Shown here: positions 1-64,000 of the stretch, piece by piece
Numbering within the stretch: position 1 is the first letter of the stretch
Layout: each line of letters starts with the position of its first letter
Source: Methylobacterium bullatum
GTDB lineage: Bacteria > Pseudomonadota > Alphaproteobacteria > Rhizobiales > Beijerinckiaceae
Direction of reading: 5' to 3'
DNA: 64,000 nucleotides
Assembly (NCBI RefSeq): GCF_014845095.1
Contig: NZ_NKUG01000051.1
Coordinates: 1-64,000 of the forward strand
The notes under the pieces: model-generated
The model's database searches: none
Seen by the model: only the letters and a program-made list of their open reading frames with translations
Told to the model about the DNA's origin: nothing
Program-made: the position numbers and the translations under genes

Positions 1-653
<653 letters not shown>

Positions 654-670
654 GACGGATCCTCGAGAGC

Positions 671-1363
671 TTAGCGGATGATGGCGACGCGGCGCTGAAG
701 ACGCCGGACGAGGGTCGAGGCGGTGATGCAGATCACCAGGTAGACGGCCGCGGCGAACAGATACATCTCCACGAGACGACCATCGCGCTGGGCCACCTTC
801 GAGGCGGCGCCGAGGAAGTCGGTGAGGGAGATGACGTAGACCAGGGACGTGTCCTGGAAGAGCACGATGGTCTGGGTCAGCAACAGCGGCAGCATGTTGC
901 GGAAGGCCTGCGGCAGGATTACCGTCCGCATGGTCTGGCCGTAGGTCAGGCCGATGGCCTGCGCCGCCGCCGTCTGCCCCTTCGGGATTGCCTGGATGCC
1001 CGCGCGCATGATCTCGGAGAAGAACGCCGCCTCGAACAGGGTGAAGGTGACGAGGGCCGAGGTGAAGGCACCCACCGAGATCGGCCGCGACGCGCCCGTC
1101 ATCCATTGGCCGATATAGGGAACGAGGAAGTAGAACCAGAAGATCACCAGCACGAGCGGCAGCGACCTCATGAAGTTCACGTAGATCTTGGCCGGGAGCG
1201 CCAGGGCGGTGATCCCGGAGAGGCGCATCATCGCGATGATGGTGCCGAGGATGATGCCGCCCGAGGCGGCGAGCGCGGTGAGCGTCAGCGTGAACACCAT
1301 TCCCGTCCCGAACAGGTACGGCAAGGATGAGAGGACGACCCCGAAGTCGAAATCCGTGAACAT
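671..1363 (-). CDS. gltK: Amino-acid ABC transporter permease, GltK-like
   Basis: A 230-residue inner-membrane permease of the HisM/GltK family (BPD_transp_1 fold). An N-terminal membrane helix (about residues 15-40, VLSSLPYLFGTGMVFTLTLT) is followed by further helices. The conserved cytoplasmic coupling loop that contacts the ATPase is seen as AAAQAIGLTYGQTMRTVILP at about 135-155. It would pair with the other permease to form the heterodimeric channel. It lies between gltJ and the ATPase gene in a tight minus-strand operon. No truncation is visible and the length is usual for the family. Specificity for acidic amino acids is inferred from the binding protein and the linked aspA. Confidence 0.9.
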   Translation of the reverse strand: MFTDFDFGVVLSSLPYLFGTGMVFTLTLTALAASGGIILGTIIAMMRLSGITALALPAKIYVNFMRSLPLVLVIFWFYFLVPYIGQWMTGASRPISVGAFTSALVTFTLFEAAFFSEIMRAGIQAIPKGQTAAAQAIGLTYGQTMRTVILPQAFRNMLPLLLTQTIVLFQDTSLVYVISLTDFLGAASKVAQRDGRLVEMYLFAAAVYLVICITASTLVRRLQRRVAIIR

Positions 1364-1420
1364 CGGTCCTCTAGTCCCGTCTGACGGTCGCGAAGGATGG
1401 GGAGAGGGAACGCGCCGTCA

Positions 1421-2143
1421 TCAGCGCGAGCCCGGGACGGCGATGCGGGTCTCGAGCTTGCTCGACACCGTCACGACAATCAGGCTGATGCCGAGATAGA
1501 TGACCGTCGCCGCCGTGAAGGATTCGAAGACCTGCGAGGAGAATTCCTGCATCGAGCGTGCCCGCGCGGTGAGTTCGAGCAGGCCGATGGTGAGCGCCAC
1601 CGAAGTGTTCTTGAGGTTGTTCAGGAACTCGGAGGTCAGCGGCGGCAGGATCACCCGGTAGGCGTTGGGCAGCAGCACGTAACGATAGGTCTGCCACGTG
1701 GTGAGGCCCAGAGCCGTCCCGGCCATGCGCTGGCCGCGCGGCAAGGTCTCGATGCCGGTGCGGACCTGCTCGGCGACGCGGGAGGCCGTGAAGAAGCCGA
1801 GGCAGAGGACCGCCGTGTAGAACGACGAATTCGGCAGCTGCTTCAGCCAGGTCCCCCAGGAGCCGGGCAGGATTTCCGGCACCACGTAGAACCAGAGGAA
1901 CATCTGCACGAGGAGCGGGATGTTGCGGAACAGCTCCACATAGGTGGTGCCGACCCGTTGGGCCCCCCGGCTCGGAAGGGTGCGCAGCACCCCGATGAGC
2001 GAGCCGAGGGAGAAGGCGATGATCCAGGAACAGAGCGCCGTGGCGATCGTCCAAGAGAGGCCGGAGAGAAGCATGTCGGCATAGGTGCCGGTGCCTTCCG
2101 GCGACGGTTCGAAGAAGATCCGCCAGTTCCAATTGTAATTCAT
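1421..2143 (-). CDS. gltJ: Amino-acid ABC transporter permease, GltJ-like
   Basis: A 240-residue permease of the HisM/GltJ family. The N-terminal stretch MNYNWNWRIFFEPSPEGTGT is typical of GltJ-type proteins, followed by hydrophobic helices (ALCSWIIAFSLGSLIGVLRT). The ATPase-contact loop reads MAGTALGLTTWQTYRYVLLP. It should form the membrane channel with the GltK-like partner. It is the second gene of the operon, 28 bases after the binding-protein gene, with the GltK gene 57 bases downstream. Nothing unusual is seen. Confidence 0.9.
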   Translation of the reverse strand: MNYNWNWRIFFEPSPEGTGTYADMLLSGLSWTIATALCSWIIAFSLGSLIGVLRTLPSRGAQRVGTTYVELFRNIPLLVQMFLWFYVVPEILPGSWGTWLKQLPNSSFYTAVLCLGFFTASRVAEQVRTGIETLPRGQRMAGTALGLTTWQTYRYVLLPNAYRVILPPLTSEFLNNLKNTSVALTIGLLELTARARSMQEFSSQVFESFTAATVIYLGISLIVVTVSSKLETRIAVPGSR

Positions 2144-2171
2144 CGCCTGTCGTCTGCTCCGATGCGGCGGC

Positions 2172-3110
2172 TTAGTAGGCGGCCGGGTCGGCGCTGTCGC
2201 TCGGCGACTCGAAGGCCTTCTTCATGGGATCGCTCATGGGAAGGCTGAGGTTGATGCCGCGCGGCGGGATCGGCTTGGTGAACCAGGTCTCGTACAGGGC
2301 CTTGCCCTCGGGGCTCTTGTAGAGCTTGGCCGTCGCCTCATCGACCACGGCCTTGAACGGCGCGTCGTCCTTGCGGAGCATGATGCCGTAGGGCTCGGGC
2401 TTCGACAGGGCCTCGCTGGAGATCGCGTAGGCACCGGGCTCCTTGGAGCTGGCGGCCAGGGAGGCGAGGAGCACGTCGTCCATCACGAAGGCGGCGGCGC
2501 GGCCGGTCTCAACCATGAGGAAGGCTTCGGCGTGATCCTTGGCGGGCAGGATCGTCAGGCCGAGGCCGCGGGCGGTGTTGGCCTCGTTGATCTGGCGGAT
2601 GTTGGTGGTGCCCGAGGTGGACACGACGGTCTTGCCCTTGAGATCCTCGATCGTGTCGAGCTTGGCCGACTTCTTCGCCACGTAGCGGGTGGCGGTGAGG
2701 AAGTGGGTGTTGGTGAAGGCGACCTGCTTCTGGCGGTCGACGTTGTTGGTGGTCGAGCCGCATTCGAGATCGACGGTGCCGTTGGCGATCAGCGGGATGC
2801 GGGTGGCGGAGGTGACCGGATTGAGCTTCACCTCGAGCTTCGTCAGCTTCAGGTTGGTCTTCACCGCCTCGGCGATCTTCTTACAGATCTCGAAGGCGTA
2901 GCCGACCGGCTTCTGGTCGCCGTCGAGGTAGGAGAACGGGACCGAGGCGTCGCGATAGCCGATGGTGATTTCGCCGGTCTCTTTGATCTTCTTGAGGGTG
3001 CCGGTCAGTTCCTGGGCGCCGGCACCGGATGCGCCGAGCGTAATGCCCATTGCCGATGCGAGGACGACCGCCGCCGACAGAGCGGCGGACCTGTGATGAC
3101 CAAAATGCAT
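2172..3110 (-). CDS. gltI: Periplasmic amino-acid-binding protein, GltI-like
   Basis: Solute-binding protein (SBP_bac_3 family), about 312 residues, that would deliver glutamate/aspartate to the GltJK permease. The start at 3110 (MHFGHHRSAAL) opens a clear signal peptide ending near GASGAGAQ. The mature protein begins ELTGTLKKIKETGEITIGYR, typical of GltI. Further family hallmarks are VDLECGSTTNN and TSGTTNIRQ. A longer in-frame start (MPVVRS, 3158) would place basic residues before the signal peptide and is less likely. It is the first gene of the glt operon, and a paralogue lies at 7126-8028. Substrate is inferred from the family. Confidence 0.88.
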   Translation of the reverse strand: MHFGHHRSAALSAAVVLASAMGITLGASGAGAQELTGTLKKIKETGEITIGYRDASVPFSYLDGDQKPVGYAFEICKKIAEAVKTNLKLTKLEVKLNPVTSATRIPLIANGTVDLECGSTTNNVDRQKQVAFTNTHFLTATRYVAKKSAKLDTIEDLKGKTVVSTSGTTNIRQINEANTARGLGLTILPAKDHAEAFLMVETGRAAAFVMDDVLLASLAASSKEPGAYAISSEALSKPEPYGIMLRKDDAPFKAVVDEATAKLYKSPEGKALYETWFTKPIPPRGINLSLPMSDPMKKAFESPSDSADPAAY

Positions 3111-3452
3111 GTGAAGGCTGGCTCCCGGAGGGGTTCTCGCCGATCGGACGACCGGCACGTGAGGCTCAACGTAGCAGCGGTCTCGCCCATCGCAATCGGT
3201 GAATGAGGCCTCACCGGAGATGTCAACCGCTCGACGAGGTTATAGCAATCGGCGTGCCGCGCGCGCGGCCAACATCCATTTCGGCGAAACAATGCCCCGC
3301 ATTTGAAATCGTAACGGGTAGGAGAAGATGAGGGGGCACGGACCGAAACAGCACATGAAAAAGGCCCGGCTTTGCAGCCGGGCCTTTTTCAGAACATCTT
3401 GAATGATCTTGCGGGATCGGAGCATGGCTCCGATCCCGCCGGCCATCGATGC
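3111..3452. other. 342-base intergenic stretch between gltI and the porin gene
   Basis: It holds the upstream region of the glt operon (about 3111-3350) and the porin terminator at 3357-3390. No convincing promoter match, RNA gene or further coding frame was seen. Confidence 0.6.
3357..3390 (-). terminator. Rho-independent terminator of the porin gene
   Basis: A 14-bp perfect stem, gaaaaaggcccggc (3357-3370) against gccgggcctttttc (3377-3390), closes a 6-base loop tttgca. On the minus strand the stem ends in a T run after a GC-rich core, 63 bases past the porin stop. The A/T tails make it potentially bidirectional. Confidence 0.9.
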
Positions 3453-5054
3453 TTAGAAGTCGCGCTGGACGCGCATACGCACCTGGTAGGTGTCGTCGGC
3501 GGTCACGGTACGAACGGCGCCGGAGGCGATGTTCGCGGCGTTGACGGTGCCGCTCGACTGGGTGCGGTCCACGACGCGGCCGTTCTGGACGCCGACCTTG
3601 GTGTAGAAGCCCTCGACACCGATATCGAGGTCCTTCACCGGCGACCAGATCAGGCTCGCGCCGGCGACGATCTGGTAGGTGTCACGGAGAACCGGGCTGA
3701 CGTCGAAAGAGGTCTGGCCGGGAACGCCGGTGAACTGACCAGTCGCACCGGTGGTCTGGAACGCCGCCGCATTGGCGGCGCGAGCGCCACGGGCGAAGGA
3801 GAGTTCGCCGTAGCTGCCGAACACGGCCGAACGCCACTCAGGCGACCAGTAGTGCAGGAACGAACCGACCACGGTGAAGCTGGTGGAGGTTTCGATCTTG
3901 CCGGTCAGAGGGTTCAGAGTGGCGTCGGACATGAAGGGATCGAAGGCAGCGCCGTTGATGGTGCTGGCAATCGAGGTGTAGCTGCCGTTGTAGGACGAGT
4001 AGCCCGTGTAGAGGGTCGCGCCCTCACCGTAGGCTCCCTGCAGGTACAGCGTATCGCCAGGAGCGATGAACGGGGTGTTGATCTTCACGCCACCCTGGAC
4101 AGCCCAGCCGTACTCGCTGGCGGGAGCCCCAGTCACAGCAGCCCCACCAAGACCGGGAACCGAAGCTATACCGAAGGTCGATCCAACGGGATTCTGGACG
4201 TTGATTTCCTTGACTGCAGCCGAGATCTGAGCCGAACCCCAGGCAGCATCGTAGCGCAGCACGCCAACGAAGTCGGGCATGCGGTTACGCTGCGAAACGT
4301 CGTAGTTCGAGAACGTATTCGTCGCGCCGACTCCGATGAGGACCGGGGACGGAGCGCCAGTGACGCCAGCCGCACCGAAGGTCTGCGAGTAAACCGTGTT
4401 GCGACGGAAGGTCGGGTCTTCGAGCGAGACCGTAGCCGAGAAGCCTTCGCCGAACTTGGCCGAGTAGGCCAGCAGGTTGGTCGACTGGACGTCCGAGTTC
4501 AGGGTCGCGCCGGCGAATTCGAAGTCGTGGGCGTAGAAGTCGAAGAACGAGGAGGCGCGACCGGCGGTGAGGCCGGCGAACTGGATGAACGCCTTGTCGG
4601 TGTTCACGAACTGCTGGTCGCGACCGACCTGGTCCTGGCCGGTTGCACCGAAGGCGGAGCCGATGCGCTCCTGGGTGCCGGAGCGGAGACCGCCGGTGGC
4701 GCCGGTGCGCGAGGCGAACTGGATACGGGTGAAGGCGCGCAGGGTGCCGTAGGCCGTCTGGGTGCGGGCATCGACGTTGATGCGGGCGAGACCGATATAG
4801 CCGGTCGTGTCGCCGTTGCCTGAGCCGGAGCGGCTGTCCGTCGGCTGGTAGCCGATGTCGAGGCGGGCGCGGCCCGAGAGACGGATGCAGGTATCCGTTC
4901 CGGGGATGTAGAAGAAGCCGGCGCCGTAGGCGGAGCAGACGCGGACGTATTCGATCGGCACGGCCTTCTTCACGGGAAGGTCGGCGGCATGCGCTCCAGC
5001 GACCGACGCAAAGGCTGCGGCAGTACCGAGGAGTGAGCTCTTCAAGAGCTTCAT
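3453..5054 (-). CDS. Outer-membrane porin (Porin_2 family)
   Basis: A general diffusion porin of the alphaproteobacterial Porin_2 (Omp2b-like) family, about 533 residues. The start at 5054 (MKLLKSSLLG) is preferred over 5099 because GGAG lies close upstream and the signal peptide then begins properly, ending AGAHA before ADLPVKKAV. The mature start is followed by the family pattern YVRVCSAYGAGFFYIPGTDTC and RLSGRARLDIGY. The body alternates beta-strands and Gly/Ala/Ser loops, and the chain ends in a typical outer-membrane terminal Phe (RVQRDF). It is longer than the usual 350-500 residues because of extended loops in the middle. It is single-gene, closed by its own terminator. Confidence 0.93.
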   Translation of the reverse strand: MKLLKSSLLGTAAAFASVAGAHAADLPVKKAVPIEYVRVCSAYGAGFFYIPGTDTCIRLSGRARLDIGYQPTDSRSGSGNGDTTGYIGLARINVDARTQTAYGTLRAFTRIQFASRTGATGGLRSGTQERIGSAFGATGQDQVGRDQQFVNTDKAFIQFAGLTAGRASSFFDFYAHDFEFAGATLNSDVQSTNLLAYSAKFGEGFSATVSLEDPTFRRNTVYSQTFGAAGVTGAPSPVLIGVGATNTFSNYDVSQRNRMPDFVGVLRYDAAWGSAQISAAVKEINVQNPVGSTFGIASVPGLGGAAVTGAPASEYGWAVQGGVKINTPFIAPGDTLYLQGAYGEGATLYTGYSSYNGSYTSIASTINGAAFDPFMSDATLNPLTGKIETSTSFTVVGSFLHYWSPEWRSAVFGSYGELSFARGARAANAAAFQTTGATGQFTGVPGQTSFDVSPVLRDTYQIVAGASLIWSPVKDLDIGVEGFYTKVGVQNGRVVDRTQSSGTVNAANIASGAVRTVTADDTYQVRMRVQRDF

Positions 5055-5521
5055 TGATATCTCCAAAAGCTTCGAGACCCGAGGGACAGGCAACTTCAAC
5101 CCGGCATGGACCGGCGTTCGTTTGCCTTTATTTGTTAGCCGGCAGGACTTGAGTGCCCCGTTCCGGCCGTGCCCCGGGGTTTCCCCAGTGCGTATTCACT
5201 CTGTGCGAGCGGGTTCCTGCGAGCAACTCGGAATCGCGAATGCCACATCGGTTCTGAACTGCTGTGGCGGCGCTGCAACGTTCGTCAGGCGGCAAACCAT
5301 GTCATCGCCGGGACCGATTGATGTGCAGAGCGGGGGCTGGGAGAAGAAAACCAATGCATCCTGCGGCGCTATTGAGATCAGTTGTTCCCGCCAGCGCACC
5401 CTTTGCTTAGTTTTTGTGCTTCGCACCGTCACCGGACCGTCATGAATCGGACATTGGCCCGGTCCGGCGCCGGCCCACGCACCGGCGCCGGAGGGATGGG
5501 TCATTTTCTCGGCGATGGCCG
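5055..5521. other. 467-base intergenic stretch between the porin and aspA
   Basis: Expected to carry the porin promoter and 5' leader (5055 to about 5400) and the aspA 3' hairpin near 5463-5492. A small plus-strand frame at 5122-5445 has no ribosome-binding site or recognisable content, so I do not call it a gene. Confidence 0.5.
5463..5492 (-). terminator. GC-rich hairpin at the 3' end of aspA
   Basis: tccggcgccgg (5463-5473) pairs perfectly with ccggcgccgga (5482-5492) across an 8-base loop. It lies 30 bases beyond the aspA stop. There is no T run after it, so it may act as a pause or mRNA-stabilising hairpin rather than a classical terminator. Confidence 0.5.
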
Positions 5522-7027
5522 TCAGGCCCCCGGATTGTTGCGCCTCACACGAGACGGAAGGGTCATCGCCTCGAGTTCGAGCAGGTGATCGAGCTGGGTC
5601 TCCGTCAGAAGCCCTTCCTCCAGCACGATGTCGGCCACCGGGCGATTCTCCGCCAGGGCGCGCTGGGCCACCCTCGAACACGCCTCGTATCCCAGAGCCG
5701 GCACCAGGGCGGTCACGAGGCCGATGGAACCATGGACGAGGGAGCGGCAGCGTTCGCGATCGGCCTCGATCCCTTCGATGCAGCGTTTCGTGAGGGTATC
5801 CACCGCCGCGGTGAGCATGCGCAGGGAACTGAGAACGCAGTATCCGATGGTCGGCTCGAAGGCATTGAGCTGGAGTTGCCCTCCCTCGGCGCAGAGGGTC
5901 ACGGTGAGGTCGTGGCCGATCACCAGGAAAGCGACCTGGTTGACCACTTCCGGGATCACCGGGTTGACCTTGCCCGGCATGATCGAGGAACCGGCCTGGA
6001 CGGCCGGGAGCCGGATCTCGCCGAAGCCGGTGCGCGGCCCGCTCGAGAGCAGGCGCAAATCGTTGCAGATCTTGGAGAGCTTCACCGCCACGCGCTTCAG
6101 CACGCCCGAGAACAGCACGAACGCGCCGAGATCGGACGTCGCCTCGATGAGGTTCGAGGCGAGCACCATCGGGTGCCCGGAGATGCGCGACAGCTCCTCC
6201 ACCGCCAGGGATGCATAGCGCGGGTCCGCGTTGATGCCGGTGCCGATGGCGGTGGCACCGAGATTGACCTCGCGGAACAGCCCGACGATCTCGTTCAGCC
6301 GGGCCACATCCTCCTTCATGGTGGCGTGGAACCCGTCGAATTCCTGGCCGAGGGTCATCGGCACCGCATCCATCAGCTGAGTGCGGCCCATCTTGAGGAC
6401 ATCGGCGAATTCCACGGCCTTGCCCTTGAAGGCGTAGGCGAGGTCGTCGAGAGCCTTGATGAGGGGCTGGGTCGCGAACATCACGGCCAGGCGCAGGGCG
6501 GTCGGATAGGCGTCGTTGGTGGATTGGGCCATGTTGACGTCGTCGTTGGGGTGGAGCGCCGCGTAATGCCCCAGCGGGTGCCCCATCAGTTCCAGGGCGA
6601 CGTTGGCGATGACCTCGTTGGCGTTCATGTTGGTCGACGTGCCGGCCCCGCCCTGGATCGCGTCCACCACGAACGATTCGGCAAAGCGGGGCTCGGTGGC
6701 GACGAGGGTGCAGGCGCGGTCGATGGCATCGGCCTTGTCGGCGGAAAGGTAGCCCAGCCGCCGGTTGGCGCGGGCGGCCGCCTGCTTCACCAGGGCGAGG
6801 CTTTTGACGAATTCGGGAAAGTGCCCCACCGGCACGCCGGTGATGGGGAAGTTCGCCACGGCGCGCTTGGTGTGGATCCCCCAATAGGCGCCCACCGGCA
6901 CTTCGCCATAGCCGAGGAGATCGTGCTCGGTCCGCGTCCGCGCGCCCTCCATCTCGACGGTTCGCACGGTGGCGACGGCGATGTTCTCGGCCGGCGCATC
7001 GGTGGGCTTCTGCGTGTCCGTCGCCAT
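5522..7027 (-). CDS. aspA: Aspartate ammonia-lyase
   Basis: Converts L-aspartate to fumarate and ammonia in the cytoplasm. It belongs to the fumarase/aspartase superfamily. The signature loop GSSIMPGKVNP carrying the catalytic Ser is intact, as are GAGTSTNMNANEV and QSTNDAYPT. The start at 7027 (MATDTQKPT) has GGGAGA just upstream; an in-frame start at 7048 is poorer. The length of about 501 residues slightly exceeds the usual 470-480 because of an N-terminal tail before RTEHDLLG. Its place among acidic amino-acid transport genes supports a role in aspartate catabolism. The alternative, class II fumarase, is less likely given the AspA-like motif spacing and context. Confidence 0.92.
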   Translation of the reverse strand: MATDTQKPTDAPAENIAVATVRTVEMEGARTRTEHDLLGYGEVPVGAYWGIHTKRAVANFPITGVPVGHFPEFVKSLALVKQAAARANRRLGYLSADKADAIDRACTLVATEPRFAESFVVDAIQGGAGTSTNMNANEVIANVALELMGHPLGHYAALHPNDDVNMAQSTNDAYPTALRLAVMFATQPLIKALDDLAYAFKGKAVEFADVLKMGRTQLMDAVPMTLGQEFDGFHATMKEDVARLNEIVGLFREVNLGATAIGTGINADPRYASLAVEELSRISGHPMVLASNLIEATSDLGAFVLFSGVLKRVAVKLSKICNDLRLLSSGPRTGFGEIRLPAVQAGSSIMPGKVNPVIPEVVNQVAFLVIGHDLTVTLCAEGGQLQLNAFEPTIGYCVLSSLRMLTAAVDTLTKRCIEGIEADRERCRSLVHGSIGLVTALVPALGYEACSRVAQRALAENRPVADIVLEEGLLTETQLDHLLELEAMTLPSRVRRNNPGA

Positions 7028-7125
7028 CGGTCGTCTCCCTCGCGCCACGCTCGCGGCGGCACCGCCGAAGCCACATGCGGCGGCGGAGCCGTCAAGCGCC
7101 GTGGGCCGGCAATCCTGACATCGGC

Positions 7126-8028
7126 TCAGTCCTGAAGCCCGATGACCTGGAAATTCGTTCTCAGCTCATCGGACATGGGGACGTTCAGGCGCTCGCCGTT
7201 CGGCAGCCGTTTGAGGAACCAGCGCTCGTAGATCCAGCGCAGCTCGCGCGACTCGGCCAGACGTTCGAAGGCGGCGTTCACGACGCCGGCGAATTGCAGG
7301 TCGTCCTTGCGGAACATCAGGCCGTAGGGCTCGAAGGACAGCTTGTCCGCCAGCACGGTGTAGGACGCCCCGTCCGGGCCGGCCGCGGTGATGAGGCCAT
7401 AGAGCAGGACATCGTCGAGCCCCAGCGCGTCGGCCCGGCCGTCCCTGACCATGGCGAAGGATTCGGCGTGGTCGCGGCCCGTGACGACGGTGGCCGACAG
7501 GTTGAGTCGCGCTATCAAAGCTCGCAGGGCCGCCTCGTTGGTGGTGCCGGCGGTGACCGCGACGGTCTTGCCGGAGAGGTCGCGATAGGAGCCGATGGGC
7601 GCGCCGCGCTTCACCAGGAGCTTGGTGGCGCTGAAATAGGTGATGGGCGAGAACGCCACGAGCTTGCGGCGCTCCGCATTCGCCGTGGTCGACCCGCATT
7701 CGAGGTCGATCTTGCCCGAGGTGACCGCCGCGATCCGGGTCTCCGGGGTGACGGGCTCGTAGCGCACGGTGAGATCGGTGCGGCCGATCTCCTTGCCGAT
7801 GGCATCGACCACCTCCAGGCAGAGATCGATCGCGTATCCCACCGGATGCCCGGCCGCGTCCTTGAACGAGAAGGGCAGCGAGTTTTCGCGATAGCCGAGG
7901 GTGACGGCCCGCGATTCGCCGATCTTCTTCAGCGTGCCGGTGAGAACATCGATGGCGGAAGCGGGCGCGGCGCTCAAGGCGAGCACCAGGGCCCCGGCGG
8001 CCACTGCCCTCATGCCTTTCGCGTGCAT
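7126..8028 (-). CDS. Orphan amino-acid-binding protein, GltI-like paralogue
   Basis: A 300-residue periplasmic solute-binding protein (SBP_bac_3). It has a signal peptide (AVAAGALVLALSAAPASA) and then a mature start DVLTGTLKKIGESRAVTLGY, closely parallel to the GltI-like protein at 2172-3110. Shared motifs include KIDLECGSTTANAERRK, AGTTNEAALRAL and GRDHAESFAMV. No permease or ATPase gene adjoins it, so it may feed the GltJKL complex with another acidic amino acid, or act with a transporter elsewhere. It sits between aspA and the symporter gene, all on the minus strand. Confidence 0.88.
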   Translation of the reverse strand: MHAKGMRAVAAGALVLALSAAPASAIDVLTGTLKKIGESRAVTLGYRENSLPFSFKDAAGHPVGYAIDLCLEVVDAIGKEIGRTDLTVRYEPVTPETRIAAVTSGKIDLECGSTTANAERRKLVAFSPITYFSATKLLVKRGAPIGSYRDLSGKTVAVTAGTTNEAALRALIARLNLSATVVTGRDHAESFAMVRDGRADALGLDDVLLYGLITAAGPDGASYTVLADKLSFEPYGLMFRKDDLQFAGVVNAAFERLAESRELRWIYERWFLKRLPNGERLNVPMSDELRTNFQVIGLQD

Positions 8029-8088
8029 TGTCCGTGTCCCGTCATGCCATAGGGGTTGCGGTCGGCGGCAAGCGATGCCGCCGGCGGT

Positions 8089-9363
8089 TCAGGCCGGCTC
8101 GGCCAAGGGCGACACGTCCCGGTCGAGGCTCTGGTCGGTCAGTTCCAGCTGCCCCTCCCATTTCGCCACGGCGACGGTTGCGACGCTGTTGCCCAGGACG
8201 TTGGTGGCCGAGCGGCCCATGTCGAGGAACTGGTCGATGCCGATGATGAGGAGGAGGCCAGCCTCCGGGATGTGGAAGGTCGAGAGCGTGGCGGAGATCA
8301 CCACCAGCGAGGCGCGGGGCACGCCGGCCATGCCCTTCGACGTCACCATCAGCAGCAACAGCATGGTCATCTGCTGCCCGAGGGTCAGCGGGATGTTGTA
8401 GGCCTGCGCGATGAACATCACCGCGAAGGTGCAGTACATCATCGAGCCGTCGAGATTGAACGAATACCCCATCGGCAGGACGAACGAGGTGATCTTGTTG
8501 GGCACGCCGAAGCGCTCGAGGTTCTGCAGGGTCTTCGGATAGGCCGCCTCGCTCGATGCGGTGGAAAAGGCGAGGAGGAACGGCTCCTTGATCAGGTTGA
8601 GGAGCCGCCGCATCTGCTTTCCGACCAGCAGGAAGCCGGCGAAGGCCAGCAGGCACCACAGCATGGCGAGGCTGAAGTAGAACTCCACCATGAACTTGCC
8701 GTAGGTCACGAGGACGCCGATGCCCTGCGTGGTGATCGTCGCCGCGATGGCCGCGAACACCGCGACGGGGGCGAAACCCATGACGTAGCCGGTGATCTTC
8801 AGCATCACGTCGGCGAGGCCCTCGATGCCCTCGGCCAGGAGCTTGCCCTTCTCCCCCAAAGCCGCGAGGGCCACGCCGAAGAAGATGGAGAACACGACGA
8901 TCTGCAGGATTTCGTTGTTGGCCATCGCCTCCACGGGGCTTTTCGGCACCAGATGGGTGACGAATTCCTTGAGCGAGAGCGACGCGGCCTTGAGGTTGGT
9001 GGTGGCGCCGGCATCCGGCAGCGGCAGGTTCAGGGCGTCGCCGGGCCGCAGGATGTTGACCATCACCAGGCCGAGCAGCAGCGAGCACAGGGACGCGCCG
9101 ACGAACCACAGCATCGCCTTGCCGCCGACGCGGCCGACGGAGGCGGTGTCGCCCATATGCGCGATGCCGACGACGAGGGTCGAGAAGACCAGCGGCGCGA
9201 TGATCATCTTGATCAGGCGCAGGAACACGTCACTGACGAGGGCGATGTAGCCGGAGATTTCCTTGGACGTCTGAGGGTCCGGCCATGTGATGTTACAGAG
9301 ATACCCGACCGCGATGCCCAGAAGCATACCGATGAAGATGTAAGTCGTCAGCCTGGACTGCAT
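8089..9363 (-). CDS. Dicarboxylate/amino-acid:cation symporter (DAACS family)
   Basis: A 424-residue inner-membrane secondary carrier of the GltP/DctA family. It has about eight helices plus the re-entrant loops. Hallmarks are the serine-rich hairpin TASSEAAYPKTL (HP1), SFNLDGSMMY, TSKGMAGVPRASLVV (HP2) and NVLGNSVATVAVAKWEG near the end. It would import glutamate/aspartate or C4-dicarboxylates with protons or sodium. The HP2 sequence looks closer to GltP-type glutamate carriers than to DctA, but substrate cannot be settled from sequence. It is the most upstream gene of the minus-strand acidic amino-acid module. Confidence 0.93.
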   Translation of the reverse strand: MQSRLTTYIFIGMLLGIAVGYLCNITWPDPQTSKEISGYIALVSDVFLRLIKMIIAPLVFSTLVVGIAHMGDTASVGRVGGKAMLWFVGASLCSLLLGLVMVNILRPGDALNLPLPDAGATTNLKAASLSLKEFVTHLVPKSPVEAMANNEILQIVVFSIFFGVALAALGEKGKLLAEGIEGLADVMLKITGYVMGFAPVAVFAAIAATITTQGIGVLVTYGKFMVEFYFSLAMLWCLLAFAGFLLVGKQMRRLLNLIKEPFLLAFSTASSEAAYPKTLQNLERFGVPNKITSFVLPMGYSFNLDGSMMYCTFAVMFIAQAYNIPLTLGQQMTMLLLLMVTSKGMAGVPRASLVVISATLSTFHIPEAGLLLIIGIDQFLDMGRSATNVLGNSVATVAVAKWEGQLELTDQSLDRDVSPLAEPA

Positions 9364-9681
9364 CGCACTTCCTCACCGGCAGAAACGTTGTCTAGGTCTT
9401 GCATGACACATGCCACACTCGACATGCCTCATGCCTTGCACCGTCGCATCGCGAAGTCGTGACGCCCGGTGATCCGATCGACCGGCCCATCACCTCAAAT
9501 ACGGGGTGAGCGCGAACTTTCGGCGGTGCTTCGACCTCGAAGATCAAGTCCTTCGTGATGTCGATCCGAGAGGAGGTTATTCCCTTTTCTTAGCCGCGCA
9601 AGCACCCTTCGACGGGACGGGTCCGCAAATCGGCGGGCGCCGCCATGCGGAGCCGAGGCTCCGTCGGATCGATACGGCGGT
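9364..9681. other. 318-base intergenic stretch between the symporter and eda
   Basis: The right-hand end holds a short inverted repeat, cggagc at 9648-9653 against gctccg at 9658-9663, just beyond the eda stop. It could be a weak terminator. The rest should hold the symporter promoter. No gene or other motif was recognised. Confidence 0.5.
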
Positions 9682-10299
9682 TCAATGCGGGCGCAGGCCC
9701 GACGCGACCCTCGCCGCCCGGCGGATGGCTTCCGGCTGCGGCTCGCCGGCCGGGACGACCCAGCTGCCGCCGACGCAGAGAACCTGCGCGATCTTCAGCC
9801 AATCCGGTGCGGTCGCCTCGGTGATCCCGCCGGTGGGGCAGAAGCGGACCTGCCCGAACGGGCCGGTGAGGGCCTTCAGGGCCTTGACGCCCCCGGCCGC
9901 TTCGGCGGGAAAGAACTTGAACCGGTCGAGCCCGTGGTCGAGGCCGCGCATGATGTCGGCGGCATTGGCGACCCCCGGCAGGAACGGGATGCCGCGAGCG
10001 ATGGCGGCCTTCGTTAGCGGGTCGGTGAGACCGGGGCTGACGATGAACTGCGCGCCCGCCTCCATCGCCGCGTCGAGATCCCGCTCGTTGAGCACGGTGC
10101 CCGCGCCGACGACGGCCCCCTCCACTTGCGCCATGATGCGGATCACCTCCAGGGCGGCGGGGGTCCGCAGGGTGACCTCCAGGGCCGTCAGGCCGCCATC
10201 CACCAGCGCCCTGGCGATCGGCTCGGCATGGGCGGCGTCCTCGATCACGAGGACGGGGATCACGGGAACGGAGCGCATCAGCGCGTCGATGGTGGTCAT
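9682..10299 (-). CDS. eda: KDPG aldolase (2-dehydro-3-deoxy-phosphogluconate aldolase)
   Basis: Cleaves 2-keto-3-deoxy-6-phosphogluconate to pyruvate and glyceraldehyde 3-phosphate, the last step of the Entner-Doudoroff pathway. It is a TIM barrel of 205 residues, the usual size. The proton-relay Glu lies in LTALEVTLRT, the VVGAGTVLN loop is intact, and the Schiff-base Lys lies in DRFKFFPAEAAGG. The phosphate-binding end reads FCPTGGI. It lies downstream of edd on the same strand with a 171-base gap, so it is either co-transcribed or has its own promoter. Confidence 0.95.
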   Translation of the reverse strand: MTTIDALMRSVPVIPVLVIEDAAHAEPIARALVDGGLTALEVTLRTPAALEVIRIMAQVEGAVVGAGTVLNERDLDAAMEAGAQFIVSPGLTDPLTKAAIARGIPFLPGVANAADIMRGLDHGLDRFKFFPAEAAGGVKALKALTGPFGQVRFCPTGGITEATAPDWLKIAQVLCVGGSWVVPAGEPQPEAIRRAARVASGLRPH

Positions 10300-10373
10300 G
10301 AAATCGTCCTCTGGGTCGTGAAAGGGAGACGGTGTCCGTTCGATTGTCCCGGATCGAGGTGTCTCGACAGGCC

Positions 10374-10394
10374 CCCTCTCCTTCCAGGAGAGGG
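10374..10394. repeat. Small GC-rich hairpin between edd and eda
   Basis: ccctctcct (10374-10382) pairs perfectly with aggagaggg (10386-10394) over a 3-base loop. It lies in the 171-base edd-eda spacer. It resembles short palindromic intergenic elements common in GC-rich alphaproteobacteria. No T run follows on either strand. Confidence 0.5.
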
Positions 10395-10470
10395 AACCCG
10401 CGCCCTGCTTCCCGTCTCGGAGACACGCGCGAGCCGAGGGGCCGGAAGACCGCCCTGCAATAAGACCGTC

Positions 10471-12294
10471 CTACAATCCGGCGGCGCTGAGCATCGCGGA
10501 CGCGCCCTGCTCGGCCCCGTCGGCCCCGTGGCGCATGAAGGCGAAGAGCTCGCGGCCGGTCCCGAAAGCCGGCGGCGGCGGGGTGGCGCCCTCCCGCGCC
10601 TCCCATTCCGCCGGGTCGACGAGGGCCTGGAGCGTTCCGTCCTCGGCGCTGAGGCGGACGATGTCCCCGTCGCGCAGCTTGCCCAGCGGACCGCCGCCGA
10701 GGGCCTCGGGGCTCAGATGGATCGCCGCCGGTACCTTTCCGGAAGCGCCGGACATGCGCCCGTCGGTGACGAGGGCGACGCGGAAGCCGCGATCCTGCAG
10801 GACGCCGAGCTGAGGCGTCAGTTTGTGCAGTTCGGGCATTCCGTTGGCTTTCGGCCCCTGGAAACGCACGACGACGACGACGTCCCGCTCCAGTTCGCCC
10901 GCCTTGAAGGCAGCCATGACATCGTCCTGATCGTCGAACACCCGTGCCGGTGCCTCCACCGTCCAGCGCGAGGGATCGACGGCGCTGGTCTTGAAGGTGG
11001 CCCGGCCGAGATTGCCCTTCACCAGCCGCATCCCGCCATCCGGCTGGAAGGCGTTGGCGGGGCCGCGCAGGATGCTCTCGTCATGGGAGGAAGCGGGCGC
11101 GTCCTCGAACACCAGTGCGTCCTCGATGAGCTTCGGGTCGCGGGCGTGGTCGCGCAGGCGCCCGCCGGCCACGGTGAGGATGTCGTCGTGCAGCAGGCCC
11201 GCATCGATCAGGCTGGCGATGACGTAGGACATGCCGCCGGCGGCGTGGAAGTGGTTCACATCCCCGGAGCCATTGGGATAGACCTTGGCCACCTGCGGGA
11301 TGACCGCCGAGAGCCTGTCGAAATCCTCCCAGTCGACGATGATCCCGGCGGCCCTGGCGATGGCCGGCAGGTGGATGGCGTGGTTGGTTGAGCCGCCGGT
11401 GGCCAAGAGGCCGATGATCGCGTTGACGATGGCCTTCTCGTCGACACAGCGCCCGAGGGGCCGGTAATCGTTGCCGGAGGCACCGATCTCCGTGAGCCGG
11501 TGGACGGCCGCGCGGGTCACCGCCTGGCGCAGCTTCGTGCCGGGATTGATGAAGGACGCGCCGGGCATGTGCAGGCCCATCACGTCCATCATCATCTGGT
11601 TGGAATTGGCGGTGCCGTAGAAGGTGCAGGTTCCCGCCCCGTGATAGGACGCGGATTCCGATTCCAGCAGCTCGTCGCGGCCGACCTTGCCCTCGGCATA
11701 GAGCTGGCGGATGCGCTGCTTCTCCTTGTTGGCGAGGCCCGAGGGCATCGGCCCGGCAGGGATCAGGATCTGCGGCAGGTGCCCGAAGCGCAGCGCCCCG
11801 ATGAGCAGGCCCGGCACGATCTTGTCGCAGATGCCGAGGAGGGCCGCCCCGTCGAACATGCCGTGGCTGAGCCCCACCGCCGTGGAGAGCGCGATGGTGT
11901 CGCGCGAGAACAGCGACAGTTCCATGCCGCGCTGGCCTTGGGTGACGCCGTCGCACATGGCCGGCACGCCGCCCGCCACCTGGGCCGTGGCACCGACCTC
12001 GCGGGCGAACAGCTTCATCTGCTCCGGGTAGCGGCCATAGGGCTGATGCGCCGACAGCATGTCGTTATAGGCGGTGACGATGCCGATATTCATGCCCCGG
12101 CCGGCCTTGATCGCCGGCTTGTCCTCCCCGGAGGCCGCGAAGCCATGGGCGAGGTTGCCGCAATTGAGCATCGGCCGGTGCACGCCGCCGTCGCGTTCGC
12201 GGGCGATCAGGTCGAGATAGGCGCGCCGGCTCGCCTTGGAGCGCGTCACCACGCGCTCGGTGACGGCTGCGACTTCCGGGTGAAGCTCGGTCAT
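10471..12294 (-). CDS. edd: Phosphogluconate dehydratase
   Basis: Dehydrates 6-phosphogluconate to KDPG in the Entner-Doudoroff pathway, using an iron-sulfur cluster. It has 607 residues, the normal Edd length, and belongs to the IlvD/Edd family. Cluster-associated cysteines are seen in [25 protein letters not shown] and [12 protein letters not shown]. The motif [16 protein letters not shown] at the C-terminus is typical of Edd rather than IlvD. Together with eda it gives a complete two-step ED branch. No truncation is visible. Confidence 0.95.
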
Positions 12295-12443
12295 GGCAGA
12301 TCCTTCCCTCGCTGATGCGAAGCCACCTGCTGTCAGGAACGTAGAGGGCTCGTCTCGCAGGCGATAGATCGGTCGCCGCGCGGTACGATCAATGACCGGA
12401 TCGGCTCAGCACGTTTCAGGCCATCGCGGTTCGGTGCGGGCGA

Positions 12444-12530
12444 TGGTGCGGACGGCGGGACTCGAACCCGCACAGCCTTTCAGCCGCAAGATTTTAAGTC
12501 TCGTGCGTCTACCGGTTTCGCCACGTCCGC
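12444..12530 (-). tRNA. tRNA-Leu (anticodon UAA)
   Basis: An 87-base cloverleaf is read on the minus strand. The acceptor stem GCGGACG pairs with CGTCCGC, and the 3' CCA is encoded (12444-12446). The D-arm contains AACCGGTAGACGC. The anticodon stem CGAGA/TCTTG encloses the loop CTTAAAA, with anticodon TAA. A long variable arm, as expected for leucine tRNA, precedes the T-arm GCGGGTTCGAGTCCCGC. Confidence 0.96.
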
Positions 12531-12567
12531 ATTGCGGGATCAGCGGTAACGAGGCGAGGCTCCGAGA

Positions 12568-13785
12568 TCAAGGCGCCCAGCCATAGAGCCAGTCGTAGCG
12601 GCGGCCCATCCCGGCGGGGCCGAGGCGGCGCATGACGAGGTTGCGGGCAAAACCGACGAGCCCGCCCGCATGGTAGGTCCGGCCGTTGCCGCGCGCGGCC
12701 GATTGCACGCGCCGGGTGCGGGGCGCGCGCAGGCCGGCATAGGCCGCCAGCGAGGCCGCCACGTCGTCGGCCCGCAGGGTCAGGGCGAAGACGGCCGCGT
12801 CCTCGATGGCCAGCGCCGCCCCCTGCGCGAGGAACGGCAGGACCGGATGGGCCGCGTCGCCGATGAGGGCCACCCGGCCCCGCGCCATGGGCCGCGCGGT
12901 CGGCCGGTCGACCAGCGACCAGACCAGCCAGGAATCCGGCGCGGTCAGGAGCTCGGCCAGAACCGGGGTCGCGTCCGGGAACTGCGCGCGCAGGACGGCG
13001 GGTTCGCCGAGCTGGCCCCAATCCTCGCTGCCGAGGCGCTCGGGCACCACGGCCACGATGTTGATGCTCCGCCCGCCCTGGATCGGGTAATGCACCACGT
13101 GCCGGCGGCGCCCGAGCCACAGGCCGGTCTCGTCGCCCTGCAATTCCGGTGGCGCGGCATCGCGTGGGATCGTGGCGCGCCAGGCGGCCTCGCCGCAGGA
13201 TCGCAACCGCCGGCCGTCGAAATGACCGCGCAGGGTCGAGCGCACGCCATCGGCCCCCACCACGAGGTCGACGGCCAGCGTCTCGGATCGCGAGCCCTGG
13301 CCGCTTTCCAGGGTCAACTCGACGGAGGTGTCCGATTCAGCGAGCCCCCTGACGTCCCGCCCCATCATCAGGCGGATTCCCGGCCGGCTGCGCACGGCAT
13401 CGAGCAGGAGCGTCTGCAGGTCGGCCCGGTGGATGACGTAATAGGGCGCGCCGTGGCGGCCGCGCAGTTCGGCCCCGAGTTCGACGCCGCCGATCTCGCG
13501 CCCCGACCCGAGGGCACGCACCACCACCCGTGGCGGCTCGCTCGCCGCCCGGCGCAGGGCGGCGCCGAGGCCGAGGGAGATCAGCACGCGGCTGGCATTC
13601 GGGGAGAGCTGCAGGCCGGCGCCGACCTCGCTGAACCCGGTCCGGCGCTCGACGAGCGTCACCTCATGCCCGGCGGCATCGAGGGCAAGGGCGGCCGTCA
13701 GGCCCCCTATGCCCGCGCCGACGATGGCGACGGCGAGGCTGGGGGCGGCGTGAGGGGCTCGGGACCCATGGGAACCGTCGGACAC
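12568..13785 (-). CDS. FAD-dependent aromatic-ring monooxygenase (salicylate hydroxylase/UbiH-like)
   Basis: A flavin monooxygenase of the FAD_binding_3 family, about 405 residues. The N-terminal Rossmann motif AIVGAGIGGLTAALALDAAG binds FAD; GADGVRSTLR and GRVALIGDAAHPVLPFLAQG are the second and third FAD signatures. It most resembles salicylate/6-hydroxynicotinate hydroxylase-type enzymes, but the substrate cannot be read from the sequence. The GTG start at 13785 (VSDGSHG) is chosen because upstream codons run towards the next gene. It lies downstream of the CHCC zinc-finger gene on the same strand. Confidence 0.85.
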   Translation of the reverse strand: MSDGSHGSRAPHAAPSLAVAIVGAGIGGLTAALALDAAGHEVTLVERRTGFSEVGAGLQLSPNASRVLISLGLGAALRRAASEPPRVVVRALGSGREIGGVELGAELRGRHGAPYYVIHRADLQTLLLDAVRSRPGIRLMMGRDVRGLAESDTSVELTLESGQGSRSETLAVDLVVGADGVRSTLRGHFDGRRLRSCGEAAWRATIPRDAAPPELQGDETGLWLGRRRHVVHYPIQGGRSINIVAVVPERLGSEDWGQLGEPAVLRAQFPDATPVLAELLTAPDSWLVWSLVDRPTARPMARGRVALIGDAAHPVLPFLAQGAALAIEDAAVFALTLRADDVAASLAAYAGLRAPRTRRVQSAARGNGRTYHAGGLVGFARNLVMRRLGPAGMGRRYDWLYGWAP

Positions 13786-13817
13786 CTGCGGATCTCGCCC
13801 TCGCGAATCGTGTGCGA

Positions 13818-14072
13818 TCAGGCGGCCTTCGCGCCGTTGTCGTCCCAGACGGCGGCGGCCGGATCGGCCGTGCCGGCCTTCAGGCCGGGGCGATAGCGGT
13901 AGAGCGTCGAGCAATACTGGCAGATGATCTCGTCGTCGGTCCCCATGTCGAGGAAGACGTGCGGATGATCGAAGGGCGGCTTGGCGCCGATGCACATGAA
14001 CTCCTTGGAGCCCACTTCGATCAGGGCAACTCCGAGGTCGTTATGGAAATGCGGCACCGCCTTGTCAGCCAT
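13818..14072 (-). CDS. CHCC-type zinc-finger protein
   Basis: An 84-residue cytoplasmic protein of the zf-CHCC family (also seen as NDUFS6-like proteins). The likely zinc ligands are Cys in EFMCIG, His in [10 protein letters not shown] and two Cys in [12 protein letters not shown]. The start ATG at 14072 (MADKAVPHF) fits family length. Bacterial members are abundant and short, and in mitochondria the related subunit serves complex I. The bacterial role is not settled, so no function is claimed. It is separated from the FAD monooxygenase gene by 32 bases. Confidence 0.85.
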
Positions 14073-14284
14073 CGCCCGATCCTGCCTCCGTCCCGCCGGG
14101 GCCGAGCCCCGCCCGGGCACCATTGCTCCGTCCGGGCCATTCTCTACCCGCTCGTCGCCCTCAAGCCTAGCGCCGAGGATTCCCCAAGCCCAGCAAAAAG
14201 CCCGCCTCGTCGAGGCTTGGCCTCCCGCGCATGCCGCCTTAGAGAGGGATGTCTCTCAGCCGCTCTTACGAAACCACGTTCCCC

Positions 14285-15115
14285 ATGACCCAGAACGAAC
14301 AGGCCGTCGTCGAAGGCGGTCGCCGCGCGCCTCGGCCGCCGATTCACGGTCCCGAAGGGTTCGAGGGCATGCGCAAGGCCGGCCGCCTCACGGCGGAGGC
14401 CCTCGACGTGCTGATGGAGGCCACCGCCCCCGGCGTGACCACGGAGGCGCTGGACCGCCTCGCCTACGAATTCGCCATGGACAACGGCGCCTACCCGGCC
14501 TCGCTGCTCTATCGCGGCTACCCGAAGTCGATCTGCACCTCGATCAACCACGTGGTCTGCCACGGCATCCCCAACGACAAGCCCCTGCGCGACGGCGACA
14601 TCGTCAATCTCGACATCTGCCTCATCGTCGACGGCTGGCACGGCGACAGCAGCCGCATGGCCTATGTCGGCGAAGTGCCGCGCAAGGCGGCACGCCTGTG
14701 CGAGATCACCCACGAATGCCTCATGCGGGGCATCGCCGCGATCAAGCCGGGCGGCTCCACCACGGATATCGGCCGTGCGATCCAGGCCTATGCCGAAGCC
14801 GAGCGCTGCTCCGTGGTGCGCGATTTCTGCGGGCACGGCCTCGGGCGCATCTATCACGATGCGCCGACCATCCTGCACTATGTCGAGCCGAGCTACGACG
14901 TGGCCTTCGAGCCGGGGCAGTTCTTCACGGTCGAGCCCATGATCAATCTCGGCCGCCCGGCGGTGAAGGTGCTCTCCGACGGCTGGACCGCCGTGACGCG
15001 GGATCGCTCGCTCTCGGCGCAGTTCGAGCACACGGTGGCGGTGACGGAGACGGGGGTCGAGGTCTTCACCTTCTCGCCCAAGGGCCTGCATCAGCCGATC
15101 GCCCCCTCCGCCTGA
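14285..15115 (+). CDS. map: Methionine aminopeptidase type I
   Basis: Removes the initiator Met from new proteins. About 276 residues from ATG 14285 (MTQNEQAVV); an in-frame ATG at 14249 gives 288 residues and remains possible. The M24 pita-bread fold is seen with metal ligands Asp in [19 protein letters not shown] (two Asp), His in [11 protein letters not shown], Glu in FTVEPMIN and Glu in FEHTVAV. The catalytic His lies in NHVVCHGIP. It is followed directly by radC, three bases after the stop. Confidence 0.95.
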
Positions 15116-15117
15116 CG

Positions 15118-15861
15118 ATGCCGGGATCCGGAGGCAAGACGATGCCGCGCCTCCCCCTCGAAGCGCCCGCCGGCGAGGCGGCCTCGGACGCTCCCCATTA
15201 TCTCGGGCACCGCGACCGGCTGCGGGCGCGCTTCGCCCAGGCCGGGGCGGATGCCCTGCCGGATTACGAACTCCTCGAACTCGTCCTCTTCCGCGCCATC
15301 CCGCGACGGGACGTGAAGCCCCTGGCCAAGGCCCTGATCCGCCGCTTCGGCAGTTTCGCCGAAGTGGTGAGCGCGGAGCCGAACCGCCTCGCGGAGGTGG
15401 AGGGCGTGAGCCAGGGCGTCGTCGCCGATCTCAAGCTCATCGAGGCGGCGGGCCATCGCCTGGCGCGGGGCGCCATCGCCGCGCGGCCCCTGCTCTCCTC
15501 CTGGGCGGCGCTCCTCGAATATTGCCGCGCCACCATGGCGTTCTCGCCGCGCGAGCAGTTCCGCGTGCTGTTCCTGGACAAGCGCAACCACCTCATCGCC
15601 GACGAGGTCCAGGGCCGCGGCACCGTCGATCACACCCCGGTCTATCCGAGGGAGGTGGCCCGCCGCGCCCTCGAACTCTCGGCCACCGCCATCATCCTCG
15701 CGCACAACCACCCGTCCGGCGATCCGACGCCCTCCGCGGCCGACATCAGGATGACGCGGGAGATCGTGGCGATCCTCGACCCGCTGGGGATCGTCGTCCA
15801 CGACCACGTCATCCTCGGCCGGGATGGACACGCGAGCCTGAAGGGGTTGAAGCTGATGTGA
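15118..15861 (+). CDS. radC: RadC family JAB-domain protein
   Basis: A 247-residue RadC/MPN+ (JAMM) protein. An N-terminal helix-hairpin-helix-like region (residues about 35-105, YELLELVLF onward) precedes the JAMM domain with the metal-binding signature [12 protein letters not shown] and the His-rich segment VVHDHVILG. RadC is widely annotated as a DNA-repair protein, but its true role is uncertain. It starts two bases after the map stop and is probably translationally coupled to it. Intact, with no sign of mobile-element origin. Confidence 0.93.
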
Positions 15862-15999
15862 ACGTGCTACTCTGACGATCGATCGTGGCGGATCGTGCGC
15901 TCCGCGTCGATCGGACGACACCATCGGTCTGCTGCGAAGCGCACATCGTCCCGGTGGCGCGCCTCTTGCGAAGATGCCGGGATAAAAGGGGAGGCGCGA

Positions 16000-17439
16000 A
16001 TGGCGCTCGCTGCGTTCGACGAAATGAATGGGATACCGGGAGCCGCCCTGGGCGATGCCTCGGTTCGCGAAGCCTATGACAGCCTGAGATCGTGGCTCGA
16101 GACGACGCCGCCCGAGCACTTCAACACGCGGCGCAGCCAGGCCGAGATGCTCTTCCGGCGCATCGGCATCACCTTCGCCGTCTACGGCGCCAACGAATCC
16201 ACCGAACGGCTGATCCCCTTCGACATCATCCCACGGGTGATCACGAAGCCGGAATGGAGCTTCCTCGAGCGGGGGCTGAAGCAGCGCGTCACCGCGATCA
16301 ATGCCTTCCTCAACGACATCTATGGCGCCCAGGAATGCATCAAGGCCGGAATCATTCCAGCCGATCTGGTCTATCGCAACCCGCATTACCGGATGGAGAT
16401 GCGGGCCTTCAAAGTCCCGCACGACCTCTACGTCCACATCGCGGGCATCGACATCGTCCGCACCGGCGAGAACGACTTCTTCGTGCTGGAGGACAATGCC
16501 CGCACGCCGTCCGGCGTCTCCTACATGCTGGAGAACCGGGAAGTGATGCTGCGGCTCTTCCCCGAACTGTTCTCGCGCCATCGCGTGGCGCCGGTGGAGA
16601 ACTATCCCGACGCGCTCCTGGCCACCCTGCGCAGCCTCGCCCCGCAGACGGCGACGCGCGACCCCTCCGTCGTGCTGCTCACTCCGGGACGCTACAATTC
16701 CGCGTTCTACGAACACTCGTTCCTGGCCGACAAGCTCGGCGTCGATCTGGTGGAGGCCTCCGATCTCTTCACCAAGGACGACGTGGTCTACATGCGCACC
16801 ACGGAAGGCCCGCGCCGGGTCGACGTGATCTATCGCCGCCTCGACGACGACTTCCTCGATCCCCTGGTGTTCCGGCCCGATTCGGTGCTCGGCGTGCCCG
16901 GCCTGATGAACGCCTACGAGCGCGGGACGGTGACCCTCGCCAACGCGGTCGGCACCGGCATCGCGGACGACAAGGCCGTCTACAGCTACATGCCGGAGAT
17001 CGTGAAGTTCTTCACCGGCGAGGAGCCGATCCTGCACAACGTGCCGACCTATCGCTGCCGCGAGAAGGAGGCCTTCTCCTACGTGATGGACAACCTCGCC
17101 GACCTCGTCGTGAAGGAAGTCAACGGATCGGGCGGCTACGGCATGCTGGTGGGCCCGCACGCCACCAAGCGGGAGATCGAGGATTTCAGCCGCAAGCTGC
17201 GCCACGCGCCGGACGGGTTCATCGCCCAACCGACCCTGGCGCTGTCCACCTGCCCGACCTTCGTCGCGTCCGGCGTCGCGCCGCGCCACGTCGATCTGCG
17301 GCCCTTCGTGCTATGCGGCTCCGACGAGATCCGGATCGTTCCGGGCGGCCTGACCCGCGTCGCCCTCAAGGAAGGGTCGCTCGTCGTCAATTCCAGCCAG
17401 GGCGGGGGCACCAAGGATACCTGGGTGCTGGACGCCTGA
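16000..17439 (+). CDS. Circularly permuted ATP-grasp protein of the Anbu cluster
   Basis: About 479 residues, CP_ATPgrasp family (DUF404/DUF407 type). The start ATG at 16000 has AAAGGGGAGG just upstream; longer in-frame starts lack such a site. Recognisable blocks are FRRIGITFAVYG, ERLIPFDIIPRVI, VLEDNARTPSGVSYMLENR (nucleotide/metal site), VDVIYRRLDDDFLDP and VVKEVNGSGGYGMLVGP. Members are predicted to ligate amino groups to carboxylates in a peptide-like product. It is the first gene of the cluster with alpha-E, transglutaminase and Anbu genes, an association reported in other bacteria. The substrate is unknown. Confidence 0.92.
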   Translation: MALAAFDEMNGIPGAALGDASVREAYDSLRSWLETTPPEHFNTRRSQAEMLFRRIGITFAVYGANESTERLIPFDIIPRVITKPEWSFLERGLKQRVTAINAFLNDIYGAQECIKAGIIPADLVYRNPHYRMEMRAFKVPHDLYVHIAGIDIVRTGENDFFVLEDNARTPSGVSYMLENREVMLRLFPELFSRHRVAPVENYPDALLATLRSLAPQTATRDPSVVLLTPGRYNSAFYEHSFLADKLGVDLVEASDLFTKDDVVYMRTTEGPRRVDVIYRRLDDDFLDPLVFRPDSVLGVPGLMNAYERGTVTLANAVGTGIADDKAVYSYMPEIVKFFTGEEPILHNVPTYRCREKEAFSYVMDNLADLVVKEVNGSGGYGMLVGPHATKREIEDFSRKLRHAPDGFIAQPTLALSTCPTFVASGVAPRHVDLRPFVLCGSDEIRIVPGGLTRVALKEGSLVVNSSQGGGTKDTWVLDA

Positions 17440-17507
17440 CGCTACGCCAAAGCCCACCCCGGAAGCGGGGTGGATCGTTTTCTCGCCCATCGCCTTAACG
17501 GAAGCCC

Positions 17508-18452
17508 ATGCTGTCCCGGACCGCCGACAATCTGTACTGGCTCTCGCGCTACGCCGAGCGGGCCGAGTTCGTCGCCCGCATCCTCGATGCGGCCCATCGG
17601 CTCGCCGCCCTCCCCTCGAGCTATGGTGGCGGCGAGACCAACGAGTGGGCGTCGGCCCTGGCCTCCGCGGGCGACCCGGAGGTGTTCAAGCCGCTCTATG
17701 ACAGCGTCAACGAAGCGACGGTGTGCAACTTCCTGGCCTTCTCGCCCCACAACCCGTCCTCGATCCGCTCCTGCATCGAGACCGCGCGCGAGAATGCCCG
17801 CTCCGTCCGCACCGCCCTGACCACGGAGATGTGGGACGCGATCAACGGTGCCTGGCTCGAACTGCGCAACTACGAAGGCCGCGATCTCAATCGCGACGAG
17901 TTCAGCCGCTTCCTCGAATGGGTCAAGGGCGTGTCCCTCGCCTTCGACGGCTCGGCCTACCGCACCATGCTGCGCAACGACGCCTACTGGTTCACGCGGC
18001 TCGGCACCGCCATCGAGCGGGCCGACAACACCGCCCGCATCCTCGACGTGAAGTATCGCATCCTTCTGCCGGCCACGGAGAAGGTCGGCGGCAGCCTCGA
18101 TTATTTCCAGTGGACCACGATCCTGCGCGAGGTCTCGGCCTTCAACGCCTATCACTGGGTCTATCGCGAGAGCGTGAAGCCGCTGCTGGTCGCCGACCTG
18201 CTGATCCTCAACCGGCAGATGCCGCGCTCCCTGACCAATTGTTACGGCATGCTGGTGGAGCATCTCGATCTCATCGCCGACGCCTATGGCCGCCGCGGCG
18301 CGAGCCAGCGCCTGGCGAGCAACACCCTCGCACGCCTGGAAGGCGAGAACATCGACCGGGTGTTCCGATCGGGTCTGCACGAGTTCGTGACGGCCTTCAT
18401 CGTCGAGAACAATCGTCTCGGCGCGGCGGTCATCGAGCAATATCTGGTGTAG
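17508..18452 (+). CDS. Alpha-E domain protein
   Basis: A 314-residue, largely helical protein of the alpha-E family. It begins with the family pattern MLSRTADNLYWLSRYAERAE and keeps GTAIERADNTARILDVKY and FLEWVKGVSLAFDG. It has no known catalytic site. It is always linked to circularly permuted ATP-grasp and transglutaminase genes and is thought to act with them. It follows the ATP-grasp gene by 68 bases and precedes the transglutaminase gene by 36. Confidence 0.93.
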   Translation: MLSRTADNLYWLSRYAERAEFVARILDAAHRLAALPSSYGGGETNEWASALASAGDPEVFKPLYDSVNEATVCNFLAFSPHNPSSIRSCIETARENARSVRTALTTEMWDAINGAWLELRNYEGRDLNRDEFSRFLEWVKGVSLAFDGSAYRTMLRNDAYWFTRLGTAIERADNTARILDVKYRILLPATEKVGGSLDYFQWTTILREVSAFNAYHWVYRESVKPLLVADLLILNRQMPRSLTNCYGMLVEHLDLIADAYGRRGASQRLASNTLARLEGENIDRVFRSGLHEFVTAFIVENNRLGAAVIEQYLV

Positions 18453-18488
18453 GGTTCCGTCGAATCCCGAGTTCTACAAGAGACGTCC

Positions 18489-19316
18489 ATGCGCATCCGC
18501 GTCTTCCATGAGACCAACTACACCTACGAGCAGCCGGCACGGGGTCTCATCCAGCTCCTCCGCCTTCGACCGCGCGACCATGACGGGCAATATGTCCGCC
18601 GCTGGCGGATCGAGCCCTCGGTGGATGGGCGGATCAGCGAGCGCGAGGACGGGTTCGGCAACGTCACCCACTGGTTCACGGCCGACGAGCCGGCCGACGC
18701 CCTGACGATCCGGGTGACCGGCGAAGTCGACACCAACGAGATGCACGGCATCGTCCGCGGCACCGTGGAACGCCTGCCCGACGTGTTCTATCTGCGCGAT
18801 TCCGATCTCGCGACGGCCAATGGCGAGCTTCAGACTTTCGCCAAGAGCGTGGTCGACGAGGGTGATTCCTCGGTTCTCCCCTGCCTTCACCGTCTCCTCG
18901 CCGCCGTCTTCGACACGGTCGCCTTCGAGCCGGGTCCGGCCAGCGCCAGCACCACCGCCGCGCAATCCTTCGCCGCCGGAAAGGGCGTCTGCCAGGATCT
19001 TGCCCATATTTTCATCGCCGCAGCGCGGCATCTGGAGATTCCCGCCCGCTACGTCTCCGGTTATTTCTTCCACGCCGACAGCGAGGAGGACCAGGGATCG
19101 GGGCATGCTTGGGCGGAAGCTCTGGTGCCCGGTCTGGGATGGGTCGGTTTCGACCCGGCCAATGGTATCGCTACGACGGAGGCGCATATCCGCGTCGCCA
19201 TCGGGCTGGATTATTTAGGTGCGGCCCCGATCAGAGGCAGCCGGATGGGTGGCGGGACTGAAACACTCGAAGTAAAGCTTCGCGTCGAACAGGCTCAGGC
19301 CGCCGTCCAGGTCTAG
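18489..19316 (+). CDS. Transglutaminase-like cysteine peptidase family protein
   Basis: A 275-residue protein with an N-terminal bacterial transglutaminase-associated beta domain (MRIRVFHETNYTYEQPARG) and a transglutaminase core. The catalytic Cys lies in GKGVCQDLAHIF, the His in GSGHAWAEALVPG and the Asp in WVGFDPANG. Such enzymes usually act as proteases or peptide hydrolases rather than cross-linkers. In this cluster it may mature or degrade the product of the ATP-grasp ligase. No signal peptide is visible, so a cytoplasmic location is expected. Confidence 0.93.
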   Translation: MRIRVFHETNYTYEQPARGLIQLLRLRPRDHDGQYVRRWRIEPSVDGRISEREDGFGNVTHWFTADEPADALTIRVTGEVDTNEMHGIVRGTVERLPDVFYLRDSDLATANGELQTFAKSVVDEGDSSVLPCLHRLLAAVFDTVAFEPGPASASTTAAQSFAAGKGVCQDLAHIFIAAARHLEIPARYVSGYFFHADSEEDQGSGHAWAEALVPGLGWVGFDPANGIATTEAHIRVAIGLDYLGAAPIRGSRMGGGTETLEVKLRVEQAQAAVQV

Positions 19317-19373
19317 CCCGTCACAGCATCAAGAATGGCCTGAGAGTCTCGGGCCATCAGGGGTATCGGTATC

Positions 19374-20123
19374 ATGACCTATTGCGTCGGGCTCCTTGTC
19401 GAGGAAGGGCTCGTGATGGTTGCCGATACCCGCACCAATGCGGGCCTCGACGACATCTCGACCTACCGCAAGCTGCATCACTTCAACGTCCCCGGCGAGC
19501 GCGTGATGATGCTGGCATCGGCCGGCAACCTCTCCGTGACCCAATCGGTGCTCAGCATGCTCGCCGAGGGCGTTGCCGGCGACGACGGCGAGCCGACGCT
19601 GAAGCTCACTGAAACCACGACGATGTTCCAGGCCGCGCAGCTCATCGGCAAGGCGATCCGTCGTGTCCGCGCCATCGAGAAGGCCGGGTTCGAGGCGGCC
19701 AATCTCCGGTTCTCGATCTCGCTGCTGTTCGGCGGTCAGATCGGCAACGAGCCCATGCGCCTGTTCCTGATCTATTCGGCGGGCAATTTCATCGAGTGCA
19801 GCACCGATGCGCCGTTCCTGCAGATCGGTGAGCACAAATACGGCAAACCCATCCTCGATCGGGCCGTGAAGTTCGAGACCGACCTCTACGATGCCCTGAA
19901 AGTGAGCCTCGTCTCCATGGATTCCACCATGCGGTCGAATCTCGGCGTGGGTTTGCCCATCGACATCGCCGTGGCCCGTCGCAATGCGCTCGACCTCGAA
20001 GTGAGCCATCGGATCGAGGCGGGAGAATCCTACTTCCACGATCTGCGCGAGCGCTGGTCCGCGGCCCTGCGCGCAGCGCACCGGGCCATCCCACGCCCCC
20101 CTTACGGCCCCGCTGGGCACTGA
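19374..20123 (+). CDS. Anbu, proteasome-type peptidase (ancestral beta subunit)
   Basis: A 249-residue Ntn hydrolase of the Anbu family. The protein starts MTYCVGLLVEEGLVMVADTR, so Thr2 becomes the N-terminal nucleophile after Met removal; Asp and Arg of ADTR follow as in proteasome beta subunits. Later blocks include ASAGNLSVTQS and SLVSMDSTMRSNLGVGLP. Anbu assembles into rings or lock-washer helices in other species. It is last in a four-gene cluster (ATP-grasp, alpha-E, transglutaminase, Anbu) with 57 bases after the transglutaminase gene. The physiological substrate is not known. Confidence 0.93.
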   Translation: MTYCVGLLVEEGLVMVADTRTNAGLDDISTYRKLHHFNVPGERVMMLASAGNLSVTQSVLSMLAEGVAGDDGEPTLKLTETTTMFQAAQLIGKAIRRVRAIEKAGFEAANLRFSISLLFGGQIGNEPMRLFLIYSAGNFIECSTDAPFLQIGEHKYGKPILDRAVKFETDLYDALKVSLVSMDSTMRSNLGVGLPIDIAVARRNALDLEVSHRIEAGESYFHDLRERWSAALRAAHRAIPRPPYGPAGH

Positions 20124-20201
20124 GCCGATTCCATTCGTTCAGCCCCTGGGAATCAGCCGGTTCCAAGACGCGGAACCGGCGAATTCCTGTGCGAGGCCCG
20201 C

Positions 20202-20830
20202 TCAGTTCCGGGTCTCCCAGGCATCGAGATAGGCGCCCACCACCGCTCGTGAATCCACCGCCCCCATGACCCCGCCCATGACGGCGATCCCGGAAAACCC
20301 GGCGTCGCGGCAGGCTCCCGCATTCGCCGGAGTGACGCCTCCGAGGGCGAAGACCGGAATTGTGGGTCTGGGACCGCGCTTGAGGACGTCCGGGCCGAGC
20401 GCCGGCCCATATCCCGGCTTGCTCAGGGTCGCGAAGATGGGGCTGAGGGTGGCGTAATCCACGCCCGCTTGGGCGGCCCGGATCACCTCCACGGGTGAAT
20501 GGGCCGAGATTCCGAGAAGGCATCCGGGCGGAAGATCCCGCCGTGCCGCCGCGATGTCCGGGGGCATCGCCCCTCCGCCGAGATGGACTCCATCGGCACC
20601 GATGGCGCGGGCGAGGGCCACATCTCCCCCGACGATGAGCCTTGCCCCCACCTCCCGCACCGGCCCCATCAGCTCTTCGGCGAGGACACGGCGCGAGACT
20701 GCGTCGAGGTCGCGGTCCCTGAACCAGATCCAGCGGGCGCCGCCCGCCAGCGCCGCCTCGATCCTCTCGACCAAGCCCATCGGGCTTCCGGCCCGGTCGG
20801 TGACCAGAAGCAGCCCCGATGGGTTACGCA

Positions 20831-20831
<1 letters not shown>
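20202..20831 (-). CDS. thiE: Thiamine-phosphate synthase
   Basis: Joins HMP-PP to the thiazole phosphate to give thiamine phosphate. About 209 residues, TIM barrel. Phosphate and metal contacts include the ADGVHLGG segment, LLGISAHS, DYATLSPIFAT and the glycine loop VFALGGVTPANA. ATG at 20831 overlaps the thiG stop (TGATG); a GTG three bases earlier is also possible. It lacks the usual lysine-rich QxRxK segment near the N-terminus (WIWFRDRDLD here instead of typical QLRDK), so it may be a TenI/ThiE-like variant. Context favours ThiE or a thiazole tautomerase-like role. Confidence 0.85.
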
Positions 20832-21625
<794 letters not shown>

Positions 21626-21641
21626 GATCCCGATCCCTCGA

Positions 21642-21854
21642 CTATCCGCCCTGCATGGCGCGCACGATCTCGACCTTGTCGCCCTCGGCGACAGGGGTCG
21701 TCTCCCAGTCGCGACGGCGGATGACGGTGCCGTTCAGCGCGATGGCGATGCCCTGCGGGCTCTCGATCCCCGTCTCCTCTGCCTCGACTTGGAAGAGGGT
21801 CGACAGGTCCGCCGCCTCGACCTCGCGCGGGTGCCCATTGATGGTGAGCCTCAT
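21642..21854 (-). CDS. thiS: Sulfur carrier protein ThiS
   Basis: A 70-residue beta-grasp ubiquitin-like protein ending in the essential Gly-Gly (RAMQGG), which is adenylated and thiocarboxylated to supply sulfur to the thiazole. The motif [10 protein letters not shown] and [13 protein letters not shown] are typical. The start at 21854 overlaps the thiO stop (ATGA), giving translational coupling. Confidence 0.95.
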
Positions 21855-23071
21855 GCGAAAGCCCTCCTCTCGGCTCGCGCAGGCCGCCGAAACCGGGCGA
21901 GGCCGAAGCCGCGCGCGAAATCGGGCAGCGCGCCGGTGGTGAGAAGGGCGCAGACGGCGTCGGCCGTGGCCGGAGCCAGGAGGTATCCGTTGCGGTGATG
22001 GCCGGTGGCCGCCACGAGGCCGGGTGCCAGCGTGTCGATGATCGGCGCATCGTCGTCGGACGTCGGCCGGAACCCGCTCCAGACCGCCTCGACTTCCATC
22101 TCCTCGATGCCGGGCAAGACACGTCGCGCCCCTTCGAGGAGCGCGTAGAGACCGCCGGCGGTGACGCCGGGAACGAAGCCGCAATCCTCCACCGTGGCCC
22201 CCACGATGAGATGGCCATCGGCCTTCGGGGCCATGTGGACCTGCTCGGTCCACACCATGTGCGAGAGGTTGCCCGTCCGGGCCGTGGTCTTCAGCGCCAG
22301 CGACTGGCCGCGGATCGGCCGAACCGGCAGGGCGAGGTCCTCCGGCAGGAGTCCGGCCTCCCCGCTCCATGCGCCCGCCGCGAGAATCACGGTCCCGGCC
22401 GATGCGGTTCCGCGCGGCGTCGCGACGCCACGGACGCGGCCCCCCTCCCAATCCAGCGCTTCCGCCGGACATCGCTCGACGATGGTCACTCCGGCCGCCT
22501 GGGCCGCGCGGGTGAGCGCCGCCATGACGAGGGGCGGGTCGACCTGATGATCCTCCGCGCAGAACAAGCCGGCGGTGACCGAAGGACGAAGGGCCGGCTC
22601 GCGGGCACGGACTTCCGTCCCCGACAGCCAGCGCGCCGTGAGGCCGGAGCGGATCTGAAGATCGTGCCGAAAGCGCAGGCGGTCCACCTCGTCTCGGCCG
22701 ATGGCGAGGACGAGGGTCCCCTCCTCCCGGTAATCGATGCCGATACCGGAGGCGGCCTGGAGTTCGTCGCGAAAGCCCGGCCAGCGCGCCAAGCTCTCGA
22801 GGGCCAGGGGAAGCAGCGGATCGGAGCCCGGCTCGTGTTCCGCCGCGGGCGCGAGCATCCCCGTGGCCGCGAGACTCGCCCCGGCGCCCACGGTGTCGCG
22901 TTCGATCACCGTGACGGTGAGACCCGCCCGAGCCAGGCGCCAGGCCGCGGAAAGGCCGATCAGACCGGCGCCGACGATCACGACGTCGCTTCGCGCGGGC
23001 AGAGCGTTACCGTCGATGACGAGACCGGTGGACCGGCGCGACAGGATGGTCGGGGTGGCTGAGACGTCCAA
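21851..23071 (-). CDS. thiO: Glycine oxidase ThiO
   Basis: An FAD-dependent oxidase (DAO family) that makes dehydroglycine for thiazole synthesis. The FAD motif is VVIVGAGLIGLSAAWRLARAG. The substrate end shows HRNGYLLAPATADAV. I choose the TTG at 23071 (decoded MDVSATPTIL) because GGAGG sits six bases upstream; the only upstream ATG, at 23162, lies inside the TPP riboswitch. About 406 residues, slightly longer than typical ThiO (about 370) because of an N-terminal tail. It is the first gene of thiO-thiS-thiG-thiE; thiC and thiD are not in the window. Confidence 0.92.
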   Translation of the reverse strand: MDVSATPTILSRRSTGLVIDGNALPARSDVVIVGAGLIGLSAAWRLARAGLTVTVIERDTVGAGASLAATGMLAPAAEHEPGSDPLLPLALESLARWPGFRDELQAASGIGIDYREEGTLVLAIGRDEVDRLRFRHDLQIRSGLTARWLSGTEVRAREPALRPSVTAGLFCAEDHQVDPPLVMAALTRAAQAAGVTIVERCPAEALDWEGGRVRGVATPRGTASAGTVILAAGAWSGEAGLLPEDLALPVRPIRGQSLALKTTARTGNLSHMVWTEQVHMAPKADGHLIVGATVEDCGFVPGVTAGGLYALLEGARRVLPGIEEMEVEAVWSGFRPTSDDDAPIIDTLAPGLVAATGHHRNGYLLAPATADAVCALLTTGALPDFARGFGLARFRRPARAERRAFA

Positions 23072-23132
23072 AGGCAACCTCCGCGATGATCCGCAGAGAT
23101 TGGTGTCCTTCAGCTTCCGATCCGAAGCATGC

Positions 23133-23156
23133 CGGGTTTCTTGACAGAAGAACCCG
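23133..23156 (-). promoter_or_regulatory. Candidate expression-platform hairpin of the TPP riboswitch
   Basis: On the minus strand CGGGTTCTT pairs with AAGAAACCCG (one bulged A) around a short loop. It lies just after the riboswitch core and before the thiO ribosome-binding site. It could be the switching helix, but no U run follows and the anti-structure was not modelled. Confidence 0.45.
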
Positions 23157-23160
23157 CGGT

Positions 23161-23282
23161 CCAATCCCTACGCCGGTATGAGCCGGTTCAGGTTCGAAGG
23201 ATTTCCGCGCCGCGCGACCTCGAGGTCCACGCTCATCGGTTTCTCAGCCCCTTGACGGGGATCTCCCTGGAACACCCCTGAT
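23161..23282 (-). ncRNA. TPP riboswitch (THI element)
   Basis: On the minus strand the conserved core is present: GGGGTG near the 5' end, GGGCTGAGA, then CCTTCGAACCTGA and a closing segment CATACCGGCGTAGGGA. The CUGAGA and ACCUGA bulges that bind the pyrimidine and phosphates of TPP are intact. A long P3 extension separates the two halves. It precedes thiO by about 90 bases and should shut down thiOSGE when TPP is abundant, by transcription or translation control. Confidence 0.95.
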
Positions 23283-23342
23283 GTGGGCAAGGAGCACGCT
23301 CCGGTCAATCCCCGCCGACGCCGTTTGATATGCCAGCCGGTG

Positions 23343-24650
23343 TCAGAGTGCCGCCGGTGTCCGCCCCGGCCGGTAGACGCCCATCGATTCGGCGAACCCG
23401 TCGAGCGCGTGCTCGCCGAGGGATTCCGATTCGTCCCAGAGGAAATCGACGAAGGGCTTCGACATGAGGAGCGGTTCGCCGAGGATCTTGTTCAGGCGCG
23501 CGAGGCGGCTCGCCAGATTCACGTCGCGGCCGATGACGGTGAAGTCGAGGCGCGCGCCGGACCCGACATTGCCGTAGGCCGCCTCCCCGTGGTGGAGCGC
23601 GATGCCGGCAACGACCGGCTGCGCGAAACGCCCGATGGCATTCGCCTCGTCGAGGGCGGAGAGGGCGGAACGGGCGGCGATGAGCGCGCCCTTGGCGGCC
23701 CCGCCGAGATCGTCGCCGCGCTCGCGGAAGATCGCCAGCAGCCCGTCGCCGAGATATTTCAGAACCTCGCCGCCTTCCCGCTCCACCGCCGGCACCAGGC
23801 AATCGAAGAAGATGTTGAGGAGGTCGACGGCCTCCTCGGGCGTCATGTCGGCGGAGATCTGGGTGTAGTCTCGCATATCGGCGAACAGGATGGCCGAGCG
23901 GATGCGCTTGACCTGCCCGCGACGGATGTCGCCGGACAGGATCGCCCGGTGCGGCTCGTCGCCCACATAGATGCGCAGGACCTGATCCAGCGTCTTGTTG
24001 ACGATCCGCATCTCCATCACCGCAGCCAGGGTCGGCATGACGAACCGGAGTATGGCGATGTCCTCGTCCCGGAATCCGTCCGGGGCGCGGGTCGCGAAGG
24101 TGATGCCGTTGCGCGAGCCGTTGGTGAAGAACAGCGGCGCCACGATGTAATGCGTGTAGCCCCCGGCCTTGAGATCGCCGATGATCGAGTATCGCAGATC
24201 ATCCGCGTCGTTCAGGTCGACCATCAGCCATTCGCCGGTCTCGTGGACGGTGAAGAACGGACTGTCGTGATAGGCCTTGTCGGACGCTTCCCCGTGCGGA
24301 AACAGGCGCACGGTCGATCCGCTCTCGGGGGTCCAGAATCGACCGACCCCGGAATACTCGGAATGAAGCGTGTCGATGGCGGTGGATGCCCGGTCGACGG
24401 GAACGCCGAGGGCGATCAGCCGCTCGGACATCCCCGCCAGGAGGTCGTCCGCCTGCGGCAGGCGCGCCCCTTCGATCAGGAGCCAGTCCCTCAGGGCAAC
24501 GCATTCCTGCAGGGACCCGAACGGCACGTCGTTCGCCTCCGACCCATCCGCTTCGGCAGTCGGCGAGGGATGAGGCGGGCCAAGATCGAGCATGTTGCCA
24601 AAGTGGGTCGGAGGGGGCGGGGCGGCAACGGGTGCCGCCACGTTCGTCAC
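23343..24650 (-). CDS. Class III adenylate/guanylate cyclase
   Basis: A 435-residue protein with an uncharacterised N-terminal half (about 1-240, possibly GAF-like, with YHDSPFFTVHETGEWLMVDL) and a C-terminal class III cyclase domain (about 250-420). Metal-binding Asp residues lie in ILFADMRDYT and KYLGDGLLAIF, the Lys of KYLGD fits the purine-specifying position, and the transition-state Asn and Arg lie in RDVNLASRL. All key residues are present, so it should be active; cAMP is more likely than cGMP but this is inference. No membrane helix is evident. It is divergent from a small secreted-protein gene. Confidence 0.9.
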   Translation of the reverse strand: MTNVAAPVAAPPPPTHFGNMLDLGPPHPSPTAEADGSEANDVPFGSLQECVALRDWLLIEGARLPQADDLLAGMSERLIALGVPVDRASTAIDTLHSEYSGVGRFWTPESGSTVRLFPHGEASDKAYHDSPFFTVHETGEWLMVDLNDADDLRYSIIGDLKAGGYTHYIVAPLFFTNGSRNGITFATRAPDGFRDEDIAILRFVMPTLAAVMEMRIVNKTLDQVLRIYVGDEPHRAILSGDIRRGQVKRIRSAILFADMRDYTQISADMTPEEAVDLLNIFFDCLVPAVEREGGEVLKYLGDGLLAIFRERGDDLGGAAKGALIAARSALSALDEANAIGRFAQPVVAGIALHHGEAAYGNVGSGARLDFTVIGRDVNLASRLARLNKILGEPLLMSKPFVDFLWDESESLGEHALDGFAESMGVYRPGRTPAAL

Positions 24651-24756
24651 CAGGTCCGACAGTCAATATCGTCCCATTGGTGCCATGATAAGGTGAAAAT
24701 GACCAATACCGGCTCATCATGACGCCGAGATTCTACTCCCGTCATCGGAACCACCC

Positions 24757-25146
24757 ATGCCTATCGCACCCCGTGCCGTCGCCCTCGTGATCGCCATGGC
24801 GCTTGCCGGGGCCGCGCAGGCCGGCCCCCTCCTGCTTCCCGCCGCCAACACACCCGTGCAGGCTCCCCCCGCATCGCGGGACGAAGCCGGCATTCCGACG
24901 ACGTCGAGCTTTTCGGAGTCCAACGAAGCCAGCAGCCGGCGTCAGACGGTCTTCAATGAGCGGATCGCCCGTCGCGGGGAACGGGCCATCGCCTCTCTCT
25001 GCACGGGTTGCAGGACGGATGGGTCTCGACAGAAGCAGCGCGTCGCCGGGCGCGTGACCCCCGTGGCGGGCGCCGTCATGCCCGACGCCGAAAGCATCTA
25101 TTCGCGCAAGAGCGGCTTCGATCCGGCCCGGGCAGGGAACCATTGA
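24757..25146 (+). CDS. Small predicted secreted protein of unknown function
   Basis: A 129-residue protein that I do not recognise. The first 22 residues (MPIAPRAVALVIAMALAGAAQA) form a clear signal peptide with an AQA cleavage site. The mature part is Pro/Ala/Ser-rich, then basic (RRQTVFNERIARRGERAIAS), and carries two close cysteines (LCTGCR). It faces the rpoD gene with the shared terminator at 25194-25235. The gene is divergent from the cyclase gene by 106 bases, so the two may share a control region. Confidence 0.7.
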   Translation: MPIAPRAVALVIAMALAGAAQAGPLLLPAANTPVQAPPASRDEAGIPTTSSFSESNEASSRRQTVFNERIARRGERAIASLCTGCRTDGSRQKQRVAGRVTPVAGAVMPDAESIYSRKSGFDPARAGNH

Positions 25147-25193
25147 GGGATCGGGGGCGACGTGTAGCCTCCCCTGGCGTGAAGACGTGACCT

Positions 25194-25235
25194 GAAACGA
25201 CAATGGCGCACCCTTCGGTGCGCCATTGTCGTTTC
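25194..25235. terminator. Bidirectional terminator between the secreted-protein gene and rpoD
   Basis: A perfect 18-bp stem: gaaacgacaatggcgcac (25194-25211) against gtgcgccattgtcgtttc (25218-25235), with a 6-base loop ccttcg. It sits between two convergent genes. T-rich flanks on either side are short. The stem is unusually long and ends 43 bases before the rpoD stop, on the 3' side of rpoD. Confidence 0.85.
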
Positions 25236-25278
25236 CGATAGACAGTCCCTCGTCGCGAAGGAGAGGGCCGGTCCGCCC

Positions 25279-27279
<2,001 letters not shown>

Positions 27280-27478
27280 GGTCCGCCTATTGTTGCCCTG
27301 GTCGCGTTGAGCGGGAGCGTTCGGCTCACTCCGCGTCGTCCACGCCGCCATTCTCTTTGATGTGCGGCGCGCACGAAGCGACCGCGTCGATATCTCATGT
27401 CCCGGTCTACAAGCGCTACGCTTGACCGACTGTTAACCATGTGCCGCAAGCGGCACCCTAAATTCCGGTTCGTCGCAG

Positions 27479-29410
27479 TTACGCGGCCGCCGTATCGTCC
27501 GATTCTGGCACTTCGGCGTCCGCCTCCGCCCCTGCGACCACGGCCATACGTTCCTTGACGTCACATAGCCAAGCGAAGTTGGCCTCGGATCCCTCCTCGG
27601 CCAGTGCTCTCTCGGCAGCGCGAAGTTCGCTATTTAGCGCGCCAGACTTCCGGTGCAAGATCACGGCCTGACGCAATGCGTCTTCCAGACGCATCCGGTC
27701 CGCGTGCGAATCGAGTGTCCAGCGGTCTCCCGGACGAACATGGGTCGCAAGCCGCGTGGCCGCGCCGTCCAGCCCCGCCCTCCGCAATCGGCTCTCCAGA
27801 ACCTCCACATCGGGCTGATCGGCGTCCGCCGCCTGGTCCAGCAGGAGGGACCGCAGCGCCTGTGCGTCGGGATCGTCGAGTTCCAGAGCCGCAAGATCCT
27901 CGGCTTCTATCCCCAACAATTCCGGGTGGGCGAGCAGACTGGAGACGATCATCGCCTCGCGATCCCTGAACATAGCCGTCCCGCCGGAGTTCGTCGACCC
28001 GGCGAAGAGCGGATTGAACTTCGTGGTGATTCGCGGCGAGGGAGGCGGGTCTCCCGGCCTCGGCTTGCGCTGGAACGTCGAGCCTCCTCCGCTCCGGGGC
28101 TCGTAGCCGGTCCGGCGCTGGCCACCGCCACCGCCACCGCCTCCGGGAGAAAGGGCGCGCAGGCGTCCCTCGATCTCGTCCTTGTAGAACCGCCGCACCG
28201 TCTCGTCGCGGATCGAGGCGACCATCTCGCGCAGGCTCTTGGCGAGGCCGGCCTTGCGTTCGGGCGTATCCGTCGGCGTCGATTCGGTGGCGCGCGACCA
28301 CAACACCTCCACGAGGGGGCGGGCTCCGTCGAGCACCCGGTCGATGGCCGAGGCGCCGGCCGAGCGGAGCAGGTCGTCGGGGTCCTGCCCCTGGGGCAGG
28401 AGGGCGAAACGAAGCGACTTGCCCGGCGTCAGGCCCGGCAGCGCCACGTCGAGGGCCTTGAACGCCGCGCGCTGGCCGGCGCCGTCGCCGTCGAAACACA
28501 GGATCGGCTCGTCGGCATGGCGCCAGAGCAGCGCCAGCTGTTCCTCCGTCAAGGCCGTGCCGAGGCCGGCGACGGCGTTCGGGTGTCCGGCCATGGTCAT
28601 GGCGATGACGTCGACATAGCCTTCCACGGCGATGATCGTCCCACGATCATGGGCCGCCTTGCGGGCGCCATGCAGGTTGTAGAGCACCTGCCCCTTGTGG
28701 AAGAGCGGGGTCTCCGGCGAATTCATGTACTTCGCCTTGGCGTCGGCCTGCATCGCGCGCCCGCCGAAGGCGATGACCCGGCCCCGGCTGTCGGTGATGG
28801 GAAACATCACCCGGTCGCGAAACTTGTCGAAGGGGACGGCGATGTCGTCGCCGCTGACGAGCAGGCCGAGTTCGGCCATCAGCTCCTTGTCCACGTCCTT
28901 GGCGGCCAAGTGGTCGCGCAGTCCGTAGCGCTCCGACGTGGCGTAGCCGAGCCGGAAACGCGAGCGGATCTCGGGGCCGAGTTCGCGCCGGTCGAGATAG
29001 GCGCGGGCGCTGGTGCCGAGGCGACCCTTGAGCTGGTCCTCGTAATAGGCGGCCGCCAGTTCCATGACCTCGAAAGCGCCGGTACGCTTGGTTTCCATCT
29101 CCCGCGCATCGGCGCTGGGCGCGGGCAGGGTCACCCCCGCCTCCCCGGCCAGGCGCTCCACCGCCTCGGGAAAGCTGAGGCCCTCGGTCTCCATCAGGAA
29201 GGTGAAGACGTCACCGTGCTTGCCGGACGAAAAGCAGTGATAGAACTGCTTCTGGTCGTTGACGTAGAAGGACGGGGTCTTCTCCGAATTGAACGGCGAC
29301 AGGCCGCGCCACTCGCGGCCAGCCTTCTTCAGCCGCACGCGCCGCCCGACCACGTCGGAAGCGGGAAGCCGCGCCCTGATCTCTTCGAGGATGTGGGGTG
29401 GGTAGCGCAC
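27479..29410 (-). CDS. dnaG: DNA primase
   Basis: Makes RNA primers at the replication fork. 643 residues. The N-terminal zinc-binding domain is altered (GLSPFNSEKTPSF and FYHCFSSGKHGD instead of Cys/His ligands, see findings). The TOPRIM core follows: the EGYVDVIAM segment and ILCFDGDGAGQRAA with its Asp-x-Asp. The C-terminal helicase-interaction domain is divergent. A poly-Gly stretch (SPGGGGGGGGQRR) and a long linker separate it from the core. It precedes rpoD by 199 bases. Confidence 0.96.
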   Translation of the reverse strand: MRYPPHILEEIRARLPASDVVGRRVRLKKAGREWRGLSPFNSEKTPSFYVNDQKQFYHCFSSGKHGDVFTFLMETEGLSFPEAVERLAGEAGVTLPAPSADAREMETKRTGAFEVMELAAAYYEDQLKGRLGTSARAYLDRRELGPEIRSRFRLGYATSERYGLRDHLAAKDVDKELMAELGLLVSGDDIAVPFDKFRDRVMFPITDSRGRVIAFGGRAMQADAKAKYMNSPETPLFHKGQVLYNLHGARKAAHDRGTIIAVEGYVDVIAMTMAGHPNAVAGLGTALTEEQLALLWRHADEPILCFDGDGAGQRAAFKALDVALPGLTPGKSLRFALLPQGQDPDDLLRSAGASAIDRVLDGARPLVEVLWSRATESTPTDTPERKAGLAKSLREMVASIRDETVRRFYKDEIEGRLRALSPGGGGGGGGQRRTGYEPRSGGGSTFQRKPRPGDPPPSPRITTKFNPLFAGSTNSGGTAMFRDREAMIVSSLLAHPELLGIEAEDLAALELDDPDAQALRSLLLDQAADADQPDVEVLESRLRRAGLDGAATRLATHVRPGDRWTLDSHADRMRLEDALRQAVILHRKSGALNSELRAAERALAEEGSEANFAWLCDVKERMAVVAGAEADAEVPESDDTAAA

Positions 29411-29553
29411 GGGTGAACCAGACCTTTGCAGGCCGGCAGTCTAGCCTACAGCGTTTAAGGAGTCCCGAACGCTTCGACGCATCCATCGCGCATGCCTCGG
29501 ACCGGACGGAGACGAGTGGGCCTCGTCACCGTCCGTTCGATGGATGCTGGCCT

Positions 29554-30015
29554 TCAGGCCTTGGCGTTGAGCACGTCCTTGACCAAACCGCTCGCCTTGC
29601 CGAAATCCATCCGGCCGGCGAACTTGCCCTTCAGGGCGGCGATGACCTTGCCCATGTCCTTCGGGCCGGCCGCGCCGGTCTCGGCCACGGCGGCCTCGAT
29701 AGCGGCGCGGGTCTCGGCCTCGTCCATCTGCTGGGGCAGGTAGCCCGCGATGATCGCGGCCTCGGCCCGCTCGGTCTCGGCGAGCTCGGGGCGACCGCCC
29801 TGGTCGTAGACGCCGGCCGATTCGTTGCGCTGCTTGATCATCTTCTGCAGCAGGGCGAGGATTTCCTCCTCGGAGGCCGGCTCCTTGCCGAGGCCACGGG
29901 CCTCGATGTCCTTGTCCTTCAAGGCGGCCTGGATCATCCGCACGGTGGCGAGTTTGGCCTTGTCGCCGGCCTTCATGGCCTCCTTCATCTCGGTGGTGAG
30001 GCGCGCGCGCAGCAT
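29554..30015 (-). CDS. GatB/YqeY domain protein
   Basis: A 153-residue cytoplasmic protein of the YqeY family. The start ATG at 30015 (MLRARLTTEM) has GGAGA eight bases upstream. The sequence is alpha-helical with the motif ALLQKMIKQRNESAGVYDQGGRPELAETE split between two helices and KGKFAGRMDFGKASGLVKDVL at the end, both typical. The domain resembles the tail of GatB, which binds tRNA in the amidotransferase complex, but the role of stand-alone YqeY is unknown. It lies upstream of dnaG on the same strand. Confidence 0.92.
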   Translation of the reverse strand: MLRARLTTEMKEAMKAGDKAKLATVRMIQAALKDKDIEARGLGKEPASEEEILALLQKMIKQRNESAGVYDQGGRPELAETERAEAAIIAGYLPQQMDEAETRAAIEAAVAETGAAGPKDMGKVIAALKGKFAGRMDFGKASGLVKDVLNAKA

Positions 30016-30242
30016 GGTCGTCTCCTGAAAATCGTCTTTGCGGAATGTCATAGCTGGGCTCGGCGCCCGGATGGTCTGCGAATTGCTGTGATCGGCCGAC
30101 CGAGGTGGTTGAGCCGGTCGGGAACAGGGGCCACATTGACCCCATCACGGCCCGCTCGTTATGAGCGCCGCACAATGCGCCACCCGCACGCGCCGTCGCA
30201 CCGGCGTCGATGGGTCGGCCGGACATAAGCGAGATCGCGACG

Positions 30243-31481
30243 ATGCTGCAAGACGAAGGCGCCCCGGCGCAATCCTCCTCCACGCCCGCACCCTGGGCCG
30301 AGCCCGTCGCGACAGCCCTCCTCGTGCTGGCCGACGGCACCGTCCTCGAAGGATTCGGCATCGGCCAGACCGGGGCCGCCGATGGCGAGGTCTGCTTCAA
30401 TACGGCGATGACCGGCTACCAGGAGATCCTCACCGACCCCTCCTATGCCGGCCAGATCGTCACCTTCACGTTTCCGCATATCGGCAATACCGGCACCAAC
30501 GACGAAGACCTGGAGAGCCTCGACGCGGCCCCCGCCTCCGGCGTGCGCGGCGCGGTCATCGCCTCGGCCGTCACCAACCCGTCGAGCTGGCGCTCGTCGA
30601 GCCATCTCGACGCCTGGCTGAAGGCACGCGGCATCGTCGGCATCACCGGGATCGACACGCGGGCGCTTACCGCCCTCATCCGCGACCACGGCATGCCCAA
30701 CGCCGTCATCGCCAACGATCCGGAGGGCCGGTTCGACCGCGAGGCACTGAAGGCACGCGCCGCCGCCCTCGCCCCGATGGAGGGTCTCGACCTCGTCCCG
30801 CCGGTCACGAGCCGCGAGACGTCCGACTGGTCGCAGACGACTTGGGCTGTGAAGGGCGGCTACGGCAGCCGCCAGATCGGCGAGGGCCTCAAGGTCGTCG
30901 CCATCGATTACGGGGTGAAGCGCAACATCCTGCGCCTGCTCGCCGAGGCCGGCTGCGATGTCACCGTCGTGCCCGCCACCACCTCCGCCGCCGCGATCAT
31001 GGCGATGAAGCCCGACGGCGTCTTCCTGTCGAACGGTCCCGGCGATCCGGCCGCCACCGGCGAATACGCGGTCCCGGTGATCCGCGAGCTTCTGAACGAG
31101 AAGGTGCCGACCTTCGGCATCTGCCTCGGACACCAGCTCATGGGCCTGGCGCTCGGCGGACGCACCGTGAAGATGGCTCAGGGTCATCACGGGGCCAACC
31201 ACCCGGTGAAGGACAAGACCACGGGGAAGGTCGAGATCGTCTCGATGAACCACGGTTTCGCCGTCGATCCGGCCAGCCTGCCCGAAACGGCGGTGGAGAC
31301 GCATATCTCGCTGTTCGACGGCTCGAATTGCGGTCTCACCCTCACCGACCGCCCGGCCTTCTCGGTTCAGCACCACCCGGAAGCCTCGCCGGGTCCGCGC
31401 GACAGCCACTACCTGTTCGAGCGGTTCGTGGCGCTGATGCGCAGCGGCAAGGCGGAGACGGCCCCCACCACCGCCGCGTAG
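30243..31481 (+). CDS. carA: Carbamoyl-phosphate synthase small subunit
   Basis: Glutaminase subunit that supplies ammonia to CarB for pyrimidine and arginine synthesis. About 412 residues from ATG 30243 (MLQDEGAPAQ); a start at 30210 is also open. The N-terminal domain has GEVCFNTAMTGYQEILTDPS. The class I glutaminase triad is complete: Cys in FGICLGHQLMGLALGG, His and Glu in FSVQHHPEASPGP. VSNGPGDP-like text (LSNGPGDPAATG) forms the oxyanion strand. carB follows about 1.4 kb downstream on the same strand, separated by a membrane-protein gene and a convergent pseudoazurin gene. Confidence 0.95.
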   Translation: MLQDEGAPAQSSSTPAPWAEPVATALLVLADGTVLEGFGIGQTGAADGEVCFNTAMTGYQEILTDPSYAGQIVTFTFPHIGNTGTNDEDLESLDAAPASGVRGAVIASAVTNPSSWRSSSHLDAWLKARGIVGITGIDTRALTALIRDHGMPNAVIANDPEGRFDREALKARAAALAPMEGLDLVPPVTSRETSDWSQTTWAVKGGYGSRQIGEGLKVVAIDYGVKRNILRLLAEAGCDVTVVPATTSAAAIMAMKPDGVFLSNGPGDPAATGEYAVPVIRELLNEKVPTFGICLGHQLMGLALGGRTVKMAQGHHGANHPVKDKTTGKVEIVSMNHGFAVDPASLPETAVETHISLFDGSNCGLTLTDRPAFSVQHHPEASPGPRDSHYLFERFVALMRSGKAETAPTTAA

Positions 31482-31683
31482 GGCCGTATCGCTCACCGCG
31501 CCGGGCACAATTTTGCGCCTTCCAACGAGCCCTGGCGGATCGCCGCCGGGGCATTCGCGAAATGGTTCCCGCGCCCGTCACAAAAAACCCGGCTTTGACC
31601 GGCACTCCCCGAAGCCAACGACGATCGGCACGGTGACGACGCCGCGACGATCGTCCTGCTGCCATGAGCACGGGGTTTTCCAC

Positions 31684-32061
31684 ATGACGTTCGACGACGC
31701 GCGCGATGATTTCTCACGCCTGCATCGGGTCTTCACGTTCCATCTCGGCGTGGGTGTCGCCCTCGCCTGGATGACCGCCCTGTATTCGGCCTGCTACGCC
31801 CCCTGGGTCCGCAACATCCGCGCGCTCATCGACCCGACCGGCGGCGCCCAGACCGTCGAAAGCACCTGGTCCTTCCTGTTCGTCTTGCCCGTCGTCCTCA
31901 CCATCGCCTGGCTCAGCCTGTTCTTCGGCCGCGAGATCCTGCGCCGCTCGCAGACCCTGCCCAACGTCGCCCTCGAATTCGCCGCCGCCGCCGCCGTGGC
32001 CTTCGGCGTGTTCTATCTCTCCATCGATCGCGCGGTGGCCGCCCTCTATATCGGCCTCTGA
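31684..32061 (+). CDS. Small membrane protein of unknown function
   Basis: A 125-residue protein that I do not recognise. Three hydrophobic helices are visible: VGVALAWMTALYSACYA (about 22-40), WSFLFVLPVVLTIAWLSLFF (about 61-81) and ALEFAAAAAVAFGVFYLSI (about 95-115). It should sit in the inner membrane. It is convergent with the pseudoazurin gene, which ends 52 bases away, and 202 bases downstream of carA. An upstream in-frame stretch exists but has no better start. Confidence 0.7.
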   Translation: MTFDDARDDFSRLHRVFTFHLGVGVALAWMTALYSACYAPWVRNIRALIDPTGGAQTVESTWSFLFVLPVVLTIAWLSLFFGREILRRSQTLPNVALEFAAAAAVAFGVFYLSIDRAVAALYIGL

Positions 32062-32112
32062 CGGCACAACGCGGGAGGTCGGAGGCGGCTTGGCGCCGCC
32101 TCCTCTCTCACG

Positions 32113-32553
32113 TCACTGAACCTGGGCGAGCAGGGGCTCGAACCGCTTGGCGGCGAGCTTGTTGTGCGTCACCGCCTTCGCCGCCTCCAGGTTCTCCGGC
32201 TTGTCGCCGACCACCACCACGGCGATCATGCCCATGAGGTAATGCGGCGAGCACTTGATGCCGTAGACCCCGGGCTTGTCGAACTTGACGACCTCCTCCT
32301 TGCCCAGGACGGTCTTGAAGGTCTCCGCTCCCTCGGGCGCCATACCCTTGATCAGCTCGGCATTGTGCCCCTTGTCCTGGGGGACGAACTTGATGCTGTC
32401 GCCCGGCGCCAACTTCACGAAGGCAGGGTCGAAGACCATCATACCACCCGGCCCGCTGTTGAGGGTCTTCACGGTGATCTCGGCGGCGAAAGCGGCTGGG
32501 CCGGCGGCGATGCACAGGGCCAGCGTGCCCACGAGCGTTCCTAGCTTTATCAT
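32113..32553 (-). CDS. Pseudoazurin (type 1 blue copper protein)
   Basis: A periplasmic electron carrier, about 146 residues with signal peptide (LVGTLALCIAAGPAAFA). The mature chain starts AEITVKTLNSGPGGMMVFDPA, as in known pseudoazurins. Copper ligands are all present: His in KGHNAELIKG, then Cys, His and Met in GIKCSPHYLMGM. Pseudoazurin commonly serves denitrification enzymes or related periplasmic redox chains; no nitrite or nitrous-oxide reductase gene is nearby. The gene is single and its upstream region is AT-rich. Confidence 0.95.
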   Translation of the reverse strand: MIKLGTLVGTLALCIAAGPAAFAAEITVKTLNSGPGGMMVFDPAFVKLAPGDSIKFVPQDKGHNAELIKGMAPEGAETFKTVLGKEEVVKFDKPGVYGIKCSPHYLMGMIAVVVVGDKPENLEAAKAVTHNKLAAKRFEPLLAQVQ

Positions 32554-32870
32554 TCTTATCCTCGATTTAGTCTTGTTCGAGATCGACAAGGCGCCGATCG
32601 TCTCAATTACACGGCTCCATCGAGGGCGCAATATTTCGTGTCTTCTTAGATTTATAGTTATTATAGTTTGATTGTCTTTGGCGGCGGACCGGCGGCCCTC
32701 CGGGGCGGGCACAATCGACGCCAAGCCTCTCGGCGCTCTTCCAAAACCCTCCCGCCGCGTGTAGACGCGAGCGCTAACGATCATTCACGCCGCTCGCGTC
32801 CATATCCGGCCCGCTCCAGATTGTGGCGCCGCGCTTGACGGACGCGCGCGTCCGCAAGCCAAGGCGCCCG
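32554..32870. other. 317-base divergent control region between pseudoazurin and carB
   Basis: AT-rich for this genome around 32625-32690. A TATAAT-like hexamer on the minus strand (32660-32665) could be the -10 box of pseudoazurin, though no good -35 box lies at the right spacing. An interrupted inverted repeat, cttgt (32572) and acaag about 9 bases later, lies close to the pseudoazurin start. carB's promoter should also be here, but was not recognised. Confidence 0.45.
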
Positions 32871-36356
<3,486 letters not shown>

Positions 36357-36367
36357 CATTTGATGTG

Positions 36368-36387
36368 GTGTCCGTCTTGACGGACAC
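36368..36387 (+). terminator. Short perfect hairpin right after carB
   Basis: gtgtccgtc (36368-36376) pairs with gacggacac (36379-36387) across a 2-base gap, so effectively a tetraloop stem. It begins 12 bases past the carB stop. No T run follows, so termination would be weak, or it stabilises the mRNA end. Confidence 0.45.
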
Positions 36388-36420
36388 GGCAGATGCCAAG
36401 CTTCAAGACCATCTTACTCT

Positions 36421-36454
36421 GGCCCGGAGGGAGCGTCCCGCTCCCGACCGGGCC
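36421..36454 (+). terminator. Second hairpin between carB and greA
   Basis: ggcccgg (36421-36427) pairs with ccgggcc (36448-36454) and an inner helix gggagcg (36429-36435) pairs with cgctccc (36439-36445) around loop tcc, with small bulges. It lies 22 bases before greA's ATG. It could be an attenuator or terminator, with tattcatt following rather than a T run. Confidence 0.5.
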
Positions 36455-36475
36455 TATTCATTGTGGCGCGAGACG

Positions 36476-36958
36476 ATGACGATAGACAAGGTTCCGATGA
36501 CGGTGCGCGGGTTCGCTGCGCTGGAAGCCGAGCTGAAGCATCGCCAGCAGGTGGAGCGTCAGCGCATCATCCAGGCCATCTCCGAGGCTCGGGCGCTCGG
36601 CGACCTCTCGGAGAATGCCGAGTATCATGCCGCCAAAGAGGCCCAGTCCCACAACGAGGGGCGGGTGATGGAACTCGAGAGCATGATCGCCCGGGCCGAG
36701 GTCATCGACGTCACCAAGCTGTCGGGCACCAAGATCAAGTTCGGCGCCACGGTGAAGCTCGTCGACGAGGATACCGAGGAAGAGAAGACCTACCAGCTCG
36801 TCGGCGAGCCTGAGGCGGATGTCCGTTCGGGGCTGGTCTCGATCACCTCCCCCATCGCCCGCGCCCTCATCGGCAAGGGCGTCGGGGACACGGTGGAGGT
36901 GACGACCCCCGGCGGCGGCAAGTCCTACGAGGTCGTCGCGGTACAGTACGGCGTTTGA
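36476..36958 (+). CDS. greA: Transcription elongation factor GreA
   Basis: Rescues backtracked RNA polymerase by stimulating cleavage of the nascent RNA. 160 residues from ATG 36476. The N-terminal coiled coil ([21 protein letters not shown]) ends in the acidic tip [20 protein letters not shown], where Asp and Glu position a metal ion in the polymerase channel. The C-terminal FKBP-like domain ([20 protein letters not shown]) binds the polymerase. Length and motifs are normal. It follows carB with two hairpins between. Confidence 0.96.
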
Positions 36959-36975
36959 CGCCCGAGGCTCGGACC

Positions 36976-37512
36976 ATGCGCCAGACCGTATTTCGCCGGT
37001 CCGTCACGGGCTGGCGGCGGGCATGGATCGGCCTCGTCGCCGTCCTGGCCATGACGTCCCCTGCCCTGGCCGAGGGTCTGTCGTCCCTCGGGGCCACGCG
37101 GCTCTCGGCGATCCGCGTCGATGTGGGGCCGCTCCTGGCGGAAGGTGGCGGCGCCCCGGCGGAAGCCTTGCGTGACGATCTCCTCGGCGCGCTGAACCGC
37201 GAATTCGCGGACAGGATCGGGGGCGCCGGGCCGGTTCTCGTGGTGAGGATCAAGAGCCTGTCGCTCCGGCCCTATACCGGGAGCGAAGGAGGCCGCAGCG
37301 GCTTCGGCGGCGGCTCGCAATCCGATTATCTCGACGGGGAAGCCCTGATCGTCGGTCGACGCGGCGAGGTGCTGGCCCGGCATCCGCAGCTGTCCGCGCT
37401 GCCGTCGAGCTCGGGCGGGGCGTGGTACGATCCGGATTCGGAACGTCGCCGCGTCGCCGCGATCGCACAGCATTATGCCGGCTGGCTGCGCCGGGCATTT
37501 CCGTCGAACTGA
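36976..37512 (+). CDS. Predicted secreted protein of unknown function
   Basis: A 178-residue protein from ATG 36976, which I do not recognise. A twin-Arg-like basic start (RRSVTGWRRAW) is followed by a hydrophobic signal segment (IGLVAVLAMTSPALA). The mature part contains VGPLLAEGGGAPAEALRDDLLGALNREF and a Gly-rich loop (GSEGGRSGFGGGSQSDYLDGEA split across the loop). It ends with an Arg-rich helix (RRRVAAIAQHYAGWLRRAF). It starts 17 bases after greA and ends 7 bases before the ELM1-family gene, so it is probably in one operon with them. Confidence 0.75.
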   Translation: MRQTVFRRSVTGWRRAWIGLVAVLAMTSPALAEGLSSLGATRLSAIRVDVGPLLAEGGGAPAEALRDDLLGALNREFADRIGGAGPVLVVRIKSLSLRPYTGSEGGRSGFGGGSQSDYLDGEALIVGRRGEVLARHPQLSALPSSSGGAWYDPDSERRRVAAIAQHYAGWLRRAFPSN

Positions 37513-37519
37513 CGCCGCC

Positions 37520-38575
37520 ATGTCGATATCGGGAGCGTCCGGCGTGATGCGATCTGCTGGAGAGAAACTCGGCACCGGCCATGCCCCCGATCTCGCTCAT
37601 GTGGGAGCGTGGATCGTCACCGATGGCAAAGCCGGTGACGAGAACCAGTGTATCGGCCTCGCGGAAACCCTCGGCCTCGATTTCGAGATCCACCGCGTCA
37701 CGCCCCGTCCCCCCTTCGGCTGGCTCGCCCCGTGGGGACCGATCGACCCGCGCGACCGACCCGGTCATCGCGGCGGCGCCCTGGCCGGCCCGTTTCCCGA
37801 GATCGTGATCGCCTCGGGACGCCGCGCGGTCCCCTATCTCCGCGCGATCCGCAAGGCATCGAAGGGCCGGACCTTCACCGCCTTCCTGAAGGATCCCCGG
37901 ACGGGGCACGACACCGCGGATTTCATCTGGGTGCCGGATTACGACGACCTTCGCGGGCCGAACGTGTTCACGACCCTGACGGCGCCGCATCAGGTGACGG
38001 CGGCGCGGCTGGCGGCGGCGCGCCGTTCCCCCGACCCGCGCCTGATGCAACTGCCGAAGCCTCGCGTCGCGGTGCTGATCGGCGGCGACAGCCGCCATCT
38101 CAGCTATCGTTCAGCCGACATGAAGCGGCTGCTCGCCAAATTGACGAAACTCGCCGATGGCGGATCGTCGCTCATGCTCACGGTGTCCCGCCGGACGCCG
38201 CCTCCCCTGCGGACGGCGCTTCAGCGCCTCGTCGCGGAGAAGGGCGGCTTCTTCTGGGACGGCTCGGGGGCGAACCCCTACGTCTCCCTGCTCGCCCTCG
38301 CCGACGCCATCGTGGTCACGTCGGATTCCGCCAACATGGTGGGAGAAGCGGTGAGCAGCGGTGCGCCGGTGCTTCTCTTCGATCTCCCGAAGACCTACAT
38401 CCGGCACAGGCGGCTCTTTGCCGGACTGGCGATGGCGGGCGCCCTGAAGCCCTTCACCGGTCGTCTGGAAGAGTTGCATTACACCCCCCTCGACGCGACA
38501 CCGGCCATCGCGGAAGCTCTGGCCCGTGCCTTTGTCGAGCACCGCGCCGGGCTGGCACCTGCGCCGCGGCCGTAG
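37520..38575 (+). CDS. ELM1/GtrOC1-family protein (putative sugar-nucleotide related)
   Basis: A 351-residue protein from ATG 37520, of the family called mitochondrial fission ELM1 in Pfam. It has the glycosyltransferase-like patterns [19 protein letters not shown] at the N-terminus, [19 protein letters not shown] in the middle, and a nucleotide-loop like [21 protein letters not shown]. The bacterial function is not known; a role in envelope sugar transfer has been proposed from its fold. It lies between the secreted-protein gene and trxB, in a tight plus-strand run. Confidence 0.85.
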
Positions 38576-38589
38576 GAGACGTCCGAACC

Positions 38590-39564
38590 ATGGCCCCCCA
38601 CCATTCCAAGCTCATCATCATCGGCTCAGGCCCCGCCGGCTACACCGCCGCGATCTATGCCGCCCGCGCCATGGTCGAGCCGCTGCTGATCTCCGGCTTC
38701 CAGCCCGGCGGCCAGCTCATGATCACCACCGATGTCGAGAATTATCCGGGCTTCGCCGACCCGATCCAGGGTCCGTGGCTGATGGAGCAGATGCGGCTCC
38801 AGGCCGAGCATGTGGGCACCAAGATCGTGTCCGAATACATCACTAAGGTCGATCTGCAGGCGCGACCGTTCCATCTGGAGGCGGATTCCGGCGAGACCTA
38901 CACCTGCGACGCCCTCATCATCGCCACCGGCGCTCAGGCGAAGTGGCTCGGCCTTCCCTCCGAGGCCAAGTTCCAGGGCTTCGGCGTCTCGGCCTGCGCC
39001 ACCTGCGACGGGTTCTTCTTTCGCGGCAAGGAGGTGGTGGTCGTCGGCGGCGGCAACACCGCCGTCGAGGAGGCGCTCTATCTCGCCAACCTCGCCGCGA
39101 AGGTCACGGTGGTGCATCGCCGGGGCGAGTTCCGTGCCGAGCGCATCCTCCAGGAGCGCCTGTTCAAGCATCCCAACGTCGAAGTGGTCTGGCATCACGC
39201 GATCGAGGAGATCTGCGGCACCCAGTCACCGCCTTCGGTCACGCATCTGCGCCTGAAGGACGTGCGCTCGGGCGCGATCACGGAGCTCAAGGCGGACGGC
39301 GTCTTCGTCGCAATCGGGCATCAGCCGGCGACGGGGATCTTCGAGGGACAACTCGCCATGCGTCACGGCGGCTACATCGAGACGAAGCCGGGCACGACGG
39401 AAACGGCGATCCCCGGCGTCTATGCCGCCGGCGACGTCGCTGACGATGTCTACCGGCAGGCGATCACCGCGGCAGGAATGGGCTGCATGGCGGCTCTGGA
39501 GGCCGAAAAGTACATCGCGGCCCTCGAACTCGGCGAAACCCCACAGCAGGCTGCAGCGGAATAG
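38590..39564 (+). CDS. trxB: Thioredoxin-disulfide reductase
   Basis: NADPH-dependent flavoenzyme that reduces thioredoxin. 324 residues, the usual size. FAD motif [19 protein letters not shown] and NAD(P)H motif [19 protein letters not shown] are intact, and the redox disulfide is in [11 protein letters not shown]. The C-terminus has [21 protein letters not shown]. The LysR-type regulator follows 232 bases downstream on the same strand, as in Rhizobiales genomes where it is LsrB/VtlR. Confidence 0.96.
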
Positions 39565-39633
39565 GGAAATCTTTGTTCGGCGCCTTGCGTCGGGCATCAA
39601 CCTAATCGCAAGATCGTTGTCCTAAAACCAGCA

Positions 39634-39655
39634 CGAGCCGAGTTTCATCGGCTCG
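39634..39655 (+). terminator. Hairpin downstream of trxB
   Basis: cgagccga (39634-39641) pairs perfectly with tcggctcg (39648-39655) around loop gtttca. It lies 70 bases beyond the trxB stop. No T run follows. It could end trxB transcription or lie in the control region of the LysR gene. Confidence 0.5.
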
Positions 39656-39796
39656 GCGTCCCATGTTGCCCGGCCGAACCGAATGAAACGGCGGCCGGGC
39701 ACGCCGAGACACGGCAAGGGCCGATGCCTGACCGTACAGGGTCCGGCATCTGGCGACCGGCTATCGGCACGGGGCTGCGTGAGGGGGTTGGACGCC

Positions 39797-40687
39797 GTGG
39801 ACTGGGACAAGATCCGGATCTTCCTCAACGTCGCCGAAGCCGGCAGCTTCACGCGTGCCGGCGACGATATCGGCCTGAGCCAATCGGCGGTGAGCCGGCA
39901 GATCAGCGCCCTCGAACGGGAGTTGAAGGCCCCTCTCTTCCACCGCCATGCGCGGGGCCTCATCCTGACCGAGCAGGGCGACCTGCTGTTCCGGGCGGCG
40001 CGGGACATGAAGCTGCGCCTGGAGAACACCCGGGCGCGTCTCGTGGAGACGAGCGAGCGGCCGAGCGGCGACCTCAAGGTGACGACGACGACGGGCCTCG
40101 GCACCTCGTGGCTCGCCCAGCGCGTCGCCGAATTCCTCGACCTCTATCCCGACGTGCGCGTCGAACTCATCCTCACCAACGAGGAACTCGATCTCGCCAT
40201 GCGCGAAGCGGACGTCGCCGTCCGGATGCGGCGCCCGGCCCAGCCCGACCTGATCCAGCGGCGGCTGTTCACGGTCCACTACCATGCCTTCGCCTCGGCC
40301 GATTACGTGAAGCGGTTCGGCGAACCCAAGGCGATCGCGGATCTCGACAACCACCGCCTCGTGTCCTTCGGCGGCAACGAGCCGTCCTACCTGCTGGCGA
40401 CCCACTGGCTCTCGACGGTGGGCCGCGAGGGCCAGGAACGGAGGACGATTCACTTCACGGTGAACAACATCGCGGCCCTGCAGAACGCGATGGAGACCGG
40501 TGCCGGCATCGGCATCCTCCCCGACTACGCCGTGGAGGGGCAGACCGGCCTCATGCAGGTCCTGCGCGACGTCGAGATGCCGCATATGGAGTCCTACCTC
40601 GTCTATGCCGAGGAGATGCGCTCAGTCGCCCGGGTGCAGGCCTTCCGCGACTTCCTCGTGGCCAAGGCCCAGCGCTGGACCTACTGA
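39797..40687 (+). CDS. LysR-family transcriptional regulator, LsrB/VtlR-like
   Basis: A 296-residue LysR-type regulator. The helix-turn-helix at about 15-60 reads GSFTRAGDDIGLSQSAVSRQISALE; the effector domain follows from about residue 88. The GTG at 39797 (decoded MDWDKIRIF) is chosen because GAGGGGG lies upstream and the usual family start is MDWDK. Its place after trxB fits LsrB of Sinorhizobium and VtlR of Brucella, which control redox and small-RNA genes. It contains no cysteine at all, unlike redox-sensing LsrB. It ends 12 bases from the convergent msrP stop. Confidence 0.85.
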   Translation: MDWDKIRIFLNVAEAGSFTRAGDDIGLSQSAVSRQISALERELKAPLFHRHARGLILTEQGDLLFRAARDMKLRLENTRARLVETSERPSGDLKVTTTTGLGTSWLAQRVAEFLDLYPDVRVELILTNEELDLAMREADVAVRMRRPAQPDLIQRRLFTVHYHAFASADYVKRFGEPKAIADLDNHRLVSFGGNEPSYLLATHWLSTVGREGQERRTIHFTVNNIAALQNAMETGAGIGILPDYAVEGQTGLMQVLRDVEMPHMESYLVYAEEMRSVARVQAFRDFLVAKAQRWTY

Positions 40688-40699
40688 CCGGCAGCCCGC

Positions 40700-41656
40700 T
40701 CAGACGAACAGGCGCTCGTTCTCGAGACCCTTGTAGAGCCCGGCCACCTGCTCGCCGTAGCCGTTGTAGATCAGTGTGGGCACTCGCTGGTCGGTGCCCA
40801 GCACACGCTCCGAGGCCTGGCTCCAGCGCGGATGTGAGACCGCCGGGTTCACGTTGGCCCAGAAGCCGTATTCCGAGGCCTGGAGTCCTTCCCAGAAGGT
40901 CTTCGGCCGCTCGGCGACGAAGGACAGCTTCACGATCGACTTCACCGATTTGAAGCCATACTTCCACGGCACCGCGAGGCGGATCGGCGCGCCGAACTGA
41001 TTGGCCAGCGGCTTGCCGTAGATGCCCGTGGCGATGAAGGCGAGATCGTTGTTGGCCTCCTCCATCGTCAGCCCTTCCACATAGGGCCAGGGATACAGGA
41101 ACGAGCGCTGGCCCGGCGCCATGGACTTGTCCATGAAGGTTTCCATGCGGAGGTACTTGGCCCCCGATGCCGGCTTTGCCAGGGCCACGAGCTTCGAGAG
41201 CGGGAAGCCCGTCCAGGGCACCGACATCGACCAGGCCTCGACGCAGCGGTGGCGGTAGAGGCGCTCCTCAAGGGTCATCTTGCGGACGAGATCGTCGATC
41301 CCGATCTCGAACGGCTTCTCGACCAAGCCGTCGATCTTGAGGGTCCAGGGCCGGGTCTTCAGGGCGTTGGCCGCCGGCAGCACGGTCTTGGACGTACCGA
41401 ACTCGTAGAAGTTGTTGTAATCCGCCGAGAACTTCTCGGCCGTCAGCGGACGGTCCAGCGTATAGGCCTCGTTGCGCGCGGCCGGGTAGAGGCCGCTCGT
41501 CGGGTCGGCGGCGGCGAAGGCGCCCTCGACGCCCACGAGGGACGTCGCGGCGAGGCCGGCGACGCCGCCGAGCAAGGCGCGGCGGTTCAGGAACACGCTC
41601 TCGGGCGTGGCGAGGCGCTCAGGCATTTCCCAGCCGCTACGGCGCTTGATGTACAT
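40700..41656 (-). CDS. msrP: Periplasmic methionine-sulfoxide reductase catalytic subunit (MsrP/YedY)
   Basis: A molybdopterin enzyme exported by Tat that repairs oxidised Met in periplasmic proteins. About 318 residues from ATG 41656 (MYIKRRSGWE). The Tat motif is NRRALLGGVAG. The Mo ligand Cys is in HRCVEAWSM, followed by the YedY pattern VPWTGFPLSKLV. The fold ends with SEYGFWANVNP. The usual partner MsrQ, a heme membrane protein, is not adjacent; no haem-binding membrane gene lies near. Its upstream gene is an acyl-CoA ligase on the same strand. Confidence 0.93.
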   Translation of the reverse strand: MYIKRRSGWEMPERLATPESVFLNRRALLGGVAGLAATSLVGVEGAFAAADPTSGLYPAARNEAYTLDRPLTAEKFSADYNNFYEFGTSKTVLPAANALKTRPWTLKIDGLVEKPFEIGIDDLVRKMTLEERLYRHRCVEAWSMSVPWTGFPLSKLVALAKPASGAKYLRMETFMDKSMAPGQRSFLYPWPYVEGLTMEEANNDLAFIATGIYGKPLANQFGAPIRLAVPWKYGFKSVKSIVKLSFVAERPKTFWEGLQASEYGFWANVNPAVSHPRWSQASERVLGTDQRVPTLIYNGYGEQVAGLYKGLENERLFV

Positions 41657-41797
41657 GTGGCGTCCTCGAACAAGGATAGGGATGGCCGCGCAGGGCGGCC
41701 TCGTCCCACGAAGATCGGCCCCGCCGCCCATCCGTGCAAGCGGGGCCTATCGTCACCGTTCGGCGAGACGCCGTCGCCGGTTACATCGGCGGGCTCG

Positions 41798-43501
41798 TCA
41801 GGGGCGCGGCGACGCGTCGCGCAGGGCCCGGCGCAGCACCTTGCCGACATTGGTCTTCGGGAGCGCGTCGTGGAAGACCACGCGCCTCGGCACCTTGTAG
41901 CCGGTGAGCTGCTGGCGCGCGTAGGTCCGCAGCGCCTCGACGCCGACGCTGCTGTCCTTGAGCACCACATGCGCGACGACCATTTCGCCGGTCTCCTCGC
42001 ATGGCGTGCCGATAACGGCGCATTCGAGCACGCCGGGATGGCCGACGAGGATCTCCTCCACCTCGTTCGGATAGACGTTGAAGCCCGAGACCAGGATCAT
42101 GTCCTTCATCCGGTCGACGATACGCACCTGCCCGTCCGCCTGGAGGATTGCCACGTCGCCGGTGCGGAAATAGCCGTCACCGGTCGTCGCCCGCGCGGTC
42201 TCGTCCGGCCGCTTCCAGTAGCCCGCCATGACCTGCGGGCCGCGCACGCAGAGCTCGCCGGGCTCGCCCGGTAGGACGTCCCTGCCCTCGGCATCGCGGA
42301 TCGCCACATCGGTGGAGGGAACCGGGAAGCCGATCGTGCCGGTCCAATCCGCCCGAGGGTCGTTCACGCAGACCACGGGCGAGGTTTCGGAAAGCCCGTA
42401 GCCCTCGACGATGGACTTGCCCGTGATCGCCTTCCACCTGGCCGCCACGGGAGCCTGCACGGCCATGCCGCCGGCGATGACGAAATGAATCCTGGAGAAA
42501 TCCACCTCCGCGATCTTCGGATGGTTGTTGAGCAGGTTGAACAGCGTGTTCACCCCGGAGAAATGGGTGAAGCGGTTGCCCTTCAGGGTCTTCACGAACC
42601 CGTCCACGTCGCGGGGATTGGGAATGAGCAGGCAGCATCCGCCGATGCTCATGAACAGGAAGAAGCATCCGGTGAGGGCGAAGATGTGATAGAGCGGCAG
42701 GGCCGTGACCATCACCCGGTCGACCCCGTCGGTTTCCGACACGCAGAACCAGACCCGGCACTGAGCCACGTTGGCGACGACGTTGGCATGGGTCAGCATG
42801 GCGGCCTTGGCGGCGCCCGTCGTCCCCCCCGTATATTGCAGGAACGCGAGGTCCTGCGGCCCGACCGACACCGACGCTTTCGGCAGGCTTCGGCCGCGGC
42901 GCAGGACCGTCTCGAAGCGCAGCGTCTTGCCCTCGGGCAGACGATAGGGAGGCACCGCCTTCTTGATGTGGCGCGAGACGAGATCGACGATCCGCCCCTT
43001 GAGGCCGAGCCCGTCGCCCGGTCCGGCGACGACGATGCGGCCGAGATCGATATCGGCGCCCGCGCTGGCGACGGTATGGGCGAAATTCTCGAGGACGAAG
43101 AGCGCCCGAGCCCCCGAATCGTTGATCTGAACCGTCAGTTCGCGCGGGGTGTAGAGCGGGTTGACGTTGACCACGACGCAGCCGGCCAGGAGGATCCCGT
43201 AGATCGCCGCCGGATAGGCCGGCACGTTCGGCATCATCACGGCGATCCGGTCGCCCTTGCCGAACCCTTCGGCCACCAGCCAGGCCGCGATCGCGTCGGC
43301 GGAGGCGCCGAGTTCGGCATAGGTGATGGACTTGCCGAAACAGCGGATCGCCGGGCGGGCGGCACATTCCGTCGTGCTGAGGCGCAGGATGTCCACGAGG
43401 GTGCGCTGGCTGGCGACGTCGATCTCGGCGGGTATGCCGGGCGGATACATGGAGAGCCATGGGCGCACGGAAACCGGCCCGGGGGCCGTGCCTTGGATCA
43501 T
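41798..43501 (-). CDS. Long-chain acyl-CoA ligase (AMP-forming)
   Basis: A 567-residue member of the AMP-binding (ANL) family. The P-loop-like motif YTGGTTGAAKAAMLTH, the A5 segment GYGLSETSPVVCVN, and VSGFNVYPNEVEE are all clear, with the final catalytic Lys near LPKTNVGKVLRRAL. It activates fatty acids as acyl-AMP then acyl-CoA, in FadD style; chain length cannot be told. It is upstream of msrP with 141 bases between and has its own promoter, probably in 43502-43605. Confidence 0.88.
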   Translation of the reverse strand: MIQGTAPGPVSVRPWLSMYPPGIPAEIDVASQRTLVDILRLSTTECAARPAIRCFGKSITYAELGASADAIAAWLVAEGFGKGDRIAVMMPNVPAYPAAIYGILLAGCVVVNVNPLYTPRELTVQINDSGARALFVLENFAHTVASAGADIDLGRIVVAGPGDGLGLKGRIVDLVSRHIKKAVPPYRLPEGKTLRFETVLRRGRSLPKASVSVGPQDLAFLQYTGGTTGAAKAAMLTHANVVANVAQCRVWFCVSETDGVDRVMVTALPLYHIFALTGCFFLFMSIGGCCLLIPNPRDVDGFVKTLKGNRFTHFSGVNTLFNLLNNHPKIAEVDFSRIHFVIAGGMAVQAPVAARWKAITGKSIVEGYGLSETSPVVCVNDPRADWTGTIGFPVPSTDVAIRDAEGRDVLPGEPGELCVRGPQVMAGYWKRPDETARATTGDGYFRTGDVAILQADGQVRIVDRMKDMILVSGFNVYPNEVEEILVGHPGVLECAVIGTPCEETGEMVVAHVVLKDSSVGVEALRTYARQQLTGYKVPRRVVFHDALPKTNVGKVLRRALRDASPRP

Positions 43502-43605
43502 CTCGATCCTCCCTCTGATGTGCGCGGCAGATTGTTATCCGCGCAGCGGCTTGGTGCCGCGTTCGTTCATATGTAAACTATCTTTTCGGCGACTCTGTCA
43601 CCGGA

Positions 43606-44382
43606 TCAATCCGCAACGGAGAGTGTATCGGGTTTCTTCCGACGCGATCTGTCACGAAGCGCCAGCCAGACCAGTATGGCATGAGGCAGAAACGCGGCGA
43701 GAACCAGAGACATCCCCATCCCTGCCTCGCCGGCCGACATTGCGCGGCGGGGCCATGGCCCGAAACCGGCCGGATGGGCCTGCCCGATCACCGCGAAGGC
43801 GAACCACAGGGCGAGAAAGCCCGTTCCGCAGCGGAAGAGACCGATCGCGAGGCGGCGGCCCCATGACGGGGCGGACGCACCACCGCCGATCAGAATCCGG
43901 CTCACGGCCAAGGCCGACCCGAAGACGAAAGCCGATGCCGCGGCGCCGATGGCAAAGGCGGCATTCATGGGCTGGTAGGTGAGGAAGGTCATGCCGCCGG
44001 TGGCGAAGCCCGCCCGGAGAACGAGACCGCCGAAGGTCGGATAGAGGCCGAGGGCGAGGAGCAGCGCGGCCCCCGCCAAGGCCCCGGCGATGCGCCTGGG
44101 CAGGGACGCCGTGCCCGTCGCCGCCATCGCGACGATCCGCGCGAGAGCGTAGATCAGCGCGAAGGTGAAGAGCGGGTATTGCAGCAGGAAGAACCCGTAG
44201 AAGCGCGCCGCCAGATCGGGCGGAAGCGCCGAGGCCTGGCTCAGGCCGGCGAGGGCTGAAGCGCAGACCGCGAGCACCGCAGCGATGACCGGAAGTGCCG
44301 CAGCCATGACAGACAGTGCCGCGGCTGCGGGAGGAGAGGCGGCGGCCGGGACAAGCACCGCGGACGCGCCGCCGGATGCCAT
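43606..44382 (-). CDS. Multi-pass membrane protein of unknown function
   Basis: A 258-residue protein from ATG 44382, which overlaps the pepA stop by one base (TGATG), so the two are coupled. It has about six or seven hydrophobic helices, including AALSVMAAALPVIAAVLAVC, GFFLLQYPLFTFALIYALAR and LFRCGTGFLALWFAFAVIG. The end is basic (LRDRSRRKKPDTLSVAD). I recognise no catalytic motif. It lies just downstream of pepA and upstream of the acyl-CoA ligase on the minus strand. Confidence 0.75.
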   Translation of the reverse strand: MASGGASAVLVPAAASPPAAAALSVMAAALPVIAAVLAVCASALAGLSQASALPPDLAARFYGFFLLQYPLFTFALIYALARIVAMAATGTASLPRRIAGALAGAALLLALGLYPTFGGLVLRAGFATGGMTFLTYQPMNAAFAIGAAASAFVFGSALAVSRILIGGGASAPSWGRRLAIGLFRCGTGFLALWFAFAVIGQAHPAGFGPWPRRAMSAGEAGMGMSLVLAAFLPHAILVWLALRDRSRRKKPDTLSVAD

Positions 44383-45878
44383 CACGCCTCGTAATTGTCG
44401 CGCACGAGCCGGTCGAGGAGACGCACGCCCCAGCCGGCGCCCCAGCTCCGGTTGATCTCGCTGGGGCTCGACGACATCGCGACGCCGGCGATGTCGAGAT
44501 GCGCCCACGGCACGTCGTTGACGTAGCGCTTGATGAAGGACGCGGCGGTGGCCGCGCCGCCATGGCGCCCGCCGGTGTTCTTCATGTCGGCGAATTTCGA
44601 GTCGATGGCCTTGTCGTAGGCCGGGATCAGCGGCATCCGCCACACCGCCTCGCCGGTGGCCTCGCTGGCGGCGGCGATCTTGGCGGCGAGCGCATCGTCG
44701 TTGGAGAACATGCCGGCGATGTCCTGGCCGAGGGCGACGATGATCGCCCCGGTGAGGGTCGCCAGATCGATCATGAATTTCGGCTTATAGGCACTCTGCA
44801 CATGCCAGATCACGTCGGCGAGGACGAGGCGCCCCTCGGCGTCGGTGTTGATGATCTCGATGGTCTGGCCGGACATGGAGGTGACGATGTCGGCCGGGCG
44901 CATGGCGTTGCCGTCCGGCATGTTCTCGACGATGCCGATGGCGCCGATGGCGTTGACCTTCGCCTTGCGCGAGGCAAGCGCGAACATCGTGCCCACGACG
45001 CAGGCGGCGCCGCCCATATCGCCCTTCATGTCTTCCATGCCGCCGGCGGACTTGATCGAGATGCCGCCGGAATCGAAGCAGACGCCCTTGCCGATGAAGG
45101 CGATCGGCGCTTCCGAGGCATCGTCGCCGCCGTTCCAGCGCATGACGACCACGCGGGCCTCACGCGTCGAGCCCTGCGCGACGGCGAGGAGCGCTCCCAT
45201 GCCGAGGGCCTCGAGCTTGCCGGGACCGAGAACCTCGACCTCGACGCCGAGCTTGGTCAGTTCCTCGGCGCGCCGCGCGAATTCCTCGGGATAGAGAACG
45301 TTCGGCGGCTCGTTGATGAGTTCACGCGCCAGGAGGACGCCGCCGGCCACGGCCTCCGAGACCTTGGAAGCCGCCTCCGCCGCCGAGGGATCGGCGACCA
45401 TGAGGGTGAGCGCGGTGACGCGGGCTTCCTCGCCCTCCGGCTTCTTCTTCGTCTTGTAGCGGTCGAAGCTGTAGACGCGCAGACGCGCGCCGAGGGCGAA
45501 ATCGGCGGCGTTCGCGGGGCTCACCGAGGAGCCGGGCCAATCGAGGGCGACATGGGCCTGGCGGCCGCTCACCTTGCTGGCCGCATAGCCGCCCAGAGCC
45601 GGCCAATCGATCTTGGCGCGGTCCTTCTCCGAACCGAGGCCGATGACGAGGAGCCGGTCGGCATCGATCCCGGCGGGGGCCGGGAGTGCCAGGGACGTCA
45701 GCGACTTGCCCTTGAACCGCTCGCTCGCGGCGGCGCGCGCCAGCAGGTCGGCCGCGCCGCGGCCAAGGGCCTGCGCGACCGTGGGCGAAAGGGCCAGATC
45801 ATCTCCGACGAAGAGAACGATGTCGCCGTGGCCGACCGGGCCGAGCGGCCCGAATGCGATCGTGATACCGTCCGCCAT
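44382..45878 (-). CDS. pepA: Leucyl aminopeptidase (M17)
   Basis: A 498-residue cytosolic M17 aminopeptidase, usual size. The family signature [12 protein letters not shown] is intact, with metal ligands Lys/Asp in [17 protein letters not shown], Asp in [11 protein letters not shown] and Asp/Glu in the signature. The catalytic Arg lies in NTDAEGRL. The N-terminal domain is macro-like. It cuts N-terminal residues, and in some bacteria also binds DNA. ATG at 45878 begins [10 protein letters not shown]. It overlaps the start of the membrane-protein gene downstream. Confidence 0.95.
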
Positions 45879-46067
45879 AAGTCACGCTTTCCGAAGGTCT
45901 GAATTGGTCCGTGCGGCCCGACACACGGCGCCGCGACGCTCCCTGTGTACCCGTTGATGCGAAGAACGCAACGCGATCCGGCCGCCGCGAAAGCGCCTGA
46001 TTTGAAGCGCCCCAAGGCGATCGACATCGGTGGACGGGTGCGATGCCGGGGGGCATGAGGAAGGCCC

Positions 46068-46083
46068 GTGGGACGCGTCCCAC
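46068..46083. promoter_or_regulatory. 16-bp perfect palindrome upstream of lptF
   Basis: GTGGGACGCGTCCCAC is self-complementary over all 16 bases and lies 33 bases before the lptF ATG. It could be an operator for a dimeric regulator, or chance in GC-rich DNA. No second copy was noticed in the window. Confidence 0.35.
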
Positions 46084-46116
46084 GCAAGCCGCGCGTAAGG
46101 CCCGCCACGAGATCCG

Positions 46117-47286
46117 ATGACGCAGATCGAGCGCTACATATTCAGGATCGCGGCCGGGGCCTTCCTCGCTTGCCTGATCGGCCTCACGGGCACGATCTGG
46201 GTGACGCAGGCCCTGCGCGAACTCGACCTGATCACGGCCAAGGGCCAGACCCTCATCGTCTTCTTCCTGATCACCGGATTATCGGTGCCGACGCTGATCA
46301 CCGTGATCGCGCCCGTGGCCCTGTTCATCGCCGTGGTCTACGCCCTGAACCGGCTGAACGGCGATTCCGAGCTCATCGTCATGTCGGCGGCCGGCATGCA
46401 GCCGCGGCGCATCCTTCGCCCGTTCCTCACCCTGGGGCTCATCGTGAGCGCCGGCGTCGCCTTCCTCACCATCCAGGTGATGCCGTCCTCGTTCCAGGAA
46501 CTGCGCGACGTGCTGACCCGCGTGCGCGGCGACTTCATCGCGAACGTGGTGAAGGAGGGCCAGTTCACCGAGCTCGACAGCGGCATCACCTTCCATTTCC
46601 GCGAGCGCGGCCCGGGCGGAACGCTGCAGGGCATCTTCATCCAGGACAAGCGCGAGGCCGGAAAGACGGTGGTCTATCTCGCCGAGCAGGGTCAGGCTGT
46701 GGATTACGAGGGCCAGAGCTACCTCGCCCTCGAGAAGGGCAGCATCCACCGGCAGCAGAAGGATTCTCGGGATTCCTCGATCATTACCTTCGAGCGCTAC
46801 ACGGTGGACCTCGCGGCCTTCACCCCCCCGGACGGCGAGACCGTCTACAAGCCGCGCGAACGGTCGACGGCGCAGCTTCTCTTCCCCGATACGACCGAGA
46901 CCTATTACCAGTCGCAGAAGGGCCGCTTCCGCGCGGAAGTGCACGACCGGCTCTCGGCCTGGCTCTACCCGCTCGCCCTGACCCTCATCGCTTTCGCGGC
47001 ACTCGGCGACCCGCGCACCACGCGCCAGGGGCGCGGCCTCGCCATGGCGGGCGCCGTCGTCGCCGTCATCGTCCTGCGCATCGCGGGCTTCGCGGCCAGC
47101 AGCGCGGCGGTGCGAAGCCAGGGCGCCGTCGTCGCGATCTACGCCGCCCCCGCCCTGGCGCTGGCGATTTCCTGCCTGATCGTCTTCAACGGTGCCGCGG
47201 TGCGGGACTGGAACGCGCGCGTCTCCAGGACCCTCTCGAATCTCGGCCGCGCCGTGATGCGTCGACCGCGCCTCGGCGACGGGTGA
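46117..47286 (+). CDS. lptF: LPS export ABC transporter permease LptF
   Basis: A 389-residue inner-membrane permease of the YjgP/YjgQ family. N-terminal helices start YIFRIAAGAFLACLIGLTG, a periplasmic beta-jellyroll domain follows (about 130-260, with GITFHFRERGPGGTLQG), then helices resume (WLYPLALTLIAFAALGD). With LptG and LptB it extracts LPS from the inner membrane. It precedes lptG by 10 bases and starts an lptF-lptG-lptD-pdxA-rsmA run. No strong ribosome-binding site is visible before its ATG. Confidence 0.93.
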   Translation: MTQIERYIFRIAAGAFLACLIGLTGTIWVTQALRELDLITAKGQTLIVFFLITGLSVPTLITVIAPVALFIAVVYALNRLNGDSELIVMSAAGMQPRRILRPFLTLGLIVSAGVAFLTIQVMPSSFQELRDVLTRVRGDFIANVVKEGQFTELDSGITFHFRERGPGGTLQGIFIQDKREAGKTVVYLAEQGQAVDYEGQSYLALEKGSIHRQQKDSRDSSIITFERYTVDLAAFTPPDGETVYKPRERSTAQLLFPDTTETYYQSQKGRFRAEVHDRLSAWLYPLALTLIAFAALGDPRTTRQGRGLAMAGAVVAVIVLRIAGFAASSAAVRSQGAVVAIYAAPALALAISCLIVFNGAAVRDWNARVSRTLSNLGRAVMRRPRLGDG

Positions 47287-47296
47287 GGCTGCCGCC

Positions 47297-48385
47297 ATGA
47301 TGATCGGCTTCACCCTCGGACGCTACTTCGCCCTGCGCTTCCTGCGCACGGTGCTCGGCGTGTTCATCACCGTCTTCGCCTTGGTCTACACGCTGGATTT
47401 CGTCGAATTGCTGCGCCGGGCGGGCGACACGGAGGGCGCGTCCACAAGTTTGATGGCGCAGCTCTCGCTCTATCGCACCCCGGCGGTGGCCGAGGGCGTG
47501 CTGCCCTTCGCGATCCTGTTCGGCTCCATGGCGGCGCTGCTCCAGCTGTCGCGCAAGCTCGAACTCGTGGTGGCGCGGGCCGCGGGCATCTCGGCCTGGC
47601 AGTTCCTCCAGCCCGGCATCCTGGTGGCGCTGGCCATCGGCGCCTTCACGGTGGGGATCTACAATCCGGTCTCCGCCGCGATGAAGCAGCGATCCACCGA
47701 AATCGAGGCGAGGATCTTCGCGAAATCCACGAAGGCGAATTCCGGCAAGGACCTGTGGATTCGCCAGAACAGCCTCGACGGCCAGGCGATCCTGCGTGCC
47801 GGGACGGCGATCGAGGGCACGACCACCCTGGCCGGCGTGTCGGTCTATACGTTCGACGAGGCCGGGGTCTTCGTGTCGCAGATCGAGGCCGCGCGCGCGA
47901 CGCTGCATGACGGATACTGGACCCTCCAGGACGCGCGGCTCCTCACCAAGGGCCAGCCTCCCGAGAGTTACGACACCTACATTCTCGCCTCGAACCTCGA
48001 CGCCGGACAGGTGAAGCAGCGCTTCACCCCCCCGGAATCTGTGCCTTTCTGGCAACTGAACGAGACCATCGCACGCACGGAGAGGGCGGGGTTGGATGCG
48101 ACGCGCTACCGACTCCAGTATGATGTCCTCATGGCGAGGCCCGTTCTCTTCGTTGCCATGGTGCTCGTGGCAGCCAGCGTTTCCTTAAGGTTCTTCCGCT
48201 TTGGTGGAGTGGGCAAGCTTGTGCTTGGCGGTGTGGCGGCGGGGTTCTTCCTCTACGTCGCGCGGCAGGTCATGGAAGGCCTCGGCGCATCAGGCATCGT
48301 GTCGCCCCCGGTGGCGGCATGGTTCCCGGCCGTGGTAGGGAGTCTTCTCGGTACGCTCACGCTTCTCTATCAGGAGGACGGCTGA
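47297..48385 (+). CDS. lptG: LPS export ABC transporter permease LptG
   Basis: A 362-residue partner of LptF. N-terminal helix FALRFLRTVLGVFITVFALVYT is followed by the coupling segment LQLSRKLELVVARAAGISAWQF, the periplasmic domain, and C-terminal helices (LFVAMVLVAASVSLRFFRFGG). It lies 10 bases after lptF and overlaps the lptD start (TGATG), so translation is coupled to lptD. Confidence 0.94.
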   Translation: MMIGFTLGRYFALRFLRTVLGVFITVFALVYTLDFVELLRRAGDTEGASTSLMAQLSLYRTPAVAEGVLPFAILFGSMAALLQLSRKLELVVARAAGISAWQFLQPGILVALAIGAFTVGIYNPVSAAMKQRSTEIEARIFAKSTKANSGKDLWIRQNSLDGQAILRAGTAIEGTTTLAGVSVYTFDEAGVFVSQIEAARATLHDGYWTLQDARLLTKGQPPESYDTYILASNLDAGQVKQRFTPPESVPFWQLNETIARTERAGLDATRYRLQYDVLMARPVLFVAMVLVAASVSLRFFRFGGVGKLVLGGVAAGFFLYVARQVMEGLGASGIVSPPVAAWFPAVVGSLLGTLTLLYQEDG

Positions 48386-51099
48386 TGCCGTTGTCGGTGA
48401 CGGGACGCGAAACGAGGCCGAGGCAGAGGTTGGGACACGGGTTGCGTACAGTCTCCGACATCGCGAAGCTCGCCGGGTTGCTGGCGTTCGTCTCCGGCGC
48501 CGCGCTCACGCTCGGCTCCGATGGTGCGAGCGCGCAGGCTGCCGGCCAGAGTGACAGGGGCCAGGCCCGCAAGGCTGCGGCGCCCAAATCCGCTGTGGCA
48601 CCCAAGGCCGCCGCGCAGCCCGCTCCTGCCCCCACGGGCAAGCCGGCCGAGCGGCTCCTCGTCGAGGCCGCCGAGCTGATCTACGACAACGACAACAACA
48701 CCGTCACGGCGCGCGGCAATGCCGAGCTGCATTACGGCCCGCGCACCCTGCAGGCCGACCGCGTGCGTTATGACAGGGCCAGCAGCCGCGTCTTCGCCGA
48801 GGGCAACGTCCGTCTCACCGACGAGACCGGCGCCGTCGTGACCGGCGACACGATGGAACTGACGGACGATTTCCGGAACGGGTTCGTCGACGCCCTGCGC
48901 ATCCAGCAGACCGTGGAAATGCGGGGCCAGCCGGTCCGCACGCGCTTCTCCGCGCCGCGCGGCGAGCGGGTGGACGGCGAACAGACGACCTTCGAATCCG
49001 GCACCTACACCGCCTGCGAGCCGTGCAAGAACAATCCGGAGACGCCGCCCCTGTGGCAGGTGCGCGCCGCCAAGATCATCCACAACAACGAGACCCACAT
49101 CATCGGGTTCGAGGAATCGACCCTCGAGATCGCCGGTATCCCCGTCGGTTACCTGCCCTATTTCGAGGCGCCGGACCCGACGGTGAAGCGCAAGACCGGC
49201 TTCCTCACGCCGCGCTTCATCACCTCCACCGCCCTCGGCAGTGGCATCTCGACGCCGTTCTTCATCAACGTCGCGCCGAATTTCGACATCACCCTGACGC
49301 CGTCCTTCCTGAGCGAGCAGGGTATCCTCGGCCAGGGTGAGCTGCGTCACCGGCTCGACACCGGAACTTACACCATCCGCGCCAGCGGCATCTTCCAAAC
49401 GACGCCCAGCGCCTTCCTTCCCGGGCCGCTCGGCGCGGGAGACCGCGACTTCCGTGGTTCGATCGAGACCACGGGCCAGTTCTACATCAACGACCGGTGG
49501 CGCACGGGCTGGGACGTGGTCGGCGTCACCGACAAGTGGTTCCTCGACAATTACCGCGTCCGCAATTCGAGCATCACCACGGATTACTTCCGTGAGGCGG
49601 TCTCGACGGCCTACCTGATCGGCCAGGGCGACCGCTCCTGGTTCGAGGCGCGCGCCTACTATTTCAAGGGTCTGTCGAGCTACGATTGGCAGAAGGAGCA
49701 GCCGGTCGTCGCGCCGGTGATCGATTACGACAAGCGCATCAACGGTCCGGGCTTCCTCGGCGGCGAAGTGCGTTTCGAGGCCAACATCACCCATCTCGAC
49801 CGTGAAGCCACGGATTTCCAGGCGATTCCGCGCACGGGCTCCTACTACTTCAATCCCACGGTCAACGGGACGACCTACTCGCTCTACGAGACCTGCACCA
49901 CCTTCACGCGCAGCACCTGCATCATCCGCGGCCTGTCGGGGAGCAACACCCGCGCATCCGCGCAGCTGTCATGGCGCCGGACCTTCATCGACGATGCCGG
50001 CCAGGTCTTCACCCCGTTCGCCTATCTGCGCACGGACGCCTTCTTCGTCGATCCGCGCAATTCCGGCTATCAGAACGCCCTCGCGCAGACGATCAGCACC
50101 ACGGATTCGGATTTCTCAGGGCGGGTGATGCCGGCGGTGGGTCTCGATTACCGCTATCCCTTCGTGAGCAATTTCGGCCCCCTCGGCGTCCACACCCTCG
50201 AACCCATCGCGCAGGTCGTGATCCGTCCGAGCGAAACGCATATCGGCCGCCTGCCCAACGAGGACGCGCAGAGCCTCGTCTTCGACGACACGTCGCTGTT
50301 CGAGTGGGACAAGTTCTCCGGCTACGACCGTGTCGAAGGCGGCGTCCGCACCAATCTCGGCGCGCAATACTCGGTGGTGACGCCGTCGGGCTGGTACGCG
50401 AACGTGATGTTCGGCGAATCCATCCAGGTCGCCGGGGTCAACTCGTTCCGTCGGGGCGATCTGGCCAATGTCGGCCTCGATTCCGGCCTGGAGCGCCGGG
50501 AATCCGATTATGTCGGACGCTTCCAGCTCTCGCCCAACCAGAACATCAGCTTCGTCACCCGTGCGCGGTTCGAGCAGCGGGACTTCACCGTCAACCGCCT
50601 GGAGACGGGCGTCATCGCGCGCCTCAACCCCTTCGCGCCCATCGACCTGTCGATGTTCTATTCCTACTACGCCGCCCAGCCCCTGCTCGGTTTCAACAAC
50701 CGCAGAGAGGGCCTGACCGCCTCGGCGACCTACCACATTACCCCGAACTGGTTCGTCACCGGCTCGGCCCTCGTCGATCTCACGCACTATCTCGACGTGC
50801 GCGATAATTTCGCCAACGCCTACACCTCCTATCTCGCCAATCCCGTGGGCGCGGCGCCGGTCTATACCAATCCCGGCCGCGCCAACCTCGCCGGATTGAG
50901 CATCGGCGGCGGTTATCAGGACGAGTGCACCACCTTCTCGCTCAACTACATCGTCTCTCCGACGGCCGCGGCCCTGGGCGTCACGGAGCGCAACCGCACC
51001 GTGCTGCTGCGCGTCGAGTTGAAGACCCTCGGCGAAGTCGACCTGCGGCAGAACGTCAACATCGCGAGCACGGCCGACGGCATCGCGGCGACCCGGTGA
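48385..51099 (+). CDS. lptD: LPS-assembly protein LptD
   Basis: Outer-membrane beta-barrel that inserts LPS into the outer leaflet. 904 residues from ATG 48385, with AGGAGG 10 bases upstream. A signal region (about 30-50) is followed by an Ala/Pro/Lys-rich linker, the jellyroll OstA domain (ELIYDNDNNTVTARGNAELHYG split over two strands), then the barrel. Cysteine pairs include CEPC near 215 and CTTF in the barrel part. It overlaps the lptG stop and ends 49 bases before pdxA; surA is not in between. Confidence 0.95.
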   Translation: MPLSVTGRETRPRQRLGHGLRTVSDIAKLAGLLAFVSGAALTLGSDGASAQAAGQSDRGQARKAAAPKSAVAPKAAAQPAPAPTGKPAERLLVEAAELIYDNDNNTVTARGNAELHYGPRTLQADRVRYDRASSRVFAEGNVRLTDETGAVVTGDTMELTDDFRNGFVDALRIQQTVEMRGQPVRTRFSAPRGERVDGEQTTFESGTYTACEPCKNNPETPPLWQVRAAKIIHNNETHIIGFEESTLEIAGIPVGYLPYFEAPDPTVKRKTGFLTPRFITSTALGSGISTPFFINVAPNFDITLTPSFLSEQGILGQGELRHRLDTGTYTIRASGIFQTTPSAFLPGPLGAGDRDFRGSIETTGQFYINDRWRTGWDVVGVTDKWFLDNYRVRNSSITTDYFREAVSTAYLIGQGDRSWFEARAYYFKGLSSYDWQKEQPVVAPVIDYDKRINGPGFLGGEVRFEANITHLDREATDFQAIPRTGSYYFNPTVNGTTYSLYETCTTFTRSTCIIRGLSGSNTRASAQLSWRRTFIDDAGQVFTPFAYLRTDAFFVDPRNSGYQNALAQTISTTDSDFSGRVMPAVGLDYRYPFVSNFGPLGVHTLEPIAQVVIRPSETHIGRLPNEDAQSLVFDDTSLFEWDKFSGYDRVEGGVRTNLGAQYSVVTPSGWYANVMFGESIQVAGVNSFRRGDLANVGLDSGLERRESDYVGRFQLSPNQNISFVTRARFEQRDFTVNRLETGVIARLNPFAPIDLSMFYSYYAAQPLLGFNNRREGLTASATYHITPNWFVTGSALVDLTHYLDVRDNFANAYTSYLANPVGAAPVYTNPGRANLAGLSIGGGYQDECTTFSLNYIVSPTAAALGVTERNRTVLLRVELKTLGEVDLRQNVNIASTADGIAATR

Positions 51100-51148
51100 G
51101 ATCGGGCGAGAACCCGGCCTCGCCTTCTTCCGGCGACGACAGCAGGCC

Positions 51149-52168
51149 ATGACGGTGCACAGACCCATTGCGCTCACGATGGGCGATCCCGCCGGTATCG
51201 GGCCGGAGATCGCCCTCATGGCCTGGCTGGCCCGGGACGAAGGGGCCGGGCTTCCGCCGTTCTTCCTCATCGGCGATCCCGATTTCATTGAGGCGCGGGC
51301 GAGCAGCCTCGGCTTTCAGGTGCCGGTGGCGGAGGTCGGACCCGATCTCGCGGTCGAGGTCTTTTCGCGCGCGCTCCCGGTCATGCCCCTGCCGAGCGGC
51401 ACGCGTGTCGGCGCCGTGGCGGGACGGCCGAGCGCGGCCGATGCCGGCGCGACCCTCGAATCGATCATGACGGCGGTCGGTCTGGTCCGGTCCGGCGAAG
51501 CGATCGCCCTCGTCACCAATCCGATCGCGAAATACGTCCTGACCAGCGTCGGCTTCGCCTATCCCGGCCATACCGAGTTCCTCGCGGCCCTGGCGGCGGA
51601 GCCCGGCAAGGCCGCGCCGCTCCCCGTGATGATGTTGTGGAGCGAGACGCTGGCGGTGGTTCCGGTGACGATCCACGTCGCCCTTCGCCGCGTGCCCGAT
51701 CTGTTGACGCAGGACCTCGTGGTCCGGACGGCACGCATCGTGGCGCGGGACCTGACGGAACGCTTCGGCATCCCCCATCCCCGCCTCGTCTTGTCGGGGC
51801 TGAACCCCCATGCGGGTGAGGCCGGCACGATGGGGACGGAAGACCGCGACGTTCTGGAACCCGCCGTGGCGCAGCTCCAGGACGAAGGGATCGACATCAG
51901 AGGCCCGCTTCCGGCGGATACGCTGTTCCATCCCCGCGCCCGGGCGGCCTACGACGTCGCGCTGACGCCGACCCACGACCAGGCCCTGATCCCGATCAAG
52001 ACCATCGCCTTCGACGATGGCGTCAACGTCACGCTGGGTCTGCCCTTCATCCGGACCTCGCCCGATCACGGCACCGCCTTCGACATCGCGGGCAAGGGCG
52101 TGGCGCGGCCGGACAGTCTGACGGGCGCCCTGCGGCTCGCCGCCAGACTCGCGGGGCAACAGGCATGA
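51149..52168 (+). CDS. pdxA: 4-hydroxythreonine-4-phosphate dehydrogenase
   Basis: A 339-residue NAD-dependent enzyme of vitamin B6 synthesis. Start [20 protein letters not shown] matches the family's conserved N-terminus. Metal-binding His residues lie in [19 protein letters not shown] and [10 protein letters not shown] (about positions 140, 210 and 270). The C-terminal [13 protein letters not shown] binds substrate. The stop overlaps the rsmA start (ATGA), the classical pdxA-rsmA arrangement. Confidence 0.96.
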
Positions 52169-53001
52169 GCGAGGACGGGCTTCCCCCCCTGCGCGAGGTC
52201 GTGCTGAAGCACGATCTCGCTCCGAAGAAGGCGCTGGGGCAGAACTTCCTGTTCGACCTCAACCTCACCGGGCGGATCGCCCGCGCCGCCGGCCCGCTGG
52301 AAGGGGTCACGGTGGTGGAGGTGGGGCCGGGCCCCGGCGGCCTGACCCGCGCCCTCCTCTCTGCCGGTGCCGCCCGCGTAGTCGCCATCGAGCGCGACCC
52401 CCGCGCCCTGCCGGCGCTGGCCGAGATCGCCGCGCATTATCCGGGCCGCCTCGACGTGGTCGATGCCGACGCGCTGAAATTCGATCCGCGCCCCCTCGTC
52501 GGTGAAGGAAAGGTGCGGATCGTCGCCAACCTTCCCTACAATGTCGGAACCCCCCTGCTGACAGGCTGGCTCACCGAAGCGGCCTGGCCGCCATGGTGGG
52601 ACTCCCTCACGCTGATGTTTCAGCGCGAGGTCGCCGAGCGGATCGTCGCGGACGAATCCGACCGGGCGAATTACGGGCGCTTGGGCGTCCTGTGCGGCTG
52701 GCGCACCGAGGCGAACATCCTGTTCGACGTGGCGCCCTCGGCTTTCGTGCCGCCCCCCAAGGTGACATCGAGCGTCGTGCACCTCAGGCCGAGGCTCGCC
52801 CCCCTGCCCTGTTCGGTGACGGCACTCGAACGGGTGACACGGGCGGCGTTCGGCCAGCGCCGCAAAATGTTGCGCCAGAGCCTGAAAGCGGCAACGCCCG
52901 ACCCGGCGCGCCTGCTTGACGCGGCGGGGATCCCCGAGACGGCCAGGGCGGAAGAGGTGCCAGTCTCGGGCTTCGTCGCGATGGCACGGGCGCTGGACTG
53001 A
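52165..53001 (+). CDS. rsmA: 16S rRNA dimethyladenosine transferase
   Basis: Dimethylates two adjacent adenines in helix 45 of 16S rRNA. 278 residues. AdoMet motif I reads [16 protein letters not shown], preceded by [11 protein letters not shown]; motif [13 protein letters not shown] gives the target adenine site. The substrate-binding C-terminal region has [13 protein letters not shown]. It overlaps pdxA by four bases and is the last gene in the run. The following gene points the opposite way. Confidence 0.96.
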
Positions 53002-53071
53002 AGCCCGCCCGGACGACGACGCCGTGTGGTTGTCCAGGCGGGGCCGCCGCAGGGGCGACGGCCGTAATCGT

Positions 53072-53524
53072 TCAGAACTTGCCGAGCATCGGGAAATCGA
53101 CGTTCAAGGCCGATTCGGCGGCCAGCGGCGCCTCGCGCCGGCGCGGCTTGCGGTTGATCACCTGTTTCAGCTTCGATTTCAGCACGGACATGTCGAACGG
53201 CTTCAGGATGAAGGCATCGGCGCCGGCCTGGTGCGCGAGGTTGATGTCCTCGAAATCGAACGACGCCTCGGTGAGGATGAAGGGCGTGTTCATGAGCGCG
53301 TCGTCGCCGCGGATCTCGCGCAGGAGCGTCAGCCCGTCCATCGGCTCCATCATCAGGTCCGAGATCACAAGGGCGTATTTGCGCTCGCGCAAACGCTCCA
53401 GCGCTTCGGGACCGCTGGTCACGCCGTCGACATCGGGGAAACCGATCCGCGTCATCAGCAGGATGACCAGCTTCAGCAGTTTCTCCTGATCGTCGACGAT
53501 CAGGATCGGTGGGGTCTCACTCAT
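53072..53524 (-). CDS. CheY-like single-domain response regulator
   Basis: A 150-residue receiver domain with a short C-terminal tail. The acidic pocket is VDDQE, the phospho-acceptor Asp lies in VISDLMMEPMDG, the conserved Thr in FILTEA and the Lys in FILKPFDMS. No DNA-binding output domain is present. The tail (about 125-150, KPRRREAPLAAESALN) is basic then neutral. It lies 55 bases after the BLUF gene on the same strand, so they are probably co-transcribed. Function is inferred: a phosphorelay signal, possibly to motility. Confidence 0.92.
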   Translation of the reverse strand: MSETPPILIVDDQEKLLKLVILLMTRIGFPDVDGVTSGPEALERLRERKYALVISDLMMEPMDGLTLLREIRGDDALMNTPFILTEASFDFEDINLAHQAGADAFILKPFDMSVLKSKLKQVINRKPRRREAPLAAESALNVDFPMLGKF

Positions 53525-53579
53525 GGGCTTTCGAAGCTCAAAGTCGGATATCCGACATCAGGAAGGCTGGGACGCAGCA

Positions 53580-54047
53580 TCAGACGAAGAGATGGTCGAT
53601 GCCCTGTTTGGCCAGCGATTCGGCCTGCAGGGCAACGGCGAGAGAATGGATCACCCCGCCTTTCGGAGTGCCGCGCTGAAACATCGGCAGCAGGCCGGCC
53701 TTCTGGAAGATCGCGTCGTTCGCCGGGTTGCGGATGACGGTCACGAACGAATTGACGAATTCCCGCTTCACGATCTCGCGCCACTCGACGATCTGCACGT
53801 CGCGATGCCGGGTATCGTTGCTGATCCGTCCGAAGGTGTCGTTCACGGAGGTGCGCTCGCCTTCGATGATCTGGGCGGCGAAATTCTGCTCCACCAGCAG
53901 GAAGCTCGTGATGACGGAGAATTCGTTCTTCTTCTGCGCCTGCCGCGTGATCTCGCCGAGCTGGCGAGTCCGGCCCGCCGCATCGGCGGCGAGATTGAGG
54001 CGCGAGAAATAGATGAGATGGACGAGGGTCGTCCGCTTGCTCTTCAT
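53580..54047 (-). CDS. BLUF-domain blue-light sensor protein
   Basis: A 155-residue protein with a BLUF (FAD-binding, blue light) domain over about residues 5-105. The active-site Tyr lies in HLIYFSR, the flavin-contacting Asn in KKNEFSVIT and the Gln in NFAAQIIEGE; RISNDTRHRDVQIVE is the conserved later block. The Trp and Met on the last beta strand (AppA positions 104 and 106) appear as Ser and Val in FVNSFVTV. There is no output domain. It precedes the response-regulator gene. ATG at 54047 has GGAGAGGGA upstream. Confidence 0.88.
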   Translation of the reverse strand: MKSKRTTLVHLIYFSRLNLAADAAGRTRQLGEITRQAQKKNEFSVITSFLLVEQNFAAQIIEGERTSVNDTFGRISNDTRHRDVQIVEWREIVKREFVNSFVTVIRNPANDAIFQKAGLLPMFQRGTPKGGVIHSLAVALQAESLAKQGIDHLFV

Positions 54048-54221
54048 GATCCCTCTCCGTTGCGCCAACGGCCCGACGATAACCGACCTGGGCATAACGC
54101 TGGGTAAACGACGCCGGCACTCTATCACGAAACCGGCAAAAGCTGCCGGGGCATTCCAGGCAAATGTCGGTTCTTGCCGGCCATCTAAAGAACTAATCTT
54201 GTATTTTCAATGAGTTAGATT

Positions 54222-54236
54222 TGGCATCCCGCTTGC
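54222..54236 (+). promoter_or_regulatory. Candidate sigma-54 promoter of flgE
   Basis: TGGCATCCCGCTTGC matches the RpoN consensus TGGCAC-N5-TTGC, with the invariant GG at 54223-54224 and GC at 54235-54236 separated by exactly 10 bases. The predicted start of transcription is near 54248, about 45 bases before the flgE ATG. Confidence 0.6.
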
Positions 54237-54292
54237 GGATGATGGCATGAACCGATCTCGGTCCACATTATTTTCAACAAAGGTTGCCGGTC

Positions 54293-55687
54293 ATGGATGT
54301 GTTTTCCGCGTTGCAGACGGCGGTCTCGGGCATGAAGGCCCAGGGCTTCTCCCTCGAGAACATCTCCGGCAACATCGCCAACTCGCAGACCACGGGCTTC
54401 AAGCGGGTCGATACCAGCTTCGTCGACCTCGTCGCCGAGCAGGCACCCAGCCGTCAGGTCTCTGGCAGCGTCAGGGCGAATTCCGTCCTGACCAACTCGA
54501 TCCAGGGCAACATCATCGCGACCGAGACACCGACCAACATTGCCTTGAATGGACCGGGCTTCTTCGCCGTGCAGACGAAGACCAGTGACGTCAACGGCCA
54601 GACCTCGTTCTCGCCGGAAAATCTTTACACACGCCGAGGCGACTTCAAGCCGGACGACGAAGGCTATCTCCGCAACGGTGGCGGCGCCTACCTCACCGGG
54701 ACCAATCTGAACCCCATCACGGGCAACGCCACAAGCCAAGGTCCGATCCAGATCTCGAAATTGCCTATCCCCGGTAAGGCAACGAGCGCGATCAACTATG
54801 CGGCGGAGCTTCCACAAGCCCCCTCTAAAGATCTGGTTGGAACGGGCCTTGCTGGCAACCCTAATCCGATCGTACTGACGGGAGTGGGAGGCGGAACCGT
54901 TGCCTCGGGAGTTGAGGCAAAAAAACTCATGGACGGCAGTATGGCAGGTCCAATGCTGACGACATACTCCGCCATTGGAGCACCTGTAGACCTGAAAACA
55001 GTATGGACAAAAATTCAAGACGCAGCTGCAGCCACAACGATTACGAACGATGATGGCACTACAACTGCAGTTCCCGCAAAGAATGCCGTATGGAATTTAT
55101 TCTACGCCAACGACACTACGGTGAGCGGTGCGGACTCTTCATGGAAGAACGCGGGAACAGCCTTCGAATTCGACGCGGGCGGCACGCTCCTGAAGCCAGA
55201 TGGGGGATCCATCACGCTCGCCGCGCCGACGATCGACGGTGTGGCTCTCGGACCGATCACCATCAATTATGGCCAGGGATTAACGGCTTTCGGAAAAGGG
55301 GAAGTTGTAACATCGAAGCTTAATCAGGACGGATTTACATCAGGCTCATACAAAGACAGCTATATCAGCGAAGATGGAGATGTCGTTGCTAACTACAGCA
55401 ACGGAAATTCTGTTACTATTGCTAAAGTCAAGGTTGTGCAGTTCACAAACCCCGACGGGTTGAAGGCAGACTCATCAGGAAATTATCGGCAGACGCTCGA
55501 TTCAGGGAATCCCCTGGTTGGCCTCAATGGCACGACGATCGAAGGCCAGAATATCGAGCAGTCGAATACGGACATTGCGAGCGAATTTTCTAAGATGATC
55601 GTAACCCAACAGGCCTATTCTGCGAACACGAAGGTCATTTCGACCGCGCAGGACATGATGTCCTCGTTGATCAATATCATCCGCTGA
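54293..55687 (+). CDS. flgE: Flagellar hook protein FlgE
   Basis: Forms the hook that joins basal body to filament. 464 residues. The N-terminal motif SALQTAVSGMKAQGFSLENI with NIANSQTTGFKR is the typical rod/hook start, exported by the flagellar secretion system without a signal peptide. A FlgE D1/D2 middle region follows, and the C-terminal helix SEFSKMIVTQQAYSANTKVI ends in NIIR. The middle (about 54780-55680) is noticeably AT-rich. Start ATG 54293. A candidate sigma-54 promoter lies upstream. Confidence 0.95.
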   Translation: MDVFSALQTAVSGMKAQGFSLENISGNIANSQTTGFKRVDTSFVDLVAEQAPSRQVSGSVRANSVLTNSIQGNIIATETPTNIALNGPGFFAVQTKTSDVNGQTSFSPENLYTRRGDFKPDDEGYLRNGGGAYLTGTNLNPITGNATSQGPIQISKLPIPGKATSAINYAAELPQAPSKDLVGTGLAGNPNPIVLTGVGGGTVASGVEAKKLMDGSMAGPMLTTYSAIGAPVDLKTVWTKIQDAAAATTITNDDGTTTAVPAKNAVWNLFYANDTTVSGADSSWKNAGTAFEFDAGGTLLKPDGGSITLAAPTIDGVALGPITINYGQGLTAFGKGEVVTSKLNQDGFTSGSYKDSYISEDGDVVANYSNGNSVTIAKVKVVQFTNPDGLKADSSGNYRQTLDSGNPLVGLNGTTIEGQNIEQSNTDIASEFSKMIVTQQAYSANTKVISTAQDMMSSLINIIR

Positions 55688-55724
55688 GTTCCGAGGTTTC
55701 CGGTGACGTAAAGGGAGGGCAAGC

Positions 55725-57602
55725 GTGTCGTTATCAGCCCTGAACACGGCCATGGCCGGCCTGAAGACCACTCAGGCCGCCATCGGCATCGTCTCGCAGA
55801 ACATCGCGAATGTCGGCACCACCGGCTATGTCAAGCGCTCGCTCGACACTGTCGCCCAGGGGCCCGGCAATTCCGGCGTTGCCCTCGGCACGATCGACCG
55901 GGTCTTCGACGAGAATTCGTTGAAGCAGCTGCGGCTGGAGACGTCCGGCGCGTCCTATACGGGCATGATGGCGGACGTCCGGACCCAGCTCGACAAGCTC
56001 TACGGCACGCCCGGCACGACGAGCGCCCTCGACGGGGTGATGAACAGCTTTACCCTGGCGCTCCAGACCCTCGGCGCTGCCCCGGACTCCGCGCCCGCCC
56101 GCTCCGCCGTGGTCGCGGCGGCATCGAACCTCGCGACGAAGATCGGAAGCATCGCAGAGGGGGTCCAATCCCTGCGCACCGCGACCGAGAGCCAGCTCTC
56201 CAACGATACGTCGGCGGCGAGCGGCCTGCTCTCGTCCATCGCCCAACTCAACGTCAAGATCGCGGCCACCAGCGACGATGGGTCCAAGGTCGCCCTGCTC
56301 GACCAGCGCGACCAGGCCCTCAATTCCCTCTCCGGCTATCTCGACGTGCAGGCCTCGGTGCAGCGCGACGGGACCGTCACGGTCATGACCAATTCCGGCA
56401 TGACCCTGGTGGACCGGGCCAGCGCGGCGAGTTTGAGCTTCGACGGCCGCGGCACGCTCGGTCCAGAGGACAGCTACTCCGCGGACCCGGCCCAGCGCGG
56501 CGTCGGAACCATCACGGCGACCACGCCGGGCGGCGGAACGATCGATCTGGTGGCCTCGAACGCGATCCGCTCGGGCTCGCTGGCCGCCGGAATCGAGCTG
56601 CGCGACACGGTTCTGCCCCAGGCCCAGCGCCAGCTCGACGATCTCGCGGCGGGCCTGTCGCGGTCGCTGTCCGATACGTCGGCGGTGGGCACGCCCGCCT
56701 CCACGACGACCGGAGCGGGTTTTGACATCGACCTGACCGGCCTCAGCGCCGGCAACGCCATCACGATCAGCCTCAAGGATGACAAGGGCGCCCAGCGCAA
56801 CCTGATCCTGGTTCCGTCCAAACTGAATCCGCCGGCCGCCGTGAACCGGACCGATGTCGCCGACCCGCTGGCGACCATCGTGCCGTTCACGCTGGAGAGC
56901 GACCCGGCCAAGCTCGGCGCCTCGATCGCCGCTGCCCTCGGCTCGTCATTCACCGTGACGTCCAACGGCACTGTCGGCAAAGAAGGCGCGGTCAGAATCC
57001 TGACCCCGGCGAACGGGACCACGACGATCCAAGGGATCAGTGCGAGCGTCACCCAGTCGAAAACGGCCGACGACGTGACGAACGGCAAGCCGCAGATCCC
57101 GCTCTTCGTCGATGGCGGCGGCCAGGCCCGTCTCTTCACCGGCTCGTTCGATGGCGGCTCGCAGCTGACGGGCTTTGCTCAACGCATCGCCGTGAACCCG
57201 GCGGTGGCGGCGAAGACCGAATCGCTGGTGAAGATGTCGTCATCCACTCCCGCCAACGACGTATCGCGGCCGCAATACCTCCACAACGCCCTCACGACCG
57301 CCAACCGGACCTTCTCGGCGGCGAGCGGAATCGGCGGCATCAGCGCCCCCTTCACGACCTCGGTTCAGGACTTCACCCAGAAGATCATCGACGCCCAGGG
57401 CGCCGCCACCGCGACCGCACAGTTTCTCGACGAAGGGCAGAGCATCGCTCTGGCGACGGCGCAGAGTCGGTTCGCGGGCACATCCGGCGTCAAGATCGAC
57501 GAGGAGATGTCGAAGCTCGTCGGGTTGCAGACGGCTTATACCGCCAATGCCCGCGTCCTCACAGCCGCGCGCGACATGCTGGACACGCTTCTCCGGATCT
57601 AG
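55725..57602 (+). CDS. flgK: Flagellar hook-associated protein 1
   Basis: Junction protein between hook and filament, 625 residues. N-terminal SLSALNTAMAGLKTTQAAIGI and IVSQNIANVGTTGYVKR are classical. The C-terminus has DEEMSKLVGLQTAYTANARVLT, the FlgK end helix. The middle domain is variable. It lies 37 bases after flgE and is closed by a strong hairpin at 57608-57632. Confidence 0.95.
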   Translation: MSLSALNTAMAGLKTTQAAIGIVSQNIANVGTTGYVKRSLDTVAQGPGNSGVALGTIDRVFDENSLKQLRLETSGASYTGMMADVRTQLDKLYGTPGTTSALDGVMNSFTLALQTLGAAPDSAPARSAVVAAASNLATKIGSIAEGVQSLRTATESQLSNDTSAASGLLSSIAQLNVKIAATSDDGSKVALLDQRDQALNSLSGYLDVQASVQRDGTVTVMTNSGMTLVDRASAASLSFDGRGTLGPEDSYSADPAQRGVGTITATTPGGGTIDLVASNAIRSGSLAAGIELRDTVLPQAQRQLDDLAAGLSRSLSDTSAVGTPASTTTGAGFDIDLTGLSAGNAITISLKDDKGAQRNLILVPSKLNPPAAVNRTDVADPLATIVPFTLESDPAKLGASIAAALGSSFTVTSNGTVGKEGAVRILTPANGTTTIQGISASVTQSKTADDVTNGKPQIPLFVDGGGQARLFTGSFDGGSQLTGFAQRIAVNPAVAAKTESLVKMSSSTPANDVSRPQYLHNALTTANRTFSAASGIGGISAPFTTSVQDFTQKIIDAQGAATATAQFLDEGQSIALATAQSRFAGTSGVKIDEEMSKLVGLQTAYTANARVLTAARDMLDTLLRI

Positions 57603-57607
57603 AGATT

Positions 57608-57632
57608 CCTCACGGACTTCCTGTCCGTGAGG
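57608..57632 (+). terminator. Terminator after flgK
   Basis: cctcacggac (57608-57617) pairs perfectly with gtccgtgagg (57623-57632) around loop ttcct, starting 6 bases past the flgK stop. It is followed by a T-rich stretch (ttgctccaggtcttctttc). This suggests that flgL may have its own promoter or that read-through is limited. Confidence 0.75.
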
Positions 57633-57750
57633 TTGCTCCAGGTCTTCTTTCCGCATTTCGTTCTTCCGAAACGTGGGCTCCACGGTTCGGGTCACTTGTC
57701 CGGCGTCTTCCAACGGTCATACCCGTGAAGACCCTTTCGCCGAGGTCACG

Positions 57751-59541
57751 ATGACGATCAGCGCCTTCACGGCAGGCACCTATTTTCAGGATCGCAACAC
57801 AGCGAATCTGGTCAGCCAGAAGGCGCGCCTCGATGCGTTGACGACCCAGCTCAGCACCGGACGCAATGCGGAGACGTATGGCGGCATCGGCTCTGCGCGA
57901 ACCACCAGCCTCTCTGCCCACGCCTCGCTCAGCGCGCTCGATGGCTACGATGCCGCGATCAACGCGAACACCACGCGGGTGACGGTCGCCAGTTCGGCGG
58001 TGACACAGCTCTCCAACCTCAGCGGCATCGTCCAGGGTTCGTTGAATAGCGGGTCGATCGCGTCCGGTTCGAACGCCGTGCAGGTAGCCAGGAACAGCCT
58101 GGACGCCGCCGTGGACGCCTTGAACCAGGACGTCGCCGGCAATTACATCTTCGGCGGTCGCGATTCTGACGCCCCACCCGTCGCCTCGTCGGATGCGATC
58201 CTCAACGGCGTGCCCAGCCGCAACCTCGACGGCCTCAAGACCGTGGTGAGCGAACAGATCGCCGCCGATCTCGGCCCGAACGGCAATGGCCGCATCGCCA
58301 CGAGCGTGTCGGGCTCCACCGTGACGGTCAGCGAAGAGGGTGCCGGAGCCGGAGGCACGGAGGCGCGTGCGAATTTCGGCTTCAGCCTCGTCTCTGCGGC
58401 GAGTTCGAACCCGGCGGCCATCACGACGGGGCCGATGACGGCGCGCACGAACCCGGACGTCACCTTCTCCGTGGCCAACGCGCCGGCGGAAGGCGACCGC
58501 ATCCGCGTGGCGATCAACCAGCCCGACGGAACCCAGAGTTTCACCGACCTGATCGTCACCGCCAATCCTCCGGCGGATTCCACCAACACGATCCCGCTCG
58601 GTACGGCCGCCGACACCGCCGCCGCCCTCACGAAGAGATTCGAAAACCAGCCCGTTGCCAGCATCCAGGGCAAGGCCTCCCTCGGGCTCGCCGCGAATTT
58701 CGGCGCCGGCACGCCGGCTTCGGTAGAGCTCAATGTGAAGACCCCTCCGGCGGCGGGGGACACGCTGACCTTCAAGCTCGCGCTTCGTGACGGCACCACG
58801 CAGACGATCACGCTGACCGCGAAGGCGAATGCGGATGCGAAGTCCACCACCGAGTTCTCGCTGACCGGTGACGTCGCCGCCAACATCTCAACCGCCCTGT
58901 CGAACGCGCTGAAGGAGACGGCGGGGACGACCCTCTCGGCGAGTTCGGCGTCGCGCGCCACCCAGGATTTCTTCGCCGGGTCGAAGACCGAGGGTCTTGC
59001 GCCGCGCCGCGTATCGGCGGACGGGAACGGCTACGCGGAAGGAGCCAGCGCCACGACCGTCATCTGGTACACCGGCGACGATACCTCCACCGATCCACGG
59101 GCGACGGCATCGGTGCAGATCGGCTCGGACCGAAAGATCGGCATCGGAGCCCAGGCCAACGAGGCGCCGATCCGCGCGGTCCTCGCCGGGATCGCGCAGG
59201 TCGCGGTGCAGAGTTTCACCACCACGCAGACCGGAACGTCGGAGGCGGCACGCTACCTCGCCGTCGCGGAACGCTCACGCTCGGTTCTCACCTCCACCAA
59301 CGGGCGCGAGGGATTACAGGCCATGGCCAGCGATCTCGGCCTCGCGGCCAAGACCATGACGGAGACGAAGGCCGACAACCGCGCCGCCAGGGCCACCCTT
59401 CAGGACAGTCTCGACGGCGTCGATACGGTCTCCCTCGAGGAAGTGACAGCGAAGCTCCTGGCGCTCCAGAACCAGCTTCAGGCGAGCTACCAGGTGACCT
59501 CGATGCTCTCGAAGCTGACGCTGACGAACTACCTCTCCTGA
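57751..59541 (+). CDS. flgL: Flagellar hook-associated protein 3 (FlgL), enlarged
   Basis: The last junction protein before the filament. 596 residues from ATG 57751 with GAGG upstream. The flagellin-like N-terminal helix reads ANLVSQKARLDALTTQLSTG and VDALNQDVAGNYIFGGRDSD; the C-terminal helix reads EVTAKLLALQNQLQASYQVT, then LTLTNYLS. The family is usually about 300-360 residues; the extra length lies between about 160 and 480, in low-complexity beta-type sequence. It lies 118 bases after the flgK terminator. Confidence 0.92.
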   Translation: MTISAFTAGTYFQDRNTANLVSQKARLDALTTQLSTGRNAETYGGIGSARTTSLSAHASLSALDGYDAAINANTTRVTVASSAVTQLSNLSGIVQGSLNSGSIASGSNAVQVARNSLDAAVDALNQDVAGNYIFGGRDSDAPPVASSDAILNGVPSRNLDGLKTVVSEQIAADLGPNGNGRIATSVSGSTVTVSEEGAGAGGTEARANFGFSLVSAASSNPAAITTGPMTARTNPDVTFSVANAPAEGDRIRVAINQPDGTQSFTDLIVTANPPADSTNTIPLGTAADTAAALTKRFENQPVASIQGKASLGLAANFGAGTPASVELNVKTPPAAGDTLTFKLALRDGTTQTITLTAKANADAKSTTEFSLTGDVAANISTALSNALKETAGTTLSASSASRATQDFFAGSKTEGLAPRRVSADGNGYAEGASATTVIWYTGDDTSTDPRATASVQIGSDRKIGIGAQANEAPIRAVLAGIAQVAVQSFTTTQTGTSEAARYLAVAERSRSVLTSTNGREGLQAMASDLGLAAKTMTETKADNRAARATLQDSLDGVDTVSLEEVTAKLLALQNQLQASYQVTSMLSKLTLTNYLS

Positions 59542-59542
59542 A

Positions 59543-61606
59543 TCAGGCCGCCGCCAGGCCGCGCTGGCGCAGCAGCGGATCGATGCTCGGCAGGCGGCCG
59601 CGGAAGGCGGTGTAGGCCTCGCCGGGGTCGCGCAGGTTTCCGGCCCCGTAGACGAACTTGCGCAGGCGCGCCGCCGTCTCGGGGTGGAAGATGTCGCCGG
59701 CCTCGCGGAACGCGTCGAACGCATCGGCATCCAGCACCTCGGACCAGAGGTAGCTGTAATAGCCGGCCGCATAGCTATCGCCGGAGAAGATATGCGCGAA
59801 ATGCGGCGAGCGGTGCCGCATGGAGATCTCCGCCGGCATGCCGATGCGCTGCAGGGCGTCGGCCTCGAAGGCCAGGACGTCGAGCCCGTCCTCGCCGCCG
59901 CTCGACAGATGCAGCGTCATGTCGACGATCGCCGAGGCGGTGTACTCGATGGTGGCGAAGCCCTGGTTGAAGGCCCGCGCCGCGAGCATGCGCTTGAGCA
60001 GGTCTTCCGGCATCGGCTCGCCGGTGCGGTAGTGGCGTGCATGGGCGCGGAGCACTTCCGGCTGTTCGAGCCAGTGCTCGTAGAGCTGCGAGGGCAGTTC
60101 GACGAAATCGCCCGCCACCGCCGTGCCCGCGAGAAGCGGGTAGGTCACGTCGGAGAGGAGGCCGTGCAGGGCATGGCCGAACTCGTGAAACAGGGTGCGC
60201 GCGTCGTCGAAGGACAGAAGCGGCGTCTCGCCCGCCGGCGCCTTGGCGAAGTTCATCACGTTGACGATGATCGGCGTGATCGGGCCGTTGAGCCGCTCCT
60301 GTGAGCGGAAGGCACTCATCCAGGCGCCGCTGCGCTTCGACGACCGGGCGAAGTAATCGCCGAGGAAGATCCCGACCTCCGATCCGTCGGAATTGCGCAC
60401 CGTCCAGGCCCGCACGTCGGGATGGTAGCGGGGGAAGTCGGTGAGTTCCTCGAAGCGCAGGTGGAACAGGCGCGAGGCCGTGTCGAAGGAGGCCGCGATG
60501 ACGCCGTCGAGGGGCAGGTAGGGCTTGATCTCGCCCTCGTCGAGATCGTGCTCGGACCGCCGGAGCTTCTCCGCATAGTGGCGCCAATCGTGGGCGCGGA
60601 TGGCGAAGTCGGCCCCTTCCGACGTCGCCAGCGCCTGGAGCCGGTCGCGTTCCGCGCCCGCACGGGCATGGGCCGGTGTCCAGACGTTGCGCAGGAGTTC
60701 CATCGCCGCGTCCGGCGAGCCGGCCATGGTGTCGGAGAGCTTGAAATGAGCGAAGCTGTCGAAGCCCAGAAGCCGTGCCCGCTCGGCGCGGAGGGCGACG
60801 ATCTCGGCGATGATCCCCTTGTTGTCCGTGGCGCCCCCGCTCTCGCCACGGCGGGTCCAGGCCTCGTAGGCCTTCTCCCGCAGGTCACGCCGGGTGGAGA
60901 AGACCAGGAACGGCTCGATCAGCGAGCGCGACAGGGTGATGACGTGACCGTGCTCGCCGCCCCGGTCCTTGGCCGCGCTGGCGGCGGCCGCCCTCAGGAA
61001 TTCGGGCAGGCCGGCGAGGTCCGCCTCACCCTCGAGGGGGAGGATGAAGGCGCTCTCATCGGCCAGCAGGTTCTGGCTGAACGTCGTCCCGAGCTCGGCC
61101 ATCCGCCCGGCGATCTCGGCCATCCGCGTCTTCGCCTCGGGAGCGAGATCGGCACCGGCGCGGCGAAAGCGTGTGCGGTAGCGGTCGAGGACGCGCCGCT
61201 CTTCCGAGCCGAGCGTCTCCGCGTCCGCGTCGACGGCGGCGATGCGCGCCCAGAGCCGGGGATTGAGGTAGATGGCGCTGCCGTGGCGGGCGAGACGCGG
61301 CGTGATCGCCCGCTCGACGGCCTGGAGGTCCGGGCTGGTGTTGCTGCCGCTCAGGTTGAAGAAGACGGAGGCGACGCGGTCGAGATCGAGGCCCGCCCGC
61401 TCCATCGCCTCCACCGTGTTGGCGAAGGTCGCGGGCTCCGACGCCTCGGCGATGGCCGCGATCTCGGCATCGTGCGTGTCGAGCGCCGTCTCGAAGGCGG
61501 GCAGGAAATGCTCCGGCCGGATCCTGTCGAAGGGCGGCAGGCCGAACGGCGTGTCCCATACAGGCTCAGCGAACGGTCCGATGTCCCGGATGGTGGTGCT
61601 CGTCAT
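59543..61606 (-). CDS. M3 family oligopeptidase (Dcp/oligopeptidase A type)
   Basis: A 687-residue cytoplasmic zinc metallopeptidase. The zinc motif HEFGHALHGLLSD is intact, with the third ligand Glu about 28 residues further (GDFVELPSQLYEHW). N-terminal region NPLLAP-like start is DTPFGLPPFDRIRPEHFLPA. It degrades short peptides. ATG at 61606 has AAGGA upstream. It is read opposite to the flagellar genes and ends one base from the flgL stop; whether it is Dcp or OpdA cannot be settled. Confidence 0.93.
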   Translation of the reverse strand: MTSTTIRDIGPFAEPVWDTPFGLPPFDRIRPEHFLPAFETALDTHDAEIAAIAEASEPATFANTVEAMERAGLDLDRVASVFFNLSGSNTSPDLQAVERAITPRLARHGSAIYLNPRLWARIAAVDADAETLGSEERRVLDRYRTRFRRAGADLAPEAKTRMAEIAGRMAELGTTFSQNLLADESAFILPLEGEADLAGLPEFLRAAAASAAKDRGGEHGHVITLSRSLIEPFLVFSTRRDLREKAYEAWTRRGESGGATDNKGIIAEIVALRAERARLLGFDSFAHFKLSDTMAGSPDAAMELLRNVWTPAHARAGAERDRLQALATSEGADFAIRAHDWRHYAEKLRRSEHDLDEGEIKPYLPLDGVIAASFDTASRLFHLRFEELTDFPRYHPDVRAWTVRNSDGSEVGIFLGDYFARSSKRSGAWMSAFRSQERLNGPITPIIVNVMNFAKAPAGETPLLSFDDARTLFHEFGHALHGLLSDVTYPLLAGTAVAGDFVELPSQLYEHWLEQPEVLRAHARHYRTGEPMPEDLLKRMLAARAFNQGFATIEYTASAIVDMTLHLSSGGEDGLDVLAFEADALQRIGMPAEISMRHRSPHFAHIFSGDSYAAGYYSYLWSEVLDADAFDAFREAGDIFHPETAARLRKFVYGAGNLRDPGEAYTAFRGRLPSIDPLLRQRGLAAA

Positions 61607-61776
61607 GGTCGTCCTTCGAAGTCGTGCGCCGCTGGCTCGGCCGGAACGTAGCCATCGGAGGGAACGAGCGCAAAGCCCCCGCGTGGTTTTGCGGTGACAT
61701 GCGTGCGCCTGTGGACGGCATCTGCGGGACATCATCGCTTGCGCCCGCGCACGGCTCGACGCAGGTTGCCGCCGCC

Positions 61777-62541
61777 ATGACACCCTCCCTCCGATCCGTC
61801 ACCGTCCCGATCCGCACCGCCCGCCTCGTCCTGGCGGCGAGCGGTTTCCTGGCCGCCGGCATCGGTGCGGCCATGGCTCAGAGTCTCTCGGTCGATCTCG
61901 GCCAGGGCGGGGTGACGGAGCGGGCGCTCCAGCTCGTCGCCCTCATCACCGTCCTCGCGCTGGCGCCGTCCGTGCTGGTGATGGCGACCTCGTTCACGCG
62001 GATCGTGGTGGTCCTCTCGATCCTGCGCTCGGCCCTCGGCACGCAAAGCGCACCGCCGAACGCCGTGATCACCAGCCTCGCCCTGTTCCTCACTGCCTTC
62101 GTCATGGCGCCCACGGCGCGGGAGGCTTACCGGACCGGCATCGAACCGCTGATCGCCGGGCAGATCACGCAGAGCGTGGCGTTCGAGCGGGCCTCGGCCC
62201 CGTTCAAGACCTTCATGCTGCGCAACGTGCGCGAGAAGGACCTAAAGCTGTTTCTCGACATGGCGAAGGCCCCCGCCCCTGCCGGGCCGGAAGCCATCGG
62301 CCTCGAGATCGTCACGCCGGCCTTCATGATCTCGGAACTCAGGCGGGCCTTCGAGATCGGCTTCCTCCTCTTCATCCCCTTCCTCATCATCGACCTCGTC
62401 GTCGCCTCGATCCTGATGGCGGTGGGCATGATGATGGTGCCGCCGGCGACGGTGGCCCTGCCGTTCAAGCTGATCTTCTTCGTGCTGGTGGACGGCTGGA
62501 CCCTGGTCGCGGGCTCGCTGATCCAGAGCTACGGAAGCTGA
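61777..62541 (+). CDS. fliP: Flagellar biosynthetic protein FliP
   Basis: Inner-membrane core of the flagellar type III export gate, 254 residues. A cleavable signal-like start (RTARLVLAASGFLAAGIGAAMAQS) is typical of FliP. Signature segments are MATSFTRIVVVLSILRSALGT, and PAFMISELRRAFEIGFLLFIPFLIIDLV in the membrane core. It forms a complex with FliQ and FliR, which are not in the window. ATG 61777; no good ribosome-binding site was noticed upstream of it. It is divergent from the M3 peptidase gene. Confidence 0.95.
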   Translation: MTPSLRSVTVPIRTARLVLAASGFLAAGIGAAMAQSLSVDLGQGGVTERALQLVALITVLALAPSVLVMATSFTRIVVVLSILRSALGTQSAPPNAVITSLALFLTAFVMAPTAREAYRTGIEPLIAGQITQSVAFERASAPFKTFMLRNVREKDLKLFLDMAKAPAPAGPEAIGLEIVTPAFMISELRRAFEIGFLLFIPFLIIDLVVASILMAVGMMMVPPATVALPFKLIFFVLVDGWTLVAGSLIQSYGS

Positions 62542-62549
62542 ATGCGGGA

Positions 62550-62855
62550 TCAGCCGTGCAGGTGGTCCAGGATGGCGAGCCCCGCCGGCGTCGCCTCGTA
62601 GCGGGTCCGCTGGGTGCGCTGGTTTCGCTCGGTGATCGCCAGGAGTTCGGCTTTTCCCGACAGCGTCTCCACCGCACGCAGGACGAGGGCATGCTCGACG
62701 CCGAACACCCGCGCGAAGCTGCGGCTGTCGGCGGCGAGCTTCAGGTGCAGCCCCGCCAGCAGCCCGGCCTCCAGGGTGGAGAGGTCGGGCTGGAGATCGG
62801 CGATGGAATCGGTGACGGCGAGGAAGGTCTCGGCGTCGGCGGGCGGCTCGCTCAC
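62550..62855 (-). CDS. Small Fdh4B-like protein of unknown function
   Basis: A 101-residue protein from GTG 62855 (MSEPPADAETFL). The start overlaps the stop of the upstream oxidoreductase by GTGA, so the two are coupled. It is helical, ending in a winged-helix-like stretch (RTRYEATPAGLAILDHLHG). No metal site or signal peptide is visible. In Methylobacterium a small gene fdh4B sits directly after fdh4A; I call this its likely counterpart from position only. It ends 8 bases from the convergent fliP stop. Confidence 0.7.
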   Translation of the reverse strand: MSEPPADAETFLAVTDSIADLQPDLSTLEAGLLAGLHLKLAADSRSFARVFGVEHALVLRAVETLSGKAELLAITERNQRTQRTRYEATPAGLAILDHLHG

Positions 62856-64000
62856 GCGGCTTGCGCCGGGCGACGGATCGAGACCATCACCGATTTCGAG
62901 GTCGGCGTGTCGCTCTCCTTGCCGAAGGACGACAGGGGAACGAGGACGTTGAGCTCCGGGTAGTAGCCGGCGAGACTGCCGCGCGGCATGTCGAAGGGCA
63001 CGAGGCGGAAGCCCTCGGCCACCCGCACCACGCCGTCGTCGTGGGTGCCGACGATGTCCACCCGGTCGCCGGCGACGGCACGGATCTCGGCCAGGTCGTC
63101 GGGATGGGCGAACAACACCTGACGCTCGCCGTAGACCCCGCGATAGCGGTCGTCGAGACCGTAGACGGTGGTGTTGTACTGATCGTGGCTGCGGAAGGTC
63201 TGGAGCACGAAGGTGTCGCCCATCGCCCTCGCCTGCTGATGCTCGGTCGCCTCCGGCAGGGCATCGGCGGAGAAGTTCGCTTTTCCGTTCACCGTCTCGA
63301 AGTTGCGCTCGGCGGCGAGGTTGCGCAGCATGAAGCCGCGCGGACGGCGGACGCGGGCGTTGTAGCCGGCGAACCCCGGAATGGTCCGCTCGATCAGCGC
63401 ACGGATGCCGTCGTAATCGTCGGCGAGGGCTGCCCAATCGACCTTGTCCGAGCCGACGGTGGCCGCCGCCATGCCGGCGATGATGGCGATCTCGGAGCGC
63501 AACTCCGGAGAGGCGGGCTTGTTGATGCCGCCCGAGCCGTGGACCATGCTCATGGAATCCTCGACCGTGACGATCTGGATCTTGCCCTTCGAATTCCGGT
63601 CGATCTCGGTGCGGCCGATACAGGGCAGCAGGTAGGCGACGCGGCCGGGCACGAGATGCGAGTGATTGAGCTTCGTGGCGATGTGGACGGTGAGTTCGCA
63701 GGAGGCGAGCGCCTTGGCCACCAGCGCGGTATCGGGCGTTGCGCGGGCGAAGTTGCCGCCGAGCCCGATGAAGGCCTTCGACGAACCGTCGAGCATGGCG
63801 CCGATGGCGCCGATGACGTTGTGACCGTGCTTGCGCGGGGCGACGAAGCCGATCTCGCGCTCGAGGGCGTCGAGCAGCGCGGCGGGCGGCTTCTCGTTGA
63901 TGCCCACCGTACGGTCGCCCTGCACGTTGGAATGGCCGCGCACTGGGCAGAGGCCGGCACCGGGACGGCCGATATTGCCGCGCAGGAGCATGACGTTCGT
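62852..64000 (-). CDS. Molybdopterin oxidoreductase, FdhF/YdeP family (Fdh4A-like), partial
   Basis: The C-terminal part, about 382 residues, of a formate dehydrogenase-like molybdenum enzyme; the N-terminus lies beyond the right edge. The visible frame opens TNVMLLRGNIGRPGAG and continues CPVRGHSNVQGDRTVGI, a family block. Later motifs include LNHSHLVPG, and EDSMSMVHGSGG; the C-terminal beta-barrel has LQTFRSHDQYNTTVYG. It could oxidise formate in the cytoplasm. Its next gene, the Fdh4B-like protein, overlaps by GTGA, which supports the Fdh4 assignment. The cofactor-ligating residue region is out of view. Confidence 0.8.
   Translation of the reverse strand, partial: TNVMLLRGNIGRPGAGLCPVRGHSNVQGDRTVGINEKPPAALLDALEREIGFVAPRKHGHNVIGAIGAMLDGSSKAFIGLGGNFARATPDTALVAKALASCELTVHIATKLNHSHLVPGRVAYLLPCIGRTEIDRNSKGKIQIVTVEDSMSMVHGSGGINKPASPELRSEIAIIAGMAAATVGSDKVDWAALADDYDGIRALIERTIPGFAGYNARVRRPRGFMLRNLAAERNFETVNGKANFSADALPEATEHQQARAMGDTFVLQTFRSHDQYNTTVYGLDDRYRGVYGERQVLFAHPDDLAEIRAVAGDRVDIVGTHDDGVVRVAEGFRLVPFDMPRGSLAGYYPELNVLVPLSSFGKESDTPTSKSVMVSIRRPAQAA

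Follow-up and report, generated by a model that had tools for sequence, protein, structure and literature searches.

Could a blue-light receptor gene that lies beside flagellar genes in Methylobacterium bullatum form, together with the receiver gene that follows it, a light input to motility? In the 64,000-nucleotide stretch of DNA that we analyzed (the window), a short BLUF protein of 155 amino acids is encoded on the minus strand at 53580..54047 and matched Pfam PF04940 at 73.4 bits (cut-off 25). PF04940 was the only Pfam family listed for this protein, and no output domain was found in it. After a gap of 55 bases on the same strand lies a gene for a 150-amino-acid receiver protein (REC; 53072..53524, minus strand), characterized below as a single-domain pseudo-receiver derived from CheY, which matched PF00072 at 78.1 bits (cut-off 30.2) and no second Pfam family at E 0.001 or better. 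Open reading frames and domain matches thus bear out the original prediction of a BLUF protein without an output domain and a stand-alone receiver, 55 bases apart on one strand. Our preferred reading, to which we assign a probability of roughly 0.4, is that the two form one light-signalling unit in which the BLUF protein would contact a phosphorylation-independent duplicate of CheY, with its output at the FliM motor switch.

The gene pair, its neighbors and its conservation

The pair is divergent from flgE, which occupies an open reading frame at 54284-55687 on the plus strand (ATG at 54293; Pfam and NCBIfam FlgE/FlgEFG matches). It is followed on the plus strand by flgK at 55725-57602, which matched the flgK-family models of Pfam and NCBIfam, and by a gene at 57673-59541 for which Pfam gives nothing. 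As this last gene has only below-cut-off NCBIfam matches to flagellin, hook-associated protein and FlgL, the flgE and flgK of the previously proposed flgE-flgK-flgL series were confirmed and its flgL is probable. The flgL-like product is long (622 amino acids), in keeping with a hook-associated or flagellin-like protein that has diverged strongly. No kinase or output gene was found among the named neighbors of the pair (rsmA, pdxA, lptD, flgE, flgK, the flgL-like gene, a gene for an M3-type peptidase, and fliP). In related bacteria, surA often sits between lptD and pdxA; here lptD almost abuts pdxA at 51099-51149 and surA is absent between them. By consensus matching, the 55 bases that separate BLUF from REC hold no terminator-like site, and one sigma-70-like site was found at 54294-54267 (minus strand), about 220 bases ahead of BLUF and at the start of flgE. 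The genome as a whole contains five BLUF matches and 82 receiver matches. Two of the other BLUF matches share a contig (L045, G000:C27), on which they lie about 1.4 kb from each other (at 9275 and 10906).

To describe conservation, we used the best 80 of 90 confirmed stretches for the BLUF protein (the named loci), 78 of which are labelled Methylobacterium or Methylorubrum and two of which are metagenome bins labelled by family alone (L074, L091); together with the window they make up a genus set of 81 rows. BLUF proteins of the closest named loci are 97-98% identical to that of the window, which places the window in Methylobacterium. BLUF followed by REC, on the same strand and in the same order, was found in 80/80 named loci (best 80 of 90), and likewise on one strand in 30/30 loci of a relatives search that includes the window's own locus and overlaps the 80-locus set. 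The pair is also intact at 7/7 loci from two further genera of the family, three in g44 and four in g58. The arrangement is therefore a conserved unit for which chance is no explanation, and conservation in other genomes, which the original prediction had named as a check, came out in its favor.

The two genes also occur together. Within the genus, the BLUF subfamily is present in 110 of 111 genomes. The exception, G014, is a draft of 420 contigs and 94% completeness in which REC is missing too, the best match to it being at the level of CheY, and FliM is present; in this genome, both genes are gone together, through loss or an assembly gap. Among 199 genomes of the family, 17 contain the full-length BLUF subfamily at E below 1e-39 (next match 3e-23): ten of the same genus, three of g44 and four of g58. 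The REC subfamily was found in those identical 17 genomes at E below 1e-68 (next match 9e-38), and none of the 199 has one subfamily alone. We translated 20 of the weaker matches to the REC profile; every one of them looks like a CheY and has the usual VTA. With profile A3, the BLUF subfamily was found in 9/397 genomes of an order sample (E 1e-25) and 2/385 of a class sample (E 1e-20), all of the same genus, though at most nine candidates were scored per genome, so that misses are possible, and g44 and g58 genomes were probably not drawn. Mean column identity across 28 rows is 80% for BLUF and 86% for REC, and judged by these alignments both proteins are strongly constrained. The flgE proteins of other loci are 44-78% identical to that of the window.

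Next to the pair, flgE lies divergently upstream of BLUF in 76 of the 80 named loci. In the remaining four (L071, L073, L075 and L104, at about 3400-6470), the upstream genes are flgI, a FlgJ-like rod-binding gene and a FlgN-like gene; Pfam confirmed FlgI in the two loci tested and Rod-binding in 4/4, and the FlgN-like gene, which has no Pfam match, is named from its place and size. As the order FlgN-like gene (at the left edge), flgL, flgK, flgE, BLUF occurs in 17 other named loci, these four look like losses of flgE, flgK and flgL from a single ancestral cluster. Flagellar genes thus border the pair in all 80 named loci. We searched the g44 and g58 stretches for flgE, flgK, flgL, flgI, flgJ and the FlgN-like gene and found none in 7/7 loci, a search that a very diverged flgE or flgL might escape and in which one stretch (L039) measures 5.1 kb. 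The g44 pair adjoins a carboxyl transferase gene (3/3 loci) and the g58 pair adjoins an MFS transporter gene (4/4 loci). Since these pairs stand by other genes, flagellar linkage is a trait of the genus and is not universal. FliM is present in 111/111 genus genomes, and therefore the genus offers no flagella-less member in which the pair could be separated from motility. Besides the strong FliM match, many Methylobacterium genomes contain another, distant match to this family (E about 3e-29 to 4e-26; for example, G013:C22:109400-109954); the window's own genome has one FliM match in all.

These neighborhoods bear on the alternative that survives best, namely that BLUF and REC are a real switch whose target lies outside the flagellar motor. 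Such a target could be a kinase, an enzyme acting on c-di-GMP or a transcription factor, and the flagellar address would then be an accident of one ancestor. The g44 and g58 addresses would fit this, as would the persistence of the pair where flgE, flgK and flgL are gone and the diversity of known BLUF partners (AppA-PpsR, BluF-BluR and PixD-PixE, in the consulted portion of PMC5899715). Set against it are the flagellar genes at every named locus, the presence of FliM in all seven g44 and g58 genomes, and the origin of REC from a chemotaxis CheY whose alpha-5 residues it retains (below). We regard a target outside the motor as unlikely, if well short of negligible.

The DNA between flgE and BLUF was compared in 22 aligned intergenic stretches (the window and 21 chosen loci), which yielded three blocks that were later counted in 80 loci; because the patterns were picked after viewing the alignment, these counts are descriptive and are not tests. 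The first is a sigma-54-like site, TGGCAY-N5-TTGC (here TGGCAT-N5-TTGC; 54222..54236, plus strand), which faces flgE and is the sole match in the window; alone it is not significant, as a match also occurred in 17/100 shuffles of the window. The related GCAA-N5-RTGCCA, written on the BLUF strand, is present in 71/80 loci. The second, an inverted repeat CGGCAG..TGCCG (54134..54148, no strand), is present in 44/80 loci compared with 3/1600 shuffles. The third, TTTAC-N3-5-CGTTAT (54094..54108, minus strand), is upstream of BLUF and is a possible promoter or operator of the pair; it is exact in 53/80 loci compared with 0/2000 Markov shuffles, 36 of the 53 exact copies stand 60-64 bases before the BLUF start, and most of the remaining 27 loci show near forms on visual inspection. 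The four loci without flgE serve as a natural experiment: the TTTAC block is retained in 4/4, and the GCAA-N5-RTGCCA form and the inverted repeat are each found in 0/4. By this pattern, the TTTAC block is assigned to the pair and the other two blocks to flgE. None of the three was found upstream of the pair in the six g44 and g58 loci examined (the third searched in a form starting GTTTAC). A general stress pathway, which the original prediction had also raised, finds no support in the promoter: an EcfG-like site, whose consensus we took to be GGAAC-N15-19-CGTT, is absent within 300 bases upstream of BLUF, which is a weak test, and its N17 form is absent from the entire window.

Descent and active site of the receiver

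In a PDB profile search with REC, CheY came first (E 1.4e-29, 106 bits). Leaving aside the CheYs and a single de novo designed chain at 93 bits, the best-scoring family reached 60.5 bits. Against the receivers of its own genome, the next best match to REC scored 127 bits and the following one 57; the 127-bit receiver, inside the open reading frame L199:8364-9152, is the chemotaxis CheY and is followed by a CheZ gene. We built a tree of 53 rows, including 15 RECs and 21 chemotaxis CheYs of the family. The RECs form one clade (100/100) that groups with the family's chemotaxis CheYs (98/94), with E. coli CheY outside, and the branch to the REC clade measures 1.5 changes per column; the tree carries a long-branch warning among the outgroup receivers and does not resolve where within the CheYs REC branches. 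Judged by these searches and the tree, REC arose by duplication of the family's chemotaxis CheY and evolved fast. The structural model of REC is modest (mean pLDDT 70.5; residues 125-150 under 50), and in VIA-align, CheY, PleD and others had Z of 17.4 to 19.5 among the matches listed. The fold therefore does not single out CheY, as the sequence searches and the tree do.

To compare residues, we set the 21 CheY rows against the 81 genus REC rows and the seven g44 and g58 rows. Residues common to CheY and REC include, among others, L9, D12, D13, D57, K109, P110, F111, L116 and K119 (E. coli numbers), and the same fixed change is seen in both REC groups at, among others, T16, I20, W58, M85, V86, T87, Y106 and V108. 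In CheY numbers, the substitutions include Thr87 to Glu, Tyr106 to Phe, Trp58 to Leu and Val86 to Thr. In alpha-5, L115, K116 and K118 of REC are also found in CheY, and several alpha-4 positions are unlike CheY. Given these alpha-4 differences and Phe at the place of Y106, FliM binding by REC may be altered.

The most striking change lies in the active site. By ungapped profile alignment to CheY, REC Glu86 (codon 53267..53269, minus strand) takes the place of CheY Thr87, and it is Glu in 81/81 genus rows and 7/7 g44 and g58 rows (88/88). In the same 81/81 and 7/7 rows, Asp is invariant at the phospho-acceptor position 56 (codon 53357..53359, minus strand), as are the active-site Lys108 (codon 53201..53203, minus strand), Asp11 and Asp12. 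For comparison within the genome, we took 70 of the 82 receiver matches (30 loci and 40 regions, with the 12 weakest left out) and dropped three (two short loci and one with stops), so that 67 were aligned, including REC (L210). Among the 66 others, the Thr87 place is occupied by 35 Thr, 26 Ser, 2 Ala, 1 Leu and 0 Glu, with 2 gaps in rows that were probably mis-cut near contig starts. REC thus has all of the five canonical receiver residues (DD, D, T and K) except T, which is Glu. In the part of PMC12632262 drawn on here, a pseudo-receiver is a receiver without any one of D, DD, T or K, and by that definition the aligned residues make REC a pseudo-receiver. The same excerpt states that T and K each bind one phosphoryl oxygen and that T is often replaced by Ala. 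As far as the relevant portion of PMC4395418 goes, the T/S place is seldom charged in receivers without the Asp, with RitR (Asp81) as an exception.

Because the Thr that would hold the phosphoryl group is a fixed Glu, REC probably lacks normal Asp phosphorylation. We infer that it is not switched through ordinary phosphorylation, the alternative being an altered phosphoryl lifetime. On the same ground, of the two routes that the original prediction had offered, direct contact with BLUF is favored over an unlinked kinase. The opposing case is that REC is still a regulator of the CheY type that CheA or some unlinked kinase phosphorylates; BLUF would then tune this kinase or a phosphatase, and Glu86 would alter only the lifetime of the phosphoryl group. 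Its strength lies in the four invariant residues Asp11, Asp12, Asp56 and Lys108, whose retention would be surprising in a protein that phosphorylation never affects and so counts against our preferred reading, and in position 87 (CheY Ala88), which is small (A/S/T/V) in 81/81 genus rows. Since the phosphoryl-binding Thr/Ser is an acid in 88/88 rows, at a place seldom charged in the survey of Asp-less receivers excerpted from PMC4395418, we consider a phosphorylated REC quite unlikely.

The BLUF protein and known light-signalling systems

The AlphaFold model of the BLUF protein has a mean pLDDT of 89.2, and a Foldseek search against the PDB placed TePixD and Slr1694 first (E 3e-9 to 8e-9 and TM 0.68-0.79 in the first seven rows). 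Tyr13, Ser15, Asn41 and Gln59 are invariant in 81/81 genus rows, and the Tyr, Asn and Gln, placed by alignment to PixD, correspond to the FAD-binding network given in the consulted text of PMC5899715. Gln59 (codon 53871..53873, minus strand) is the glutamine of the FAD-Gln-Tyr network; its place is occupied by Gln in 4/4 g58 loci and by His in 3/3 g44 loci (L036:8013-8471, L037:8014-8472 and L038:7100-7558), where the pair is kept and where light sensing is perhaps lost or changed. In profile alignments, the semi-conserved Trp and Met of beta-5 are missing from the BLUF protein: PixD Met93 faces the Phe101 (or Leu) column, PixD Trp91 faces a column that is not Trp, and the Trp of Tll0078 faces a gap. 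The missing residues and the g44 His weigh against a standard BLUF photocycle. It is accordingly conceivable, though improbable, that BLUF is no working light sensor and instead serves REC as a scaffold, with or without bound flavin (with a role in redox, temperature or assembly): the g44 His and the loss of the beta-5 residues would allow this, as PixD M93A retained the red shift and lost the conformational change, but the flavin-pocket residues are invariant across the genus set and PixD Trp91Ala showed no significant change in FTIR difference spectrum or phototaxis (both mutants as described in the available part of PMC5899715).

Both proteins end in tails that are candidate contact sites by the pattern of their conservation. 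The BLUF tail QGIDHLF (53586..53606, minus strand), a possible contact motif, follows the last helix and is invariant in 28 aligned rows; the final five residues of the model have a mean pLDDT of 55. The REC tail FPxLGK is present in 79/81 genus rows (one row is tail-less and one has Arg at the last place) and was not found in the g44 or g58 REC rows.

Among known systems, the pair most resembles PixD-PixE of Synechocystis, in which a short BLUF protein is likewise encoded next to a response-regulator-like partner (in a putative operon there and in 80/80 named loci here), and the best structural matches of our BLUF model are PixD proteins. According to the excerpted text of PMC5899715, PixD acts on PixE through a light-dependent complex that is broken by light. 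The output of PixD-PixE is motility, and by analogy we propose the same output for BLUF and REC. PixE is named a CheY-PATAN regulator and counted as a non-phosphorylatable response regulator in the portion of PMC5812497 drawn on here. There are also clear differences: REC has no PATAN domain (150 amino acids, PF00072 only) and derives from a chemotaxis CheY, the beta-5 Trp and Met of PixD are missing, and the hosts of our pair have flagella whereas Synechocystis has type IV pili. We therefore rejected membership of the PixD-PixE family on the grounds of the PATAN domain and the descent of REC.

REC is also similar to the Cle proteins (CheY-like c-di-GMP effectors): these too are single-domain receivers related to CheY, with a C-terminal tail that contains Arg. 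The relevant part of PMC5677366 describes them as CheY relatives that are off CheA, respond to another input and still bind FliM; CleA and CleD both bind FliM, and the phospho-switch residues are dispensable for their activation. Unlike in Cle, the partner of REC is a BLUF protein. Not a single copy of the tandem Cle motif [YF]xGP[DE][RK]R was found in the RECs (0/81 in the genus, 0/7 in the others), and none of 28 REC rows has the conserved alpha-4 Arg (residues 91-100 of the window's REC read FEDINLAHQA), so REC was rejected as a Cle protein. With pseudo-receivers and ALRs, REC shares the lack of one of the five active-site residues (by the excerpted definition in PMC12632262), and with RitR it shares an acid at the T/S place (Asp81 in RitR, Glu86 in REC; PMC4395418, in part). 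Unlike ALRs, which lack the phospho-acceptor Asp, REC keeps that Asp, both acids and the Lys; most ALRs retain a coupling residue (T/S 61% or Y/F 66%, in the consulted section of PMC4395418). Finally, chemotaxis CheY is nearest in sequence and in the tree and has the D12, D13, D57 and K109 places in common with REC, but REC lies outside any che operon in the window and has a C-terminal tail.

A possible light switch for the flagellar motor

Our preferred reading is based on four observations: the conserved pair, the CheY origin of REC, the replacement of Thr by Glu in an active site whose other residues are retained, and the flagellar neighborhood throughout the genus. Under this proposal, the short BLUF protein would sense blue light and would act on REC by direct contact, with PixD-PixE as the model. 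REC would need no normal Asp phosphorylation and probably could not use it. Light would set whether BLUF binds or releases REC, and free REC would act at the motor switch, the site of action of its ancestor, by binding FliM or by competing with CheY-phosphate. The consequence would be altered reversal or swimming. Against this reading count the g44 and g58 pairs that stand away from the tested flagellar genes, the g44 His at the BLUF glutamine, the loss of the beta-5 Trp and Met, and the departures from CheY at Y106 and in alpha-4. The earlier idea that the two proteins make up a short light-signalling unit touching motility draws support from the conservation of the pair, its flagellar neighbors in 80/80 named loci and the descent of REC from CheY. 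More broadly, a BLUF gene next to an altered CheY suggests that the flagellar motor has a light switch built in. That the whole genus steers its flagellar motor by blue light, through a BLUF protein that grips or releases a CheY duplicate with a built-in acid in place of its phospho-switch and so bypasses the chemotaxis kinase, is a bolder claim that we consider possible and somewhat doubtful.

Methylobacterium lives on sunlit leaves. Among the titles and abstract openings listed in our literature search, none described a light receptor acting on Methylobacterium motility, and no listed title on BLUF, PixE, or Methylobacterium light and motility concerned the BLUF-REC pair. How bacterial pseudo-receivers are switched on and off is called a mystery in the part of PMC12632262 cited here. 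REC is a pseudo-receiver with a fixed genetic partner and a presumed input, light, that can be switched at will; how it contacts its partner, what its output is and what the Thr-to-Glu change does are open to direct study in a genus that is tractable in the laboratory. If the proposal is true, the pair would be a separately evolved, flagellar counterpart of the cyanobacterial PixD-PixE pilus system.
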